Shown here: positions 1 to 64,000 of the stretch, in pieces
Layout: the number at the start of each line of letters is the position of its first letter
How positions within the stretch are numbered: the stretch's first letter is position 1
Source of the DNA: an uncultured Paracoccaceae bacterium
Lineage (GTDB): Bacteria > Pseudomonadota > Alphaproteobacteria > Rhodobacterales > Rhodobacteraceae
DNA length: 64,000 bases
Direction of reading: 5' to 3'
Assembly: GCA_947503935.1 (NCBI GenBank)
Contig: CANNFR010000006.1
Span: forward strand, 288,728 to 352,727
Position numbers and translations under genes: made by a program
Notes under the pieces: model-generated
The model's input: the letters and a program-made list of their open reading frames with translations, nothing else
Databases searched by the model: none
Told to the model about the DNA's origin: nothing

Positions 1-2
1 GA

Positions 3-632
3 GAGCACACCGAGGATTTCCTCGCCGACCCCGAGACGCCCGCCAACTGGCGCTGTCATGGGCGGCCCAACGGCTGCATGGGCGATCTTTCGCCGCACAT
101 GGTCAATTGTGCGATGGCGCTGATGGGGCCGATCGCCGAGCTTTCGGCGCGCGTGGAAACGATCCATGCCGCGCGGGGTGGCGTGTTAGTGGACAACGAC
201 GACCACGGGCAGATGATGGTGCGCTTCGCCTCCGGCGCGATGGGGCATCTCTATTTCAGCCGCGCCGCCACAGGGCGCAAGATGGGCTATGCCTACGAAA
301 TCCACGGCACGAAAGGCGCGATCCGGTTCGATCAGGAGGATCAGAACGCCGTCCATCTCTACCGCGCCGAGGGGCCGGAGGCGACGCGCGGGTTTACCCG
401 GATCCTGGCCGGCCCGGCGCATCCCGATTACTTGGCTTTCTGCCAGGGGCCAGGGCATGGCACCGGCTATCAGGACCAGATCATCATCGAGGCGCGGGAT
501 TTCCTGCAGGCGATCCACACCGGTCAGCCGGTCTGGCCCACCTTCCGCGACGGTCTGGCCGCCGCGCGCGTCATCGACACAGCCTTCACCTCGGCCGAGG
601 ATGGCCGCTGGCATTCCGTTCCCGCAGCCTGA
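3..632 (+). CDS. Gfo/Idh/MocA family oxidoreductase, C-terminal part
   Basis: The reading frame is open from the left edge of the window, so the gene begins outside it; 209 codons are visible. The visible part corresponds to the C-terminal alpha/beta domain of NAD(P)-dependent dehydrogenases acting on sugars or cyclitols; the Rossmann domain is missing because of the window edge. A histidine-containing stretch (DLSPHMVNCAM, near codon 32) is typical of the substrate-facing part of this family. It lies 14 nt upstream of an isomerase gene and in one operon with a second Gfo/Idh/MocA gene, which suggests inositol or cyclitol oxidation. The exact substrate cannot be read from the sequence. Confidence 0.85.
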   Translation, partial: EHTEDFLADPETPANWRCHGRPNGCMGDLSPHMVNCAMALMGPIAELSARVETIHAARGGVLVDNDDHGQMMVRFASGAMGHLYFSRAATGRKMGYAYEIHGTKGAIRFDQEDQNAVHLYRAEGPEATRGFTRILAGPAHPDYLAFCQGPGHGTGYQDQIIIEARDFLQAIHTGQPVWPTFRDGLAAARVIDTAFTSAEDGRWHSVPAA

Positions 633-646
633 AAGGTCCCGCTTCC

Positions 647-1537
647 ATGACGATCCGCATCGGCAATGCCCCCTGTTCCTGGGGGGTCGAATTCGCCAAC
701 GACCCACGCAACCCGCCCTGGCAGGCGGTCCTGAAAGACTGTGCCGAGGCGGGCTATACCGGCATCGAGCTGGGGCCGGTGGGCTTCATGCCCGAGGACC
801 CTGCCGTGCTGGCCGAAGCTCTGGACGAGTACGGGCTTGAGCTGATCGGGGGCGTTGTGTTTCGGGCATTTCACGATCCCGATCAATGGGATGACGTGCT
901 GGACGGCGCGGTGCGGACCTGCAAGGCGCTGGTGGCGCATGGCGCGCAGCACCTTGTCCTGATCGACTCGATCTCGCCCCGGCGCGCGCCAACGGCGGGG
1001 CGGCCCGACGATGCCGAGCAGATGGGGCCCGAGGAGTGGGCGGCCTTCCGCGACCGGATCGCCCATGTGGCGAAGATGGGGGCCGAGGAGTACGGCCTGA
1101 CGGTCGGCATCCACGCCCATGCAGCGGGCTTCATGGATTTCGAGCCGGAGCTGGAGAGGCTTCTGGAGGACGTTCCAGAGGACATCCTTAAGATCTGCTT
1201 CGACACGGGCCATCACTCCTATGCGGGCTTTGATCCGGTGGTCTTCGTGCGGCGGCATATCGGGCGGATTTCCTATATGCATTTCAAGGATATCGACCCG
1301 AGCGTGAAGGCCGGCGCGATCGCCCGGGGCACCGGGTTTTACGAGGCCTGCGGGCAGGGCATCTTCTGCAATCTCGGCCAAGGCGATGTCGATTTTCCGG
1401 CGGTGCGGCAGATCCTGCTGGATTCCGGGTTCGAGGGCTGGTGCACGGTCGAGCAGGATTGCGATCCGACACTCGACGTGTCGCCTATCGACGATGCCCG
1501 GGCGAACCGTGATTACCTGCAAAGCATCGGGTTCTGA
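647..1537 (+). CDS. Sugar phosphate isomerase/epimerase (IolE/IolI-like TIM barrel)
   Basis: A 296-residue protein of the xylose-isomerase-like TIM-barrel superfamily, which includes inosose dehydratase (IolE) and inosose isomerase (IolI). It begins with an IGNAPCSWGV motif typical of IolE-like proteins. Metal-ligand type motifs are visible: GIELGP near residue 48, GIHAHAAGF near 152, CFDTGHHSY near 184 and HFKDI near 213. The ATG at 647 was chosen because the longer upstream reading runs through the preceding gene. It lies between two dehydrogenase genes, fitting a ketocyclitol intermediate. Dehydratase versus isomerase activity cannot be decided here. Confidence 0.85.
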   Translation: MTIRIGNAPCSWGVEFANDPRNPPWQAVLKDCAEAGYTGIELGPVGFMPEDPAVLAEALDEYGLELIGGVVFRAFHDPDQWDDVLDGAVRTCKALVAHGAQHLVLIDSISPRRAPTAGRPDDAEQMGPEEWAAFRDRIAHVAKMGAEEYGLTVGIHAHAAGFMDFEPELERLLEDVPEDILKICFDTGHHSYAGFDPVVFVRRHIGRISYMHFKDIDPSVKAGAIARGTGFYEACGQGIFCNLGQGDVDFPAVRQILLDSGFEGWCTVEQDCDPTLDVSPIDDARANRDYLQSIGF

Positions 1538-1549
1538 GGGAGTTAGGCT

Positions 1550-2680
1550 ATGAAGCTCAACTGGGGCATGATCGGTGGCGGCGAGGGCAGCCAGATCGGG
1601 CCTGCGCACCGTCTGGGGGCGCAGGCGGATGGGAATTTCTCCCTGGTGGCAGGGGTTTTGGATGTCGACGCCGAGAAGGGTCGTGCCTATGCGCAGCGGT
1701 TGGGTGTGGCGGCGAACCGCGCCTATGGCGACTGGCGCGAGATGCTGGAGGGGGAGCGGCGGCGCAAGGACCGGGTGGACCTTGTGACGGTGGCGACGCC
1801 GAACTCGACGCATTTCGAAATCACCAAGGCCTTCCTCGAAGCGGGCTTCCACGTTCTTTGCGAAAAGCCGATGACCATGACCGTCGAGGAGGGTGAGAAG
1901 ATCGTGCGCGTGGCCAAGGCCAGTGACCGGATCTGCGCCGTGAACTACTGCTACTCGGCCTATCCGATGGTCCGCGAGATGCGCCAGATCGTGGCCACCG
2001 GGCAGATTGGGCGCGTGCGGCTGGTGGTGACGAATTTCAGCCACGGCCACCATGGTGACACGACTGACGCAGACAATCCAAGGGTGCGGTGGCGCTACGA
2101 TCCGGCGATGGCGGGGATCTCGGGTCAGTTCGCGGATTGCGGCATCCATGCGCTGCACATGGCGAGTTTCATCGTTGGAGATCAGGTAGATAAAGTCTCG
2201 GCCGATTTCGCCTCGACGATTCCGTCGCGCGTGCTGGAAGACGACGCGATGGTGAATTTCCGCATGTCCCGCGGCACGGTGGGGCGACTCTGGACATCCT
2301 CGGTCGCCATTGGGCGCCAGCACGGTTTCGACATCCAGATCTTCGGCGAGACGGGCGGGCTCAGGTGGGCGTCCGAGCAGCCGAACCAAGTCTACTACAC
2401 GCCCGTGGGCGGGCGCACGCAGATCATGGAGAAAGGTGAGGCGGGGCTGAGCGACGAGGCGGCGCGTCTGTCCCGCGTGGCGATTGCGCATCCCGAGGGC
2501 TTCCCGCTGGCGGTGGCCAATATCTATGTCGATCTGGCCGCCGCGATCCGGGGCGAGGCGCAGGGTGCGCTGCCCACGGCCGAAGACGGGCTGCGGTCTA
2601 TGGCAGCGGTCTATGCGAGCGTGGAATCGGCGAAAGCCGGCGGCGCATGGACCGACGCGCGGCCGCCGATGTATCGCTAG
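1550..2680 (+). CDS. Gfo/Idh/MocA family oxidoreductase
   Basis: A complete 376-residue NAD(P)-dependent dehydrogenase. It has an N-terminal Rossmann motif (GMIGGGEGSQIG, residues about 5-16), the family signature CEKPMTMT near residue 105 (Lys shared by most members), and a C-terminal domain with DCGIHALHMASF near 198, where the histidine is a usual catalytic residue. It is 12 nt downstream of the isomerase gene, so it is probably cotranscribed. Context suggests inositol or a related cyclitol as substrate. It is a diverged paralogue of the truncated gene at the left edge, not a copy. Confidence 0.9.
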   Translation: MKLNWGMIGGGEGSQIGPAHRLGAQADGNFSLVAGVLDVDAEKGRAYAQRLGVAANRAYGDWREMLEGERRRKDRVDLVTVATPNSTHFEITKAFLEAGFHVLCEKPMTMTVEEGEKIVRVAKASDRICAVNYCYSAYPMVREMRQIVATGQIGRVRLVVTNFSHGHHGDTTDADNPRVRWRYDPAMAGISGQFADCGIHALHMASFIVGDQVDKVSADFASTIPSRVLEDDAMVNFRMSRGTVGRLWTSSVAIGRQHGFDIQIFGETGGLRWASEQPNQVYYTPVGGRTQIMEKGEAGLSDEAARLSRVAIAHPEGFPLAVANIYVDLAAAIRGEAQGALPTAEDGLRSMAAVYASVESAKAGGAWTDARPPMYR

Positions 2681-2743
2681 AACGCGGGACAGCGGTTCGC
2701 AGATCTGGCGGGCGTAGCTTTCGTCACGCAGGCCCGCCCGGCA

Positions 2744-3160
2744 TCATCGAACCAGGCGAAGCGTCCCACGTTCGATCACCCGGCACGGGAACAGCCGTGT
2801 CTCGGGGTGCCGATCGGGTTTCTCGATGGTTCCGATCACCAGGTCGATCGACGCGTCGATAATCTCGGCGATCGGCTGGCGGATCGTGGTCAGGTCGAAA
2901 TTCTGCCAGCGCGCCATCTCGATGTCGTTGAGCCCGATGATCCCGATATCCTCGGGACAGCGGAGGCCCCCCAATCGCGGACAGCGCGCCGATCGACAGA
3001 ACGTCTTCCCCGCAGAGATACGCCTCGGTCGGGGCGGTCATCAGAAGCCTGGTCATCTCAACCCGGCCCGCGTCGAAGGAATAGGCGCTTGCGTAGCTGA
3101 TCGAGACCTCGATCTCGGGGTGTTCGCGCAGCACGGGAATAACTCCAAATCCACAGGCGT
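2744..3160 (-). pseudogene. Decayed LacI-family regulator, C-terminal remnant
   Basis: Only about the last 135 residues of a LacI-type ligand-binding domain remain. They align readily by eye with the intact LacI protein at 4406-5407: AYSFDAGR, DVLSIGALSAI, IGIIGLNDIEMA, LTTIRQP and LFPCRVIER all have counterparts there. The reading frame changes at a run of six C (2967-2972): residues up to LSIGALSAI are in one frame and the rest in another. The DNA-binding domain is absent. It is a paralogue rather than a recent copy, since many residues differ. The 5' break at about 3150 coincides with the start of the lectin-like gene pair. Confidence 0.8.
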
Positions 3161-3235
3161 AACCCCAACGCAGGGCTGGCACGGAGTCAGCGCTTGCGAC
3201 ACCAGAAACACATTGGAAAAGCGGAGACGTTCAAA

Positions 3236-3487
3236 ATGACTATTCAAACAATTGCCATCGGCGGTGATCATGGCAGCGATTTCGACATTCAAGCGGTGCG
3301 TTCTATCGGGTTTCGGACCTCTGAAATGGTGGAGGCCGTCTTGCTCAACGGGACGCGTTATGGCGACCTGCAGGGCAAGGAGACCCTCGTGCTCGACATG
3401 CAGCAAGACGAGTACATCAACAAGCTGGTCGTCTACGAAAGCCACGACGACAAAAAGAACGAAACCGGATCCGCGGGTTTGAAATGA
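3236..3487 (+). CDS. Jacalin-like lectin domain, N-terminal half of a split gene
   Basis: Starts at ATG 3236, 8 nt after GGAGA (3223-3227), giving 83 residues. The pattern IGGDHGSDFD, then V..I.F.TSEMVEAVLLNGTRYGD and then YINKLVVYESHDD follows the jacalin-type beta-prism lectin layout (GG..G..FD, inward-facing hydrophobics, G..YG). The domain is cut short: the expected third sheet, with a TTSFGR-like strand, is found in the next gene in the -1 frame. The stop (TGA) overlaps the next ATG as ATGA. It is probably one gene broken by a 1-nt deletion, or less likely a coupled or frameshifted pair. The family call is by eye. Confidence 0.6.
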   Translation: MTIQTIAIGGDHGSDFDIQAVRSIGFRTSEMVEAVLLNGTRYGDLQGKETLVLDMQQDEYINKLVVYESHDDKKNETGSAGLK

Positions 3488-4149
3488 CCACGAGTTTCGG
3501 CCGGAAACTCAAGGGAGGTACGCTGAGAGGGCCAAGCAAAACTCTGAACGGCGTCCGCATCCTTGGCCTGGGTGGAAATGTCGGTCATATGGTTTTCAAG
3601 TTGCGGGCCCGCTGCATCGCGGACTATCAGGAATCCGCCTTGATTGAGACTGGTGCGATTGCTGTCATCAGCGTCATCCCGCAAGGTCAAACCTTCGAGA
3701 GCTTCGAGTCGAGCAGGGTGTCGAAGATGGAAGCCTCGCGCCTTTTCATCGAAACCGTGACCAGCATTTCGCAGACAAGTGAAAGCAGCGCTGCGGTGGG
3801 AGAGTTCACGGCCAAAGCCAGCACGACCTTCGGCCTGAGTGTGACCACCCAAAACGAGTTCAGCCAGCAGGTTGAAACAGAAACAGTCAACAGCCAACGC
3901 ATGACATATGCGCCCCCGGCGGGTCATGTGGGGCTTGAGGTTGTGCGCATGGATGTCTTCCGGGCCAGCGATGGGACGGTCTGGTTTTTCCCGACCTCCG
4001 AGCCGTCGATCGTCTCGGCCTCCGTTTCTGGCGAAGCCGTGATCAAGGAAGACCTCTACGACATGACGGGTGTCTTGCCGCTGCACCTGCCCTACATGAC
4101 AGACCAGTGCTATGGCTATGAGCGCTTTTTGAAACTAGAGTCAGCATAA
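3484..4149 (+). CDS. Lectin C-terminal strand plus aerolysin/ETX-MTX2-like beta domain
   Basis: 221 residues. The first ~45 (TTSFGRKLKGGT ... GNVGHMVFKL) look like the last sheet of the jacalin domain begun in the previous gene. The rest is rich in alternating Ser/Thr (residues about 85-150: SISQTSES, KASTTFGLSVTTQNEFSQQVETETVNSQ), then a proline-containing strand (YAPPAGHVGLEVVRMDVF). That is the layout of the membrane-insertion region of aerolysin/ETX-MTX2 beta-pore formers. No signal peptide and no clear ribosome-binding site precede the ATG. Function unproven; the pore-former assignment is inference from pattern. Confidence 0.5.
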   Translation: MTTSFGRKLKGGTLRGPSKTLNGVRILGLGGNVGHMVFKLRARCIADYQESALIETGAIAVISVIPQGQTFESFESSRVSKMEASRLFIETVTSISQTSESSAAVGEFTAKASTTFGLSVTTQNEFSQQVETETVNSQRMTYAPPAGHVGLEVVRMDVFRASDGTVWFFPTSEPSIVSASVSGEAVIKEDLYDMTGVLPLHLPYMTDQCYGYERFLKLESA

Positions 4150-4176
4150 CCTGCATCTCCGTCCGACGGAAGAAGG

Positions 4177-4195
4177 CCCCCTTCGAGAAAGGGGG
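4177..4195 (+). terminator. Hairpin after the lectin-like gene
   Basis: A perfect 7-bp stem (CCCCCTT / AAGGGGG) with a 5-nt loop lies 28 nt after the stop codon. There is no long T run (only TCTGACTTT follows), so termination efficiency is uncertain. The following 200 nt up to the LacI gene hold no recognisable gene. Confidence 0.5.
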
Positions 4196-4405
4196 TCTGA
4201 CTTTGTCCGAAGCGGAGCATATGGCCCTTCGGTTGCGCCAGAATGATAGGTGCTAATAGCAGGCCAGGTCTGCCTGATGCTTCTGACAGGTATTCAACGG
4301 CGTTTCTCTGGGGTGGCCCTAGGTTTGCATTTCTGCCGCAATCCCCATGCTGCGAGGCTACGCCAACCATGCTCGAGCCGTTCCGCAATGGGCCTGAAAC
4401 AACGA

Positions 4406-5407
4406 TCAGCCCATCGGTCTCAAGGTGGCCCGCTCGATGATCTGGCAGGGGAAGAGGCGGGCTTCGGTGTGACGGTCGGGGTGGTTGACGGTGGCGATGG
4501 CTAGTTCGATGGACGAGTTGATGATCTCGGGGATCGGCTGGCGGATGGTGGTCAGGCCAATGTTCTGCCAGCTGGCCATCTCCATATCGTTCAGACCGAT
4601 CAGGCCGATATCGCCCGGCACCGACAGCCCGGCCTCGCGAATGGCGCTGAGCGCGCCGATGGACAGGACGTCATCACCGCAGAAATAGGCCTCTGCCGCA
4701 GCGTCCTCTGACAGCAGGCGCTGCATCTCGGCGCGCCCGGCGTCAAAGGAATAGGCCGCCGCAAAGCTGGTCGTGATCGTCACGTTCGGATGGGGGGACA
4801 ATTCGCCCATGAAGCCCGCATGCCGGTCCTGGGTCGAGGTCGCGCTTTCCGGGCCGCCCAGAAACGCGACATTGCGATAGCCGCGCGCCAAGAGGGCCCG
4901 CGCCGCCATGCGCCCGCATTCAACGTTGTCGATGCCCACCACATGCACCTCGGGCGCGCTGGACCAGCGGCCGAAGGAATGCACGACCGGCATGTCCGCA
5001 TCCTTGAACGCCTTGGCAAAGCTGGGGGGCAGGGTGGACGAGGCCACGATCACCCCATCGACCGAATATTGCCGCAGCATCCGAACCGAATTCTCAGGAT
5101 CGGTTTCATCGCTGAGATTGACAAGGAGCGGCCTGAGGCCGCGGTCCTGCAAACCGCGCGTGAAGAGGTCGAACACTTCGAGGAACAGCGGGTTGTGGAA
5201 GTTGTTGGACACCAGTCCGATCAGTTTGGTCCGCCCCGTCGTGAGCGAAGAGGCAAGCGCGTTCGGGCTATAGCCGAGTTCGTCCGCGGCCTTTTGTACC
5301 TTGGCCCGTGTCTTGTCCGAGACGGAGGCGCCTTCGGTGAAGGTGCGCGATACTGCCGAACGCGACACGCCCGCACGTTTCGCCACATCCTTGAGAGTTA
5401 CCGCCAT
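4406..5407 (-). CDS. LacI-family transcriptional regulator
   Basis: A 333-residue repressor-type protein. Residues 3-50 form the LacI helix-turn-helix and hinge (TLKDVAKRAGVSRSAVSRTF, then LGYSPNALASSL), followed by a periplasmic-binding-like effector domain (LIGLVSNNFHNPLF; DIGLIGLNDMEMASW near residue 275). It is transcribed divergently from the ABC transporter genes, with a perfect operator-like palindrome between. It probably senses the transported sugar or cyclitol and controls uptake and catabolism. A decayed paralogue lies at 2744-3160. Confidence 0.93.
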   Translation of the reverse strand: MAVTLKDVAKRAGVSRSAVSRTFTEGASVSDKTRAKVQKAADELGYSPNALASSLTTGRTKLIGLVSNNFHNPLFLEVFDLFTRGLQDRGLRPLLVNLSDETDPENSVRMLRQYSVDGVIVASSTLPPSFAKAFKDADMPVVHSFGRWSSAPEVHVVGIDNVECGRMAARALLARGYRNVAFLGGPESATSTQDRHAGFMGELSPHPNVTITTSFAAAYSFDAGRAEMQRLLSEDAAAEAYFCGDDVLSIGALSAIREAGLSVPGDIGLIGLNDMEMASWQNIGLTTIRQPIPEIINSSIELAIATVNHPDRHTEARLFPCQIIERATLRPMG

Positions 5408-5490
5408 CGTCCGTCATCCATGTCCCTGGTCTTCCCGCTGCGCTTATACACCGCCGTCGCTGTGGTGAAAGCTTCTGGCAATCGATCAGG

Positions 5491-5510
5491 TTTTGCAACC
5501 GGTTGCAAAA
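5491..5510. promoter_or_regulatory. LacI-family operator palindrome
   Basis: A perfect 20-bp palindrome, TTTTGCAACCGGTTGCAAAA, with a central CG typical of LacI-family operators. It lies 78 nt upstream of the binding-protein start and 84 nt from the divergent LacI start, so one repressor dimer could control both directions. Confidence 0.8.
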
Positions 5511-5587
5511 TGTATGTTTCGCGGCTAGGCTTCACCAGAGGCGGTGGGAGGCATACCGAACACGCCCGAAGCAAATGGGAGGACGAT

Positions 5588-6535
5588 ATGAACGGTTTCT
5601 TCAAGACCATGGCCGTCACCGCGGTGGCTGCCGCGGCGCTTCTTGGCGGCACGGCGGCGCAGGCCGACGGTGAGCGCTACGTGCTGGTCAGCCACGCGCC
5701 CGACAGCGACAGCTGGTGGAACACGATCAAGAACGCGCTGGCGCTGGCCGGCGAGCAGATGGATGTCGAGGTCGAGTACCGCAACCCGCCCACCGGCGAC
5801 CTCGCCGACATGGCGCGCATCATCGAGCAGGCCGCGGCGAGCGGCCCCGACGGCATCATCACTACGCTGGCCGACCCCGACGTTCTGTCCGGTCCGATCC
5901 GCGCGGCAGTCGATGCCGGCATTGACGTCATCATCATGAATTCCGGCACGCCCGAGCAGGCGCGCGAGATCGGCGCTCTGATGTATGTGGGCCAGCCGGA
6001 ATACGACGCCGGCTTCGCCGCCGGCCAGCGCGCCGCCGGTGATGGCGTAGGCTCGTTCCTCTGCGTGAACCACTACATCAACTCGCCGTCCTCGACGCAG
6101 CGCTGCCAGGGCTTCGCCGACGGGCTTGGGGTGGAACTGGGGAACCAGATGATCGATTCCGGCCAGGACCCGGCGGAAATCCAGAACCGGGTCATGGCCT
6201 ACCTGAATGCCAATCCGGACACGGACGCGGTTCTGACGCTTGGCCCGACCTCGGCCGATCCTACGATCCTCGCCTTGGACCAGATGGGCCTCGCGGGCGA
6301 CATCTATTTCGGCACGTTCGACCTGGGCGGAGACATCGTGGACGCGATCCGCGACGGCGTTATCGAATGGGGCATTGACCAGCAGCCCTTCCTGCAGGCC
6401 TACCTGCCGGTCGTGGTGCTGACCAACTACCATCGCTACGGCGTGCTGCCGGGCAACAACATCAACTCGGGCCCCGGCTTCGTGACCGCCGACGCCCTCG
6501 ACCTGGTGTCGCAGCTGGCCGGCGAATACCGCTGA
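5588..6535 (+). CDS. Sugar/cyclitol ABC transporter substrate-binding protein
   Basis: 315 residues with a Sec signal peptide (NGFFKTMAVTAVAAAALLGG, cleavage probably after TAAQA at about residue 26). It is a type I periplasmic binding protein fold as in ribose/inositol transporters: YVLVSHAPDSDSWW, then DVIIMNSGTP and YVGQPEYDAGFAAG. ATG 5588 follows a strong GGGAGGA site. It is the first gene of the SBP - permease - ATPase - dioxygenase - iolB series and lies just behind the LacI operator. Inositol is the likely ligand by context only. Confidence 0.9.
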   Translation: MNGFFKTMAVTAVAAAALLGGTAAQADGERYVLVSHAPDSDSWWNTIKNALALAGEQMDVEVEYRNPPTGDLADMARIIEQAAASGPDGIITTLADPDVLSGPIRAAVDAGIDVIIMNSGTPEQAREIGALMYVGQPEYDAGFAAGQRAAGDGVGSFLCVNHYINSPSSTQRCQGFADGLGVELGNQMIDSGQDPAEIQNRVMAYLNANPDTDAVLTLGPTSADPTILALDQMGLAGDIYFGTFDLGGDIVDAIRDGVIEWGIDQQPFLQAYLPVVVLTNYHRYGVLPGNNINSGPGFVTADALDLVSQLAGEYR

Positions 6536-6548
6536 CCGCTTGATGTTC

Positions 6549-6578
6549 GGGGGCGGGCGTCGTGTGATGCCCGCCCCC
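6549..6578 (+). terminator. Intercistronic hairpin between SBP and permease genes
   Basis: A perfect 10-bp GC-only stem (GGGGGCGGGC / GCCCGCCCCC) with a 10-nt loop, followed by TTCTGTC. Such hairpins after binding-protein genes often protect the upstream mRNA or partly terminate transcription, raising SBP over permease levels. That role is inferred. Confidence 0.6.
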
Positions 6579-6605
6579 TTCTGTCACTGCAGGGAGGGTC
6601 AGGCC

Positions 6606-7739
6606 ATGGCCGAGAGCGGGCAAGGGGCGGCAACTGCCCTGGCGAAAGACGAACGCGTCAAGGAAATCTCGGGGCTGCGCAAGGCGCTGATCCGGCCTGA
6701 ATTGGGCGCCATCGTCGGTACCATCGCCGTTTTCGTGTTCTTTGTCGCCTTCGCCGGCGACAGCGGCATGTTCAACGCGCAGGGCGTGCTGAACTGGTCG
6801 ATCGTCTCGGCGCAGTTCATGATCATCGCCGTCGGCGCCTGCATGCTGATGATCGCGGGCGAATTCGACCTCTCCGTCGGCTCGATGATCGGCTTCGCGG
6901 GGATGTCCATCGCCATCATTTCGGTCACGCTGCAATGGCCGGTCTGGATCGCGATCCTGCTGACTCTCGCGCTCTGCGTCGCGATCGGCGCGCTGAATGG
7001 CTTCATCGTCGTGCGCACGGGACTGCCGAGCTTCATCGTGACGCTGGCCTTCCTGTTCATCCTGCGCGGCTTCACCATCTTCTTTCCACAGCTCATCGAG
7101 CGGCAGACGATCATCGGCGGCATCGACGACGCGGCCGAGGGCGACTGGCTGGCGCCGGTCTTCGGCGGCAAGATCGGGGGCTGGATCTTCGACTGGTTGG
7201 CCGAGATGGAGATGATCGCGGTCTTCGAGCGCGGCACGCGGGAGGGCGAGCCGATCGTTAACGGCATCCCGATGCTCATCGTCTGGGCCCTAGTGCTGGT
7301 GGCAGTCGCGCATGTGGTCCTGACCCGCACACAGTTCGGCAACTGGGTCTTCGCCTCGGGCGGCGATGCGCAGGCCGCGCGCTATGTCGGCGTGCCGGTG
7401 AACCGGGTCAAGATCCTGATGTTCATGTTCACCGCCTTCTGCGCCTTCGTCTTCGCCACCTGCCAGGTGATGGAGTTCGGCTCGGCCGGGGCGGATCGCG
7501 GCCTTCTGAAGGAGTTCGAGGCGATCATCGCCGTGGTCATCGGCGGTGCGCTCCTGACGGGCGGCTACGGCTCGGTCATCGGGGCGGCGCTGGGAGCGCT
7601 GATCTTCGGCGTGGTGCAGCAGGGCCTGTTCTTTGCCGGGGTGGAGTCGAGCCTCTTCCGGGTGTTCCTGGGTGTCATCCTGCTCTTCGCGGTGATCCTG
7701 AACACATATATCCGCCGTATCATTACCGGGGAGAGGTGA
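6606..7739 (+). CDS. Sugar/cyclitol ABC transporter permease (CUT2 type)
   Basis: 377 residues with about nine to ten hydrophobic segments of the BPD_transp_2 (RbsC-like) family. Visible signatures include [13 protein letters not shown] near residue 82, [11 protein letters not shown] near 139 and [21 protein letters not shown] near 313. ATG 6606 is preferred to an upstream in-frame ATG because a GGGAGG site precedes it and the upstream one lies inside the hairpin region. The next gene starts 1 nt after the stop. It forms the membrane channel with the ATPase at 7741-8532. Confidence 0.92.
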
Positions 7740-7740
7740 G

Positions 7741-8532
7741 ATGAGCGGTTTCGACCACGATCCCATCGTCGAGATGAAGGACATCGCAAAGCATTTCGGG
7801 CCGGTCATCGCCTTAAACGGTGTCAGCTTCGATGTGCGGCCTGGCGAATGCCACTGCCTTCTGGGCGACAACGGCGCGGGCAAGTCGACCTTCATCAAGA
7901 CCATGTCGGGCGTGCACAAGCCGACCCGAGGCGAGATCCTGTTCGAGGGCTGCCAGATGAACTTCGACAGCCCGCGGGACGCCATGGAGGCGGGCATCGC
8001 CACGGTCTACCAGGACCTCGCGATGATCCCGCTGATGAGCGTGACGCGGAACTTCTGGATGGGCCGCGAGCCGGTCAGAAAGATCGGGCCGATGAAGTTC
8101 ATGGACTTCGCCAAGGCCAACCAGACGACGATGGACGAGATGCGCAAGATGGGCATCAACCTCCGCTCGCCGGACCAGGCCGTGGGCACGCTTTCGGGCG
8201 GCGAGCGACAGACGGTTGCTATTGCGCGGGCGGTCTATTTCGGCGCCAAGGTGCTGATCCTCGACGAACCGACCTCGGCCCTCGGCGTCCGGCAGACGGC
8301 CAATGTGCTCGCCACGATCGACAAGGTGCGCAAGACCGGCATCGGCATCGTTTTCATCACCCACAACGTGCGTCACGCGCTGGCCGTGGGCGACCGGTTC
8401 ACGGTGCTGAACCGCGGCAAGACGCTCGGCACTGCGCAGCGCGGGCAGATCACCCCCGAAGAGCTTCAGGACATGATGGCAGGCGGGCAGGAGATGGTCG
8501 CGCTGGAAGGCTCGCTCGGCGGGACGGTGTGA
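7741..8532 (+). CDS. Sugar/cyclitol ABC transporter ATP-binding protein, single-domain
   Basis: 263 residues, one nucleotide-binding domain. Walker [10 protein letters not shown] is at 42-50, the Q-loop near 91, LSGGE signature at 151-155, Walker B VLILDEP at 171-177 and the switch His at 208. Most CUT2 ATPases carry two fused domains of about 500 residues in total; this one is the short form seen in some alphaproteobacterial sugar transporters, and would work as a homodimer. It starts 1 nt after the permease stop. Confidence 0.92.
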
Positions 8533-8549
8533 CCGATAGGGAGGCCAGC

Positions 8550-9728
8550 ATGCTCGACCGGGGCTATTTCGATCTCGATAGCGGTGACCTCGACGAATTG
8601 GCCGAGGTGACGGGCCGGGTATTGGACCCCGCGGGGCTGGCCTACACCGACACCGTATCGCGCAACGTGCCGCTCTACGATATGAACGTGCTGCGGGCCC
8701 GCCTGTCGGACCCCGGCGACCGCAGGGCGCTCATGGCCGAATGGGCCTGGGTTCTGGGGCAGGGGCAGGGGCAGGGGCCGGGGGTGCTGGTGCTGAAGGC
8801 GGCCTATGGCGATACCGGCCCGATCGACCGCGCCTCGGCCGTGTTCGACGCGATCATCGTGGCAGAGAAGGCTGCGGGCCACGGCAAGGGTGACCATTTT
8901 GCCGCGGCCGGCGCGAATGACCGGATCTGGAACAGCCTGCAGAAACAGTGCCTCGCCGATCCCGAGGGCTTCGCGCTCTACTATGGAAACCCGGCGATCG
9001 CGGCGGTCTGCGAGGCGTGGCTGGGGCCGTTCTACCAGATGACGGCGCAGGTGAACCTGGTCCACCCGGGCGGCAAGGCGCAAAGCGTGCACCGCGACTA
9101 TCACCTCGGCTTCCAGACCGCAGAGGTGGCCGCGCGATTCCCGCCGCATGCGCACGCGCTGTCCGCCGTGATGACCCTGCAGGGGGCGGTGGCCCATTGC
9201 GACATGCCGGTCGAAAGCGGGCCGACCGTGCTCCTGCCCTATTCGCAGCAGGTGCCGGGCGGCTACCTGGCCCACCGGCGCGCGGAGGTTGCGGTGTATT
9301 TCGCCGAACATGCGGTGCAACTGCCGCTTGCGAAGGGCGACGCGCTGTTCTTCAACCCGGCGCTCTACCATGGCGCTGGCGAGAACCGCTCCAATGATAT
9401 CGCGCGCATGGCCAACCTGTTGCAGGTCTCTTCGGCCTTTGGGCGGGCGATGGAGACGGTGGATCGTTCCGCGATGTGCCGCGCACTTTACCCCGTGTTG
9501 AGGCGGCTGGTGGCCGAGTGTCAGCTGGACGCGGCGGGGGCGGAGGCGGCGATTGCTGCGGCTGCCGAGGGATACTCCTTTCCCACCAATCTCGATACGG
9601 ATCCACCGGTCGGCGGGTTGGCGCTCGAGACGCAGGTCGCGCTCGTCACACGCGCGCTGTCCGAGGCCTGGACCCAGGATGCGTTCGAGGTTGCATTGGA
9701 CGCGCAAACTGCAAGGAGGGCGCCGTGA
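8550..9728 (+). CDS. Phytanoyl-CoA dioxygenase (PhyH) family protein
   Basis: 392 residues of the Fe(II)/2-oxoglutarate dioxygenase superfamily. The metal triad is visible: H181-x-D183 (VHRDYHLGF) and H274 (LYHGAGENR), with R280 in position to bind 2-oxoglutarate. ATG 8550 follows a GGGAGG site; longer readings run into the ATPase gene. A short GQGQGQG run (residues 71-77) comes from a GGGGCA tandem repeat. It overlaps iolB by 4 nt, so it is probably co-regulated. It may hydroxylate the transported compound or a methylated/phosphorylated derivative; no known substrate. Confidence 0.85.
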   Translation: MLDRGYFDLDSGDLDELAEVTGRVLDPAGLAYTDTVSRNVPLYDMNVLRARLSDPGDRRALMAEWAWVLGQGQGQGPGVLVLKAAYGDTGPIDRASAVFDAIIVAEKAAGHGKGDHFAAAGANDRIWNSLQKQCLADPEGFALYYGNPAIAAVCEAWLGPFYQMTAQVNLVHPGGKAQSVHRDYHLGFQTAEVAARFPPHAHALSAVMTLQGAVAHCDMPVESGPTVLLPYSQQVPGGYLAHRRAEVAVYFAEHAVQLPLAKGDALFFNPALYHGAGENRSNDIARMANLLQVSSAFGRAMETVDRSAMCRALYPVLRRLVAECQLDAAGAEAAIAAAAEGYSFPTNLDTDPPVGGLALETQVALVTRALSEAWTQDAFEVALDAQTARRAP

Positions 9729-10525
9729 CGTTGGAATTGTTGCGCAAACCCTCCGGTCGATCAGGCTTGGTGCACAGATTAAGTCCCGCGGATGCGGGCT
9801 GGACCTATGTGGGGTTCGATTTGTGGCGGCTGGCGCCCGGCGCGACGGCAGAGGGCCGCTTGGAAGGCCGCGAAGCAATCCTTGTTCTGGTCGAGGGGCG
9901 TGCACAAATCAGCGCCGACGGTACGGATTTCGGCGAGATGGGCGGGCGCATGGATGTATTCGAACGCAGCGCGCCGCATTGTCTCTATGTCCCACCGGGA
10001 GCGGCGTGGCACGCGGTGTCGACGACTGACTGCACCTTGGCGGTCTGTAGCGCACCCAGCCCGGGAGGACGCCCCGCAGAGCGCCTCGGCCCCGAGGGTA
10101 TCGTGTTGGAAGAGCGTGGCCGAGGCACGAACACGCGCTTTATCAACAACATCGCAATGGAAGGGCGCGATGTGGCGGACAGCTTGCTGGTAACGGAGGT
10201 TTTCACACCGTCGGGGCATTGGTCGTCCTATCCGCCGCATCGCCATGACGTGGATGATTTCCCGAACATCACTTACCTTGAAGAGACCTATTATCACCGG
10301 CTGAACCCGAGCAGCGGCTTTGGAATTCAGCGGGTTTTCACGGATGATCTGAGTCTGGACGAGACGATGGCGGTGTCGGATCACGATCTTGTCCTCGTGC
10401 CGCGTGGGCACCATCCCTGTGCGGCCCCTCATGGGGTAGAATTGTACTACCTCAACGTCATGGCCGGCCCGCGCCGCAACTGGCGGTTCCAGACACATCC
10501 CGATTTCGAACGGCTGGTGATCTGA
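9725..10525 (+). CDS. iolB: 5-deoxy-glucuronate isomerase IolB
   Basis: 266 residues of the KduI/IolB bicupin family. IolB isomerises 5-deoxy-glucuronate to 5-keto-2-deoxygluconate in myo-inositol breakdown. Characteristic segments include FIEDPPR-like region replaced here by NTRFINNI near residue 139, then SSYPPHRHD near 167 and EETYYHRLNP near 182; the histidines and glutamate are the cupin metal ligands. The GTG start at 9725 overlaps the dioxygenase stop (GTGA) and is preceded by AAGGAGGG. This gene is the best evidence that the locus handles inositol-like compounds. Other iol genes are not in the window. Confidence 0.92.
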   Translation: MTLELLRKPSGRSGLVHRLSPADAGWTYVGFDLWRLAPGATAEGRLEGREAILVLVEGRAQISADGTDFGEMGGRMDVFERSAPHCLYVPPGAAWHAVSTTDCTLAVCSAPSPGGRPAERLGPEGIVLEERGRGTNTRFINNIAMEGRDVADSLLVTEVFTPSGHWSSYPPHRHDVDDFPNITYLEETYYHRLNPSSGFGIQRVFTDDLSLDETMAVSDHDLVLVPRGHHPCAAPHGVELYYLNVMAGPRRNWRFQTHPDFERLVI

Positions 10526-10629
10526 TCCGGCCGCTTTGCGGATATCAAACTGTCCGTAGGGAGCGATCCGAGGTGTGCGACCGCGACGAATGCCCGATTG
10601 TTCGAGTCTGGGAAATGGCCCTATCGCGC

Positions 10630-10806
10630 CTATGCCTCTGGAGATTCATCTCCTGAACACGACGTGGGAGCTTGGCTGCAGTGCGGACTCATCGCGTTGA
10701 CCTGGAAGGCCAGAAACTGGCCGGCCCGGAATGAAGCGCCGGGACCGCTAGCCAGCAGCAGTGCTGCAACCCAGAAAGACCTTTCAGTCAATATGTTGTT
10801 CAGCAT
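10630..10806 (-). pseudogene. Possible FecCD-type permease N-terminal remnant
   Basis: Starting at ATG 10806 (14 nt after the stop of the broken binding-protein gene), about 20 codons read as a permease-like N terminus (LTERSFWVAALLLASGPG) and then lose similarity. Position and hydrophobicity fit the permease that normally follows such a binding protein, but the match is short and may be chance. Confidence 0.25.
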
Positions 10807-10820
10807 GGCGCTTGGGTATC

Positions 10821-11533
10821 CTAGAGGCGCGGCATCACGAGGTCGAGATAGTTGGTCACGCCCCAGACCGAGGTCGTGCGGGCGTCGTAGGGCAGGACAT
10901 GGACCCGGCCCGCCCGAAGCTCGCCCCAGAGCGGATCGGCGGCGAGGGCCGCCAGAATGTCGGCATCGCTCGCCTCGGACCAGTTGTTGAGCACGATCAC
11001 CTCGGGGTCGAGCGCGAGGACCTCCTCGATCGAGGCGGTATAGCTCCAGCTGTTCTCGGTGCCCGGCGGTGCGGGTCAGTCGCAGGTGGCGACCACGTCG
11101 AGCATCCCGCAGACCGGGTCGACGTTGCTTGAAATCTCGAAGACACCGGGGCCGCTGACCGAAATCTTCAGGACCGAAGGTTGCGCAGCCGCGAGCTTCG
11201 CATAGGCGCCATAGGGTCGTGGAAGGCGCGAACCGCGGCTTCCGCCTCGGCCTCGCGTCCGACGATCCGTCCGAGCGTGCCCAGGTTCTCGCGGTAATCT
11301 TCCAGCATCTCGGCGCCCGCAAGCACGCCGACCGAACGGTTACCCAGCGTGGCGAGCTGGCCATAGGCGTCATTGTAGATCGCCACGATCCGGTCGGGCG
11401 GACTCGGAAGCGAGATCTCTTGCCCCAGCGTATCGGTCACGACCAGGGCGTCTGCGGCGGCTATGCCGGCCGAAGCAACGAGAAACGGAATGGCGAGCAG
11501 TGTCTGGTGCATGAGCGAACTCCACGGCCGCAT
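10821..11533 (-). pseudogene. Broken siderophore/B12-type ABC substrate-binding protein
   Basis: The N-terminal part starts at 11533 after a GAGGAG site and carries a signal peptide and a PBP2/BtuF-like start (VTDTLGQEISLPSPPDRIVAIYN). At about 11195 the frame shifts: AYAKLAAAQPSVLKISVSG continues in another frame. A TGA at 11077-11079 then interrupts that frame where a Trp codon would fit, after which YTASIEEVLALDPEVIVLNNW ... VLPYDARTTSVWGVTNYLDLVMPRL continues to the stop at 10821. One frameshift plus one nonsense codon make it non-functional as read. It would have fed an iron-chelate or cobalamin importer. Confidence 0.8.
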
Positions 11534-11722
11534 GGCGGCTCCTCAAGGGATTGCGGATCGCTGGCGCGAGGCCGGCTGTTTATCTGACAAATATACTCGG
11601 GCTTTCAGAAGTGCAAGCCGCAAAGGGCATGGGTTTCCGATACTAACCCATTGAAAAGGCCTTGACGCAAATGCCTGTTTTAAATACTCGGATTTCGACC
11701 AGCCTCAATCGAAGCAACGATA

Positions 11723-12862
11723 ATGACTTCTGAATGGGGATGGGACATGGCTGGAATGGCGTTCGCGCGCGCCCTTTTGGGCGGCTTTCTGGTGGTCATC
11801 CGCGCGGCGGGATCGCTCCGCGCCGAGGGGCCTTGGGAATTCGGGTTCGAGGCCGACGTCTACTGGCTGAAGCGCGACAGCGCCGACGACCCGGAACTCG
11901 CGCTCAACCTCTATCCCAGCGTTGCGCTGACCCATCCGGTTGGCGACTGGACCGCCGAGATCAGCGTCGCGCCCGAGCTCTATATCATTGGAACCGGCAC
12001 CGATGATATCGACCTCGACAATCCCTACCTCTTCTTCAGCGGAACCCTGACTTCACCAGGCGGCCTCGCCTTCGGGTTTGAGCGGGAAACCACCTTCGAC
12101 CGCGAGACCGACGGCTTCATCGACCAGACCGCCTTCGCCTTCGTCGAGCACCCCGGCTTCGGCTGGCTCGCCGCAGGCGACATCGACAGTGCGCTTGCCT
12201 GGGACTGCATCGAGGCGCCGGGCGAGACCACGAATGTCGGCGTCGAGGACCTGACCGGCTTCGGCTCGTGCGAGGGGTTCGGCTATCCCGACACCGCACT
12301 CTACATCACGCCCGATATCGGGGGCTAAAAACTGCTGGCCAGCCTCAGCCGTACGCGCGAAAGCGATGTCGAGGCGGGGGAGGCGACCAGATCGGTCTCG
12401 CTCGCGCTTCTTTACGCGGGCTCCTTCGGCGCGCACGAGGCGGAATGGAGCCTCGGCATTGAGCGTGCATCCGACTTCGCCGCCGCCGCCGACCACGGCG
12501 GCGGATCGGCGCTCGCCCTGCAGGCAGGGCTCGCCGTCCAGGCGGGCAACCTACGCTACGGCCTGCCGGGCAGCGCGCATGATTACGAGGCACCGGTGCC
12601 GACCAGTTCGGCCTGGCCGCCGGCCTCGAATGGCTGCGTACCGACCGTCTTCTGCTGACCGGCGGTGCCACCTATGCCGGGCTCGCCGGATTATGGCGCG
12701 ACGCCCTTCGCCACCGACAGCGAGGTCACGGTTTACCTCGGTGCCGAATACGCGATCGTCCGCGACCGCTTCACGCTCGACGCGGCCCTGTTCCACGTGG
12801 ACAGCGCCTTCGATGCCTCCGACGACACGCAAGCCGGCGTTGGTTTCTCGTTCGTGTTCTGA
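11723..12862 (+). pseudogene. Broken porin-like outer-membrane protein
   Basis: A beta-barrel-like sequence (EFGFEADVYWLKRDS, alternating aromatic strands, ending VGFSFVF with a terminal Phe typical of outer-membrane barrels). It is interrupted by an in-frame TAA at 12326-12328; the same frame continues (KLLASLSRTRESDVEAGEA). A frame change follows near 12600 (DQFGLAAGLEWLRTDRLLLTGGATY) and another near 12690 (DYGATPFATDSEVTVYLGAEYAIVRDR). One stop and two frameshifts indicate decay. It lies next to a decayed ABC gene of opposite strand and an IS fragment. Confidence 0.75.
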
Positions 12863-12918
12863 TGAGGCTGCCGGCACAACCGGTTCATCACTGCCGTCTG
12901 CCCTGCAAAGACAGAAAC

Positions 12919-13059
12919 CGCGCCGTAGATCTTCTTCCGGCGATCGAAGGTGACCTGGCTCATACTCATCTTCTGACACACCTCCTCGACCGACGTGCCG
13001 ACCTCAGCCTGCTGGAAGGCAAACGCGATCTGCTGCTTTGTGAACTTCGATCTCGCCAT
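12919..13059 (-). mobile_element. IS3-family OrfA transposase fragment
   Basis: The first 47 codons (RSKFTKQQIAFAFQQAEVGT, then SVEEVCQKM, RRKKIYGAV) match the N-terminal helix-turn-helix of IS3-group OrfA proteins. After that the frame runs into antisense of the porin gene, so the element is truncated at about 12919. The Trp usual in the FYRWKKKYG motif is replaced (FDRRKKIYG). No OrfB is present. It marks a past insertion beside the decayed porin. Confidence 0.75.
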
Positions 13060-13181
13060 CGGCTACGGCCCCTCCTCGACGGCCTGTCGTAGCCCGAAAG
13101 CTCTCACTCAGACCGGTCCAAACTTCCGGGAGGAGACCACTTCAACGGGCGAGGATCTGAAGCGACCTAGTTTGCTTGGGA

Positions 13182-13823
13182 TCAGAACTCGACGTTCGTG
13201 ATGACGTCTCCGCGCAAGGCGCGGTACATCTCAAGGTGCTCATCCCAGTACCCGCTGATCGTCAGCCGGACCGTGACCGGCCCCTCTTCGATGTTCATGA
13301 AGTAGAACCCGTGGTAGCCGGGAAAAGGGGACGTGAAGGAGCCGTACTGCGCCGTGCCTTCGCCGCGGGCATACGCCATCTCGAACCCTTCGGGATAGTT
13401 GGCGGCATCCGCACTCGAAGGATGTCCGTGAAAGTCGTAGTAGACCCCTTCGCCGACAGCATCCACGACCTCCCACGAAAAGACGAAGGTGGTGTCAGCG
13501 GGCATGATGAACTTATGTTCCACCTCGCCGAAATCCTCGACCTCGATCTCGATAATCTCTGTCTTGAACGGCGCCTCTTCGCGGTGGATCAGGCCTTGCA
13601 CGGATTGATCGATCCGCTCGGCCGTAGGGTCATAGTCACCGATGTTGAATTCCAGCACGTCCGTGAAGGGGGCGGCTTCGGTGGTCTCCTGCGCCAACGC
13701 CGTCAGCCCAAGCCTGGCACCAAGACCGGTTGGATCAATCCCGTATTCGGCGGGAAGAACAGCCACGATCAGAAGTGTGACCCCGCCTGCGGCTGCGGCG
13801 GTCAGTTTTGATGTAAGTATCAT
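13182..13823 (-). CDS. Single-pass membrane-anchored periplasmic protein (transmembrane anchor protein family)
   Basis: 213 residues. ATG 13823 follows GGAGA, and the longer upstream reading is discarded. Residues 5-25 form an N-terminal membrane segment; the rest is a soluble acidic domain with repeated beta-type strands (FIMPADTTFVFSWEVV, YYDFHGHPSS, FTSPFPGYHGFYFMN, VRLTISGYWDEH). Three His lie in YDFHGHP and PGYHGFYF, which could bind metal. It is the last gene of the cluster that includes HupE, two DUF6644 proteins and DUF6152. Function unknown. Confidence 0.75.
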   Translation of the reverse strand: MILTSKLTAAAAGGVTLLIVAVLPAEYGIDPTGLGARLGLTALAQETTEAAPFTDVLEFNIGDYDPTAERIDQSVQGLIHREEAPFKTEIIEIEVEDFGEVEHKFIMPADTTFVFSWEVVDAVGEGVYYDFHGHPSSADAANYPEGFEMAYARGEGTAQYGSFTSPFPGYHGFYFMNIEEGPVTVRLTISGYWDEHLEMYRALRGDVITNVEF

Positions 13824-13836
13824 TGCCCTGTCTCCT

Positions 13837-14511
13837 TCATGTTGTGAAATACCCGACCGACTGCATCCCGAAGAAGACCAGGCCGGCTGAAAAGAGGGCG
13901 ACGTTTGCATTGGTGGCGGTTTGCGAAAAATCGGGGCGTTGGCGCAGCCAGGCGAGGCCCCCGAACAGAACAGTCAAGGCGAGGGCCTGCCCAACCTCGA
14001 CCCCGACATTGAAGGCCAGCATGTTCGCGACCAGGCCATCGGGCGACAAAGACGGCCCCTGCAGCTTGCTCGAGAGCCCCAATCCGTGGATCAGCCCGAA
14101 GCCGAACACGGCGGACTTCGGGTCCATCAGGCGGATGACGCCGAGGTTTTCCAGCGCCTTGTAGCTGACCGACAAGCCGATGATGGCTTCGATGACATCG
14201 GCGTTCACATGCAACCCGGCGAGCACTCCGATAAGCAGCGTGATCGAATGGCCGACGGCAAAGAGGCTGACGAAAGTCACAACGTCGCGAAATCGGCCCA
14301 GAAAGAAGATCACACCTGCAAGATACAGCAGATGGTCGTATCCGGTGATCATGTGCTTGGCGCCGAGATACAGGAACGGGCCGATGTGGAGGCCCGATGT
14401 ACTTGCGAGAAAGTTCTGATCCTGCGCCGCGACGCCATGGGCCGACGCCGCGCTGTCGAAAAAGGCACAGATGCAGGCCGCCCCGAACGCGATATCATGG
14501 ATCTTCGACAT
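13837..14511 (-). CDS. HupE/UreJ family membrane protein
   Basis: 224 residues with about six membrane segments. Family hallmarks are GPFLYLGAKHMITGYDHLLYLAGVIFF near residue 43, FAVGHSITLL near 82 (His within the helix) and FGFGLIHGLGLS near 138. HupE/UreJ proteins are putative nickel or other metal transporters. The gene overlaps the upstream DUF6644 gene by 17 nt and is followed by the anchor protein after 13 nt, so the block is one operon. No hydrogenase or urease genes are nearby, so nickel use is not indicated here. Confidence 0.85.
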   Translation of the reverse strand: MSKIHDIAFGAACICAFFDSAASAHGVAAQDQNFLASTSGLHIGPFLYLGAKHMITGYDHLLYLAGVIFFLGRFRDVVTFVSLFAVGHSITLLIGVLAGLHVNADVIEAIIGLSVSYKALENLGVIRLMDPKSAVFGFGLIHGLGLSSKLQGPSLSPDGLVANMLAFNVGVEVGQALALTVLFGGLAWLRQRPDFSQTATNANVALFSAGLVFFGMQSVGYFTT

Positions 14512-14992
14512 AGGGAATCAATCGCCCGAGGATGATGACGCAGGACCAGAAGGTCAGGGACAGCCATGCCACCAGCTGCGCCCCGGATATCAGGTCCGCC
14601 GAGGAGATACCTGCGGTCAGCTGCGGTCGGATGCGATGGACAAAATAGGCGGTATTGAGACCGGAGAGCACGATCAGGCCCATCTTGGCCCAGAAGGCGT
14701 AGTTGACCAGATAGCGGTCAGGATCGCCGACCAGAAACAGGGTGCCGGTCACCAGATTGATGGCAAAACCGGCCAGGGCGAAGCGAACGAATGTTTCGAC
14801 CCGCTCGATGGGGACTTTGCGCGCGAAACCGACCACCCGGAGGTCCACGACCAGCAGGGACCCGAACAGAAGGCACAGCCCCAGAAAATGCAGCATTTCA
14901 AGGGTCGGGAACACGAAAGCATTGTCCATCACAAGCCCGTTCAGGGCGCTGGCGTTCAATATATCGATGATCCAGGTGAGCAGACTTTCCAT
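14495..14992 (-). CDS. DUF6644-type four-helix membrane protein
   Basis: 165 residues, about four membrane segments (LEMLHFLGLCLLFGSLLVVDLRVVG; FALAGFAINLVTGTLFLV; MGLIVLSGLNTAYFVH; AWLSLTFWSCVIILGRLI). The conserved His in the first helix (EMLHFLG) resembles the DUF6644/CopD-like group. It overlaps the HupE gene by 17 nt and is a diverged tandem paralogue of the next gene upstream. Role unknown. Confidence 0.75.
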   Translation of the reverse strand: MESLLTWIIDILNASALNGLVMDNAFVFPTLEMLHFLGLCLLFGSLLVVDLRVVGFARKVPIERVETFVRFALAGFAINLVTGTLFLVGDPDRYLVNYAFWAKMGLIVLSGLNTAYFVHRIRPQLTAGISSADLISGAQLVAWLSLTFWSCVIILGRLIPYVEDP

Positions 14993-15004
14993 CCCGAACC
15001 CTTC

Positions 15005-15463
15005 CTACGCTAGATAGCCGATCAGACGGCCTGAGATGATCGCCGCGATCCACGCCGCCACCGCGGCGCCAGCCAGGTTTCGATGTGACGATGAAATGCC
15101 GTCCGCGCGGGCGATGCAGATCCGCACCAGCCGCCAAGTAAGCGCAAGGCCAAGAACGACCAGCACAAGCTTGATGCGAAACGCCCAGTTGAAGAACAGC
15201 TCGGACGCGCTTCCCAAAAACAGTGCGGAGCCGGACAGAAGGTTCAACACGAAGCCCCCAACGGCCACGCGCCAGTAAGGCGCCATTGCCGCGACGGGTA
15301 TAGCAGCGGCGAACCCCAGGACGCGGGCGGTCAGCATCAGGGCAATGCCGACTATGATCGCCATCCCAATTGCATGGAGCGACAGCACGATCGGATAGCC
15401 CCACTGTGTACTGGAAACGATCATTCCAATCGCCGAGTCTTCAAGCTGGAAAAGCGTCTCCAT
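15005..15463 (-). CDS. DUF6644-type four-helix membrane protein, paralogue
   Basis: 152 residues and four membrane segments (YPIVLSLHAIGMAIIVGIALML; VGGFVLNLLSGSALFL; IKLVLVVLGLALTWRLV; AVAAWIAAIISGRLIGYL). It shares the helix-1 histidine pattern (LSLHAIGMA) and the terminal GRLIGY/GRLIPY motif with the downstream paralogue, from which it is 12 nt away. The pair may form a heterodimer; this is inference. Confidence 0.75.
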   Translation of the reverse strand: METLFQLEDSAIGMIVSSTQWGYPIVLSLHAIGMAIIVGIALMLTARVLGFAAAIPVAAMAPYWRVAVGGFVLNLLSGSALFLGSASELFFNWAFRIKLVLVVLGLALTWRLVRICIARADGISSSHRNLAGAAVAAWIAAIISGRLIGYLA

Positions 15464-15528
15464 CCGATGCCCCTTTTGCTCTGTTCTCCGGTTTGCTTTT
15501 GCCGGTCCAAACGTCCGAGCAACGGTTC

Positions 15529-16641
15529 TTATTCTTTCCGCTCGTTCGTCAGGTCGTCGCAGGCATAGGGCGCGTAGGGATCCGTTGTGAGTGTAACCTC
15601 ATCCGACCCCTCGAAAGGCGCCTCAAGATAGATCGGATCGACGAACACATACTCCCGCCTCAGAACGGTGCCGTCTTCGTTGAGTGTGAAACGCTCGGTC
15701 AGGGTCAGCTCCAGGCTGTTCATCGCGCTTTGTGGGCCGCCACGACCTTCGGCGGACCCGGCCCGGCCCGGCTGTTCCGGGCGCGCGGCCGCGTCCCCGC
15801 CGTCTCCGTTCAGACCCGTCCGGCCGCCGATCGGGGCCATAATCCAGCCTTCGTCGAAGCCGATCGTCATGACGACCAGCGTGTCCCCGTCCCATTCACC
15901 AACGGAATAGCCCGTCCGGTTCGGGACGAAATCCTCCGGCATGACGTTGCCATCCAAATGGATCGTCCGCACCATGTCCATGAAGCCGTAGGTCAGCGTG
16001 ATTTCGGTGTCCGTCTGCGTGATGGTGTTCACCATCCCGTTGAAGACCCAGTCCATCGCTACATTTGTTGCTTGGCAATTGAAGCGCGGGTTCTGGTCCG
16101 GGCTGGCATCGGCAACAGCTGCCTGTCCGGCTTCGGTCAGCGTAACGGTCGCCCGCCCGCGCTCCTGCGGATTCTCCAGTGCCCAGTTGCCTGCAAGGTT
16201 GGGCGTTCCATCCTCCCGTTCGATCTGACGCTCCGTGGCGATCACGCCGCCATCTTCGTCAAAGCTTGCGCCCCGGTCGGCGGTAATGCCGCTTGCAAAC
16301 GTGATCTGGTTCATATGGCAGGTGGTGTCGTCGTCCCGATCCGGGGAGCCGTTGATAGTAATCTCGCTGCCGATCTCGAACATCTCTTCGGTCCAACCGC
16401 TACGCCTCAGCAGCGACCCCGAGGACAGTTCGCAACGCATGTTGACCACTTCTCCCGCGTCAGCGGTCACGTCGAAATAGACATAGGCATGCGGGTTCAC
16501 GAGGCGGATGCGCGTGATAGTGCCGGTTATCTCGAACGTTTGGCTCATGTCGAACTGGCCGCTAGCTCCATGGTGAGCCACTGCAGCCAATGGAAATGCC
16601 ATGACCGCCGCGGCCATCCCCAATATAGTCGAGTTACGCAC
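15529..16641 (-). CDS. DUF6152 family periplasmic protein
   Basis: 370 residues from a GTG at 16641 placed after GCGGAGAAAAGG; an in-frame ATG at 16689 has no ribosome-binding site. The start is followed by a signal peptide (ILGMAAAVMAFPLAAVAHHG, cleaved near AVA-HHG). The first ~100 residues (HHGASGQFDMSQTFEITGTITRI, NPHAYVYFDV) are typical of DUF6152 proteins; the remainder is a beta-rich lipocalin-like domain (GEWDGDTLVVMTIGFDEGW). The mature N terminus starts with His-His, a possible Cu/Ni site. It is the first gene of the HupE cluster. Confidence 0.75.
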   Translation of the reverse strand: MRNSTILGMAAAVMAFPLAAVAHHGASGQFDMSQTFEITGTITRIRLVNPHAYVYFDVTADAGEVVNMRCELSSGSLLRRSGWTEEMFEIGSEITINGSPDRDDDTTCHMNQITFASGITADRGASFDEDGGVIATERQIEREDGTPNLAGNWALENPQERGRATVTLTEAGQAAVADASPDQNPRFNCQATNVAMDWVFNGMVNTITQTDTEITLTYGFMDMVRTIHLDGNVMPEDFVPNRTGYSVGEWDGDTLVVMTIGFDEGWIMAPIGGRTGLNGDGGDAAARPEQPGRAGSAEGRGGPQSAMNSLELTLTERFTLNEDGTVLRREYVFVDPIYLEAPFEGSDEVTLTTDPYAPYACDDLTNERKE

Positions 16642-17484
16642 GACCTTTTCTCCGCTTGTGTTTCTTGAGCCAGAAAGCTGCTGGATCATTCATAGGCGTT
16701 ACACGCAGCAGGTGACGATTTCCGTCGCTGAAGCGGTCGTGCGTCGATCAACTGGCATCGGTCATTCTGGGCTCATTCTGGCTATCCGCCGCAGGATGCA
16801 CCTATGTTCACCCCCCGGATGGGCGGAGAGCACGCCATCTCGCGCGGAAACGCTCCGATAGGATTTGGTATTGGGGCCCGGTCGCCTTCGCACCCAATCA
16901 CCGCCGATTGCCTGTCCTTGCACGGGGCAGGGTGGCAGACCGCGCGTGGTAAGCGTATGTTGGCCGTTCCGGATATGTACGGTCCCGAGGAGAGAGTTGA
17001 ATGCCCTTGAACGCAGCCACCGAGGCCGCGCAGTTATCTGTTGCGCCCATGATGGACTGGAAATATTCAGTAATTATTCCAATGACTTAATGCACGGCGT
17101 GTGTATCTCATGTTCATGTTTCGATCGCACAACGTCGCGCTATGGCGTGTCGATTTCGTTGGGTTAAGCCTTGAAGCAACAATGGTCTCATCAAACTGTC
17201 TGAGGCTCAGTGGCCATCTGCACTAAAAACTGAGGTAGAAGGCAGCTCAGCTTCGGAGCCTTCGCTTCTCCCGTCTTGGAATGATCTGCAGTTGTGCGCA
17301 TCAAATGGCCGTTAAAGGTCTTCTTACAGATCTCAGTCCGCCTTCTACTCTGCCGTACCGATGAAATTGGGGTGCAGAAGTGTTCGATAAGGCAACCTTA
17401 TTGGACATAGCAGAGAACCGCAGAGTGGGGCGGTTTCTACACTATATGGTGGCAGAAAGCGCCGCGACAGGATAGTCTTGTGGC
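16642..17484. other. Long gap without a recognised gene
   Basis: About 840 bp separate the DUF6152 and DUF1403 genes, transcribed away from each other. Short reading frames here show no recognisable motifs. Its one notable feature is the 27-bp palindrome at 17381-17407. GC content appears lower than in the left region, and the gap marks the change from the HupE cluster to the defence-like island. Confidence 0.6.
17381..17407. promoter_or_regulatory. 27-bp imperfect palindrome upstream of the DUF1403 operon
   Basis: Arms TGTTCGATAAGG and CCTTATTGGACA match at 10 of 12 positions around a central CAA. It lies 77 nt before the DUF1403 start. Size and symmetry fit either an operator or a tyrosine-recombinase crossover site; neither can be decided from one copy. 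Confidence 0.55.
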
Positions 17485-18447
17485 ATGACCTACCAGCCCG
17501 CTACCATCTCGCACGACCTACGTAACCTACCGAGCCTGCCGGGCTGGGTCACCTCCGGGCGTGCAGAAACCCTTGAAACTGTGGCTTTTCGATCCGGGGC
17601 CGCATTGACCGTGCTGGATGGGCTGGTCTCTGATCCGGGACACAGGGTGCCCGTGAAGCTGCTGGCCAACCGGCTGGCACTGAGTGCCGCGACCGCCACC
17701 TCGAAACTCGAAGGCCGACTGGCGCGGGAGGCGGATATTCGCGACGCCTACCATCTTGCACCACCAGGCGAGGCGCGGGGTCCAGATGGCGATTTGCTGG
17801 CGTTCTGGCGGGAGGCAGCACAGATGCGCTTGACCGGACGCGATTGGCAGGCTGCGCTCGGCGGGCTTACCGGCCCGGACCCCGTGGCTGAAGCCGACAA
17901 TTCGCTCAAGGGCGGCGTGGCTCGCGCCCGGACTCATGGACCGTTGGCGGCATGTGTCTCAGTGATGTGCGCGGTTCTGGAGGCCGACGACCGGGCCGAG
18001 CGGATCGCCTGTCTGCTCTCCGATATCGTCCTGGCCCGCACGCTGGGTTGGCCTTCGCTTTTGCCGATCACGGCGCGACGTCTGACAAAAGCAATGTTGC
18101 GGGACCTGGTCGCGGAGGGGCAGGGGGCCGGGCTGGCAATTCAGGTGCGGATCCTCGAGTCCATCGAGGAAACGATCCGACTGGCGCGGAACTTGGCGCC
18201 GCGCGGCGCGGCGCTGCAAGCGATTGCTCCAAAGCTACGGGCCAAAGGATCCGAGGCGGCTGTCGCCGTGTTCTTGTCTGAGGATGCTGTCGCGCCGTCG
18301 ACCATGTTGTCACCGATGATCCAGAGCACCACGATCCAGATGACGGACCGCGCCGCCCGGCGGTTTTGTGACCGGCTGGTGGAGCTTGGGGTCGCGTGCG
18401 AGCTGACCGGGCGGCCGGCCTTCCGGCTGTATGGGATCTTACCATGA
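17485..18447 (+). CDS. DUF1403 family protein
   Basis: 320 residues, mostly helical, matching the layout of DUF1403 proteins found beside plasmid-type ScpB genes in Rhizobiales and Rhodobacterales (VAFRSGAALTVLD near residue 35, RLALSAATATSKLEGR near 65, DIVLARTLGWPSLLPITA near 180). Molecular function is unknown. It starts the four-gene operon whose members overlap by 4 nt each, and lies behind a palindromic site. Confidence 0.8.
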   Translation: MTYQPATISHDLRNLPSLPGWVTSGRAETLETVAFRSGAALTVLDGLVSDPGHRVPVKLLANRLALSAATATSKLEGRLAREADIRDAYHLAPPGEARGPDGDLLAFWREAAQMRLTGRDWQAALGGLTGPDPVAEADNSLKGGVARARTHGPLAACVSVMCAVLEADDRAERIACLLSDIVLARTLGWPSLLPITARRLTKAMLRDLVAEGQGAGLAIQVRILESIEETIRLARNLAPRGAALQAIAPKLRAKGSEAAVAVFLSEDAVAPSTMLSPMIQSTTIQMTDRAARRFCDRLVELGVACELTGRPAFRLYGILP

Positions 18448-19070
18448 CCGGTACCGGCATGAACGTCGCGGCCAATCGAACGCTTGCGAAAGGGCAGGGG
18501 ATCTCTGCACATGAGGACGTGTTTGATCGGGAGCTTGAAGACCTGCCGGAGGAGTTGCGTTGGCGCGAATGGATGGGACGGATCGAGGCAGTGCTCTTTG
18601 CCAGCGCCGCGCCTGTCGGCCGCGATGACCTCGCGCGCATCGTGGGGCAGGGGGCCTCGGTCGAGAGGCTGATCGACGATATCCAGACGGAACTGGCAGG
18701 TCGGCCCTATGAGCTTATCGAGGTGGCTGGCGGGTGGATGTTCCGCACCAAGACCCAGTTCGCGGACGCCATTAAAGCCGCGGCGGAACTTGGCGACCAG
18801 CCCCTCGCCTTCACCGAAATGGAGATGGGTGTGCTTTGCGCAATCGCTTATCACCAGCCCGTCGACCGAGCAGGGTTGAAGGACATCTTTGGCAAAGACG
18901 TGAGCCGCGATCTGCTGGCCCGGCTGCGCTACAGGGATTTGATTTCCAACGGCCCAAGATCGCCGCGGCCTGGCGCGCCGCATACGTTCGTGACGACGGA
19001 GACGTTTCTGGTGACGTTCGATCTGCAGAGCCTGCGGGACTTGCCGGACATGGCGGTCGTTTCGCCATGA
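18444..19070 (+). CDS. scpB: SMC-Scp complex subunit ScpB-like protein, accessory type
   Basis: 208 residues from ATG 18444 (ATGA overlap with DUF1403). It has the two winged-helix layout of ScpB: RIEAVLFASAAPVGRDDLARIVG near residue 47 and LGDQPLAFTEMEMGVLCAIAYHQPVDRAGLKDIFG near 130. ScpB is the kleisin-partner subunit of SMC condensin. No smc or scpA accompanies it here, so it probably belongs to a DUF1403-linked accessory system rather than chromosome condensation. Confidence 0.8.
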   Translation: MTGTGMNVAANRTLAKGQGISAHEDVFDRELEDLPEELRWREWMGRIEAVLFASAAPVGRDDLARIVGQGASVERLIDDIQTELAGRPYELIEVAGGWMFRTKTQFADAIKAAAELGDQPLAFTEMEMGVLCAIAYHQPVDRAGLKDIFGKDVSRDLLARLRYRDLISNGPRSPRPGAPHTFVTTETFLVTFDLQSLRDLPDMAVVSP

Positions 19071-19732
19071 CATCGTTGGCGTCATTCGACCACAAACTCT
19101 CAGAAAGAGGATGGATTTGCCACGAGACTGGCTTGTCTACCGAATCTGAATTGGCCGTTGCAGTTCTCGCGACCGCGAAGGACTTGGGTGTTGTGATGAA
19201 AGGCCGTCGGGGCTCATACGTGGAGCGGCTCGAGAGTTTGGAGGAAGACAAGGCCCCTGCATCCTCGTTGAGTGCACAGTTCGGGCGTGGAGAGTTTCCG
19301 TGTCACGTCGACATGGCGCACTTGCCGACGCCGTGTCGCTACATCGTTTTGGGATGTGGATTTGCGAAGAAAAGGCCCGCTGCGACGCTGATCCAGAGTG
19401 TTGCGAATTTGAAGTTTTCCCCTGATGAAGTCGATTGCCTGCACAGTGGCGTGTTTCTCGCAAGAAACGGACGTCATTCCTTCTATACATCGGTACTGAG
19501 CGACCGACGTAGCTTCTTTCGGTGGGATCCTGGGTGCATGCTGGCCAAAGATGAGCACGCACGCGTGTCCCAAGCTGCAATTGAACGGGAACTCGGAGCC
19601 ATGGATCCAATTCGCCATCAGTGGAAGGCCGGATCAATCCTCGTTTTGGACAATTGGAGGGTGCTGCATGGTCGGGAACGCTGCGATCGTGAAGGTGCGC
19701 GGCGCGTGATTTATAGGAGCAGTGTTTCATGA
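19067..19732 (+). CDS. TauD/TfdA-like Fe(II)/2-oxoglutarate dioxygenase
   Basis: 221 residues starting at ATG 19067, overlapping the ScpB stop by 4 nt. The metal-binding H80-x-D82 (FPCHVDMAH) and the distal H201 (LDNWRVLHGRE) with Arg at about 212 are in place, so the active site seems complete. The protein is shorter than classic TauD (about 280 residues). The substrate is unknown; its position between ScpB and a HEPN-type gene argues against taurine use and for a modification role in a conflict system. Confidence 0.75.
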   Translation: MTSLASFDHKLSERGWICHETGLSTESELAVAVLATAKDLGVVMKGRRGSYVERLESLEEDKAPASSLSAQFGRGEFPCHVDMAHLPTPCRYIVLGCGFAKKRPAATLIQSVANLKFSPDEVDCLHSGVFLARNGRHSFYTSVLSDRRSFFRWDPGCMLAKDEHARVSQAAIERELGAMDPIRHQWKAGSILVLDNWRVLHGRERCDREGARRVIYRSSVS

Positions 19733-20670
19733 AAAGTAGTGTTGCGCCGGCTTTGGATAGCGAGGCGCTGTATGCAAAGCCTAGGCTCTACATCCGAAAG
19801 GCGCTGGTCAGGAAAGTGGATGGGGAATTGGATGAGTACCAGCTTTGGGCATCGTTGGCGTTGGAGCTTCTCGGTAAGTCGGCCCTTGCCTCCCACCACC
19901 CTAGTCTTGTCGCCGATCCGAACCATTACCAGTCGATGTTTGCGGCAAGCGGCATCAATCTGTCGACGGACGTGAAGACGATCACTGCAAAGACCCTGTA
20001 CGCCCGGCTCCGGCACCTGATCCCTCGCTTCGACGAGAAAAACAAGGAATTCTGCGATCAGATTGCACTCCGACGGAACGCCGAGTTGCATTCTGGTGCG
20101 ACGCCCTTCAATGCGATGTCTCTCGACGCATGGGAAGGGTACTTCTGGTATGCATGCGATACCATCCTCGATCATATGAAATTGGAAATGGAGAGCTGGC
20201 TGGGCACGGCCGATTCTACCGCGCCGAAAGCAATCCTCGAGGCTAGCAAGTCTGCGCGTCGACAGTCGGTTGAGCTTCGGGTCGAGCGACACCAAGAAGA
20301 TTTCTCCCGTCAAAAGAAATCCGACAGGGATGCTGCACTTGCGGCGGCAGAAGCCAAGGAGGCCTTCCAATATCGGAACCTGTTCACTCGGCTTATGGAA
20401 GAGGAGTGGTCATTGGAGTGCCCTGCTTGTCATGGCAAAGCATACTTGGCCGGTATTCAGGTTAGTGAAGACGTTGTTGACACCCAGCCTGACGGATACA
20501 CAGTTTGGGAAACTGTCGAGAAGGAGCTCTCCGCCGAGGAATTCAAGTGCCCGGTATGCAAGCTTGCATTGGATGGGACCGACGAACTGGAGTACGCGGG
20601 CATCGATACCTACCACACCCTGAGTGTCGAAAGGGAGATGGAGTTTGAACCGGACTACGGCAACGACTGA
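19729..20670 (+). CDS. HEPN-like protein with C-terminal zinc ribbon
   Basis: 313 residues; ATG overlaps the previous stop by 4 nt. The helical N-terminal domain (residues 10-160) has R116-N-x3-H121 (ALRRNAELHSG), matching the R-x4-6-H motif of HEPN ribonucleases. Residues 165-215 are charged and probably coiled. A zinc ribbon follows: C231-x2-C234 and C274-x2-C277. HEPN RNases are common toxins or effectors. The HEPN call rests on the motif and helical context; a structure prediction would test it. Confidence 0.6.
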   Translation: MKSSVAPALDSEALYAKPRLYIRKALVRKVDGELDEYQLWASLALELLGKSALASHHPSLVADPNHYQSMFAASGINLSTDVKTITAKTLYARLRHLIPRFDEKNKEFCDQIALRRNAELHSGATPFNAMSLDAWEGYFWYACDTILDHMKLEMESWLGTADSTAPKAILEASKSARRQSVELRVERHQEDFSRQKKSDRDAALAAAEAKEAFQYRNLFTRLMEEEWSLECPACHGKAYLAGIQVSEDVVDTQPDGYTVWETVEKELSAEEFKCPVCKLALDGTDELEYAGIDTYHTLSVEREMEFEPDYGND

Positions 20671-20857
20671 CCTACACATCAGTAGGTACGATCGTATGCA
20701 TCCTAGAGAATTCGTTAGAACGTTGGCGCTGGTTGGGTGAGCTTTCGGGACTCGCGCGTCCCCGCATCGAGGCGTGCTAGTCGGCGTCTTCGCACCGCTG
20801 ATAGTGGGATGCGCTTGCTTACTAATTGGGATGCGGCACAGTCATGTCCGCGATCGA

Positions 20858-22261
20858 CTAAAGCAACGCGGATGCCTGGGCAGCCCGCTCCCGAAGAAAA
20901 TCGCGGTGCATTGTCAACATATTAATCTCGTCGCCCGGTACTTCAGAAATCATTTCATCCACCTCAGCGAGTGCTCTCGGATAGGTCAACCACGGCGTCG
21001 TTTCGTCTGCAGACATCAAGCGACGCGCAATCGCCTTTTCGTAGTCGTGCCGTTCGTCGACGTTCATCAGTTCTGGAGCTTCGCAGTATAGCAAACGCTG
21101 TCCGAGTGTACGTAGCCGTGCATCTGCAAGCTGGCCAATCAAGGGCACGCGCTGCGGCCATTCCAAGTTGTGAAAGCGTTCCATGAGGTCATTGTCTGCA
21201 TTGCTGGCGAAACCGTCGTAAATTTGCTCCTCGACATGCTCGGACGGTTCCCGCTCCTCCCTGGACGCGAGAAGACCCGCGATCAACCGTTCCCTTAGCG
21301 CGGCATTACCCTTGACGCGCGCGGCCCGGCGCTTGAGTTCATCGAGCGCCGGATAGGCTTCACGAGTTGCCTCGGGAACATCCTCATAGGGCATAACGAT
21401 TGGAGCGGCGTTGGTGCGCATGCTCCTCAGCGGCCTGGGGCTTTGCGCCAACACGCCCGCGAGGTCCTCATCGCTTAGCGCCTCGAGGTCATCTGGATTG
21501 TTGGAGAGATCGAGGACAAACATCTCCGAGCCGTTTTCGGGATTGGTGCCGATCGCCGCTACCACCCAGGAATAGGGCCGTGTGTAGTAGAAATCGGTCA
21601 AGACGAACACGTCCTCATCGAGTGCGAAATCGGTGACTGCGGCTTTCTGCCCAAAGCGTACGAAGCCCGACCACTGCTCCGGCTCGCGCTCGGCAATGAG
21701 TCGGCACATGTGGATTGTTGCCTCCACATCCGCCATCGCGTCGTGGGCCGCGCTATGATCGAACCCGTTCGTCGGTGCCAAACGGTCAAGTTTGAAGACC
21801 GGTTTGCCGCGATCGTCGACGGGGATGTTCAATGCATCTGGCGCAAAGCGCGCAACTGCCTGGATCATCCGCAAGCTGTCGTTCCGGCAATTGCCGTTGG
21901 TGTTCGTCAAGTAGGGCGTATGCAGCGTCTTGTAGAGCGCCTGTCGCAGCAGATGCTCGTCAAAGCCGAACGAGTTATGCCCGATGAAGATCGCCGGCGA
22001 CCATTCCGTCAGCTTGCCTTTGATCGCCCGCACCATTTGATAGTGTGTCGGCAAGGACGGATCGATGAGCTGCTCGGCCGTAACACCGGTAACACGCATC
22101 GCACCGGGAGCCGGAACGACATAGGGCAGAATCTGACAGCGGATTTCGAAACGATCTACTTCTTTGAGTTCGTGGTCGGTCCTGATCGCAGCGAACTGCA
22201 AAATCTGGTCGAAGGCGGTGCGGGTCCCTGTGGTCTCTGTGTCATAGAAGACGAAGCTCAT
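20858..22261 (-). CDS. sbcB: Exodeoxyribonuclease I-like 3'-5' exonuclease
   Basis: 467 residues, close to the ~475 of E. coli ExoI. The DEDDh exonuclease domain is intact: D7/E9 in FYDTETTG, HNSFGFDEHLL near residue 96, and HDAMADVEAT near 174. The C-terminal half is the ExoI SH3-like and helical region, less conserved. It lies 20 nt downstream of an ImmA-like peptidase gene in an XRE-controlled operon rather than alone, which suggests an accessory or defence role for this copy. Confidence 0.85.
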   Translation of the reverse strand: MSFVFYDTETTGTRTAFDQILQFAAIRTDHELKEVDRFEIRCQILPYVVPAPGAMRVTGVTAEQLIDPSLPTHYQMVRAIKGKLTEWSPAIFIGHNSFGFDEHLLRQALYKTLHTPYLTNTNGNCRNDSLRMIQAVARFAPDALNIPVDDRGKPVFKLDRLAPTNGFDHSAAHDAMADVEATIHMCRLIAEREPEQWSGFVRFGQKAAVTDFALDEDVFVLTDFYYTRPYSWVVAAIGTNPENGSEMFVLDLSNNPDDLEALSDEDLAGVLAQSPRPLRSMRTNAAPIVMPYEDVPEATREAYPALDELKRRAARVKGNAALRERLIAGLLASREEREPSEHVEEQIYDGFASNADNDLMERFHNLEWPQRVPLIGQLADARLRTLGQRLLYCEAPELMNVDERHDYEKAIARRLMSADETTPWLTYPRALAEVDEMISEVPGDEINMLTMHRDFLRERAAQASALL

Positions 22262-22281
22262 CGAGATCCTCCCGCATCTGC

Positions 22282-22809
22282 TTAGGCGAACAGGTTTCCA
22301 AGTCGGAAGCGCATCGCCGATGCGCTGACCTTGTAATGTTTGGCTAGGGTACTGACGGCACCTTCGTCATCTATGTCGAACGGTTCGCCGTCGAGCGAGG
22401 CGGCAAGAAAGGACTCTGGCATCAGAAGCTCGGCCGCAAACAGATTGGCCTCGATCTCCATCTCGTTAACACCTTCCGCAGAGACGGTGTTACGCATCAA
22501 CATAGGGAAACCCTTGTCGACGTGGATCTCCTTGCTGATCTCGGCACGGTGAAGCTGCAAATGGCCAAGCTCGTGCGCGATCGTAAATCGCTGGCGGTTC
22601 GGGTGATGCAGGGCATTGACGCCGACGATCGGGGTGCCATCCTTTACATACACCATCCCCGACAGCTCGTCATCGAGCGGCGAAAAGCGAAGATTTGCGC
22701 CGAGTGACTTGGCGATCCGCTCGACTGGCACCGGCGCTGACGAGATGCCTTGCGCTTCCAACAAACTGAGCGCTTTTCTCCGTATTTTACTCTTGGTTTG
22801 GTGGTTCAT
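22282..22809 (-). CDS. ImmA/IrrE family metallo-endopeptidase
   Basis: 175 residues of the DUF955/ImmA family. The zinc motif H79-E-L-G-H83 (FTIAHELGHLQLH) is intact, followed by NLFAAELLMP, which contributes the third ligand region. Such peptidases cleave partner XRE repressors to derepress target genes. It overlaps the XRE gene by 4 nt and precedes the exonuclease gene. Confidence 0.9.
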   Translation of the reverse strand: MNHQTKSKIRRKALSLLEAQGISSAPVPVERIAKSLGANLRFSPLDDELSGMVYVKDGTPIVGVNALHHPNRQRFTIAHELGHLQLHRAEISKEIHVDKGFPMLMRNTVSAEGVNEMEIEANLFAAELLMPESFLAASLDGEPFDIDDEGAVSTLAKHYKVSASAMRFRLGNLFA

Positions 22810-23186
22810 TGGTCCTCCCTTCTGGAGTTTTCTCCAGAGTTCCCATGATCGTCAATCTCAAGGACGCCACCCACAAGACTGAGTACTTCCTGGCGTTGTT
22901 TATCGGTCAGACCTTCCTCCGCCAATGGTAGGTCGTTCTGTGCTCTGTGCCTACGTGATCCGGCCTGTGGCGCCAGAAGAAGATCCGCCGGCGATTCTAG
23001 CTGCAGAGATTCTGCAATCGCAAAAAGATGATGGACAAGCACTTGCTGTTTCCCACGCTCAATATTTGCAAGCGAGGCGCGTGAAATCCCAACCTGTTTG
23101 GCAAGCTGGTCCTGTGTAAGGCCCAGGCTTCCCCTCAAGCCCTTAATTCTTATACCTAAATTTCGATATATTTGCAGGGCGCTCAT
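22806..23186 (-). CDS. XRE-family helix-turn-helix regulator
   Basis: 126 residues from ATG 23186; the longer upstream reading is Cys-rich non-coding sequence. The HTH lies at residues 22-48 (GLTQDQLAKQVGISRASLANIE). It ends in an acidic, Gly-rich tail that could be the ImmA cleavage region. A sigma70-like promoter places the transcription start at or within a few bases of the ATG, so this mRNA may be leaderless. It probably represses its own operon and perhaps the divergent one. Confidence 0.88.
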   Translation of the reverse strand: MSALQIYRNLGIRIKGLRGSLGLTQDQLAKQVGISRASLANIERGKQQVLVHHLFAIAESLQLESPADLLLAPQAGSRRHRAQNDLPLAEEGLTDKQRQEVLSLVGGVLEIDDHGNSGENSRREDQ

Positions 23187-23192
23187 GATGTT

Positions 23193-23221
23193 TTCATACT
23201 TACAAACGCAGCGGATGTCAA
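23193..23221 (-). promoter_or_regulatory. Sigma70-type promoter of the XRE - ImmA - exonuclease operon
   Basis: On the minus strand TTGACA (23221-23216), a 17-bp spacer and TATGAA (23198-23193). The predicted start falls about 7 nt further, at the ATG of the XRE gene. Confidence 0.55.
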
Positions 23222-23237
23222 CATGGCAAACACATAT

Positions 23238-23252
23238 GTTTGTTAAACAAAC
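23238..23252. promoter_or_regulatory. Candidate operator between divergent operons
   Basis: Perfect 7-bp inverted repeat around one base, GTTTGTTAAACAAAC, followed directly by the 8-bp palindrome CTACGTAG (23252-23259). It lies just upstream of the XRE promoter and about 200 nt before the MBL gene; a TTGACA on the plus strand starts at 23271. A binding site for the XRE regulator is the simplest reading. Confidence 0.45.
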
Positions 23253-23454
23253 TACGTAGATGTTTACAGTTTGACATACCTGGTTGTTCGAGGATAGATG
23301 GAGTCGGGAAGTGGGGCACTCCGGCTCCGCGCACAGCAACGCCCAGGACACTTGGAGATTGCGTTGGCCTACAAACCGCTAACGCTCGACCGCAACGTCG
23401 CATTCGGGTGCTCGGTAGAGGTCAAATCTGATTGGGCAACGTAACGAGAGGACA

Positions 23455-24591
23455 GTGAATATGCAGGCACACGTGAACTTCTTCCCGCTCGGCAATGCCG
23501 ACACCGCAAGGCTCGATCTGGCTGACGGGCGCAAGATTCTCATCGACTACGCGGCGATGCGCGACAAGGACGATGATGACGACCAACGCTGCGACCTGCC
23601 CGAGACGCTTCGGCGCGATCTCAACAAGGCTGGGCGCGACTATTTCGACACCGTATGCATCACGCACACCGATACTGACCACTGTAAGGGGTTCGGCGAA
23701 TTCTTCTGGCTCGACCACGCGGCATGCTACCAAGGCAAGGATCGGATCAAGATCAAGGAGCTCTGGGTGCCCGCTGCAGCGATCCTTGAGGAAAACCTTA
23801 AGGATGATGCGCGACTAGTCCGAGCCGAGGCGCGTCACCGCCTGCGCCAGGGCAAGGGAATTCGGGTATTCTCGAGGCCTGACCGTCTGAAAGCTTGGAT
23901 GGACGCAGAAGGTATCGACTTCGAAAGTCGCAAACATCTGATCGTCGACGCCGGCAAGCTCGTCCCCGGCTACGCTCTGTCGGGCTCGGAACGGGTCGAG
24001 TTCTTCGTGCACTGTCCGTTCGGGTGGCGGCAGGACGAAAACACCGTTGTGGACCGAAACGAAGACTCCATCGTCATGCAGGCAACCTTCATCGAAGGCG
24101 GCCACAAGACTCGGTTACTTCTCGCCTCGGACGTCAATTACGAGACGCTCTCGGCGATCGTTCAGGTGACCCGCAAACACGGCAACGAGGACCGGCTTGC
24201 CTGGGACCTGATGAAGCTCCCGCATCACTGCTCCTACAAGTCGTTGGGGCCAGAGCGCGGCGCCGACGAAACGGTTCCTGATGCTGACGTCAAATGGCTG
24301 TTTGAGAACCAGCGCCAACCGGGGAGCGACATCGTTTCACCGTCTTGGCTGATCCCGGCGAAAGGTTCGAAGGCAGACAGCGACGTCCAGCCGCCGCACC
24401 GGCAGGCAGCGAATTACCACCGCCGGATCACGGCTGCACATGACGGCGAGTTCATTGTTACGATGGAATACCCGTCAAAAAGCAATCCGAAACCCTTTGC
24501 CTACAAGATCACGGCGTTCGGTTTCGCGATCGTCCTTTCCGCACCGATGGTGGCCGGTACAGCCGCCGCGGCGTCGCCCAGGGCTGGGTAA
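23455..24591 (+). CDS. ComEC-like metallo-beta-lactamase fold hydrolase
   Basis: 378 residues from GTG 23455 (ATG 23461 is an equally good start after CGAGAGGA). The MBL motif H71-x-D73-x-D75-H76 (ITHTDTDHCKGF) is intact. LLLASDVNYETL near 224 and LMKLPHHCSYKSLG near 252 correspond to the later ligand motifs of ComEC/Rec2-type hydrolases (LPHHGS). The C terminus is hydrophobic then flexible and ends SPRAG. It is the first gene of the E2/E1/JAB - patatin operon, joined by a TAATG overlap. It may be a nuclease or phosphodiesterase; the substrate is unknown. Confidence 0.85.
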   Translation: MNMQAHVNFFPLGNADTARLDLADGRKILIDYAAMRDKDDDDDQRCDLPETLRRDLNKAGRDYFDTVCITHTDTDHCKGFGEFFWLDHAACYQGKDRIKIKELWVPAAAILEENLKDDARLVRAEARHRLRQGKGIRVFSRPDRLKAWMDAEGIDFESRKHLIVDAGKLVPGYALSGSERVEFFVHCPFGWRQDENTVVDRNEDSIVMQATFIEGGHKTRLLLASDVNYETLSAIVQVTRKHGNEDRLAWDLMKLPHHCSYKSLGPERGADETVPDADVKWLFENQRQPGSDIVSPSWLIPAKGSKADSDVQPPHRQAANYHRRITAAHDGEFIVTMEYPSKSNPKPFAYKITAFGFAIVLSAPMVAGTAAAASPRAG

Positions 24592-26876
24592 TGGACATCG
24601 AAGCCTGGCTGTCTGCATCGTACGGAAAGGTGATAGCGGCCGGGGACCTTACGTTCCCGGCCGCGGTTTCGTTCGCGCGGTTTGTGGATCGTCACGCCGC
24701 GGATGTTGCTACCGTCACCGAGTTGCGCCAGGGGGCGGCCGGCGAATTGGTCGAACTGACCTTCAGGACCGGCAGGCCCCAGCAGAGCGTAATCCCGATC
24801 AAACGCACTGAGCGGCTCGGGATCCGCTTTGGCGAAGGTGACACCATGCCCTTCGTCTATGTACTGCGTAGCGACTTTCCAGACACCGCGCATCAGAATC
24901 TCACCGCAGAAGGCGCGCCGCGCGCGATCTGCATCGACGATCGTAGTTGGGCCGAGGCCCGCCTCACATGGACGCCGGCCGAACTCGTTCATCGCATCCT
25001 CACCTGGTTCCGACGCGCCGCCGAGGGAAACCTGCATGATGCCCGCCAGCCGGTCGATCCTCAGATGTTCGGGACGGGATACAGCCTGATCATGTCCCGC
25101 GCGTTGATCAAGCATGCCAGCAAACATGACCTCATCGCTATCCCGGACGACACCGGCACATTGATGCGCGTGATCCCACGTTCCGAACTGAGCGGCGCGG
25201 TCAAAGCACTGCCGCTGACGGTCGCCGCCTTCAGTGTGCCTCCCGAAGAAATGGTTCGATTGTCTTTTGCCCCGGGAAACCTCGCTAGTTTAGCTGACAT
25301 GTTTGCAGCGCGTGGGATCGACCTTTTCGCCGACCTTCGCGCGCGCTTTGGCGCCTGGCTGGATGATGCCAAAACCAATGCCGCGCGGATAAACTCTTGT
25401 CTTGCGGTAATCGTCGAGATGCCAATCACGGCTCCTGACGGCGCACAGCAGGGGACCGATCTGCGGGCCTTCGTGACCGCCAAGAAGGTCGGCGACATCG
25501 CGGTTGCACTTGGAGTTGCCCACAAGACGGCGAGCAAGGACCAGGGTGGCGCCGCAGGCTATGTGAGCGCGCTAGTTGGCGGTTCGATTGATGAGGCTGA
25601 GCTCGGCGGACTGGCGATGCTTCCCGTCGAAGTCCATGCGACCTTTGACCGTGCCCTGGCGACGCAGATTGCTGGCCGTGCGGTCGAGGATGATCGCCGC
25701 GCGGTGATTGTTGGCGGTGGCGCAATTGGCGCGCATGTCGCTCCGTGTCTTGCTCGAGAGGGGCGTTTCCGCTGGACTGTGATCGACGATGACGTCTTGC
25801 TGCCGCACAACCTTGCCCGGCATATCGCGTTCGCGGGCAACGTAACGCAGCGCAAGTCCGATATCCTAGCCGGCGCGGTTGCAAGTATCCTCGACGACGA
25901 GAGCTCTGTTGCAGAAGCCATCACCGCCCGGGTTGGTTCTGATGGGCACCGGAATGAGGATGTCGACCGTGCGCTTGAAGAGGCAGATCTCATCATTGAC
26001 GCGTCCGCTTCGCTGTTGGCGGAGCGTTACCTCTCCGATCATCAAGCGGGGGCCCGCCGGATCAGCATCTTCTTCAGCCCTGCGGGCGATGCCGCTGTAC
26101 TCCTCGCAGAGCCAAAGGATCGCAGCGTCACGCTGCGCGATTTGGAAGCGCAGTATCTTGGCCACGTCGTTCACGAGGAGGCCCTCGCGGGTCACCTGGC
26201 GACGCCGGCACGCACAGTCGCCTACACCGGCGCCTGCAGGGCCATCACTAGCCTAATCCCGGAATCACGCGTCATGGCGCTCAGCGGCCTCGTCGCAGAA
26301 GGGCTCGGCCAAGCAGCCAATGCCGATGAGGGTATTGTCCGCATCTGGTCGCTCGGTGAGGGCGGTGCGGTGCGCAGCTTCTCCTATCCCGCGGAGGCTG
26401 TGCGACGGTTCGATGTTGACGGCTGGCAAGTCGCCCTCGACGACGGCCTTCGCAGGCGTGTCGCGACGATGCGGGAAGAGCGGCTGCCAAACGAGACTGG
26501 CGGCATCATGTTCGGCGTGGTCGATATCCCGGCCCGGCGAATTCACTTGGCCGGTGCCGCTCCAGCGCCCACTGACAGCGTTGCGTCACCGGGCGGGTTC
26601 ACCCGCGGAACCGACGGTGTTCAGGAGACGATTGACCGTGTGATGACTGAGACGCAGGGGCAGATGAGATATGTTGGTGAGTGGCACTCGCACCCGCCCC
26701 GTGCCGGAGTAATGCCGAGCGTCACCGATCTTATCCAGATCAACTGGCTCGCTTCGATTTTTGACATGGACACTTTGCCCGGCTTGATGCTGATCGCCGG
26801 CGAGAACGAACTCGCTGTCGTCTTCATGCGCCAAGAGGATGTTCCAACCTTGCCCGCAGCGGAAACAGGCCGATGA
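24591..26876 (+). CDS. E2-E1-JAB triple fusion (ubiquitin-like conjugation and deconjugation)
   Basis: 761 residues with three modules. Residues ~10-150 resemble a bacterial E2 with candidate catalytic C114 (RAICIDDRSW, then a WTPAELVHRILTWF helix). Residues ~365-600 are a ThiF/E1 adenylation domain (GGGAIGAHV at 375-383, TVIDDDVLLPHNLARH at 396-411) with candidate transfer cysteine C549 (TGACRAITSLIP). Residues ~615-750 are a JAB/JAMM isopeptidase: E635, H699-x-H701 (GEWHSHPP), S710-x2-D713. All catalytic residues appear present. In type II CBASS these functions are split between Cap2 (E2-E1) and Cap3 (JAB). The middle region, 150-360, is unassigned. Confidence 0.85.
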   Translation: MDIEAWLSASYGKVIAAGDLTFPAAVSFARFVDRHAADVATVTELRQGAAGELVELTFRTGRPQQSVIPIKRTERLGIRFGEGDTMPFVYVLRSDFPDTAHQNLTAEGAPRAICIDDRSWAEARLTWTPAELVHRILTWFRRAAEGNLHDARQPVDPQMFGTGYSLIMSRALIKHASKHDLIAIPDDTGTLMRVIPRSELSGAVKALPLTVAAFSVPPEEMVRLSFAPGNLASLADMFAARGIDLFADLRARFGAWLDDAKTNAARINSCLAVIVEMPITAPDGAQQGTDLRAFVTAKKVGDIAVALGVAHKTASKDQGGAAGYVSALVGGSIDEAELGGLAMLPVEVHATFDRALATQIAGRAVEDDRRAVIVGGGAIGAHVAPCLAREGRFRWTVIDDDVLLPHNLARHIAFAGNVTQRKSDILAGAVASILDDESSVAEAITARVGSDGHRNEDVDRALEEADLIIDASASLLAERYLSDHQAGARRISIFFSPAGDAAVLLAEPKDRSVTLRDLEAQYLGHVVHEEALAGHLATPARTVAYTGACRAITSLIPESRVMALSGLVAEGLGQAANADEGIVRIWSLGEGGAVRSFSYPAEAVRRFDVDGWQVALDDGLRRRVATMREERLPNETGGIMFGVVDIPARRIHLAGAAPAPTDSVASPGGFTRGTDGVQETIDRVMTETQGQMRYVGEWHSHPPRAGVMPSVTDLIQINWLASIFDMDTLPGLMLIAGENELAVVFMRQEDVPTLPAAETGR

Positions 26877-28093
26877 GCGAACCAGCCATTGGCCTCTCAC
26901 TGTCCGGTGGCGGATCACGTGCCATCGCGTTTCATCTCGGATGCCTGCGAGCGCTGCACGATCTGGGAATTCTCGATGAGGTGAAGGTTGTCTCCACCGT
27001 ATCGGGTGGCAGCGTCATCGGTGCACTTTACGCCGCCAAGGACGAGCCGTTCCCGGCTTTCGAGAGAAAGGTGCGTGCTTTTCTCGCGCGCGGACTGGTT
27101 CGTCCGGCTTTGCGCAAGACGATCACGACCACAGAAGGTCTTCGCGCGGCATATTGTGCTGTGCTGCTGGGCGCGTTCAACCTCGCGATCGTGGCGGTCG
27201 CGGCTGGGCCACGACTGATTGCAAGGCTGCTGCCACCTGCGGCGAGAAAGACTTGGAACGTCGAAAACCTGCGAGCACCGCTACCGCGTTTTGCGAGCCG
27301 GACGACAATCTTGCGGCGGGTGTTCGATGAAGACGTCTTTCATGGTCAGAGACTTTGCGACCTGCCTGCGAAGCGCCCTTTATTGATTATCAATGCCGCC
27401 GACCTGCGCACCGGTTCGGCGTTCTACTTCTCGCGCGAAAAGTCAGGATCTTGGCGACTTGGTGATCTGGCCGGGTCCGCGACCACGCTTGCTCATGCAG
27501 TGACGGCTTCTGCGGCATATCCACTGCTTTTGCCTGCGCTTGACGAGCGTCTCGCGTTTAACAAGCCAGACGGGTCTCGGCGTGAGGAACACGTGACTCT
27601 CACTGACGGAGGGGCTTACGACAATCTCGGCCTTGCACCGCTTTGGCCCGACCGTGACGCGTCGGTCAGCCTCAACGTCTCCGGTGTCGACACAATCATC
27701 TGTTGTCGTGCCGGCTATGGCCTGCGTTACGACCCACCCAGCCAATTCTTCGTAGCGCGGCTGACAAGCACCTTTGCCTGCATCTTTGATAGGGCGCAGA
27801 ACGCTGGCATAAAGCGTCTGTTCGATTTAAAGGCGGCGGGACGGATCAACGGCTTCTTGATACCGTTCCTAGGTCAGGATGACTCGCGTCTTGCCTGCGC
27901 GCCACCTGATCTCGTTTCTCGGGAGGAGGCCCATGGATACCCGACCGACTTTGCGGCTATGCCAGAAGAGTGGATTGAGAAACTCAGCAGGCGTGGAGAA
28001 CAATTGACCCGCGCATTGGTCACCGAACACATGCCAGAGCTGGTTTCAGGTTCAATTGAAGCAACTGCAGAACAGATGAAAGCCGGCTCTTGA
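26873..28093 (+). CDS. Patatin-like phospholipase
   Basis: 406 residues. The oxyanion loop SGGGSRAIAFHLG (11-23), nucleophile motif STVSGGS (Ser44, in a cPLA2-like SGGS form instead of GxSxG) and the DGG motif with Asp245 (LTDGGAYDNLG) give a complete Ser-Asp dyad. A hydrophobic stretch near 93-112 may help membrane contact. It overlaps the E2-E1-JAB gene by 4 nt, so it is its translational partner. Patatin proteins are membrane-degrading effectors in several anti-phage systems; effector status here is inferred. Confidence 0.85.
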   Translation: MSEPAIGLSLSGGGSRAIAFHLGCLRALHDLGILDEVKVVSTVSGGSVIGALYAAKDEPFPAFERKVRAFLARGLVRPALRKTITTTEGLRAAYCAVLLGAFNLAIVAVAAGPRLIARLLPPAARKTWNVENLRAPLPRFASRTTILRRVFDEDVFHGQRLCDLPAKRPLLIINAADLRTGSAFYFSREKSGSWRLGDLAGSATTLAHAVTASAAYPLLLPALDERLAFNKPDGSRREEHVTLTDGGAYDNLGLAPLWPDRDASVSLNVSGVDTIICCRAGYGLRYDPPSQFFVARLTSTFACIFDRAQNAGIKRLFDLKAAGRINGFLIPFLGQDDSRLACAPPDLVSREEAHGYPTDFAAMPEEWIEKLSRRGEQLTRALVTEHMPELVSGSIEATAEQMKAGS

Positions 28094-28388
28094 GGTCGGC
28101 GCTGCAGAGAGTAGCTGAAGATCAGCGACGCCGTGATTGTTGCATTGGACCTGTTTGTTTCGTCGAATTGATCGACCCAAGCGCATCCTTGCCTCGCTCT
28201 TGACTACGTTGGATACCAATTCGTTGCTCCTACTGGGTTCCAGATAAGTTCAGTCCACTTGGCTTCAGGACTGTGCTCTCGTTTCGGTAAAGGATCAAAA
28301 AAGAAGTGGTCTCATCAGGTGCTCCAAGCGCAATGAAGAGGATGAATTCGGCATGTCGTTTCAGTTTAGCCGCAATGCGCGGACTCAG
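28094..28388. other. Convergent gap without a recognised gene
   Basis: The gap lies between the 3' ends of the patatin and RES genes. No open frame of note, strong T-tailed hairpin or tRNA was seen. Confidence 0.5.
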
Positions 28389-29027
28389 CTACAGAACCTG
28401 AATATTCCAGGGAGCCATGACTGGACCCAACAACGACTTCGTCAGCTTGGGCGCTGCTGAACCTGCGGATAGCTTGGTTAGGATCACGCGGTCATAGATC
28501 GCAACGCAGAGCTGCTCGGTAAACCGACTTGAGTAGAGCATGCCACCAACATCGGGCATCTCCTTGTAAATAAACTCAGAAAAGTACTGGCCTGCTTGAT
28601 GGTCTGAGTAGCGGATCACATCGGTTGGCACGCCGAAGCGCACGGCATTCCCTGCGGTCAGGTCGAGTAGCGTCAGGGTTGCTCCCGGCGCGTTGGAAAA
28701 ATTGACCGCGGAACGCGTGTCGTAGCTTGGTTTGCGGAGTATGCGTGCGGGTGTGAGATCGAGACTGTCTCGAATGATGGCCTCGTAAGAGGCCGTTGCC
28801 AGGTTGATCGCGCCATAGAGCAGACCAAAGCGAGCCTTTCCGGTTGTTGTCGCCAGAGGGCTGAAGCGACTGGATCCGTACCCGAAGCTCAGCGGATTGA
28901 CCGCATAGGTCGTTTGCATGACGCGTACGAAATTAGTGATGGGTCTCGTGGTTTTCAGGCCAGAGAGCAACCCAGCAACCGCGCCTTTCTGAGTTGACGT
29001 CAAAGATACCAAGCGAAATGCGCTCAC
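28389..29027 (-). CDS. RES-domain toxin (NAD-degrading type)
   Basis: 212 residues with the RES-domain layout: VRVMQTTYAVNPLSFGYGSSRFSPL near residue 34-58, LYGAINLATASYEAIIRD at 70-86 (Glu82) and a later Ser region (GMLYSSRFTEQL). RES toxins split NAD+ to nicotinamide and ADP-ribose or its phosphate. It overlaps the antitoxin-type gene by 4 nt and comes second in the operon, the usual order for these pairs. Confidence 0.85.
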   Translation of the reverse strand: MSAFRLVSLTSTQKGAVAGLLSGLKTTRPITNFVRVMQTTYAVNPLSFGYGSSRFSPLATTTGKARFGLLYGAINLATASYEAIIRDSLDLTPARILRKPSYDTRSAVNFSNAPGATLTLLDLTAGNAVRFGVPTDVIRYSDHQAGQYFSEFIYKEMPDVGGMLYSSRFTEQLCVAIYDRVILTKLSAGSAAPKLTKSLLGPVMAPWNIQVL

Positions 29028-29839
29028 CCATGATCCCCGTAGTCAAAGCCCTCCTTGGCGCGCTTGATCTCAGCAAGACACGCGGTCAATTCCGAAGGTT
29101 TTGCGGCTTTGATCTTATCGATCGGGCGCGGATGCATGGCCCCGTAGAACACTGCGGAAGTCAGGAACGTCCAAGCCGCATAGTGATCCTCCTCAAAGAA
29201 CGCCAAAACCTCGGGTATGCCTTTCATGACGAGTCTGCCGTCAAACTGCTCTTTGGGTACGTGCAGCGCATTTTTGAAGAGTTTGAAGCCGATCAACTCG
29301 TTGGATTTTATGCGCCGCGTGATCGTTGATTTTGCTACATCCAGTTCCTGGGCGGCCTGATCCGCTGACCAGAATTCGTCATTGAAATCCTCATCCTCGA
29401 ACTCCGGCAGCGCGGCATTTTCTTTAAAAGAAACAAGCGATGCCAAATCCTGACCCACGATCGCAGGCTCCACCTCGACGCCGAGTGAAACGGCCCCGCT
29501 ATCCATGTCCAATGTCAGATCGACGGCAATTTCTGGATCGCTGATCTGCTCGAGTAAGGCCACAAGGTCCTTATCCAGAGCACGCTTCGGCCCACTCTTA
29601 ACTCGCACTCGTCGCTCCATACTGCCCTGTCCGTATTTGGGCAGTGCAACCTCCTTGACCTTGAAGCGTCCATTCTTGTCGTCCTGCCACAAGCGCAAAC
29701 GGTCGATACGTTGACCCAAAAGGTCGCCCACACCAGGCAATTGGCCCTGTGCTGCCGCGCCTGCGGCAAGCTCCTGCATATAATTTCCGAGCACTTCTAG
29801 GCTTCGTGTGGGATCGGTTGCCATCTTCGGATCAGTCAT
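29024..29839 (-). CDS. Antitoxin of the RES toxin, with DNA-binding and ParS/MbcA-type C-terminal domain
   Basis: 271 residues, larger than the usual ~150. Residues 156-195 form an excisionase-like helix-turn-helix (FWSADQAAQELDVAKSTITRRI), and the C-terminal part (205-265, AWTFLTSAVFYGAMHPRPIDKI) matches the toxin-binding Xre/MbcA/ParS fold. The N-terminal 150 residues are of unknown fold. It probably neutralises the RES protein and autoregulates through the dyad at 29878-29899. Confidence 0.75.
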   Translation of the reverse strand: MTDPKMATDPTRSLEVLGNYMQELAAGAAAQGQLPGVGDLLGQRIDRLRLWQDDKNGRFKVKEVALPKYGQGSMERRVRVKSGPKRALDKDLVALLEQISDPEIAVDLTLDMDSGAVSLGVEVEPAIVGQDLASLVSFKENAALPEFEDEDFNDEFWSADQAAQELDVAKSTITRRIKSNELIGFKLFKNALHVPKEQFDGRLVMKGIPEVLAFFEEDHYAAWTFLTSAVFYGAMHPRPIDKIKAAKPSELTACLAEIKRAKEGFDYGDHG

Positions 29840-29877
29840 GACGAACTCCTCTGAGTACGGGCATCATAGCCCCAAAT

Positions 29878-29899
29878 CGCACTCGTTGCAAGTAGTGCG
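29878..29899. promoter_or_regulatory. Dyad upstream of the RES toxin-antitoxin operon
   Basis: Arms CGCACT/AGTGCG around a central TTGCAA, a 22-bp dyad matching at 18 positions, 38 nt upstream of the antitoxin start. It fits an autoregulatory operator. Confidence 0.5.
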
Positions 29900-30065
29900 T
29901 TTGTTGCGGTTGGTGCAGATGTGGTGTAGGTTGGTCGCGATTTCAAGAGTCTTGGGCACGCGCTGTGACCGTCGCCCGGAGCATCACTGCTCTGAGGGGT
30001 CATTATCGCTGGAACTACGCGGCGAAAGATCGTAGAAATTGTAACTAATTGTATTCACAAAATTA

Positions 30066-31256
30066 ATGCCGGGGATGATGCGACTACTTGCTACAGCCGA
30101 CATTCATCTAGGTTCTCCGATCAGGTCGGTCGCGCTGCGAAACCCTGATCTTGGGGATCGTTTGAAGCAAGCCAGTCGCGACACATTCATACGGATCATA
30201 GAGCTGGCTATCTCCGAGAAGGTCGACACGCTCGTATTGGCGGGAGACATTTTTGACAACGGATACCCAGATCTCCGATCTCGCGCTTTCCTGGTAGCGC
30301 AGTTATCTCGCGCCGCAGAGGCCGGTGTGCCAACGGTCTTGGTCCGGGGTAACCACGACGCGTTGCTCGACCACAGTGCCCACGGAGAGCTTGGCCCTAA
30401 CATCCATCTTCTGCACAAAGAAATGCCAACTGTCGAAATCGGCGATGCCGCCTTTCACGGGCTTTCGTTCGATGCAGCTCATGTCGGAAAGAGCTTCCTC
30501 CCCGACTACCCGAAACCGGTGCCGGACAAGCGAAATGTCGGCCTTATGCATACCTCGCTCGATGGGGCTTCCGGTCATGACCCGTATGCGCCCTGTGCCG
30601 CAGTCGACCTGATGGCGCATGGCTTCGACCTTTGGTGCCTCGGTCACATCCATGCGCCTTTCGAGCGTTGGGATGACCAGGTCTTGGCGGTCATGCCGGG
30701 TATCCCGCAACCGCGCCATTTCGGTGAGCGTCAAGGCGGGACAGTTACGCTTGTCGAAATGGGAGAAGGCGCACCCATAGTCGAGCGGCGCGACGTTGCG
30801 CAGTTGGTCTTTGCCGAGTTGGAATTGGACCTCCACGACTCCGGCGATCAGCAGGATATGGTTGCTACCCTTAGAGACGGGTTCTTATCGGCGCAGCTCC
30901 CGAAAAAGGATGCCGCCGTCCGGCTGAGGGCAACGAGGTCAAGGCAGAGCGGCGCGTTTGTCACTGAGCTCGCAGCGGAAGTGCTGGACGACGTTGATCG
31001 GGTCTTTCTGGATAACGTCGAAGTCGTGCCGCCCTCCCGTACGCTCAAGACCGAGACAGATGACCTCGTTCGCCTGATGCGCGCTGAAATGGCGGAGGAC
31101 GGCTTCAGGCAAGCCGCCCTGCAACAACTCGATGAGGTCCGAACCGCGCTGCCGAATGAAATCGCTGCAGAACTGGAAGATCACGCTCTGGACGCATTGC
31201 TAGAGGACGCCATCGACGAGGTGATGCTTGCGCTTCATGCGGAGCGCGCGGAATGA
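30066..31256 (+). CDS. YhaO/SbcD-like metallophosphoesterase nuclease
   Basis: 396 residues. All five metallophosphoesterase motifs are visible: ADIHLGS (D12, H14), AGDIFDNG (D61), RGNHD (N96, H97), a later GLMHTSL and LGHIHAPF. The C-terminal half is the capping region. It is shaped like the nuclease half of the YhaO/YhaN or SbcD/SbcC complexes that process DNA ends. It overlaps the ATPase gene by 4 nt. The start is uncertain: ATG codons at 30075 and 30078 are alternatives. Confidence 0.9.
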   Translation: MPGMMRLLATADIHLGSPIRSVALRNPDLGDRLKQASRDTFIRIIELAISEKVDTLVLAGDIFDNGYPDLRSRAFLVAQLSRAAEAGVPTVLVRGNHDALLDHSAHGELGPNIHLLHKEMPTVEIGDAAFHGLSFDAAHVGKSFLPDYPKPVPDKRNVGLMHTSLDGASGHDPYAPCAAVDLMAHGFDLWCLGHIHAPFERWDDQVLAVMPGIPQPRHFGERQGGTVTLVEMGEGAPIVERRDVAQLVFAELELDLHDSGDQQDMVATLRDGFLSAQLPKKDAAVRLRATRSRQSGAFVTELAAEVLDDVDRVFLDNVEVVPPSRTLKTETDDLVRLMRAEMAEDGFRQAALQQLDEVRTALPNEIAAELEDHALDALLEDAIDEVMLALHAERAE

Positions 31257-34200
31257 GGCTGAATGCGCTGCATCTGATCCGCTATGGCAATTTCGAAGAC
31301 GCTGAGATCGTCTTTCCGGTGCCCGCGCGTGACACCCCTGATGTAACCGTCGTTTACGGGCCCAACGAGGCCGGAAAGTCGACCGCGTTTCATGCGTTAC
31401 TAGACATTTTCTTTGGCTTTCGGGCTGGTGCGCATCCCTACGCATTCCGGTTCGAGCGAAGCGACTTGCTTGTGGGGGCCGACCTTGACCTGTCCGGCCG
31501 CGGGGCAACTGTCCTGAGGCGCAACAGCAAGCGGTTGAAATCCTTGCTGGACATGCACAATCGGCCAGTCGCCGACGCGATCCTCGGGAGCGCGTTGCAC
31601 GGGTTAACGCGGGACGAATTCGAGGAGCGGTTCTTGCTGGATGAAAGGGGCCTGCGGGACGGCGGCGAACGGATTGCCAGTGCGAAGGGCGACCTTGGCC
31701 AACTTTTGCATGCGGGCGTCTCGGGCCTGACTGGCATTTCGGAGACGCTGAACACGCTTTCGGAGCGCGCCGAAAAATTTCACAAAAAACATGGCCGTGC
31801 CACGGAGCTGAAACTGGTGAGCGACCGCCTGAAACAAATCGGTCGCGAGCTTCGAGCGGATCGGCTGACCTCCGAACGGGAACGAACTCTTCGTCAAGAC
31901 CGTGACCAGAAGGCCGCACTGTTCGACGCGGAAAACACGGCGCTGGTCACCGCGCAGAAACGTCGTCTTGCCGCTACGGCGGCCAGTACTTGGTTCGACC
32001 GAACCCAGGAGATGGAACGACTCGCCGAGGCCCTGAAGGACTATCCGAGTGGCCCGGACCTGCCCCGGCATGCGGCCGAGCGCGTGGCGGCACTGGTGGA
32101 GAAAGTCTCCTCGCTCGAGGCCAGGATCACCGAGGCAGACGATGACGTCGCCGGCCTGGACCAGATCATTGAGGAGAACCCTGCTGACACGCTCTCCCCG
32201 GCGCTGAACGCCGAGTTGGAACGCCTGGATCAGATGACGGTCGATGGCGCCCCGTTGATGGACCGCGCCACGACGGCGCGCGCGGATCTCGACCGTCGCA
32301 CTGCAGACCGGGATGCTCTCGCCATGGAGATATCGACGGCGCGGGCGCGGCTTTCGGTGTCCGGCACTGCGGTGGCGGATCTCTTCCTCGACACGGCGGA
32401 GTTGGAAGAGATCGCCGAGGCTGTCGAGGCGTGCCGCATGGCCAGAGAGGCGTTGAACACGGCCAAGGCCGTCGCCGATGCAGCAAGAGCGCGAGAGGGC
32501 GAGGCGCCTAGCGAACCGCAAGATCTGGCGCTCCTGCGCGACGCATTCGAGGCCTGGAGGACGGTTTCGGACCTGACCACGTTCGAAACAGAGCGGGAAC
32601 AAACCCTCGCGCGCCTAACCAAGGCTGCCGCCGACTTGCCTGCGGACTGGACTGGCTTGGTCGACGCCGGCCTACCCGCACTCGAAACGCTTGAGAAAGC
32701 CGCGCGGGAGTGGTCGGACTTATCCTCGGACATCGCCGCAGCCAAGAGCAACATCGAGGAACGCTCGAAAGAATTCGAGGATGCCACAGCCGATCTCTCG
32801 GCTTTGCAGGCCGCGCCCGAAGCGGTGGATGCCGCAATGACCGAGGAAACCCGCCGCCACCGCGACCTGGCTTGGACACGCCACCGCGACGACCTGTCCG
32901 ATCCCTCCGCCGACCAATTCGAGGCAGCGATGCGCGCGGACGACAGCGCACGCGCCCATTTCGTTGCGGGGGCGGAGATCCGCCAGCGGCGACTTGAAGC
33001 GCAGAGGCGGGAAAAGACAGCGAAGGCGCGCTTCGAAACCGCTGAGGCGTGGCTGGCAGACCTGATCGATCGCCGCGAGAGTTTGTTAGAGGTTCATTCA
33101 AGGCTATCAGCAAGGCTCGGTCTGGAAGCAGGCACCATTCCAGCGGCTTTTGGACCACGCCGCCAGACCCTTTCAGCGGCGTCCAACGCCGCTGCCGATC
33201 ACTCGAACGCGCAAGCAGCGTTGGATACCCGCCGCCACCGCGAGGAAGCCTTGCGCACCGAACTGATGGAAGCGGCCCGCGCCTTGGATCTCGGCGGAGG
33301 TAAGGGCGATATGGCGGCCCGGGTGCAAAGAGTTCTGACGCTGGAAGAAAGTGATCGCAAGGCCTGGAGTAGATGGAGGGACAGCCAGAAGGCCATCGAC
33401 AAACTGGACGACGACGCGCTGGTCAAGAAGGACGATCTAAAGCGGGCCGAGCTCGATTTCGAACGGTTGACTTCTTCTTTGCCGCTACCGGATCGCTCGG
33501 TAGAGGGGGTCCGGACGGCTCTTCCACAGTTGCGGAACCTACTTCGGCTGCACACAGATCATCAGCGTCTCGATGAACGAATCGAGGCACTGCAGCGGGC
33601 GATTTCGGCGTTGTCAGAGGGGGCTGAACGGCTGGTGAAGATTCTTGGTGCGACAGAGGATCAGGGCGGGCGGGACCCCATTCAGACCATCGACCAGGCG
33701 CGCATACGTGTGGCGGCAGCAACGCGCGCCGACGAAAAACGTGGTGACGCCGAGTCGCGCAGGGACAAGCTTACGGCGGCACGTCTTCGCCATAACACTG
33801 ATCTTGGGACCGCAAGGAACGAGCTAGATGACCGCTTCAAGGGTCAAGACCAAGACGACAATCTAGCGCCGAGCGACCGGATAGCACGGCTCGTTGAGCG
33901 GGATCGGCTTCGCGCCGAGCGCCTGACTGCGGATCGGGATAGGCAGCAGGCCATCGTTGGCGTCGACAAGGACCTCTTCGGCGAGGAACTCGACCTATTG
34001 CCGGACGCCTCTCGCGGACCTGTTCTCGAACAGCAGGTGCAAGACGCGCAAGACAGCCGCGACGCAGCGCGCGATGCAGCACGTGAGGCCGAGCGTTTGT
34101 ACCGCGAAGCATTCGACGCCGCCGACCGTAGCGATCTGGCCACCGAACAGGCGACGCTACTGGAGACGCTCCGCAATGGCGGTCGCCAGGCGGTCGTTGC

Positions 34201-34663
34201 GCGGCTGGGTGTGCTGGCGGCCCGCGGCGCGCTTCGTCGTCTGGCGGAGGAACGACGCAGCGACATGCTGCGCGATGTCGAGGCGGCCTTTGTGACAATG
34301 ACCAAACCCAAATGGCGCGGCGTCGAGGTTTGGAGCCAGGTCGAAGGCGAAAAGCTGGTCGGCATCGACGCCGACGGGGACAAGGTTCCGGTCGATAAGA
34401 TGTCGACGGGGACTATGGGCCAGCTCTACTTCGCCTTGCGGCTAGCGGGGTATCGCAGCTTTGCGTGTGACCTCGGACCCCTTCCGATGATCCTCGACGA
34501 CATCATGGAAACGTTCGACGACACACGGGCGCGGGCCGCATTGCAACTGTGCGCCGAGATAGGGGCAAGTGGACAGGCAATCCTCTTCACGCACCACGCG
34601 CACCTGGTTGAGATGGCCCAGACCGCAGTTCCGGGGGTGGCCATTGTGGAGATGCCAACCTGA
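31253..34663 (+). CDS. YhaN/SbcC-like AAA ATPase with long coiled coil
   Basis: 1136 residues. Walker A GPNEAGKST is at 36-44, followed by FFGFRAGAHPYAFRFERSDL typical of YhaN-type ATPases. Residues ~180-1000 are mostly heptad-rich coiled coil, broken near the middle. The C-terminal lobe carries the signature region STGTMGQLYFALRLAGY and Walker B LPMILDDIMETFDD, ending with a switch His (LFTHH). There is no zinc-hook CxxC. Partner of the preceding nuclease; acts on DNA ends by analogy. Confidence 0.9.
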   Translation: MRLNALHLIRYGNFEDAEIVFPVPARDTPDVTVVYGPNEAGKSTAFHALLDIFFGFRAGAHPYAFRFERSDLLVGADLDLSGRGATVLRRNSKRLKSLLDMHNRPVADAILGSALHGLTRDEFEERFLLDERGLRDGGERIASAKGDLGQLLHAGVSGLTGISETLNTLSERAEKFHKKHGRATELKLVSDRLKQIGRELRADRLTSERERTLRQDRDQKAALFDAENTALVTAQKRRLAATAASTWFDRTQEMERLAEALKDYPSGPDLPRHAAERVAALVEKVSSLEARITEADDDVAGLDQIIEENPADTLSPALNAELERLDQMTVDGAPLMDRATTARADLDRRTADRDALAMEISTARARLSVSGTAVADLFLDTAELEEIAEAVEACRMAREALNTAKAVADAARAREGEAPSEPQDLALLRDAFEAWRTVSDLTTFETEREQTLARLTKAAADLPADWTGLVDAGLPALETLEKAAREWSDLSSDIAAAKSNIEERSKEFEDATADLSALQAAPEAVDAAMTEETRRHRDLAWTRHRDDLSDPSADQFEAAMRADDSARAHFVAGAEIRQRRLEAQRREKTAKARFETAEAWLADLIDRRESLLEVHSRLSARLGLEAGTIPAAFGPRRQTLSAASNAAADHSNAQAALDTRRHREEALRTELMEAARALDLGGGKGDMAARVQRVLTLEESDRKAWSRWRDSQKAIDKLDDDALVKKDDLKRAELDFERLTSSLPLPDRSVEGVRTALPQLRNLLRLHTDHQRLDERIEALQRAISALSEGAERLVKILGATEDQGGRDPIQTIDQARIRVAAATRADEKRGDAESRRDKLTAARLRHNTDLGTARNELDDRFKGQDQDDNLAPSDRIARLVERDRLRAERLTADRDRQQAIVGVDKDLFGEELDLLPDASRGPVLEQQVQDAQDSRDAARDAAREAERLYREAFDAADRSDLATEQATLLETLRNGGRQAVVARLGVLAARGALRRLAEERRSDMLRDVEAAFVTMTKPKWRGVEVWSQVEGEKLVGIDADGDKVPVDKMSTGTMGQLYFALRLAGYRSFACDLGPLPMILDDIMETFDDTRARAALQLCAEIGASGQAILFTHHAHLVEMAQTAVPGVAIVEMPT

Positions 34664-34842
34664 CCGACCGAGCCTTCATCACGTGGCTGAACCTCACCGT
34701 TCGCGAGATTGGTCTTCCAGAAGGGTCGCGGTTCTTTGGCATCGGGAACACCCGAACGCTGTGGCGGGCGGTACCAAGTACGGAGCTAGACTTTCACTAT
34801 GCAGATCGTCGTTGAAAGACGCTTGTCGGATGGAGGAAGAAA

Positions 34843-35952
34843 GTGAGCTTTTCATTCTGGTGGATCGTTGGCGGAGTCGTTCTCGTGATTCTCGGAATCT
34901 GGGCCTGGAAGCCGAGTAAGGCCACCCGACAACACCGGCATGACGATGAGACCCGGCCCTCAACCGAAGCGGCAAAACCCAAGGCGACTTCCGGCGCCAA
35001 GCAACGTGGATTGCGGGCTCCGGCTTCGATGGGTTGGGATGTCCATGAGTTTGGCGACAATGCGCCCGCGGGCGATTGGGTACAGTGGAAGATTGGAAGC
35101 GGATGGTTCGACGTCCAAGGACTCTTCAATCGCAAGGAGTCAGCAAGAGAGTTTCTTCGACTGGCCGCCCAAGCCGACGAGCGGGGCGAGCCTTTCGGGG
35201 CATTGCTTAATCCCGAGCCTGACAACACGTTTGACAAGAACGCCATGCAGGTGATCGGCATCCTTGGTCCGCACGAAACGCCGACATCACGGGTCCTCTT
35301 GGGATATGTGCCTGCCGATGTGGCGGCTGAGGTCGCAAGCTTTCCGGAGGGGATGCCAATTGCCGTGGAACTGAAGAAGTCCCGGATCGGGGAGGTCGAC
35401 GTCATATTGAACTGCGCAGGTCTATGGCCACCGGCCAAGCAGCGACGGGAGCAGGGATTTGAGAAAGCGCCATCGAAACCTGTCACCAGAGTGGACGAGA
35501 ACGCACTCGAGAAGCTCGATTCATTGATCGAGCGGATGAACGCGATGCCTGCCCTTACAGCGAAGCAGCCGGATGCGAGGCAGAAACAGAACAGGATCGA
35601 TTTCATCGAGGACGACGAGGTTACGATTCAGCGTAAGTTGGTCGAAATGGAAGCCGACAGATCGCCTTCGGTTCTCGAGGACCCTGGCGGCATCAAACAA
35701 TACGACAACGACCTCGCCAAGCAGGTGGAGATCGTCAGCGAGGGACTCGATGGATGGGAACGCTCCGGCATGACACCCGCGCCGTACTATTCCTACCGGA
35801 TTGCTGTGATCCTTTCGAAGCAGAAAGAGGTTGAGCGCGAGAAGGCTTTCCTAGCCGCTTGGTGCAGGCATTTCTCCGAAGTTGGTATCGGGCAGCGCTA
35901 TACGGACTTGGTCGAGCGAGCTCGCAAGAAGGGTGCCATTCCAGCGGACTGA
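34843..35952 (+). CDS. Membrane-anchored HIRAN-domain protein
   Basis: 369 residues from GTG 34843 after GGAGGAAGAAA. Residues 4-21 form one membrane helix, followed by a charged linker and a HIRAN-like domain at about 88-185 (FDVQGLFNRKESAREF, EPDNTFDKNAMQV, LLGYVPADVAAEV). HIRAN domains bind 3' DNA ends. The C-terminal 150 residues are helical and unassigned. It lies 179 nt after the YhaN gene on the same strand, so it may be part of that module. A HIRAN domain on a membrane anchor is unusual. Confidence 0.7.
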   Translation: MSFSFWWIVGGVVLVILGIWAWKPSKATRQHRHDDETRPSTEAAKPKATSGAKQRGLRAPASMGWDVHEFGDNAPAGDWVQWKIGSGWFDVQGLFNRKESAREFLRLAAQADERGEPFGALLNPEPDNTFDKNAMQVIGILGPHETPTSRVLLGYVPADVAAEVASFPEGMPIAVELKKSRIGEVDVILNCAGLWPPAKQRREQGFEKAPSKPVTRVDENALEKLDSLIERMNAMPALTAKQPDARQKQNRIDFIEDDEVTIQRKLVEMEADRSPSVLEDPGGIKQYDNDLAKQVEIVSEGLDGWERSGMTPAPYYSYRIAVILSKQKEVEREKAFLAAWCRHFSEVGIGQRYTDLVERARKKGAIPAD

Positions 35953-36128
35953 AATTTGGTGCAGGTGGCTTGGCACGCCCGTGATAGCGGAGGTATTCAC
36001 CGGTCGGAGCGGTAACGATAATGGGACCCACTATATCTCAAAGGCGGTCATTCAGGATCACAGCGCATGGGTCCGCTGTGCCGGACTTTCCGGCTTTTGG
36101 ACAGTTGGAGATTAATGTCTGCATTCGA

Positions 36129-37298
36129 CTAAGCCTTTTTCACAGCGCCCACAAATCGAGTGATCTCTTCTTGCGTGTTAAAATAATGTACGGATGCTCT
36201 TACCATGGCAGGCAACCCACGCTCCTCAAAATCAAGACGCGCAGCCGTCACCGGAGCGACCGACACATTCATGTTTTGCGTGCGCAGACCATCGGCAATT
36301 GATTTGGACTCAACACCGTCCTTCGAGAACGTGACGATGCCCGATTTTTTCAGGCCCAAGTCATGCACTGAAACGCCGTCAATTTCGGAAAGTGCGTCGC
36401 GCAGGTGGTCAGCAAGGTCGACGACACGTGTTTCGATATTGGCCAGTCCAACGTTGCGCGCGTATCGGACGGCTTCCATCAGGCCAACGCGTCCTGCGAC
36501 ATAGCTCTCCCAGTTCTGGAACCGTTTGGCACCGGCGGCAAGTTCGTATCCGTTTGTCTCAGACCAGGTAGCCGAATGCAGGTCAATAAAAGGCGGATCG
36601 ATCCTATCAAGTGCACTCCGACGCACGTAAAGGAATCCGGTGCCCCTTGGTCCGCGCAGAAATTTTCGCCCGGTGCCGGATAGAACGTCACAGCCGATTT
36701 CTTCAACATCCACCTCAATCTGCCCCACGGACTGGCACGCATCCAGCAAATAAAAGACGCCGTGTTTTTTCGCGACCGTCCCCACCTCGGCAGCAGGGTT
36801 GATCAAGCCGCCCTGCGTTGGCACATGTGTGATGGCGATCAATTTCGTCTGAGGTCCGACCATGGCATCCAACGCATTGACATTAATTTGGCCGGTATCG
36901 TCAGACGGGACGAGGTCGATTTCAAAGCCAAGGCGATGCGATTGCTGCATCAGTGCAAGGTAGTTGGAGGCATATTCGGACGCATGCGTGATCACCCTGT
37001 CACCGGGTCCAAGATGCAGGCCATAGAACGCCATATCCCACGCGCGCGTTGCATTTTCCACATAGGCGATTTCATCGGGCCCAGCATTCAGTAAGCCCGC
37101 AAACTCGGTATAGAAGGCCTGAATATCATCCTGCGCGCGCCTTTCAGCCTCATATCCGCCGACTTCGTTTTCGTCGCGCAGCACATTTCGCAGCGCGTCA
37201 AACACCGATGTCGGCATCAGCGATGAGCCTGCACTATTGAAGTGCAAAATGTTCTGACAGCTTGGGGTGTCCCGGCGGATTTTCTCAATATCAATCAT
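36129..37298 (-). CDS. Aminotransferase class V-fold PLP enzyme
   Basis: 389 residues of the cysteine-desulfurase/isopenicillin-epimerase-like group. Typical points are FNSAGSSLMP near residue 20, YLLDACQSVGQIEVDV near 190 (PLP-pyridine Asp) and the lysine in SGTGRKFLRGPRGTGFLYV. No conserved active-site Cys loop for sulfur transfer is evident, so desulfurase activity is doubtful. It is the third gene of an aldolase - HAD - aminotransferase operon. The substrate is unknown. Confidence 0.85.
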   Translation of the reverse strand: MIDIEKIRRDTPSCQNILHFNSAGSSLMPTSVFDALRNVLRDENEVGGYEAERRAQDDIQAFYTEFAGLLNAGPDEIAYVENATRAWDMAFYGLHLGPGDRVITHASEYASNYLALMQQSHRLGFEIDLVPSDDTGQINVNALDAMVGPQTKLIAITHVPTQGGLINPAAEVGTVAKKHGVFYLLDACQSVGQIEVDVEEIGCDVLSGTGRKFLRGPRGTGFLYVRRSALDRIDPPFIDLHSATWSETNGYELAAGAKRFQNWESYVAGRVGLMEAVRYARNVGLANIETRVVDLADHLRDALSEIDGVSVHDLGLKKSGIVTFSKDGVESKSIADGLRTQNMNVSVAPVTAARLDFEERGLPAMVRASVHYFNTQEEITRFVGAVKKA

Positions 37299-37328
37299 GG
37301 ATGCGGTTCTCTTTATTTGGTTGATTGT

Positions 37329-38057
37329 TCAATTACTGTGTGTGTCGCAAATAAGCTGCTGCGCCGCATTTGCGGCCTCTACGATGGTCATGAGGTTTGG
37401 CGCTTTCGCGTGGGGTTTGGCACCGCTTTCGTCATCTGAACGTGGTGAACGTTCGATCCAGATGCTGCTCATCCCCAGTGCGTGTGCAGGGCGTGCTTCA
37501 CACAGGCCTTCTGCAATGTGGATCACCTTGCCGGGCGTTTCACCAAGACTGTGCAGCGCCTGTTCAAAGATGCGGGTGTCTGGTTTGTAGCTATGCATTT
37601 GTTGCGACGTGACGACCGCATCAAAACGGACATTGATGTTGCGTAGGGTCTGCGAAATCAGATCATCATCGACATTCGAGATGATCGCCAATCGAAAGTG
37701 TCCGGCCAATTGCGCAAGGGCTTTGTTGGTTTCATCAAAAACTGGCCACGTAGGAAGCGACTGCGCGAATTTCTTGCCGAGTTCAGGGTCTGCTCGTCTC
37801 AATAGTCTTTTGGCAATTTGATCCGCGACGTTCTGCAAAACGCTGCTGTAAGGGAAAATGCCTTTGCGGATTTCAACCGCATCAAGCTCTAAAAACATGT
37901 CGATGAGCGCGTCATCCGAGACGTGGTCTTGCGAGAAGCCATAAATATCACGCAATACCCGTGACGCGCCGCCTTCCCAATCAACAAGGGTGCCGTAGCA
38001 ATCAAAGGTCAGTGTTGTCGGCTTCGCTGCCGCGAACAGGTCGATCATATCATTCAT
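37329..38057 (-). CDS. HAD-superfamily hydrolase, haloacid dehalogenase type II-like
   Basis: 242 residues from ATG 38057 (AGGA upstream; longer start would overlap the aldolase stop). HAD motif I is TFDCYGTLVDWEGG with the nucleophile Asp, motif II is IISNVDDDL, motif III Lys in HSYKPDTRIFEQAL, and motif IV is weak: IAEGLCEARPAHALGM where family members usually have VAQSLFHDHVPA. It could be a phosphatase or dehalogenase acting on the same compound as its neighbours. Confidence 0.85.
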   Translation of the reverse strand: MNDMIDLFAAAKPTTLTFDCYGTLVDWEGGASRVLRDIYGFSQDHVSDDALIDMFLELDAVEIRKGIFPYSSVLQNVADQIAKRLLRRADPELGKKFAQSLPTWPVFDETNKALAQLAGHFRLAIISNVDDDLISQTLRNINVRFDAVVTSQQMHSYKPDTRIFEQALHSLGETPGKVIHIAEGLCEARPAHALGMSSIWIERSPRSDDESGAKPHAKAPNLMTIVEAANAAQQLICDTHSN

Positions 38058-38067
38058 CAGGTCGATC

Positions 38068-38781
38068 CTAAGCTCGGTACTTTGGCTGGGTCGCATCCAG
38101 AAGACGCTTCATCCCGTCCAGATAGCCTGGCTCGCCGTTGCAGTCTTCACTTGCCAGAGCCTTGGCGTAGGCTTTGTCCATGGGTTCAACATCGGCCCCG
38201 CTTGCCATCGCCAAAAGTTGAATTCGGCAGGCACGTTCAAGCTGATACGCCGAGACGCTGGCGTCGGCCAATGATGGGGCCGCAATCAGGATCCCATGAT
38301 TTTTCATGAACAGAACCTTCCTGTCACCAAGCGCCTTTGCCATTTCTTCACCCTCGGCAGCGCTCGTTCGCGGAACCGCATAGCTGTCGAGATAGCCGAC
38401 CTTCCCGTGGAAATACGCGCTTGTCTGGCTCAGGAGCGTGTCAAACCGAACGTTCCAAAGGACAGTCAGCGCTGTCGCGTGTGGCGAATGAAAATGTAGA
38501 ATACACGTCACGTCTGGCCGTGCTTGGTAGATCGGCAGGTGGATCGGTACTGCATCGTGGTTCGCCAATCCGTCACCGGCAACAAGGTCGCCACCTTTAT
38601 CGTATGAAAGCAGCGAACTGGCCCGCACCATTGAGAAATGGGTGTTGCTCGGCGTCACGAGATACCGCGCACCACCATCGAGTTTGCAGCTAAAGTGCGT
38701 CCATGTCCCTTCATGTAGACCTTCTAAAGCGAAAATCCGATGCACGGCGGCAAGGTCTATTCTAAGTGCCGCTTCATTCAT
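38068..38781 (-). CDS. Class II aldolase/adducin family protein
   Basis: 237 residues. Zinc-ligand motif HFHSPHATAL near residue 96 and a later His (MKNHGILIA near 163) match the fuculose-phosphate-aldolase-like fold; EGTWTHFS near 23 and TPSNTHFS near 43 line the active site. It starts the operon divergent from the LysR gene. Members act as aldolases, epimerases or decarboxylases, so the reaction is open. Confidence 0.88.
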   Translation of the reverse strand: MNEAALRIDLAAVHRIFALEGLHEGTWTHFSCKLDGGARYLVTPSNTHFSMVRASSLLSYDKGGDLVAGDGLANHDAVPIHLPIYQARPDVTCILHFHSPHATALTVLWNVRFDTLLSQTSAYFHGKVGYLDSYAVPRTSAAEGEEMAKALGDRKVLFMKNHGILIAAPSLADASVSAYQLERACRIQLLAMASGADVEPMDKAYAKALASEDCNGEPGYLDGMKRLLDATQPKYRA

Positions 38782-38826
38782 TTTGTTTGACCTTCGGCAT
38801 TGGTTTTCACCTGATTAACGTTATCG

Positions 38827-38846
38827 CGTGGAGCGTCAGCTCCACG
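38827..38846. repeat. Perfect inverted repeat between LysR and aldolase genes
   Basis: Arms CGTGGAGC and GCTCCACG (8 bp) with a 4-nt loop GTCA, in the 151-bp divergent promoter region. It may be a regulator site or a short hairpin. Confidence 0.45.
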
Positions 38847-38932
38847 ACCTTGCGCCAAGTGATAGTGCTCCTTTCGTTATCCTCGAAACGAATTATATTT
38901 CTAATCGTGATAAGCATTGGGAATATCAAAAG

Positions 38933-39820
38933 ATGAAGCAAGATTTGGAAATCGACCTGTTGCGGGCATTCATGGCAGTGGCAACGCATCTGAACTTCAC
39001 GAAAGCCGCGCAGTCCGTTGGTCGGACGCAATCTGCCGTCAGCCTGAAAATCAAGCGCCTTGAACAGATCGTTGGCAGACCTCTTTTCGACAGAGACCGT
39101 CAATCTGTTTCAATCACGCCAACCGGAGAAACCCTGAAGGTTTTTGCAAAGCGTATCTTAATCGCGAACGACACCGCGCTTTCCCAGATACAGCAACCTG
39201 ACATTGAAGGGCGCGTTCGTGTTGGTGCGCCCGATGACTACGCAACGCTGGTACTGCCCAAGATACTGGCAATGATCGCAGCAGAGCATCCAAGGCTACA
39301 GATCGAAGTGGTTTGCGAGAACACAACAGACTTGCTCAGCATGCTCGACAATCGCGATCTCGACATTGCTATCGGGGTCCACACACCCGATACCGTGTCG
39401 GGGCAGATCATTTGTCATGAACCCCTGCATTGGGTTGCGGCACCGGGTTACACCAACGACCCTGATGCCGACCTGTCTCTTGTTCTGTGGCCACATGATT
39501 GCGCAAGTCGGGTGATCGCAATGGATGCTTTGAAACAGACTGACCGAAAATGGCGTGTCGCCTATTCAACGCGCAGTATGCGACTGATCGAAAGCGCACT
39601 GCTGAACGGCCCGTCCCTCGGCGTTATGGAAGCCTCCTGCATTCCGGCATCGTTGCAGATCGTTGATGGCAAGATTGGATTGCCGCCACTGCCTGACGTG
39701 GCGATTTCGATCCACAGTTCTGAGGCTGCTGAGCCCAACACTGCGCTCGTCTCGAAGATCATCTTGGGAAACTTTGGAACGAATTTACGGGCAACAGCAA
39801 GAGAGCTTCTAAATCGCTGA
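38933..39820 (+). CDS. LysR-family transcriptional regulator
   Basis: 295 residues from ATG 38933; the reading upstream of it lacks LysR similarity. Winged HTH at about residues 18-45 (FTKAAQSVGRTQSAVSLKIKRLEQ), followed by the effector domain (VRVGAPDDYATLVLPKIL). It is divergent from the aldolase - HAD - aminotransferase operon, which it probably regulates. Confidence 0.92.
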   Translation: MKQDLEIDLLRAFMAVATHLNFTKAAQSVGRTQSAVSLKIKRLEQIVGRPLFDRDRQSVSITPTGETLKVFAKRILIANDTALSQIQQPDIEGRVRVGAPDDYATLVLPKILAMIAAEHPRLQIEVVCENTTDLLSMLDNRDLDIAIGVHTPDTVSGQIICHEPLHWVAAPGYTNDPDADLSLVLWPHDCASRVIAMDALKQTDRKWRVAYSTRSMRLIESALLNGPSLGVMEASCIPASLQIVDGKIGLPPLPDVAISIHSSEAAEPNTALVSKIILGNFGTNLRATARELLNR

Positions 39821-39827
39821 CCCGCAA

Positions 39828-39930
39828 GCGGCCATCTGTGCGAAGCGCAGCATTGGTTGGATTGGGCTCCCTTGAGACCTTAGCTGCTAGTGTTCTAAAG
39901 ACGGTTGCGCGGACAAAGCCGACCATCAAG
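39828..39930 (+). repeat. Dispersed intergenic repeat, copy 1
   Basis: Contains GCAGCATTGGTTG and ATTGGGCTC...GAGACCTTAGCTGC followed by GCGCGGACAAAG, the core shared by the intergenic copies in this half of the window. Confidence 0.6.
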
Positions 39931-39997
39931 GGATGACCCGCGAAGGTCTGCTCCTAAATCGCTCTTAAGCTATGTGGCGGCTGAGATAAGCGCCCTG

Positions 39998-40627
39998 TCA
40001 AGACGTATCCCTGAGCGTTTTCAGACCCAGCATTACCGCAGCGCCGATCAGGAACACGCTACCAATCCGCTGGATCAAGACAGTCGCACTGCCTTTCAGT
40101 TTGCTAGCCAACCAACTCGCGCTGACGCCGTAGCTGGCCAAAAACGTGCCGTCCACAACGAGATATGTGATCGAAAGTGCAAGAAATTGAGGAACGAAGG
40201 GATGGTTTGGGTTGATGAATTGCGGAAATAGAGCTGCGAAGAAAACAACGGCTTTGGGGTTTGCCGCCGAGGTGAGGAAACCCTGACCCCAAAGGATTTT
40301 CAAGGATGCAGACGGAGCCGCACCCGCCGTCGTTTTGGCATGGCTCGCATTTCTCCACATACGAATACCCATCCAGATCAAATAGGCTACGCCTGCCCAT
40401 TTTATGACCGTCAAAGCGTTTTGCGATGTCACCAGAATTGCCGCCAGTCCCAAACCAGCGGCAAGCATTTGAAGCCCGTTCGCAGTCAAATCGCCAGCGG
40501 CAGTTGCGAGCGATGGCCGAAACCCATGTGTCATGCTGTTGGACAACATCAGAAGATGACTGGGACCTGGTGTGATCATAAAGGCCACTACCGTCGCCAA
40601 ATAGGCCAACCAGATTTCAAAGCTCAT
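39998..40627 (-). CDS. LysE/RhtB family exporter
   Basis: 209 residues with five to six membrane segments; the family signature lies near the start (MITPGPSHLLMLSNSMTHG) and the NPKAVVFFAALFPQF motif is at about 125. These proteins export amino acids or their derivatives. It overlaps an EamA gene by 4 nt (upstream in the operon), giving an exporter pair, divergent from a LysR gene. Confidence 0.9.
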   Translation of the reverse strand: MSFEIWLAYLATVVAFMITPGPSHLLMLSNSMTHGFRPSLATAAGDLTANGLQMLAAGLGLAAILVTSQNALTVIKWAGVAYLIWMGIRMWRNASHAKTTAGAAPSASLKILWGQGFLTSAANPKAVVFFAALFPQFINPNHPFVPQFLALSITYLVVDGTFLASYGVSASWLASKLKGSATVLIQRIGSVFLIGAAVMLGLKTLRDTS

Positions 40628-41508
40628 GGGTGCGTTCCTTCGTCTGTCAAAGCGGCTTCTGGCGTAGATTCATCCTTGATGGATAGCAGCACGGCGATCA
40701 ACACAATAGCACCACCTGTGAACGTCGCTGTGCTTGGCATTTCTGCAAAGATGAAGAACGCGAATATCGGCGCAAGCGGTGTTTCCAGTGCGCTTAACAG
40801 GGCCGTTTGACCTGATGGAACACGCTTTGCGCCTTCGGCTAATGTTACCGATGCTATGGCGAACAGCAGGCCAAATGCTGCTAAAACTGCTATCTCAAAA
40901 GGGGCAGTTTCAAACGGCGCACCGAATATGAGAGATGGCGGGATCAGGAAAAGAGACTGCATGACGGATGGGCCTGCGCCGGGTGTTTGTGGATAGACCC
41001 TGTAAATTACCATGATGGTTGCCATTGCGGTGGTCATGACCAGTGCGAGTGCATCGCCGGTCAGGTTCACCGAGCCAATGGACCCCACAACAATAACCCC
41101 TACGCCGATGAGAGCGAGAAGCGACCCAGCAAGCGTTCGTCTCGTAATTCGCTCTCCTATGGCAAGCCAGGCCAGCATCGCCGCGATCAAAGGTGCAGCG
41201 GCATAGATCAAAGACACATTGGCGATAGATGTGAGCTTGAATGCTGGAATAAATGCCGCCGTGCCAATCGCGCCTATGACGCCAACGGGCCAACCGCTTT
41301 TTCCCATGTTGAAGAAGTTCTGCCGGTATGTGCCTTTGCCGAGTGTCCACCCTGTCGTGAAACCGGCAGCGAACACACCTCGCCAGAAAATGACAGACCA
41401 CGCCCCTGCGACAACGCCTTTCGTGAAAATACCAGCCGTGCTGTAGGTCACTGCCGCTACGATCAACAAAATAACGCCGACAGAATACTCCGTTCGTTTT
41501 CCAGACAC
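40624..41508 (-). CDS. EamA/DMT-family transporter
   Basis: 294 residues, ten predicted membrane segments in two EamA repeats (AVTYSTAGIFTKGVVAGAWSVIFWRGVFA; SLIYAAAPLIAAMLAWLAIGERI). Such transporters export small metabolites. It begins 170 nt upstream of a divergent LysR gene and overlaps the LysE gene. Confidence 0.9.
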   Translation of the reverse strand: MSGKRTEYSVGVILLIVAAVTYSTAGIFTKGVVAGAWSVIFWRGVFAAGFTTGWTLGKGTYRQNFFNMGKSGWPVGVIGAIGTAAFIPAFKLTSIANVSLIYAAAPLIAAMLAWLAIGERITRRTLAGSLLALIGVGVIVVGSIGSVNLTGDALALVMTTAMATIMVIYRVYPQTPGAGPSVMQSLFLIPPSLIFGAPFETAPFEIAVLAAFGLLFAIASVTLAEGAKRVPSGQTALLSALETPLAPIFAFFIFAEMPSTATFTGGAIVLIAVLLSIKDESTPEAALTDEGTHP

Positions 41509-41678
41509 GCTTCAGACCCCAACAAAAAGGAACAGTTTTTCTGTTGCGTAAAGCAGAAGACGAATGGTTCTCTTGCGCAGCACAAACTCCTGTTTATTAG
41601 GAAATACAAAGTCATGTGGCTCTTCACAAACGAGAAGAAATCACTTGATAGATTACGAAATCTAAAGTGTATGGGCTT

Positions 41679-42593
41679 ATGTCGTCCTTGCCCCCCTTAA
41701 ACGCTCTACGCGCCTTTGAAGTGGCAGCACGTCATTTGAGCTTCAAAAGGGCAGCCGATGAGCTGAACGTGACGCCAGCAGCGATCAGTCATCAGGTGAA
41801 GGCCCTTGAGGAGTGGCTCGGAACCCCCTTGTTTCATCGCTTGACCCGCGCACTACGACTGACTGAGGCCGGACAAGAGGCGTTGCCAACGCTGACACAG
41901 GGTTTCGGAAAACTGGTTGAGGCCATAGGCCAAATGCAAGCGCACACTGACAGCAAGGTACTCACTGTCAGTGTCAGCCCATCGTTCGGGACAATGTGGT
42001 TGGTGCCTAAGCTTGACCGTTTTCGGGCACGACACCCAGACATTGAAATCAGGATCGATGGCACCGATAAACTCGTCAACATTGCGCAGGGCGATGCTGA
42101 TGTGGCTGTTCGCTATGGGGCAGGAGACTACAAAGGTGTGCGGGTTGACCTGTTGTTCACCCAGCGGAACACGCCCGTTTGTAGCCCGGTTTTGTTGGAG
42201 GGCGATTTTCCGCTGCGCGAACCGAACGATCTTCGCCACCACACTTTGCTCCATGTCGATTGGAAAGACGCAGATGCAAGCTGGCGCATGTGGCTCATAG
42301 CGGCGGGCGTCGCAGGCATCAACGCGGCACGCGGCCCACATTTCACGCAAGAAGGCATGGCTGTTCAGGCCGCGCTGGATGGACAAGGCGTGGCGTTGAT
42401 AGGGGATAAGTTGGTCGAGGATCATCTGACCACAGGCGCTTTGGTTTGCCCGTTCGCGCCCGATATGAGCACGCCCCTTACGTTTTCTCACTATCTGCTA
42501 AGCCCGATGGGTGTGGCCGCCCAACCTAAAGTCACCGCATTTCGTGAGTGGTTGATCGGAGAGCTGCAAGAAACTGATCCGGCGTCACGATAG
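41679..42593 (+). CDS. LysR-family regulator, GcvA-like
   Basis: 304 residues from ATG 41679 (a GTG at 41667 is an alternative). The N terminus LPPLNALRAFEVAARHLSFKRAADELNVTPAAISHQVKALE is typical of GcvA/AmpR-type regulators; the effector domain starts at LTVSVSPSFGTMWLVP. It is divergent from the EamA - LysE pair, its likely target. Confidence 0.92.
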   Translation: MSSLPPLNALRAFEVAARHLSFKRAADELNVTPAAISHQVKALEEWLGTPLFHRLTRALRLTEAGQEALPTLTQGFGKLVEAIGQMQAHTDSKVLTVSVSPSFGTMWLVPKLDRFRARHPDIEIRIDGTDKLVNIAQGDADVAVRYGAGDYKGVRVDLLFTQRNTPVCSPVLLEGDFPLREPNDLRHHTLLHVDWKDADASWRMWLIAAGVAGINAARGPHFTQEGMAVQAALDGQGVALIGDKLVEDHLTTGALVCPFAPDMSTPLTFSHYLLSPMGVAAQPKVTAFREWLIGELQETDPASR

Positions 42594-42594
42594 T

Positions 42595-42692
42595 TGCCGT
42601 TCGTACAGATCGCAGCATCGGTCGAAGTGGGCTCGCTCCCGACCTTAGCTGCAAGGCGTTCGGATGGCAGTAGGGCGGACAAACCAGCCTTT
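42595..42692 (+). repeat. Dispersed intergenic repeat, copy 2
   Basis: CGCAGCATCGGTCGAAGTGG, GGCTC, GACCTTAGCTGCAAG and GGATGGCAGTAGGGCGGACAA appear in order. The rest of the gap to 42872 holds no recognised gene. Confidence 0.65.
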
Positions 42693-42872
42693 TGCAGGTG
42701 CGGCCATTGCTGACGCAGCATCCTTTCGCATTCGCAGCACGCCTACCTCTTTGGCTCAGCCCTTGCCGTCGAACCGGTCGTTGGTGGTGATGAAAAAACG
42801 CTGGGTTGCGCAACCGCTTGCAGAGAAAGCAACTTCCTGTGACCCAACAGAAGGACTAGGGAGCTTTAGAAC

Positions 42873-43202
42873 CTACAGCTCTAGCTCCTCCTCGATCCAT
42901 GTGAGGTAGTCGCGGATTGCTGCGTCGTCGCGCTTGCAGTGCCCCCATTTTCCAATGCGAGTGACGGTGACGAAGCGAGCCTGTCGCAGGATATCGAGAT
43001 GGCGGCTGGCGGTAGGTTGAGCCACTCCGATGGCTTCCGCGATCAGCGACATGCACACACCCTCCTTGGCCGGGTCCGCGGACCATTGATCGGGGAAATT
43101 CCCTTTCGGATCGGCCAGAAGCCGCAGCACTTTCATCCGCACTTCGCTGGACAGCGCTTTGATCTGGGTGGCCCGATCTACGGTGATGATCTGATCTGAC
43201 AT
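42873..43202 (-). CDS. ArsR-type winged-helix regulator
   Basis: 109 residues with LSSEVRMKVLRLL then SLIAEAIGVAQPTASRHLDILRQARFV, the ArsR-family HTH. Cysteines occur only singly (EGVCMS, WGHCKR), not as a clear metal-binding CxC. It is divergent from an EamA transporter gene, which it probably represses. Confidence 0.88.
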   Translation of the reverse strand: MSDQIITVDRATQIKALSSEVRMKVLRLLADPKGNFPDQWSADPAKEGVCMSLIAEAIGVAQPTASRHLDILRQARFVTVTRIGKWGHCKRDDAAIRDYLTWIEEELEL

Positions 43203-43357
43203 CTAATAGTTGCTCATCTGTGGTTCGGAGCGAGCATAGCGCGATCCGATAATCACCACTTTACATTTATATTTCGCTAAGTGACTATATGAGTCGTTTT
43301 GAAGCGAGGCGCAAGGGTGAAACCTGCGCCTCACCAGCATCCGACATCGAGGCCCCC

Positions 43358-44296
43358 ATGAAAAAGACAGCACCTGAACCTAACAAAACACTGCCCATGC
43401 TCGCGCTGGTCGGTGCGGCATTCATCGGCTCGATCATGGGTGTTTTCGCGCGAGAGTTGGCCACGGGCCTCAACGTGGTGGAACAGGTCGCGCTTCGCTC
43501 GATGATGGGAGCGGTTATCCTTCTCTGCGTATGTTGGCGCGTCATAGACCTCGCCAAGTTCCGCACCGCGCCGAAGTCTGACCTGCACCTAACCGCAGCC
43601 CGCGCCGTGGCGATGTTCGTCATCGCAATCTCACTTGGTACGGTGGCGTTCGTGGAGGGCAATTACGCCTCAGCTGCCATGATCATGGCACTTCCAACCC
43701 CTGCGGTGCTGAGTGTCGTAATGTTCGGAGAACGGATGTCTCTTCGGGACGGGATGTTCGTGACGCTTGCCTTCGTCGGTGCCGCCCTCACAATCCTGGC
43801 TGGGACCGGAGCGGGCGCGGCACTTGGTTTGACACTCGACTGGCCAATGATCTGCGCGCTGCTGGCAACGCTGTTCATGTCGTGGGGCATTCTCGCGCGG
43901 AAGTGGCAGTCGCCACACCTCACCAACTACGAGACGACGTTCCTGATGCTCTTGGTCGCCGGAATTGTCATGGCGCTTGTCGCAGCCGCCTGGTGTCTGT
44001 GGACAAGCCGCGTGCCGGGCCTCACGCTCAACCTTCTGGGGGTTGGTTTGATCGCAGGGCTCGCCAACATCGGTTTCCTTCTAGGCACCAACTACGCCAT
44101 CCCGCAGCTCAAGGGCGTGGTCACAAACAATCTCCTCGCGCTTCAGCCGGTGTTCGGGATCATTGTGGGCGTAACTTTCTTTGCTGAGATTCCGAACGTG
44201 GCCGCAGTAATCGGCTGCGTGTTGATCCTCGTGTCTGTCGTCGCTATAGCCAATCCAAAGTTGCTGTCTCGGCGCGGTGCCGTCGCAGGGAGATAG
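43358..44296 (+). CDS. EamA/DMT-family transporter
   Basis: 312 residues from ATG 43358 (GAGG 6 nt before); an upstream ATG at 43289 lacks a ribosome-binding site. Ten membrane segments in two repeats (LALVGAAFIGSIMGVFARELATGLN; GNYASAAMIMALPTPAVLSVVMFGERMS). It faces the MFS gene convergently, and the ArsR gene is divergent. Confidence 0.88.
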   Translation: MKKTAPEPNKTLPMLALVGAAFIGSIMGVFARELATGLNVVEQVALRSMMGAVILLCVCWRVIDLAKFRTAPKSDLHLTAARAVAMFVIAISLGTVAFVEGNYASAAMIMALPTPAVLSVVMFGERMSLRDGMFVTLAFVGAALTILAGTGAGAALGLTLDWPMICALLATLFMSWGILARKWQSPHLTNYETTFLMLLVAGIVMALVAAAWCLWTSRVPGLTLNLLGVGLIAGLANIGFLLGTNYAIPQLKGVVTNNLLALQPVFGIIVGVTFFAEIPNVAAVIGCVLILVSVVAIANPKLLSRRGAVAGR

Positions 44297-44304
44297 AGAC
44301 TACG

Positions 44305-44430
44305 GTGCGCAAACGCTGGTTTGTGCAACAACGCCTTTCCGCGGAGGTTTCTGCGATCGCATTGGTCCGCTCTGAGCCCAGACTCACCGATGCTGCGGTA
44401 TCCACGAATGGCCGATGTAACAGCTTCGAT
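44305..44430 (-). repeat. Dispersed intergenic repeat, copy 3
   Basis: Reverse orientation: on the minus strand it reads CGGCCATTCGTGGATACCGC, AGCATCGGTGAG and TGGGCTCAGAGCGGACC. Confidence 0.6.
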
Positions 44431-44434
44431 CTGA

Positions 44435-45715
44435 TTACCGAAATCCACGACCAAGCGGTCTCCATGAAAGCGCAGCCAAGAGGAAAACACCTGATGCTGC
44501 GACCAGAAATGGCATGGTAAGCGCGATGTCCCGTCCCAAGGGAGCTTCGGCCATCCTCACGATGGCACCAGATGCAATCAGCCCAAGGGGCATCATCCCC
44601 CAAGAAAAAAGCCGATAGACGCTATTGACCCGCCCTCGGAATCCATCCGGTACGACCCGCTGGCGGTAGGAGATGGAGAGAGTGTTCCAAACAATGCCGC
44701 TGAGATAGAAAAAAAACATTGCGGCGGCGACCGTAATCGGTCCAGGAGCGAAGGCGATCAGGAGAAACATTGGTGCTGCTGCGAGGTTCATCCACTGCGC
44801 CAGCACACCTGTCGGAAAAAGCTTCATCAGTGGGGCAACTGCGATCCCGCCGACAACCCCCCCGATGGCTCCGACAGCGAGGATCAGGCCGTAAGTAGTG
44901 GCACCCGAGTTCAGATTCTCCTGTATATGCAGCACAAGTGCAATGACAGACATTTCAGCGAAGAAATTCCAGAAGCCAGTTATCAAGACAAGAACACGCA
45001 GCATCGGGTGCCCCACGACAAATTGGAAGCCTTCCATCAACTCGGCCCGCCACGCCTGCGTTTTCTGTTCGGCTGTTTTGAAATCACCTTTAAGAGAGGC
45101 GGTCAGAAGCGCCGCAAACAGCAGCGCGAAAGCGATTGCTAGGAAGGGCAGAGGGACGAAGATGGCGACAATGAAAGCACCAAGTGCGGGTCCCGCCATG
45201 CTGTTTCCAACGGTCTCTATGCTACCAAGAAGTCCGTTGGCGCGTTCAAGGCTCTCAGATGGAACGATGTTTGGAAGCATCGACTGTGCGGCATTATCGC
45301 GTGCCACTTCCGCGCACCCAATCACGAAACCAAGTGACAGCAAGGTCCAGTAAAGGGATACGCTCCCGATGTCATCAATGACTGGCTCAGCAAGTGGCAA
45401 GCTCAACATCATCGCGCCACCCGCTACACCATAACTAAGAGTGCGGATCAAGTCACAGAATACAATCAGCCGCTTGCGATCCATGCGATCCGCAAGAATG
45501 CCGGACGGGAGTGCGAAAAAAACCCATGGAATGCGCAGTGCCGCAGGCAAGATAGCAATCCATAAGGGATCACGGGTCAAAAGCGAGGCAATCCAAGCCC
45601 AAGCGACAACCGCGATCCCATCGCCAAGGTTTGCCAATCCAACGGCAGCACCAAACCTTGCAAACGCCCCCATCCGACTTGTCTGCGTGCTATTTTCTAC
45701 TGATACATCCGGCAT
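44435..45715 (-). CDS. MFS transporter (enterobactin-exporter-like)
   Basis: 426 residues with about twelve membrane segments (FGAAVGLANLGDGIAVVAWAW; ALRIPWVFFALPSGILADRMDRKRLI is the loop-2 MFS motif). ATG 45715 follows GAGGACAGG. Expression is probably under SoxR: a 19-bp-spaced promoter with a SoxR-type palindrome lies directly upstream, and soxR is divergent. That suggests export of a redox-active compound or drug. Confidence 0.9.
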   Translation of the reverse strand: MPDVSVENSTQTSRMGAFARFGAAVGLANLGDGIAVVAWAWIASLLTRDPLWIAILPAALRIPWVFFALPSGILADRMDRKRLIVFCDLIRTLSYGVAGGAMMLSLPLAEPVIDDIGSVSLYWTLLSLGFVIGCAEVARDNAAQSMLPNIVPSESLERANGLLGSIETVGNSMAGPALGAFIVAIFVPLPFLAIAFALLFAALLTASLKGDFKTAEQKTQAWRAELMEGFQFVVGHPMLRVLVLITGFWNFFAEMSVIALVLHIQENLNSGATTYGLILAVGAIGGVVGGIAVAPLMKLFPTGVLAQWMNLAAAPMFLLIAFAPGPITVAAAMFFFYLSGIVWNTLSISYRQRVVPDGFRGRVNSVYRLFSWGMMPLGLIASGAIVRMAEAPLGRDIALTMPFLVAASGVFLLAALSWRPLGRGFR

Positions 45716-45747
45716 AAACCTGTCCTCAATCAAACTTGACTTAACGA

Positions 45748-45778
45748 CTGATACCGCCTCAACTTAAGTTGAGGTCAA
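45748..45778 (-). promoter_or_regulatory. SoxR-type promoter and operator
   Basis: Minus-strand TTGACC (45778-45773), 19-bp spacer, TATCAG (45753-45748). The spacer holds the perfect palindrome CCTCAACTTAAGTTGAGG (45757-45774), close to the known SoxR box. The overlong 19-bp spacer is the hallmark of MerR-family promoters. Confidence 0.8.
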
Positions 45779-45796
45779 GAGGTCAGGGGTACCAAA

Positions 45797-46246
45797 ATGG
45801 CAGGTGAATTGGCGATCGGTGAAGTCTCAGAACGCACGGGTGTGTCAGTGTCAGCCTTGCATTTCTACGAGCGTAAGAAACTAATCCGGTCACAGCGCAC
45901 AGCCTCTAACCATCGTGTCTTTCCCCGCAATATTATTCGGCGCGTGACCATCATTCAGATCGCACAGCGGGCCGGTCTGTCACTTGCAGCAATCGCAGAT
46001 GCTCTGGATCAACTTCCGAAAAATCGAGCGATATCTGCGATGGACTGGGGGCGCGTTTCGACAGCTTGGCGTGATGATCTGACCGAACGCATTGTGTTGC
46101 TGACTAATCTTCGGGATGAATTAACCGGCTGCATCGGGTGTGGGTGCTTGAGCGTTGATGAATGCCCACTGGCAAACAAAGACGATAGACTGGCTGAGCT
46201 TGGCGCAGGGGCGCATTTGCTCGGAAAGGATAACAATAGTCTATAG
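45797..46246 (+). CDS. soxR: Redox-sensitive regulator SoxR
   Basis: 149 residues. MerR-type winged HTH at the start (LAIGEVSERTGVSVSALHFYE), dimerisation helix, then the [2Fe-2S] cluster motif C112-x2-C115-x-C117-x5-C123 (CIGCGCLSVDEC), the SoxR hallmark. It senses redox-cycling compounds. It is divergent from the MFS gene with its operator in the 81-bp gap. Confidence 0.95.
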   Translation: MAGELAIGEVSERTGVSVSALHFYERKKLIRSQRTASNHRVFPRNIIRRVTIIQIAQRAGLSLAAIADALDQLPKNRAISAMDWGRVSTAWRDDLTERIVLLTNLRDELTGCIGCGCLSVDECPLANKDDRLAELGAGAHLLGKDNNSL

Positions 46247-46355
46247 GATGTGAACTGGCGAAGTGGAAAATGGCGTGCTCATGGTCTAGATCCTGCTGTA
46301 TCTCCCAGTTTAACTAGAACCCATACATTTTTGCCACTAGCCAGCGTCGATTATT

Positions 46356-47261
46356 TTAGTCTGACAACTCATCCGACAACCACCTCAAAAGTGACTTGGT
46401 CATAGGATGTGGTTTGCTGCCTGACTGCTGATAAACAGCGATTTCGGCGGGGCGAACGACAGACTCTTGGCAGGGCCGGATTAGCTTACCCTCGTTAATC
46501 ATTCCCTGCACCGTCCGCTTCCAGCCAAGGGCCACGCCTTGCCCTGCCACTGCCGCCTGTAGGACGAGGGGAAAACTGTCGAATTGCTTGAACCGTTCAC
46601 TAGACGGGACAGCAGCGCCAATGGTTTCAAACCAGTCCGACCAATCCATCCAGTCCTGTGGAGTGACCAGGTGGGACAAAAGCGGGTAGGCCGCGAGGCC
46701 GTCGGGATTGAGTGGTAAAGCTGATGCATCAAGGAGGGCGGGGGCGCAAACCGGAAAAACTTCGTCCGATGCGGTGAAGACCAGCTTTGCCGTCCCTGAC
46801 AGCCTACCCGTGGTTTGGATCGCTACATCAAACGGGGTTCGCGCTTCCGTCAGCGGCTTGAGCGAACTCACGACGCGCAGCTCGGTGCCGGGGTGACGTT
46901 CATGGAAACGGGCCAACCTCGGCATCAGCCAGTAAAACGCCTCGCAAAGCTGACAATGAAGGACCAATTCATCAGAGCTGCCAACGCCGCGAATATAGGC
47001 CACCTCGGACGCAATCTCGGATAGTGCAGTACTGACCACCTGTCCCAACCTGCGCCCTTCGTCTGTTAGGAACACTGCGCGGTTTCGGCGCTCGAACAAA
47101 GCGGTCCCAAGATCACGCTCCAACTGCGCAATCTGTTTGCTGATTCCTGTCTGGGTCATGCTCAGTTCGTCAGCGGCCTGCGAAAAGCTCTCAAGACGGG
47201 CTGCAGCCTCAAACGGCTTGAACCGAGATAGTGGTGGCAAGTTCCGCAATGGGCTATCCAT
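46356..47261 (-). CDS. LysR-family regulator, GcvA-like
   Basis: 301 residues; LPPLSRFKPFEAAARLESFSQAADELSMTQTGISKQIAQLERDLG forms the HTH. It is divergent from an EamA - LysE operon (130-bp gap), its likely target. Confidence 0.92.
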   Translation of the reverse strand: MDSPLRNLPPLSRFKPFEAAARLESFSQAADELSMTQTGISKQIAQLERDLGTALFERRNRAVFLTDEGRRLGQVVSTALSEIASEVAYIRGVGSSDELVLHCQLCEAFYWLMPRLARFHERHPGTELRVVSSLKPLTEARTPFDVAIQTTGRLSGTAKLVFTASDEVFPVCAPALLDASALPLNPDGLAAYPLLSHLVTPQDWMDWSDWFETIGAAVPSSERFKQFDSFPLVLQAAVAGQGVALGWKRTVQGMINEGKLIRPCQESVVRPAEIAVYQQSGSKPHPMTKSLLRWLSDELSD

Positions 47262-47391
47262 GATCTGTGGTAATGCAAAAATTCCTAGAACTCTTTTTTC
47301 TTAAAGCATCATATATGATTTATGTCGCTTTAGAATATCGGTCTGCGAAGCGATTCCAATCCTAATAAGTGAAAAAACAGGACACTTAGCC

Positions 47392-48294
47392 GTGGCGGTA
47401 GAGGCATATAGCACCGGACGGGCTGTGCTGGCAGTGGTGATTGCGGTTCTGGCCTTGTCGCTGGGGGACGCGATCATCAAGTCCGCCAGCCTCACCCTTC
47501 CGCTATGGCAGATGTATATTCTTCGCTCCGCGTTGGTTCTGCCGATTTTGTGCATGTTCGTTTGGCGAAACGGTGTCCACCCGTTCGGGTCGTTGCCGTG
47601 GGTCATCGCGCGAAGCGTTCTGCTGGTGCTGATGTGGTTGAGTTATTATGTCTCCCTCCCGCTCATGCCGCTCTCGCTGGCTGCTGCGGCCTATTATACG
47701 TCCCCGATCCTGATTACAGTTCTGGCCGCCCTATTGGCACACACATGGCCTGCCCCACGCGTCCTCTGGGCAATTGCTCTTGGATTTGGTGGCGTGGTCC
47801 TCGTCTTGCGACCGGACACGTCAGGGTTTCAGGTCGCCACGCTCCTGCCGGTTCTTGCGGCGTTTCTTTACGCTTGTGCGATGGTCCTGACCTCTGCCAA
47901 ATGCCGCGATGATGATCCGTTTTCTTTGGCGCTTGCACTGAACATTGCGTTCATCGTCGGCGGTCTGATCCTCGGCATGTTTGCGGGACGGGAAGGATCG
48001 TTCATCTTCGGGCCGTGGCAACCCATAGATTTGAAACTGCTTGGAACTGTCGCGGCGCTTTCAACCGTAATCCTGATCGGCAGTGTGGGTGCCGCCTTAG
48101 CCTATCAAAATGGTCCACCCGCGACCGTGGCTGCGTTCGATTACAGTTATCTGGTATTCAGCTTGATCTGGGGAGCGTTGTTCTTCGGTGAACTGCCGGA
48201 CACACTTGCTATAGTCGGCATTGCTATAATTGTAGGGGCAGGGCTTCTCGCCCTACCGTTAAACAGAAATAGAATTAACGCTAAGGATACATAA
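47392..48294 (+). CDS. EamA/DMT-family transporter
   Basis: 300 residues from GTG 47392; ten membrane segments, first repeat LALSLGDAIIKSASLTLPLWQMYILRSAL. The next gene starts 2 nt after its stop, so an EamA - LysE exporter pair is cotranscribed, as also seen at 39998-41508. Confidence 0.88.
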   Translation: MAVEAYSTGRAVLAVVIAVLALSLGDAIIKSASLTLPLWQMYILRSALVLPILCMFVWRNGVHPFGSLPWVIARSVLLVLMWLSYYVSLPLMPLSLAAAAYYTSPILITVLAALLAHTWPAPRVLWAIALGFGGVVLVLRPDTSGFQVATLLPVLAAFLYACAMVLTSAKCRDDDPFSLALALNIAFIVGGLILGMFAGREGSFIFGPWQPIDLKLLGTVAALSTVILIGSVGAALAYQNGPPATVAAFDYSYLVFSLIWGALFFGELPDTLAIVGIAIIVGAGLLALPLNRNRINAKDT

Positions 48295-48296
48295 TC

Positions 48297-48917
48297 TTGG
48301 AACTCCAACTCTGGCTTGCTTTCGTTGCCACCTATACGGTCATTTCAATCATTCCCGGCCCAAGCGTTCTTGTCATTACAGGAGTGGCCTTATCGCGTGG
48401 AACGAAAGCTGCGTTCCAGTGTGTTGCGGGTGAACTGGTCGGCGGTGTCGTTCTTGTGGCGCTTTCCCTGTTCGGCGTCGGTGCCATTCTGGCTGCTTCC
48501 TCCGAGCTGTTCCAAATCGTTAAGTGGGCGGGCGTTGTGTATATGGCGTATCTGGGTATTTCGCAGATAATCCAAGCGCGTCGGGAAGATATAACCATAC
48601 AACTAGAGGAAACGTCATTCAGCGGCATTTCCAGCTTCAGAGCCGGGTTTTTCACCGCCATCCTGAACCCGAAAGCCATCATGTTCTATGTGGCGTTTCT
48701 TTCGCAATTTCTTGATCCCACAGCAAATATTTATACACAGTTTGCCATCGTCGTTGTAACTTCAACGGTTATCGTCGGCGTCGTTCTTGGTGGCTACGCG
48801 CTACTTGCCGCACAGGCCCGCAAATTCTTCCAGAGTCCGCAGTCGCGTCGGCGGTTTGGATATACAGGCGGTGGGTTCCTGATCGGCGGAAGCGCATTTA
48901 TGGCGGCAACTCGATAG
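48297..48917 (+). CDS. LysE/RhtB family exporter
   Basis: 206 residues from TTG 48297. FVATYTVISIIPGPSVLVITGVALSRG is the signature helix and ILNPKAIMFYVAFLSQF the second motif. Probably exports an amino acid or related solute with the EamA partner. Confidence 0.88.
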   Translation: MELQLWLAFVATYTVISIIPGPSVLVITGVALSRGTKAAFQCVAGELVGGVVLVALSLFGVGAILAASSELFQIVKWAGVVYMAYLGISQIIQARREDITIQLEETSFSGISSFRAGFFTAILNPKAIMFYVAFLSQFLDPTANIYTQFAIVVVTSTVIVGVVLGGYALLAAQARKFFQSPQSRRRFGYTGGGFLIGGSAFMAATR

Positions 48918-48984
48918 TAAACTAAACAACCGCCATTGGTTGAAGAGGTAACAGAACCAGACATTGACGCACTTGCAACGAAAT

Positions 48985-49090
48985 GTCACTTAGTCCGCTC
49001 TGCTGCCGTAGGTCCTAGAAAACTGCAGTCTGCACTGCCGCAAGTCTGCAATGAGCCCAAAGTGCGTGATGCTGCAATGCACAAAGTGGT
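48985..49090 (-). repeat. Dispersed intergenic repeat, copy 4
   Basis: Reverse orientation; the minus strand carries TTGCAGCATCACGCACTTTG, GGCTC, and GCAGACTTGCGGCAGTGC. Diverged from the other copies. Confidence 0.5.
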
Positions 49091-49165
49091 TCTAGGTGAC
49101 ACTGCTGACATAACTTGGCGGTGACGTATGCTATCCTGGCAGTTGGCCGGCACGGGAGAGCAGAT

Positions 49166-49642
49166 ATGAGCAGCATCGAGAACTATGAGTCGCAATCAGG
49201 AAAGCTGATCCCTGTCTTTCGAATGGAGATAAACACACGACCGGATGATGCGGAAAGGCTTTTGGACGCCATCTTCAAGGTCCACCCTCTTGCTGTTGGA
49301 GCTTACGAGCGGAACGCAACCGTAACCGCTCAGGGAGCCGAGACAGGAAGACCGGGAGAACAAACGGTTACGCGTATTCACAACCAAGACTTCGAGGCCG
49401 ATGGCACTGAGGTCTATCCCTCAGTCGAACTGAAAGTGTCTTTCGAGCGCGATGTTCAATTGCTCCAAAGCATCATGGAGGCCGTTCTCCACGCCCATCA
49501 GTATGAGGAACCAATCATCCATGTTCGTGAGGAATGGGCCAGCCGCGCAAATTATACGCCAAAGAACAACAATCCGAACCGATGGTGGAACGATGGGCGC
49601 GGAACTCCACAGATGGTTTCGCTCGATCAAAGCCGGAGGTAG
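49166..49642 (+). CDS. Hypothetical protein, possible CutA/YqfO-like ferredoxin fold
   Basis: 158 residues from ATG 49166 after GGGAGAG. The alternating pattern FRMEINTRPDDAERLLDAIFKVHPL, then VELKVSFERDVQLLQSIMEAVLHAHQYEEPIIHVREEW, suggests a beta-alpha-beta ferredoxin-like fold such as CutA or the YqfO insert. The C-terminal YTPKNNNPNRWWND tail is unassigned. It stands alone between two inverted copies of the dispersed repeat. Function unknown. Confidence 0.65.
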   Translation: MSSIENYESQSGKLIPVFRMEINTRPDDAERLLDAIFKVHPLAVGAYERNATVTAQGAETGRPGEQTVTRIHNQDFEADGTEVYPSVELKVSFERDVQLLQSIMEAVLHAHQYEEPIIHVREEWASRANYTPKNNNPNRWWNDGRGTPQMVSLDQSRR

Positions 49643-49714
49643 CCGATCATCCTGAACGGCAGCAAAGTCCCGCAAAACTTTCAGTTTGCGCATGGCACAG
49701 CGAGCGGGAATGTT

Positions 49715-49797
49715 TCTAGAACCAACCTTTCGTGATCAGCACGGCTAAGGTCTGGGTCGAGCCCATTTTACCGGATGCTGCGCGGCGGGACGAATGT
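49715..49797 (-). repeat. Dispersed intergenic repeat, copy 5
   Basis: Minus-strand reading: GACATTCGTCCCGCCGCGCA, GCATCCGGTAAAATGGGCTC and AGACCTTAGCCGTG, one of the better-preserved copies. Confidence 0.65.
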
Positions 49798-49891
49798 CAG
49801 CTTTCGAGAGCAATTCCGCATGAAACGGGTCGTCGGACGCGGTTGTTCAACGCTACTTTGGGACCGAAGATAGCTTCGACGGAGTAGTGAT

Positions 49892-51133
49892 TTGCAGACA
49901 ATTTCTCGCCTGACTGGTGCTGCCTATGGTGTGCATCTGTCAGATCAGGTCGCACTAGTTTCTGTCCCGTTGATCGCGGCGTTTGTTTTCGACGCATCCC
50001 CTGAAGTGATCGGCATCCTCGTGGCGTGCCAGTCGATGGCTCATCTAGTGGGGTCCATCCCCTTCGGTATACTGGTCGATAGCATCCAGCAGCGAAACCT
50101 CACCATAGCGGCGAGTCTCGTGTCCCTGACTGGGTTCACCGGGGCACTTGTCGCGATCATTCTCGACAGCATCCTGCTTTTCGGAGTGTTCATAACTACC
50201 GCGGGCTTCGGCGTCGTGCTCTTTGCCCTCTCGGCTCTCTCCATCCTGCCCAAGATTGCTGCGCGGGAAGGTCTCGCCAAGGCAAACGCGGCGATAGAAG
50301 TACCACGGGCCATCGCATCATTCGTGGTGCCGCTTCTGATTGGCCTCTACTATACTGCAGTTTCGCCCTTCCTGATCATCGCGGTTGCGGTAATCGCGTC
50401 GCTTCTAGCGTTGGGCTTCACAAGCACGCTCCCGGCGGTTGAGATGCAACCGCCTGCCAGTTCACGTGTTTTCAAACGGATAGTCGAAGGGGGTGTTTTC
50501 GTTCTCCGTCACCGGCTTTTGCTGCCGATTTCGCTCTGTGCAGTCTTTTGGAACCTCGCCTTCGCCGCCTTGCTTGTCGTCCTCGTTCCGGTCATCCGGC
50601 ACGTATATGTAATCGACCCCGGGGCGTTCGGCATCGGCCTCTCGGCATTCGGGCTGGCCTCGATCCTCGGCACATGGGTCATGGGACGTTTCTCGGACCG
50701 GATCGCTCCGAACCTGATCCTGCTGTTCGGCCCTGGAAGCAGCGTTCTCGCAGCACTTGGCATGGCACTAATCCCAGCTGGCAGCTCGCCTATGCTCTTC
50801 TATGCCTGCGCCTTCCTGCTTGGCTTCGGTCCTTCAATGTGGCTGGTGACCCAAAACTCCGTCCGCCAGCTCGTCACGCCATCTGAACGCTTGGGGCGGG
50901 TCAATGCAGTCATTCAGACAGCAATATACGGTATCCGCCCTCTTGGCGCGTTGGCGGGCGGGCTAGTGGCAGGCAACTTCGGGCCGCAGACCGGAATACT
51001 CTTCGTTGTTCTCGCGTATGCGGCTTCGTTTCTTGCCGCGCTCTTCAGCGATTTACGCAGCGTCCGCAGCTATTCGGAATTGTCTCCAGAGGATGAGCGC
51101 GCGTTGAAAGACGGCGCAACCATGACCGAATAG
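49892..51133 (+). CDS. MFS transporter
   Basis: 413 residues, TTG start 49892 after GACGGAG. About twelve membrane segments (VALVSVPLIAAFVFDASPEVIGILVACQSMAHLVGSIPFGILVD). The loop-2 motif reads GSIPFGILVDSIQQR. No regulator gene is adjacent. Substrate unknown. Confidence 0.88.
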   Translation: MQTISRLTGAAYGVHLSDQVALVSVPLIAAFVFDASPEVIGILVACQSMAHLVGSIPFGILVDSIQQRNLTIAASLVSLTGFTGALVAIILDSILLFGVFITTAGFGVVLFALSALSILPKIAAREGLAKANAAIEVPRAIASFVVPLLIGLYYTAVSPFLIIAVAVIASLLALGFTSTLPAVEMQPPASSRVFKRIVEGGVFVLRHRLLLPISLCAVFWNLAFAALLVVLVPVIRHVYVIDPGAFGIGLSAFGLASILGTWVMGRFSDRIAPNLILLFGPGSSVLAALGMALIPAGSSPMLFYACAFLLGFGPSMWLVTQNSVRQLVTPSERLGRVNAVIQTAIYGIRPLGALAGGLVAGNFGPQTGILFVVLAYAASFLAALFSDLRSVRSYSELSPEDERALKDGATMTE

Positions 51134-51552
51134 CGGACCTTGGAGAAGTCACAGCGAATTGGCGCTTTGTCCCGCCCTACCGCCATCCAAATACCTTGCA
51201 GCTGAGGTCCGGATGGATGAAGGTTTTTCGACGCGGGCCATTGCGCACGGGATCGGCTGGGTTTGAGTTTGGCCCGCGTTGACAAACCTCTCAGGGAGGA
51301 AGCTGCGGGGTCTGGGTGCGGTCTATGGGGAAAGATCGTCGTCGGTTGGGTCTTTGCCTTCGACGGAAGCTTTGATCTTTGCTTTGAAGGTGGTCGACCA
51401 CGAGGTCGACGAGCGGTTTTGGTCAGTATTTGGCCTGGATATGGATGGTTGCGCGCTCCCTGTGTGGGATTTGAGATTGCTTTGGACAAGCGAGGTTGGC
51501 CGGTGTCTCTGGGCTAACCGGTTGGTATTGGGGTTAATGAATGCATGTTTGA
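51134..51552. other. Gap before the IS91 element
   Basis: The first part (about 51150-51235) holds a reverse-oriented, partial copy of the dispersed repeat (minus strand: CCGGACCTCAGCTGCAAG, then GGATGGCGGTAGGGCGGGAC). The remainder has no recognised gene and may include the terminal sequence of the IS91-like element. Confidence 0.5.
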
Positions 51553-52746
51553 TCATGCGGCCTGCCTCTGGGGTGGGGCACGTGATCGCGGAACCTGTCC
51601 GCGCTGGAATATCTCGATGATGCGCATGGGCCCGCCACATTCTGGGCATGGTTCTCGCAGTGTCAGCGGGACGATCTCGGTACTAGGCGTGTCTTCTGGC
51701 GTGGCCATTTGCGCGCCGAGCAATGTACGGATCATCGCGATGTTGGCTTTGCGCTTTGCGGAAGCCAGAAAGCCGTAATGGCGGATGCGGTGGAACCCAT
51801 CAGGGAGAACGTGGATCAAGTATCGGCGGATGAACTCATTTGTCGCCAGCCGCATGACCTTCATACGATCGCCGCGCTTGATCCGATAGTCTTTCCATCG
51901 GAACGCCACGGTGTTGGCATCGGCGCTGACGAGACGGCTGTTTGAGATCGCGATCCGGTGGGTGTAGCGGCTGAGATAGGCCAGCACAGCCTTGGGACCG
52001 CCGAAGGGCGGTTTGGCGTAAACCACCCATTCGGTCTTGCGGAAGGGCGCAAGCCAATCGGCGAATGCCTGCGTCTCTGCCAACCCGCCCATATCCCCGA
52101 AGAAGGCCAATTTGTCCGCATGGTGCAGCGCTACCAGCCCGTCGACGAACAACCGTCGAAACAGCCGCGATAAAACCCGCACATGCAGAAAGAACCCTGG
52201 TTTGCATGCGACCCACTTGGCTCCGTCCGGGGACAGGCCACCACCAGGAACGATCATGTGGATGTGCGGATGGTGGGTCATTGCCGACCCCCAGGTATGC
52301 AACACGCTGGTCATACCGACCCGCGCGCCCATACGCTTGGGATCTGCGGCAATAGTCGCCAGCGTTTCAGCCGATGCTTTGAACAGCAGTCCATAGACCG
52401 CCCGTTTGTTCCAATAGGCGATCTGCGCGATCTCGGCTGGCAGCGTGAAGACCAGGTGGAAGTATTCCACCGGCAATAGGTCTTCGGCGCGGGCTGCCAT
52501 CCAGTCGCGCGCCGCTGGCCGCTGGCACTTCGGGCAGTGGCGGTTCTTGCAACTGTTGTAGGCGATGTGCTGGTGCTTACATTTGGTGCAAGCCGCCACA
52601 TGCCCACCGAGCGCCTCGGTCCGGCAGGCTTCAATGGACGACATGACCTTGAGTTGCCCGAGGCTCAAATGCCCTGCATTGGCCCGCCGGAAGGCAGGTC
52701 CATGATCACGGAAGATGTCGGCAACCTCCAGCGCGTGCTGCCGCAC
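51553..52746 (-). CDS. IS91-family transposase
   Basis: 397 residues. An N-terminal zinc-finger region (CTKCKHQHIAYNSCKNRHCPKCQ), a HUH metal motif (HPHIHMIVPGGG) and the catalytic tyrosine region (YLSRYTHRIAISN) are present, so it looks complete. A second Cys pair lies near the C terminus (CPECGGPM). Rolling-circle-type transposase. Confidence 0.93.
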   Translation of the reverse strand: MRQHALEVADIFRDHGPAFRRANAGHLSLGQLKVMSSIEACRTEALGGHVAACTKCKHQHIAYNSCKNRHCPKCQRPAARDWMAARAEDLLPVEYFHLVFTLPAEIAQIAYWNKRAVYGLLFKASAETLATIAADPKRMGARVGMTSVLHTWGSAMTHHPHIHMIVPGGGLSPDGAKWVACKPGFFLHVRVLSRLFRRLFVDGLVALHHADKLAFFGDMGGLAETQAFADWLAPFRKTEWVVYAKPPFGGPKAVLAYLSRYTHRIAISNSRLVSADANTVAFRWKDYRIKRGDRMKVMRLATNEFIRRYLIHVLPDGFHRIRHYGFLASAKRKANIAMIRTLLGAQMATPEDTPSTEIVPLTLREPCPECGGPMRIIEIFQRGQVPRSRAPPQRQAA

Positions 52747-52761
52747 GCCGCCGGGCCCGCG

Positions 52762-53622
52762 TTAGGTCACATCCTGGATGTGCTCAAACGGGCTGGACAC
52801 ATTGCGCAACGTCTTGGTTGCCACATGGGTGTATCGCGCCGTCGTGGTCAGCTTGGCGTGGCCGAGGAGAACCTGGATTACCCGTACATCCGTATCGGCC
52901 TCCAACAGGTGCGTTGCGAAGCTGTGCCGGAGTGAATGCAGAGTTGCGGGCTTTTTGATCCCCGCCATGCGCTTGGCTGAGTTGAAGGCACGATTGAGCG
53001 AGCGCGGCGACAAGGGTTCGACCCGGCTCTGCCCAGGAAACAGCCAACCCTGTGGACGGGCCTCGCGCCAGTAGTCGCGTAACAGCACGAGCAGAGACGG
53101 TGAGAGCATCACGTCGCGATCCTTGCCGCCCTTGCCGCGTTCGACATGGATCAGCATACGGTCGCTGTCGATGTCCCGCACTTTGAGATTGGTGACCTCG
53201 GATGCCCGCAGGCCCCCGCCATATCCGATGCCAAGTGCCGCTCTTTACTTGAGACCCGGTCCCGGAGCCGCCGACAAAATCGCCGAGACCTCTTCGAAGC
53301 TGAGCACAATCGGTAACTTCCGCGGCTCGGTGCGGAACTGCATGTACTTCTTCATGTCCTCGCGGTTGCAGGTCATGCCGAAAAAGAACCGCAGTGCTGT
53401 GATCCGGGAATTGTAGACCGACGGCGTGACCTCGGTATCGGTCATGTGAAGCTGATAGGCGCGCAGCTCATCTGGGGTCGCCGTATCCGGCGCTCGCCCC
53501 AGAAAGGCTGTGAAATCCTTCAGCGCCCGGATATGCGCCTTCTGCGACGTCTCCGCCATTCCGCGGATCCGCATATCTTCAATCATCCGCGCACGCAGCG
53601 GGCTCATCTTCTCCTGTGCCAT
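52762..53622 (-). pseudogene. Tyrosine recombinase with in-frame stop
   Basis: The N-terminal part (53622-53248; SAM-like DNA-binding domain) ends at TAA (53247-53245) after GPGLK, and the same frame continues RAALGIGYGGGLRASEVTNL through to 52762. A Tyr codon at that point would restore a 286-residue integrase. The catalytic Arg (LRASEV), HSLRHSFATHLL, LLGHAKLTTTARYTHV (nucleophile Tyr) are all intact, so only the single nonsense change inactivates it. Confidence 0.85.
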
Positions 53623-53699
53623 GGGAACCTCCTGTCCAATTGAGAAAACTCAATCGTCAGCCAGGTCAGTCACATCGCAAAATGTCCCTACATATGGTT

Positions 53700-53790
53700 C
53701 CGCTCGCTACCTCAGCAACACGCACCATTGCCGCGCGAGCGGCTTAGTCCGTGAGCCCATTTGCCCCGATGCTGCAAATCAGAAACTCAC
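53700..53790 (-). repeat. Dispersed intergenic repeat, copy 6
   Basis: Minus strand: TTGCAGCATCGGGGCAAATG, GGCTCACGGACTAAGCCGC. It lies just beyond the 5' end of the IS91-associated integrase. Confidence 0.5.
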
Positions 53791-53837
53791 TTCGGAACAG
53801 GCAATAGCCGACATTCAAGTCGTCAGGAGTTACATGC

Positions 53838-54587
53838 CTAGTCGAACCGCTGCATCATGGACTTGAGCGCGGAAGCGGATCGGTAGCCGACCTTTTCTGC
53901 AACGCTGGACAAAGGATCCCCGGAGGCAATCAATTCTGACGCTACCTGGTACCGCAACCGTTGTCTCCACTGGTCGAACGACATCCCGGTTTCCTGACGA
54001 AAAGCGCGTGTGAACGACCTTCTACTCATCGCCAGCTCTGTTGCCCATTGATCTATTGATCGTGGCTCGGACGGGTCCTTGAGCATCGCTTCGGCCAATG
54101 CTTTGAGTTTGTTTGAGTTTGGGAACGGTAACGCCATCGCAGAGGCCGGAGTGGTTGTTATCTCGGCGATGATGATGGCGGCCAGATTTTCGGCAATGTC
54201 GTCCTTGCCGTATTTCAATGGCCGCATTGCAAATCGCTCGATACAGGCCGACAAAAGGGGCGACACTTGGATAACGCTGCAAGTCGTCCGATGCTGCTGA
54301 GGCAGAAGGGCTGCCTCGACGTAGGCTGACCGCAAGAAGACGGCGCCGAACATTTCGACCTGATGTCTGATGTCCGCGGGAATCAATAGGCCGTAACCAG
54401 GTGGCACGATCCACGAACCAAGCGCCGTCTGCGCCCTCATGGTTCCTGACTTTGCAAATAGAAATTGTGCGCGTTCATGGACATGTAGATCGGTGACGTA
54501 GCCAGCTTCGTAGTCCTTCGACAACATCACCACGGGCCGCCGGATGTCTTGAATAGGGTCCGCTGACGATGATCCAAGTTTATCCAT
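53838..54587 (-). CDS. AraC-family transcriptional regulator
   Basis: 249 residues from ATG 54587 (AGGA upstream). N-terminal cupin-type domain (HVHERAQFLFAKSGTM), C-terminal double HTH (IDQWATELAMSRRSFTRAFRQETGMSF and SVAEKVGYRSASALKSMMQRF). It ends shortly after the second HTH. It is divergent from the HAD - cystathionine-type operon, its likely target. Confidence 0.9.
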   Translation of the reverse strand: MDKLGSSSADPIQDIRRPVVMLSKDYEAGYVTDLHVHERAQFLFAKSGTMRAQTALGSWIVPPGYGLLIPADIRHQVEMFGAVFLRSAYVEAALLPQQHRTTCSVIQVSPLLSACIERFAMRPLKYGKDDIAENLAAIIIAEITTTPASAMALPFPNSNKLKALAEAMLKDPSEPRSIDQWATELAMSRRSFTRAFRQETGMSFDQWRQRLRYQVASELIASGDPLSSVAEKVGYRSASALKSMMQRFD

Positions 54588-54678
54588 TGGCGATCCTTTT
54601 TGGCCCGATCGCGTGAAAACTGGCCCCACGTCGCAATAAGGTCAAGCTATGGTGTGGAGACACATCGAAAGAGACCTC

Positions 54679-55362
54679 ATGAAAACAAGCATCGCCGTAT
54701 TTGACATCGACGGAACGCTCACCGACAGCGTGGCCGTGCATCAGGCAGCGTTTCTCAGAGCTTTGGAAGCGTTTGGTTTCCCGGACCTTGAGACGGATTG
54801 GTCCAGCTACCAGCACCATTCCGACAGCGCGATCTTCGCGGAAGCCTGGGCACGCGCAGGGTGGAACGGCCCCCCGCCACTTGTCGATCTGGAAGATCGA
54901 TATCGAGAGGCTTTCGATGAAGAAATGGCCAAGACCGAGTTGGTGGAAATTCCCGGTGCGGCCAGCTTTGTACGATCTTTGGCGGATAGCCAGTGGCTTC
55001 CGGTTTTTGCGACGGGCAGCTTGCGGCATGGCGCAGTGCGTAAGATGAAGGCGGCGAAGCTACCCTATGAAGATGCAGTCCTTGTCACCGCCTCAGAACA
55101 TCAAACGCGCGAAGACATCGTAGGCCAGACCATACGGCTTGGGCGCGCGCAGCTCTTACGAAGTCAACCCGCTCGCATCGTGTCGATAGGTGACGGTTTG
55201 TGGGATTTGCTCACAGCCAAAACTCTTGATGTTGAATTCATTGGTATCGCCCGTGGTGCAAAAAAAGCGGTGCTTACCGGGGCCGGAGCCAGAGTTGTTG
55301 CCGACTATGCGCCATATGCTTCGCCATCTGACTTTTTCGACCTCGCGAGGAAACTAGCATGA
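54679..55362 (+). CDS. HAD-family hydrolase
   Basis: 227 residues from ATG 54679. Motif I FDIDGTLTDSVAVH, motif II VFATGSLRHGAV and the acidic motif IV SIGDGLWDLLTA are present, suggesting a phosphoglycolate-phosphatase-like enzyme. It overlaps the PLP-enzyme gene by 4 nt, so the two are translationally coupled. Confidence 0.85.
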   Translation: MKTSIAVFDIDGTLTDSVAVHQAAFLRALEAFGFPDLETDWSSYQHHSDSAIFAEAWARAGWNGPPPLVDLEDRYREAFDEEMAKTELVEIPGAASFVRSLADSQWLPVFATGSLRHGAVRKMKAAKLPYEDAVLVTASEHQTREDIVGQTIRLGRAQLLRSQPARIVSIGDGLWDLLTAKTLDVEFIGIARGAKKAVLTGAGARVVADYAPYASPSDFFDLARKLA

Positions 55363-56537
55363 AATTGGACAATTGTTCCCCGGCAACCGTTGCGCTTCAT
55401 GCTGATGAAGCGTTCCGCTCGGACCGCGCCATTTCGCCGCCGATCTGTCAGTCCGTCACCTACCTTGCGGATGGACCTGACGATTTTGCACGCAAGGCAG
55501 TCGAGCCGCACAATGCAGAATTCTACGGGCGGCACGGGAACCCGACCGCCAAGCGACTCGCAAAAATCGTTGCTGAACTGGAAGGAGCAAAGGCCGGTAT
55601 GGTTCTGTCCTCTGGTATGGGGGCTATGACAACGGCAATCCTGACGTTCGTTGGTCAGGGCGATCATATCATTGCTCAAGATGGCCACTACAGCGCCACC
55701 TCGAACTTCCTGCGAAAGGTTCTGCCTCGCTACGGCATCGAAACCACTTTTGTCGATCAGACCAAGCCAAACGCCTTTGGCGAAGCGATCCGACCACAAA
55801 CCAAGCTGATCTTGGTAGAAACCCCAGTGAACCCCCTCGCAACACTTACCGATCTGAAAGCCGTGGCTGATATCGCACGCGCATCAGAAGTGCTTACCCT
55901 CTGCGACAACACATTTGCGTCCCCGATCAATCAGCGGCCCTTGGAGTTTGGCATCGACCTTGTTGTTCACAGTGCGACCAAATATATCGGTGGGCATCAC
56001 GATCTTCTCGCTGGCGTGGTGGTGGGGAAGCAACCACAGCTCGATGCAATTTGGGACATGAGCATGGATCTCGGGCCGATCGGCGCCCCGTTTGATGCCT
56101 GGCTTGCATTGCGAGGGTTGCGGACGCTGAAAGCCCGCATTGATCTTCACAACGCCAATGCCATGAAGATTGCCACCTTTCTGGAAAGCCACTCTGCCGT
56201 GGGCGAGGTTTACTACCCCGGTCTGTTAACCCATCCACAACACGAGCTTGCGAAGCAGCAGATGACAGGCTTCGGAGGAATGCTCACCTTCGATCTGAAA
56301 GGAGGTTACGAGGCAGGTTTGCAATTTGTCTCACGCCTTCAGCTCTGCCTGAATGCCGCGAGTTTGGGAGGGGTTGAAACTCTGGTCGTTCAACCTGCTG
56401 TCATGTTTCGGGCCCGGCTCACAGATCAGCAAATCAGAGCGCAGGGCGTCACTCCCGGCATGATAAGAATGTCGGCCGGCATCGAGGACGGTGATGATCT
56501 TGTCGCGGACCTCGATCAGGCATTGAGCGCCATCTAG
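55359..56537 (+). CDS. Trans-sulfuration PLP enzyme (cystathionine beta-lyase-like)
   Basis: 392 residues of the Cys/Met metabolism family. Features are EFYGRHGNPTAKRLAKIVAE near 48, SSGMGAMTTAIL near 80, the PLP Asp in TLCDNTFASP and the PLP Lys in HSATKYIGGHHDLLAGVVVG. It could be cystathionine beta-lyase, gamma-synthase/lyase or methionine gamma-lyase. The coupled HAD gene and the LysE gene downstream suggest turnover and export of a sulfur amino acid derivative; this is inference. Confidence 0.88.
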   Translation: MKLDNCSPATVALHADEAFRSDRAISPPICQSVTYLADGPDDFARKAVEPHNAEFYGRHGNPTAKRLAKIVAELEGAKAGMVLSSGMGAMTTAILTFVGQGDHIIAQDGHYSATSNFLRKVLPRYGIETTFVDQTKPNAFGEAIRPQTKLILVETPVNPLATLTDLKAVADIARASEVLTLCDNTFASPINQRPLEFGIDLVVHSATKYIGGHHDLLAGVVVGKQPQLDAIWDMSMDLGPIGAPFDAWLALRGLRTLKARIDLHNANAMKIATFLESHSAVGEVYYPGLLTHPQHELAKQQMTGFGGMLTFDLKGGYEAGLQFVSRLQLCLNAASLGGVETLVVQPAVMFRARLTDQQIRAQGVTPGMIRMSAGIEDGDDLVADLDQALSAI

Positions 56538-56604
56538 AGCACAGAGTTGAAAGTCTTCTTTGGAGAAAGACTGAGCAACCTCTCAACGGCAGAATTATCA
56601 CACT

Positions 56605-56700
56605 CTTCGGTCAGCAGGGCGCCTTGCAGCTAATGCCCAAAACGAGCCCATCTTGCAGTTTTTCTGCGTTGAAGCAAAGGTCGGCTTTGGCGTTGTCTAA
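56605..56700 (-). repeat. Dispersed intergenic repeat, copy 7
   Basis: Minus strand: AAAGCCGACCTTTGCTTCAA, CGCAGAAAAACTGCAAGATG, GGCTC, ATTAGCTGCAAGGCG. Diverged but with the same order of blocks as copy 9. Confidence 0.5.
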
Positions 56701-56714
56701 AGGATCATCAAGGC

Positions 56715-57338
56715 ATGTTGGAACTACTGATGACGACATTTATTGCCGGATTGCTCTATGTCTTCATCCCAGGTCCGGCTACCCTTGCGGCGCTCAGCCT
56801 CTCGGCAGGTCCCGGGCGCATGGCTTGCGCGACGTTCCTGACCTGTCACCTGCTTGGTGATCTAGCTTGGACGATCCTTGCAATTTCAGCCATCATTGGC
56901 GTCTCGCAGGCGGGCCCTTTGCTCTTCGATGTTTTGGGGCTTTTATGCGGGGCGTACCTCATTTGGTTGGGTATTAAGGCGCTCCGTAGTCAGAATGCAA
57001 AGGCAAGCACTATCGTCGATGTGCCTTGGAAATCAGGACTGATTTTCGGGTTCACAAATCCTAAGGCTTACCCATTCGCACTGGCGATGTTTACAGCCGT
57101 TTTTGCTCGGTTTGAAGAAGCGATGACCTTTCAGAATGCTGTTCCGCTCGTTCTGGCAGCGTTTCTTGGGTTCTGTGTCGCAACGCTTGGCGTGGTTTTC
57201 TGGACAGGGCTTCCCGTTACCCGACGCATCTTCGCGCGACACAGCCGTCTGATCACGCGGGCCATCGGCGTTGTTTTTATTGCGGCCGGTGCGAAATCTA
57301 TTGGAACGTCGGTCTCGAATATCAGGCTTCGCGCGTGA
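56715..57338 (+). CDS. LysE/RhtB family exporter
   Basis: 207 residues; signature LLYVFIPGPATLAALSLSAGPG near residue 12 and FTNPKAYPFALAMF near 113. About six membrane segments. It faces another LysE gene convergently. Confidence 0.88.
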   Translation: MLELLMTTFIAGLLYVFIPGPATLAALSLSAGPGRMACATFLTCHLLGDLAWTILAISAIIGVSQAGPLLFDVLGLLCGAYLIWLGIKALRSQNAKASTIVDVPWKSGLIFGFTNPKAYPFALAMFTAVFARFEEAMTFQNAVPLVLAAFLGFCVATLGVVFWTGLPVTRRIFARHSRLITRAIGVVFIAAGAKSIGTSVSNIRLRA

Positions 57339-57393
57339 CGTCGCGCTATCGGGCCTTCCGGCAACAAAAGCAAGTGGGGAAAATTGGGCTTGG

Positions 57394-58029
57394 CTAGACC
57401 GAAGACCGCCGCAAAGTGAGTGTAGCCAATCCCATGCCGATCAGAATGCTGCCACTGACGCGCTTGAACCAAGCAATGATGGAAGGCCTGCGGATCACGC
57501 CCTGCATCCGGCTCGCCAGCCTTCCATAGAAAAAGGCATTCAGCCAAGCAAGGCAGGTGAACGTTGCGACCGCTGCAATGAACTGAGGCAAGAGAGGTGC
57601 AGATGCGTCGATGAACTGCGGCACAAACGCGATAAAGAACGCGATGGGCTTGGGGTTCAATGCAGTCACGGCAAAACACTGGCGGAAAATCTTGTATGAG
57701 CTCATGCGCGAACCGTCTGCCTCAGCTTGCGTCATGCTGCCGCCAGCTGACTGAATTGTTCGAATGCCAAGCCAGACGAGATACGCTGCCCCAACCCATT
57801 TGAACAAAGTGAAGACCTCAGCAGATGCCATCATCACCGCGCCGAGGCCAGCCAAGGAGACTGTCATCGCCGTGAAGTCCCCCAAAGCAACACCAGATGC
57901 AGCGACCGGTGCAACACGAGGTCCATTTGAAAGACCGAGGGTAATCACGAGAAGGATGGTCGGACCGATTGGAAATATCAAAAACACGGTCGATGCCGCC
58001 AACAACGCAAGCCAAGTCTCAAATGTCAT
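57394..58029 (-). CDS. LysE/RhtB family exporter
   Basis: 211 residues; STVFLIFPIGPTILLVITLGLSNG is the signature helix and ALNPKPIAFFIAFVPQF the second motif. Only 55 nt separate it from the convergent LysE gene, to which it is a distant paralogue. Confidence 0.88.
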   Translation of the reverse strand: MTFETWLALLAASTVFLIFPIGPTILLVITLGLSNGPRVAPVAASGVALGDFTAMTVSLAGLGAVMMASAEVFTLFKWVGAAYLVWLGIRTIQSAGGSMTQAEADGSRMSSYKIFRQCFAVTALNPKPIAFFIAFVPQFIDASAPLLPQFIAAVATFTCLAWLNAFFYGRLASRMQGVIRRPSIIAWFKRVSGSILIGMGLATLTLRRSSV

Positions 58030-58214
58030 TCACTACGCTCCTAAACTGATCTCTCTTGATGGCCGCAAATCGCTAAATCCGTGCTGTTCGAACAAGACAC
58101 TTCGCCATAAAGGCGAAGTGGATTAGTACAGTCAATCATATGCTGCCAAAAAATGGACCTTCGAGCGGCGATGCTAAAAGGCAGGTTCGTCCCACATCTG
58201 GATCATTGCCGCTT

Positions 58215-58425
58215 GGACCTTCGCCGCGCGATGAATGAATGGTTGGTTTTCTCGCCGCCCTCCAGCGGCATGTTCCGAGCAGCCGCAGCGACTTTCACGC
58301 TGCGTGCGCACGCAGCACAAAATCATGATGACCGCCATGGGCTCGCTGCAGACCTTAGCGGCACAGTCTGCGGATGACGGCAAGGCGGGACAAAACGGGC
58401 TTTCGCTGCGACTGCACGAACGTCA
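58215..58425 (+). repeat. Dispersed intergenic repeat, copy 8
   Basis: ATGGGCTCGCTGCAGACCTT, AGCGGCACAGTC and GCAAGGCGGGACAAAACGG match the core; the left half is longer and less clear than in other copies. No gene lies in 58030-58440. Confidence 0.55.
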
Positions 58426-58440
58426 GTTATCGGAACAATG

Positions 58441-59775
58441 CTAAGTCAACGCAGCCCGCTCGACGGCTTCTCGAACAGCCTGGAAAATCCCCTTCAATTC
58501 ACCTTTCGGCACACCACCAAATGCAAGTCGAAGCGCCTGTGGAACTGCGATAGTCGTTGCGAAAGGCTCTGCCCCGGATGCGGAAATGCCGCGTTCTTTA
58601 AGGCGAGTGACAATAGGCTCGGCGCGAACACCCTTTTCCAGCGGCAACCAAGCGAATCCTGCATTTTGGTGTGAAAGGATAGACTGCCCATCAAGAACGG
58701 TCCGGCAGAGCTGCTGGCGCTCTGCGCCGTCCGATCTTCTATTTTCCTCCGAACTGGCCAGTGTCCCATCTTCAATCCACCCTGTGACCAGACCGGAAAT
58801 CAGGGCTGGGGTGTTCCAAGTTGTCGCCCGGATCGCTTCAAGCAACCTATCGGTATGGGTTGCGTGGGCGATCAAGTATCCCATGCGCAATCCCGTTGCG
58901 AGGCTTTTGGAAAAGCCCCCGATATGAACAGTTCGTTCTGGCGCAAGGGAGATGAGGCTTGGTGGCGGGTTCGGCTCCAGGAAGGCATATGCAGCGTCCT
59001 CGATGACCAGCAGGTTATGCTTGCTCGCAACGTCGATCAGCCGCTGCCGCGTCGTTTCGTCCATGACTACGCCCAGGGGATTATGGACGGTGGGCATTAG
59101 ATAGACCGCGCGAATCTTTCGCTCGCGGCACTGTTTTTCCAGATCATCCGGGTTCATCACGCCGCCCCGTCCCTCCACTGGGACGAGTTCTAGACCCTGT
59201 AGAGCGGCAACCGATTTGAAGCCGGGATAAGTCAGGGTGTCGGTCGCGACAACGTCACCGCGTCGAAAAAGCCCGAAAGCGATGATCGCCAATCCATGTT
59301 GGCCACCGGACGTGACCAAAAGGCATTCGGGGTCAATGGGACCAAGCGTTGATTTGAGGCTTTCGGCGATGATCCGGCGTTCGTGCGTCCGTCCGCCGTG
59401 GGGCTGGTAGCGCAGCATCGCCTCAAGATCGCCCGCCCTTGCAAGTCGCCGAAGTCCAGCGCGCAACATATCTGCATCGGCTACGTCACCCGGCATGTTA
59501 AATACCAAGTCGATGAGGCCATCATTTTCGGTCTGTTGCACACCAAGTTTCACTTGCAGGCTAAGGTCGCGCACATATGTGCCGCGACCAGCCTCGCCGA
59601 CAATCAGCCCGCGCTGTTCAAGCTCTCCGTAGGCTCGCGTTGCCGTGGCGAGGGCGACGTTGAACTGCTCCGCGAATGCCCGATGCGTCGGTAGTTTCGT
59701 GCCCGGTGCCAGCTTGCCATCCTGGATCGCGGTCGAGAGCATGTCGGCCAAGCGTATGTATCGGGCTTTTCTCAT
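58441..59775 (-). CDS. MocR/PdxR-type regulator (GntR HTH fused to aminotransferase)
   Basis: 444 residues. The GntR winged HTH is at residues 5-70 (LADMLSTAIQDGKLAPGTKLPTHRAFAEQFNV), followed by an aminotransferase class I fold with the PLP Lys in IGGFSKSLATGLRMGY. MocR proteins use PLP or an amine-PLP adduct as signal. It is divergent from an MFS gene, its probable target. Confidence 0.92.
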   Translation of the reverse strand: MRKARYIRLADMLSTAIQDGKLAPGTKLPTHRAFAEQFNVALATATRAYGELEQRGLIVGEAGRGTYVRDLSLQVKLGVQQTENDGLIDLVFNMPGDVADADMLRAGLRRLARAGDLEAMLRYQPHGGRTHERRIIAESLKSTLGPIDPECLLVTSGGQHGLAIIAFGLFRRGDVVATDTLTYPGFKSVAALQGLELVPVEGRGGVMNPDDLEKQCRERKIRAVYLMPTVHNPLGVVMDETTRQRLIDVASKHNLLVIEDAAYAFLEPNPPPSLISLAPERTVHIGGFSKSLATGLRMGYLIAHATHTDRLLEAIRATTWNTPALISGLVTGWIEDGTLASSEENRRSDGAERQQLCRTVLDGQSILSHQNAGFAWLPLEKGVRAEPIVTRLKERGISASGAEPFATTIAVPQALRLAFGGVPKGELKGIFQAVREAVERAALT

Positions 59776-59793
59776 ATTCTCACTGTATCTAGT

Positions 59794-59809
59794 ACAATAG
59801 AAAAATTGT
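59794..59809. promoter_or_regulatory. Inverted repeat in the MocR - MFS intergenic region
   Basis: Arms ACAAT and ATTGT around a 6-nt A-rich centre in the 89-bp divergent gap. A possible regulator site; AT-rich composition could also produce this by chance. Confidence 0.3.
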
Positions 59810-59864
59810 TATAGTTACTAACTCATGGCATTCCGGTCTCAAGTCAATCTTCAAGGTCCGCCCG

Positions 59865-61031
59865 ATGTCCAGAATTATCCCGGTTTCGATACTTGCCCTT
59901 GGTCTGTTCATGGTGACGTTCGCCGTGAACCTTCAGGCTCCGCTTTACGAAGCCTATGCCGCCAAAAGTGATGTCGGGGCGACGGCGGTGACGGTCGCCT
60001 TCGCGGCCTATGCCGGGGGTCTGATGCCGACATTGCTGTTGCTCGGCGGGCTGTCGGACCGGATCGGGCGACGGGTTCCGATTGCACTTGCGCTCATTCT
60101 CGGAGCCGTTGCGACCGCGCTTCTTGTGCAGGTGCCGAGTTGGACAAGCTTGGTAATCGCACGCTTTCTGCTCGGGATAGGCACCGGTCTCGCGACGACT
60201 GCCGGGACGGCCTACATGACGGAAATTCTCGGATCGGATCGCGCAAAGAACGCCGCCGTTATCGTTACCTCCGCCACTTCGCTCGGCTTTGGTGGTGGCG
60301 CTCTGGCGACGGGCATCAGCCTCGGTGTCCAAGGACCGACGCTTCTGCCCGCCAGCTACGTCGCCGTGTTCGTGGCGGCTCCAATCCTTGCCGTGATTGC
60401 CCTTGGACTGCCACGCATCGACAGACCCAAGCCAGTGTCACTTCTGCGCCTCCCGGTCTTCCCTGCTGGCACTTGGGTGTTCGGCGCGGCAATGGCGCTG
60501 GCCTGGTCCACGACCGGCATGACCATCGCGGTCGTTCCGCTGGAACTTGCCGCAAATGATCTGGGTGGATGGACCGGGCTTGTCATTTTTCTGGCGATTT
60601 TCGTCGGCTTTCTCTGCCAGCCAATCGCCCGCCGTATGACCAACGAGCGAGCTCTCGCACTCGGATTTGTCCTGATCCCGCTCGGCTTTCTCGTCCTTTT
60701 GGCGGGTGTCTGGTTCAAGATTTTGGTATTCGTTCTTATCGGCACGTGCATCACCAGCGCGGCAAGCTACGGTTTCACCTATCTCGCCTCACTGGCGGAG
60801 GTCTCGTTCGGCGCGCCAGACGACCGGGCGCGGGCGACGGCGGGCCTGTTCGTCTATGCCTACTTCGGGTTCTCGCTGCCTGTCATTGCAAGCGGCGCGC
60901 TTGCTGACATGCTGGGTCTGTTGTCAGCCATGATCGTCTTCTCGACAGTCCAGATAGCAGTCACGGCGATCATCGTGATGCTATGGAAACGACGGGCTGT
61001 CCTGTCCGTCGCCGTTCTCAATGCCGGGTAA
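59865..61031 (+). CDS. MFS transporter
   Basis: 388 residues, about twelve membrane segments. LLLGGLSDRIGRRVPIAL is the loop-2 MFS motif and GFLCQPIARRMTNERAL the symmetric one. Divergent from the MocR gene. Exporter of an amine or amino-acid-like compound is likely by regulator type. Confidence 0.9.
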   Translation: MSRIIPVSILALGLFMVTFAVNLQAPLYEAYAAKSDVGATAVTVAFAAYAGGLMPTLLLLGGLSDRIGRRVPIALALILGAVATALLVQVPSWTSLVIARFLLGIGTGLATTAGTAYMTEILGSDRAKNAAVIVTSATSLGFGGGALATGISLGVQGPTLLPASYVAVFVAAPILAVIALGLPRIDRPKPVSLLRLPVFPAGTWVFGAAMALAWSTTGMTIAVVPLELAANDLGGWTGLVIFLAIFVGFLCQPIARRMTNERALALGFVLIPLGFLVLLAGVWFKILVFVLIGTCITSAASYGFTYLASLAEVSFGAPDDRARATAGLFVYAYFGFSLPVIASGALADMLGLLSAMIVFSTVQIAVTAIIVMLWKRRAVLSVAVLNAG

Positions 61032-61115
61032 AAGCGCGATGACAGTGTACAGAAAGGCCAATTCACTGCAGTTGTGTCGATGACGACCAATAAAAAACAG
61101 AAAAGGGACATTCAC

Positions 61116-61559
61116 GTGCCAAACCCGATTGTTCGCTCTGCCGCATCGCGGGACTTCGACGATTTATTGGAGTTGTACACTGAACTGACAGGTGGCCTTC
61201 CTGTCCTTTCGGGTGACTCGGGACGCGCAAAGTTGCAGGAAATTCTGCGACATGAAGGGACTTATGTTGTCGGAGCCGAAGTGTCTGGAAAACTTGTTTC
61301 TGTCGCAACTCTACACATTTGTCCCAATCTGACGTTCGGTGGACGTTCATATGCGCGCGTCGAGAACGTCGTGACGCTGTCCTCTCATCAAGGAGAAGGT
61401 CTTTCCAGAATGGTGATGGAGCATTTGATTGAAATCGCTAGGATGGCGAATGTTGTCTCAATCGTCCTATTTACTGGCAAGGGTCTTGAAGCGCGAGGAT
61501 TCTATGAGAAGTGCGGATTCAGCGCGGACGAAAAGTGGGGAATGATCCTCAAGTTTTAG
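61116..61559 (+). CDS. GNAT-family N-acetyltransferase
   Basis: 147 residues from GTG 61116, which follows AAAGGGA at 8 nt; starts at 61074 or 61080 are possible. ENVVTLSSHQGEGLSRMVMEHLIEIA is the acetyl-CoA-binding motif A and ARGFYEKCGF motif B. Substrate unknown. It may be cotranscribed with the MFS gene 84 nt upstream. Confidence 0.88.
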   Translation: MPNPIVRSAASRDFDDLLELYTELTGGLPVLSGDSGRAKLQEILRHEGTYVVGAEVSGKLVSVATLHICPNLTFGGRSYARVENVVTLSSHQGEGLSRMVMEHLIEIARMANVVSIVLFTGKGLEARGFYEKCGFSADEKWGMILKF

Positions 61560-61589
61560 TGGTACGCTCCGTATCGCACTTAGCTCTAT

Positions 61590-61680
61590 CAGGTCGAAAA
61601 GCCGACCTTTGGTCAGTGCGCAGCATTTTGCGATTTGGGCTCAAAGCGGACTTGCGGTAATGCGGCGGGTTCGTAGCGGC
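61590..61680 (+). repeat. Dispersed intergenic repeat, copy 9
   Basis: AAAGCCGACCTTTGGTCAGT, GCGCAGCATTTTGCGA, TTGGGCTCAAAGCGGACTTG and CGGTAATGCGGCGGG in order. Confidence 0.6.
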
Positions 61681-61737
61681 TAGGGCGTCGGCTATGCGGG
61701 CTTTGCCGCCGTTTGTCCTCCGCTTTCGAATGACCGG

Positions 61738-62670
61738 TCAGGTCGGTGTCCCCGTGCTTCCTTTGCCGCGCAATCGCTCACCCATCCGTCCATCAATTGC
61801 CAGCAGGCCAATTCCGATGAGGCCCATTCCGACATAGTGCCGCCCGGCCAATTCTTCTCCGAGAATGAGGGTGCCGAGCAGGATGGCGCTGACAGGAACA
61901 AGAAGAGTGACGAGTGCGACGTTTACCGCTCCGGCAGACGCGAGGAGGCGGAAAAAGATCACGTAAGCCAGTGCCGTCGAAACGATGGCCAGCGCCAGGA
62001 CCGACGCGAGCACTGCGGGACCGGGCATCGGCAAGGCCCACGGTCTGTCAATGACAGAGATGATCGGCATCATCATAAGCGTCGTTGCAACGAGCTGGCC
62101 GAATGCCACCTGTGTCGCCGTAAGGTCCATTGACTTGAATCTGCGCCCATACACACCCGCAAAACCATAGGCCAGCGCCGCTCCCAGACAGGCGAGCATG
62201 CCCAGAGTGGCGACGCTGGGTCCGTTCAACAGATCGCCACCGAGCAGGACAACAACGCCGATGAATCCGAACAGAATGCCAATGGCCTTGTTCGCGGCCA
62301 TACGTTCGTCCGCCAATAGAAAATGCGCAACGATGATCGAAAATATCGGTGTGGTCGCGTTCAGGATCGAGGCAAGGCCGCTCGGTATCATGGTCTGCGC
62401 CCAGAAGAGAAGGCTGAAAGGGATAAGATTGTTCAAAAGGCCCATTACGAAGAATGCCGAAATTGCTCCTCTTGCGATGGGCCAGACTTCTCCACGGAGG
62501 CGCAGGATGACGATGAGAGTGAGTGCGGCGATACCAGTGCGCAGGGCCACAACCGTCAGGGGTGGAAGATCTTCGACTGCGACAGCGACGAAGAAGAACG
62601 ACCCGCCCCAGAGAACGGAGAGCAGAAAGAGCAGCGCCCAATCCTGTAATGTCATACGCATAGCCAGCAT
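61738..62670 (-). CDS. EamA/DMT-family transporter
   Basis: 310 residues with ten membrane segments. LLSVLWGGSFFFVAVAVEDLPPLTVVALRTGIAAL is the first EamA helix pair, and the second repeat starts at ACLGAALAYGFAGVYGRRF. The start is uncertain (ATG codons at 62670, 62661 and 62655). It is divergent from the Ada-like gene. Confidence 0.88.
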   Translation of the reverse strand: MLAMRMTLQDWALLFLLSVLWGGSFFFVAVAVEDLPPLTVVALRTGIAALTLIVILRLRGEVWPIARGAISAFFVMGLLNNLIPFSLLFWAQTMIPSGLASILNATTPIFSIIVAHFLLADERMAANKAIGILFGFIGVVVLLGGDLLNGPSVATLGMLACLGAALAYGFAGVYGRRFKSMDLTATQVAFGQLVATTLMMMPIISVIDRPWALPMPGPAVLASVLALAIVSTALAYVIFFRLLASAGAVNVALVTLLVPVSAILLGTLILGEELAGRHYVGMGLIGIGLLAIDGRMGERLRGKGSTGTPT

Positions 62671-62788
62671 CCGTGAATCATTGAATTGCCAGATACCTAC
62701 GGACTTTCCCGCGACCGCACTGGCCGTTTTCGGACATCATCACCCGAGCGATCTCGCGTTGTGCCGGGATCGGCTCTAAACTCCTTTC

Positions 62789-63349
62789 ATGCTTGATTTC
62801 GACACTTGTAACGAAGCGCGGCTTAGGCGCGACCCGGCCTTTGACGGAAAATTCTTTACGGCTGTTCGAACGACCAAAATCTATTGTCGGCCGGTCTGTC
62901 CGGTTAAGCACCCTCTCACGAAGAACGTCAGCTACTACCCGACCGCCGCTGCGGCTGAGCGCGCAGGCTATCGCCCCTGTCTGCGGTGCAGACCAGAAAC
63001 CGCGCCTTTCTGTGCGGCATGGAAGGGGACCCGAACAACCGTGGAACGCGCGCTGAAGCTGATCGAAGACGGCGCATTGGATATCGGCAGCGTGGACCAA
63101 CTGGCCGCGCGGCTGGGTGTCGGGGCAAGGCACCTGTCTCGGCTTTTCGCGAACCACGTTGGCGCAACACCGCTGCAAACGGCGCAAACGCTGCGGATCG
63201 GACGTGCGAAACGCCTGCTGGATGAGACAACCCTGCCAATTACAGACATCGCGTTCAAGGCGGGTTTCGGGAGTGTCAGGCGGTTCAACGCCGCGTTTCA
63301 GAAGCTCTACGGTCGCGCGCCGTCTTCCATGCGCAGGCCGAAACGATGA
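62789..63349 (+). CDS. Ada-like methylphosphotriester-sensing AraC regulator
   Basis: 186 residues. The N-terminal Ada zinc domain has C33, C37, C64 and C67 (YCRPVCP ... RPCLRCRPE), where the first cysteine accepts methyl groups from DNA phosphates in Ada. A C-terminal AraC HTH follows (IGSVDQLAARLGVGARHLSRLF). The methyltransferase domain is supplied by the next gene, which overlaps by 4 nt, so the E. coli Ada functions are split. It probably induces both genes on alkylation damage. Confidence 0.92.
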   Translation: MLDFDTCNEARLRRDPAFDGKFFTAVRTTKIYCRPVCPVKHPLTKNVSYYPTAAAAERAGYRPCLRCRPETAPFCAAWKGTRTTVERALKLIEDGALDIGSVDQLAARLGVGARHLSRLFANHVGATPLQTAQTLRIGRAKRLLDETTLPITDIAFKAGFGSVRRFNAAFQKLYGRAPSSMRRPKR

Positions 63350-63828
63350 TTTCTCTCAGCTACACGCATATCGCGAGCCCTGTCGGCAGTCTGTTGGTTG
63401 CTGGCAGTAAGGCCGCCCTTCACTTTCTGAGCTTCCCGACTGGTCACAAGGCGTTCGGGCCAGCACCGAACTGGCAACAGGACGCCGCCTCGTTTCGGGA
63501 AGTGAAACGGCAACTCGACGCCTACTTCTCCGGAGAGTTGCGCCAGTTCGACCTGCCGTTGCATCTGTCCGGCACCGCTTTCCAGAACAATGTATGGCAG
63601 TATCTTCCCAGCATTCCGTTGGGCGAGACCCGGACCTATGGCCAGATCGCGGCGTTTCTCGACAGACCGAAAGCAAGCCGTGCCGTTGGTGCGGCGAATG
63701 GCAACAACCCGTTGCCGATCATCCTGCCATGTCATCGGGTGATCGGGGCGAGCGGTTCACTGACAGGCTTCGGCGGAGGGCTTCCGGCTAAAGAATACCT
63801 CCTGCGCCATGAGGGTGTGCTTGAATAG
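63346..63828 (+). CDS. ogt: Methylated-DNA--protein-cysteine methyltransferase
   Basis: 160 residues. The acceptor motif ILPCHRVIGASGSLTGFGGGL has the reactive Cys129. The DNA-binding helix region is TYGQIAAFLDRPKASRAVGAANGNNP. It repairs O6-methylguanine in one irreversible step. It overlaps the Ada-like gene by 4 nt. Confidence 0.95.
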   Translation: MISLSYTHIASPVGSLLVAGSKAALHFLSFPTGHKAFGPAPNWQQDAASFREVKRQLDAYFSGELRQFDLPLHLSGTAFQNNVWQYLPSIPLGETRTYGQIAAFLDRPKASRAVGAANGNNPLPIILPCHRVIGASGSLTGFGGGLPAKEYLLRHEGVLE

Positions 63829-63837
63829 ACGGCGGCA

Positions 63838-63945
63838 TCGAAGCGGCCATTCGTAGTGACCGCAGCATTAGGTGAATTGGGCTCGCTCCAGACCTTAGCC
63901 GCAAGTCGTTCGGATAGCAGTAAGCGGGACGAAGCATGGGTAATC
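63838..63945 (+). repeat. Dispersed intergenic repeat, copy 10
   Basis: CGGCCATTCGTAGTGACCGC, AGCATTAGGTGAATTGGGCT, CCAGACCTTAGCCGCAAG, GTTCGGATAGCAGTAAGCGG. It is the best-preserved copy and can serve as the reference. The last 55 nt of the window hold no recognised gene. Confidence 0.7.
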
Positions 63946-64000
63946 GGGCTGACCAGATAGCTGGGTCAGGTTCTTGATAGAGTTGCAGGGTGTTTGTGCA

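What the first reader, a model, noticed from the sequence alone, without database searches (positions are those of the whole stretch)
23455..28093. MBL - E2/E1/JAB fusion - patatin operon: CBASS-like ubiquitin arm without a cyclase
Three genes with TAATG and ATGA overlaps encode a ComEC-like metallo-beta-lactamase, one polypeptide holding E2, E1 and JAB modules with candidate catalytic residues intact (C114, C549, H699/H701/D713), and a patatin phospholipase. Type II CBASS uses separate Cap2 (E2-E1) and Cap3 (JAB) with a CD-NTase and often a patatin effector. Here no CD-NTase or separate ubiquitin-like gene is visible, and the MBL takes the first position. From memory, E2-E1-JAB proteins next to MBL genes have been noted in surveys of prokaryotic ubiquitin-like systems; a patatin as third partner may be less described.
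Basis: partly seen in the sequence, partly recalled or inferred. Interest (0 to 1): 0.88.

Follow-up and report, generated by a model that had tools for sequence, protein, structure and literature searches.

The report
Ubiquitin-like tagging with a nuclease-fold protein
Three overlapping bacterial genes form a "6A-MBL" operon, a type that NCBI names anti-phage; its ubiquitin-type enzyme would likely attach the operon's own metallo-beta-lactamase-fold protein to targets through a conserved tail glycine, with a phospholipase as the likely membrane-damaging effector.

Summary
In detail: three overlapping genes, and C114, C549, H699/H701/D713 (plus E635) invariant in 22 of 22 relatives. It is not a CBASS that lost its cyclase: NCBIfam models named "anti-phage 6A-MBL system" hit both core genes far above cut-off, and the two-gene operon was described in 2006 (PMC1779556, row 6a). 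Three things go beyond that label. (1) The MBL has a ubiquitin-like tail: of 165 close homologues 159 end exactly in Gly and 6 have the same Gly plus 1-4 residues; in an E. coli-type clade 107 of 115 keep RAG, 86 of them followed by 62 different short extensions, like ubiquitin precursors; the window's tail is disordered in its model. So the MBL is probably what E1/E2 conjugates and JAB trims. (2) The third gene is an exchangeable membrane-type protein: patatin in 24 of 42 loci, TM-type in 18, at least 4 switches on the tree. (3) Divergent regulators are CapH/CapP-like or WYL. Conjugation, MBL substrate, effector activation and phage defence by this operon are inferred, not shown; NCBI's source paper was not seen.

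The parts
23461..24591 (+). MBL-fold protein of the 6A-MBL system (ORF from GTG 23455; ATG 23461 more likely); metal motif HTDTDH (H71, D73, D75, H76 in the 378-aa ORF), D226, H257/H258
24541..24588 (+). Codons for the MBL tail (residues 363-378, ...ASPRAG), disordered, ending in the conserved Gly; proposed conjugation tail
   Evidence: pLDDT under 50 for 363-378 only; Gly in 165 of 165 close homologues, terminal in 159
24591..26876 (+). E2-E1-JAB fusion (Cap2+Cap3 in one chain); C114 (E2), C549 (E1), E635/H699/H701/S710/D713 (JAB)
   Evidence: NF058523 647 bits, cut-off 320; invariant residues 22 of 22; best fold matches are Cap2-CdnD entries
26873..28093 (+). Patatin-like phospholipase, candidate effector; GGGSR, Ser44 in SGGS, Asp245 in DGG; hydrophobic insert starting about residue 89
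   Evidence: Pfam Patatin 1.3e-18; motifs; same place in 24 of 42 loci
22806..23186 (-). XRE-type HTH protein, CapH-like repressor candidate (126 aa from ATG; the ORF runs on to 23351)
   Evidence: Best PADLOC hit capH 2.7e-11; HTH_3 9.6e-12; L003 homologue 85%
22282..22809 (-). ImmA/IrrE (M78) peptidase, CapP-like
   Evidence: Peptidase_M78 1.4e-25; best PADLOC hit capP 2e-33 over 150 of 242 positions

Best explanation
This is a 6A-MBL operon, a type NCBI names anti-phage, in which the fused E1-E2 enzyme is predicted to charge the conserved C-terminal glycine of the metallo-beta-lactamase-fold protein and attach that protein to targets, the JAB domain would detach it (and trim it where it is made with an extension), and the patatin phospholipase is the likely membrane-damaging effector. 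The MBL thus sits where the CD-NTase sits in type II CBASS: an enzyme that is itself the ubiquitin-like tag. Shown by calls: gene order, invariant catalytic residues, the conserved and disordered Gly tail, variable extensions behind it in a sister clade, repeated exchange of patatin and TM-type partners, and CapH/CapP-like or WYL genes next door. Inferred: that conjugation and trimming happen; that conjugation primes the MBL (ComEC-type fold, so a phosphodiesterase or nuclease is likely); that its activity or product triggers the third gene; that the outcome is phage defence.
For: NCBIfam equivalog hits. Catalytic residues invariant 22 of 22. Tail: 159 of 165 end in Gly, 6 of 165 have the same Gly plus 1-4 residues; E. 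coli-type clade 107 of 115 with RAG, 86 extended by 62 different strings. Controls ending in Gly: 2 of 20 other MBL-domain ORFs of this genome (1 of the 17 with a metal-motif signature), 6 of 91 annotated CDS other than the MBL, 0 of 20 patatins of these operons, 53 of 393 crude ORFs. In 22 distinct tails all 4 Gly, 4 Ala and 5 Arg codons are used, so the constraint is on the protein. Tail disordered, rest pLDDT about 91. Best fold matches of the enzyme are Cap2-CdnD entries. Precedent: Cap2 forms a thioester with the C-terminal Gly of cGAS, whose end is Gly or Ala in such operons (PMC10097602, passages). Third gene patatin 24 of 42, TM-type 18 of 42, at least 4 switches on the tree. CapH/CapP-like and WYL neighbours.
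Against: No experiment. No complex was modelled; C549 and C114 lie in low-confidence parts of the model. 8 of 115 E. coli-type MBLs lack RxG: 3 end in PHG, 2 have PHG plus two residues, 1 KAG plus three, 1 KPGGFA, 1 no such tail; in counting the 107, the R and G were fixed by the search pattern. In deep clades (HG, GFG, GYG tails) the aligner's Gly column is not always the last Gly, so homology of the end is less sure there. In L070, L075 and L077 nothing lies behind the enzyme gene and the TM protein is upstream beyond the WYL gene, so its link to the operon is weak. No call shows how an MBL would signal to unrelated effectors. MBL PADLOC hits (RTasMBL 7.1e-15, LmuA 1.3e-11, Avs1a 2.4e-05) show such MBLs also serve systems without E1-E2.
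Confidence: 0.66

Rival explanations
1. Bil-like use: the MBL is conjugated mainly to phage structural proteins and spoils virion assembly by its bulk or by local cleavage, while the patatin or TM genes are loosely associated extras.
For: The tail evidence fits this too. In E. coli-type loci nothing follows the enzyme gene. cGAS conjugates to phage proteins were also seen in CBASS (PMC10097602, passage).
Against: A membrane-type partner is near in 42 of 42 loci examined, directly behind the enzyme gene in most, with ATGA-type overlap in the window; it is exchanged between unrelated families.
Confidence: 0.15
2. The conserved MBL end is not a conjugation tail: it is kept for another reason, such as protein stability, docking of the MBL on the fused enzyme, or translation of the overlapping downstream gene.
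For: The MBL stop overlaps or adjoins the next start in many loci. No conjugate has been shown.
Against: Motif codons vary synonymously; 62 different extensions separate the motif from the stop in the sister clade while PRAG stays; patatins of the same operons, which also overlap or adjoin their neighbours, show no Gly end (0 of 20).
Confidence: 0.12
3. The operon is not mainly antiphage but a DNA-damage or stress response module.
For: CapP/CapH best hits and WYL neighbours, classes that answer to DNA damage; the same question is left open for the related Bub operons (PMC13373217, passage).
Against: NCBI names the family anti-phage; annotated defence genes lie next door in L064 (AbiE) and L074 (type I R-M), and DUF1788/DUF1819 (BREX brxA/brxB type, recalled) in L067; patchy spread, 12 of 394 family genomes, and 249 plasmid records with a relative.
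Confidence: 0.07

Closest known systems
6A-MBL system (NCBIfam NF058523, NF058524; operon type 6a in Iyer and co-workers 2006, PMC1779556)
   Same: Both core genes over the curated cut-offs, same order and adjacency
   Different: The 2006 passages describe usually two genes; here a patatin follows and a CapH/CapP-like pair precedes. No model names the third gene. The tail of the MBL is not mentioned in the passages seen
Type II CBASS (CD-NTase, Cap2, Cap3, effector such as CapV)
   Same: E2-E1 and JAB chemistry, Cap2 as best fold match, Gly-ended partner enzyme, patatin effector type, CapH/CapP or WYL (CapW class) regulators
   Different: No CD-NTase in this genome by SMODS; Cap2 and Cap3 fused; MBL in the cyclase's place; patatin has no PADLOC hit
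Bil and Bub bacterial ubiquitin-like operons
   Same: E1, E2, JAB-type machinery near WYL or CapH/CapP regulators (PMC13373217, passages); BubCD appears among fold matches
   Different: No separate ubiquitin-like gene between or directly beside the three genes
ComEC MBL domain
   Different: No membrane channel part; has the Gly-ended tail

Membership tests
6A-MBL system | MBL-fold protein over the NCBIfam cut-off | tested here: met
   NF058524 433.2 bits, cut-off 220
6A-MBL system | E2-E1-JAB protein over the NCBIfam cut-off, directly after the MBL | tested here: met
   NF058523 647.2 bits, cut-off 320; TAATG overlap
6A-MBL system | Protects against phage | not testable with these tools
   Only NCBI's name says so; its source paper was not found
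Type II CBASS | CD-NTase gene | tested here: not met
   PF18144 0 matches in the own genome; none among the three operon genes
Type II CBASS | Separate Cap2 and Cap3 | tested here: not met
   One 761-aa chain
Type II CBASS | Enzyme partner with conserved Gly or Ala C-terminus | tested here: met
   Met by the MBL, not by a CD-NTase: 159 of 165 end in Gly
Ubiquitin-like modifier role of the MBL | Flexible tail ending in Gly, or Gly plus a removable extension | tested here: met
Ubiquitin-like modifier role of the MBL | Thioester with E1/E2 and isopeptide bond on targets | not testable with these tools
   Needs biochemistry
CapH+CapP regulator pair | HTH repressor and M78 peptidase genes beside an immune operon | tested here: met
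   Best PADLOC hits capH 2.7e-11 and capP 2e-33; no NCBIfam model over cut-off; the peptidase is 175 aa against a 242-position capP model
CapH+CapP regulator pair | Derepression on DNA damage through ssDNA | not testable with these tools
   Needs a reporter assay
Bil or Bub | Separate beta-grasp ubiquitin-like gene in the operon | tested here: not met
   The three genes overlap and the tested flanking genes have other Pfam families or none; a distant beta-grasp elsewhere was not searched for

The most novel reading that the evidence does not exclude
6A-MBL is a cyclase-free immune pathway in which a whole metallo-beta-lactamase-fold enzyme serves as the ubiquitin-like modifier: made in many lineages as a precursor with a throw-away extension after PRAG, trimmed and recycled by its own JAB domain, conjugated by the fused E1-E2, and coupled to interchangeable membrane-killing effectors (patatin or TM proteins). 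It would be a second case, after CD-NTases, of bacteria turning a signalling enzyme itself into the tag, with the tag's maturation visible in the sequence.
Probability: 0.55. Interest if true: 0.87.

Novelty: new variant of a known kind. Interest (0 to 1): 0.72.

Why it matters
It makes the question what an E1-E2-JAB enzyme acts on when no ubiquitin is encoded testable with one residue deletion. If true, E1-E2 priming in bacteria is a general module: a sensor enzyme with a Gly-ended tail is plugged in at one end and a membrane effector is exchanged at the other. The variable extension after PRAG offers a natural assay of JAB processing.

Tried and rejected
CBASS remnant that lost its cyclase: rejected. 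MBL and fused enzyme lie together in loci from Pseudomonadota, a cyanobacterium (L072) and Abditibacteriota (L071), and the own genome has no SMODS match; the other genomes were not searched for cyclases, and in the plasmid tables many neighbours are only called hypothetical. Overlap or Shine-Dalgarno reason for the tail: weakened. Exonuclease I gene as a system part: rejected, of the 39 loci only L003 has it. Patatin as CapV: not supported, no PADLOC hit. Solved relatives of the MBL by sequence: none at E 0.01. Phage genomes: no match to the enzyme in 50,697 records at 1e-20. Papers: the name 6A-MBL gives 0 papers; some searches gave, as far as their listings show, only the 2006 survey and CBASS, Bub and unrelated papers. 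Open-licence papers only; subscription papers and preprints are not held. Rows dropped: P0173, P0231, P0244, P0251, P0261 (under 360 aa) from the E. coli-type count (120 to 115); L058 (partial), L076 (truncated beside an IS), L078 (degraded), L098 (frameshifted) from the 38-locus MBL-tail list; L058, L063, L078, L098 from the tree. Sampling is biased: L003-L010 were found with the window's own protein, 15 of 249 plasmid records were chosen by me for diversity, some loci are near-copies (L057/L058; L070/L075/L077; L004-L009/L064), protein lists show only the best 120 of 4421, 4235 and 2973 hits. The phylum search rang in 387 of 398 genomes because other ThiF-type proteins match; only the 6 over cut-off count. 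In the tree L060 is a long branch and the label is clustered (4 changes against 12 shuffled). Crude-ORF control: 53 of 393 end in Gly, higher than the annotated one (6 of 91) because it holds spurious ORFs of GC-rich DNA.

Full report
Observation. Three overlapping genes lie on the + strand: an MBL-fold gene (23455-24591, start more likely ATG 23461), an E2-E1-JAB fusion (24591-26876) and a patatin (26873-28093). In 22 E2-E1-JAB proteins, 17-56% identical to the window's, C114, C549, E635, H699, H701, S710, D713 and G375, G377, G380, D399, R410, K422 are invariant. A structure model does not settle the cysteines: C549 lies in a loop with pLDDT under 50 and C114 in a stretch of mean 67.

What it is. 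NCBIfam 20.0 names both core genes as the anti-phage 6A-MBL system: NF058524 433 bits (cut-off 220), NF058523 647 bits (cut-off 320). The 2006 survey lists it as row 6a, a triple-module protein in most operons next to a metallo-beta-lactamase (PMC1779556, passages found by word search; patatin and phospholipase do not occur in it). The enzyme is over cut-off in 12 of 394 genomes drawn from the family, 4 of 385 from the class and 6 of 398 from the phylum, the own genome counted each time. The MBL is over cut-off in 9 of 295 family genomes, all 9 among those 12. 249 of 72,556 plasmid records hold a relative at 1e-30. The E. coli form is in 31 of 5,426 E. coli genomes. No phage record matches at 1e-20.

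The MBL tail. Two searches gave 165 different MBL homologues (best 120 of 4421 and best 120 of 4235). 159 of 165 end in Gly; the other 6 have the same Gly followed by K, WR, K, KK, MAKK or NDS. A third search with the E. coli plasmid MBL listed the best 120 of 2973, of which 115 are full length. 107 of 115 keep RAG near the end: 21 stop there and 86 go on with 62 different extensions of 2-7 residues. Pro before RAG is 106 of 107 and Ala 107 of 107 although the pattern allowed other letters for the Ala; R and G were fixed by the pattern. The extension positions have entropies of 2.8-3.7 bits. The 8 that do not fit: 3 end in PHG, 2 PHG plus two residues, 1 KAG plus three, 1 KPGGFA, 1 without such a tail. 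In 38 loci where the MBL was read beside the enzyme gene, 25 end in Gly (one of them, L055, has RAG plus RNG) and in 13 a RAG, RSG, HG, GFG or GYG, judged by eye, lies 1-6 residues before the end. In alignments A1, A3 and A5 the end column is Gly in 14 of 14, 38 of 38 and 32 of 32, but in rows such as L051, L052 and L061 that column is not the last Gly.

Controls. Ending in Gly: 2 of 20 other MBL-domain ORFs of this genome (1 of the 17 with a metal-motif signature), 6 of 91 annotated CDS other than the MBL in 13 plasmid loci, 53 of 393 crude ORFs, 0 of 20 patatins from these operons. In 22 distinct tails with RAG or RSG, all 4 Gly codons, 4 Ala codons and 5 Arg codons occur. In the AlphaFold2 model (mean pLDDT 91.1) only 363-378 is under 50.

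Reading of the tail. Cap2 forms a thioester with the C-terminal Gly of cGAS and conjugates it; the C-terminal residue of 1,583 cGAS proteins from operons with full-length Cap2 and Cap3 was found to be Gly or Ala (PMC10097602, passages). The best fold matches of the fused enzyme are Cap2-CdnD entries 7to3 and 7tqd, and 7tsq (Cap2 with the CdnD02 C-terminus) over the E1 part. A fixed Gly followed by a hypervariable short extension is how ubiquitin, SUMO and Atg8 precursors look (recalled), and the operon carries its own JAB. Conjugation and trimming of the MBL are inference.

Third gene. Of 42 loci (window, L003-L010, L049-L078, L097-L099), 24 have a patatin directly behind the enzyme gene and 18 a protein with TM-like stretches: 14 behind it (in L049 and L069 after a second MBL gene, in L060 convergent, L078 degraded) and 4 upstream (L070, L075, L077, L098). 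17 of the 18 have two or more TM-like windows by plain hydropathy (L078 one), against 2 of 63 other annotated CDS. On a tree of 38 enzymes (23 patatin, 15 TM) the label needs 4 changes, 4 being forced by starred branches; L069 (TM) and L074 (patatin) are sisters. No model over its cut-off names the third genes tested: the window's patatin and 10 others in NCBIfam, three patatins and two TM proteins without any hit in PADLOC. The window patatin keeps GGGSR, Ser44 in SGGS and Asp245 in DGG.

Regulators. The divergent HTH and M78 genes have capH (2.7e-11) and capP (2e-33) as best PADLOC hits, but no NCBIfam model over cut-off. Kin of both are in L003, an HTH and ImmA/IrrE pair is annotated in L064, and L097 has an M78 gene with an HTH-like ORF not tested by profile. 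WYL genes hold the place in L010, L049, L051, L054, L066, L067 and L075, 7 of 10 tested, two of which (L066, L075) were already annotated so. CapH+CapP and CapW answer to DNA damage and flank CBASS and 219 of 544 Bub operons (PMC13373217, passages); that our WYL genes are CapW is not tested.

Verdict. The system is known by name, so it is no new kind. The patatin-bearing, CapH/CapP-flanked form is a variant of which I found no description in the searches (open-licence papers). That the MBL itself is the matured and conjugated modifier rests on strong sequence evidence and a published precedent, on no experiment, and may already be in NCBI's source paper, which I did not see.

Noticed in passing
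window 28389-29839: RES-domain protein (Pfam 1.9e-10) with an upstream partner of 271 aa, overlapping ends: looks like a RES/Xre-type toxin-antitoxin pair (pairing recalled).
   Followed up: no
window 30066-34663: Metallophosphatase and long AAA (SMC-like) gene pair, SbcD/SbcC-like, overlapping, 2 kb after the operon; weak PADLOC hits only.
   Followed up: partly
window 20858-22261: Exonuclease I-like gene directly behind the CapP-like gene; of the 39 loci shared only with L003.
   Followed up: partly
window 51553-53622: IS91-type transposase (Y2_Tnp, zinc-binding domain) next to two ORFs holding the two halves of a tyrosine recombinase: likely remains of a mobile element; left as they are.
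   Followed up: no
L063, L076, L078, L098: 4 of 42 loci carry broken core genes (IS inside the enzyme gene, MBL truncated beside an IS, degraded operon, frameshifted MBL), as may be expected of a costly system.
   Followed up: partly
L049:10202-12129 and L069:6318-7825: A sub-form with a second MBL gene between the enzyme gene and the TM protein gene.
   Followed up: partly
L064:3581-3802: A 73-aa DUF2188 protein between the regulators and the MBL; ORFs of the same size at the same place in L005 and L007, none in the window.
   Followed up: no
MBL tails of L050, L051, L052, L057, L097 (HG) and L061, L062, L099 (GFG): The tail motif follows the clades of the enzyme tree (RAG, HG, GFG), as expected if tail and E1 co-evolve; shared descent alone would give the same.
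   Followed up: partly
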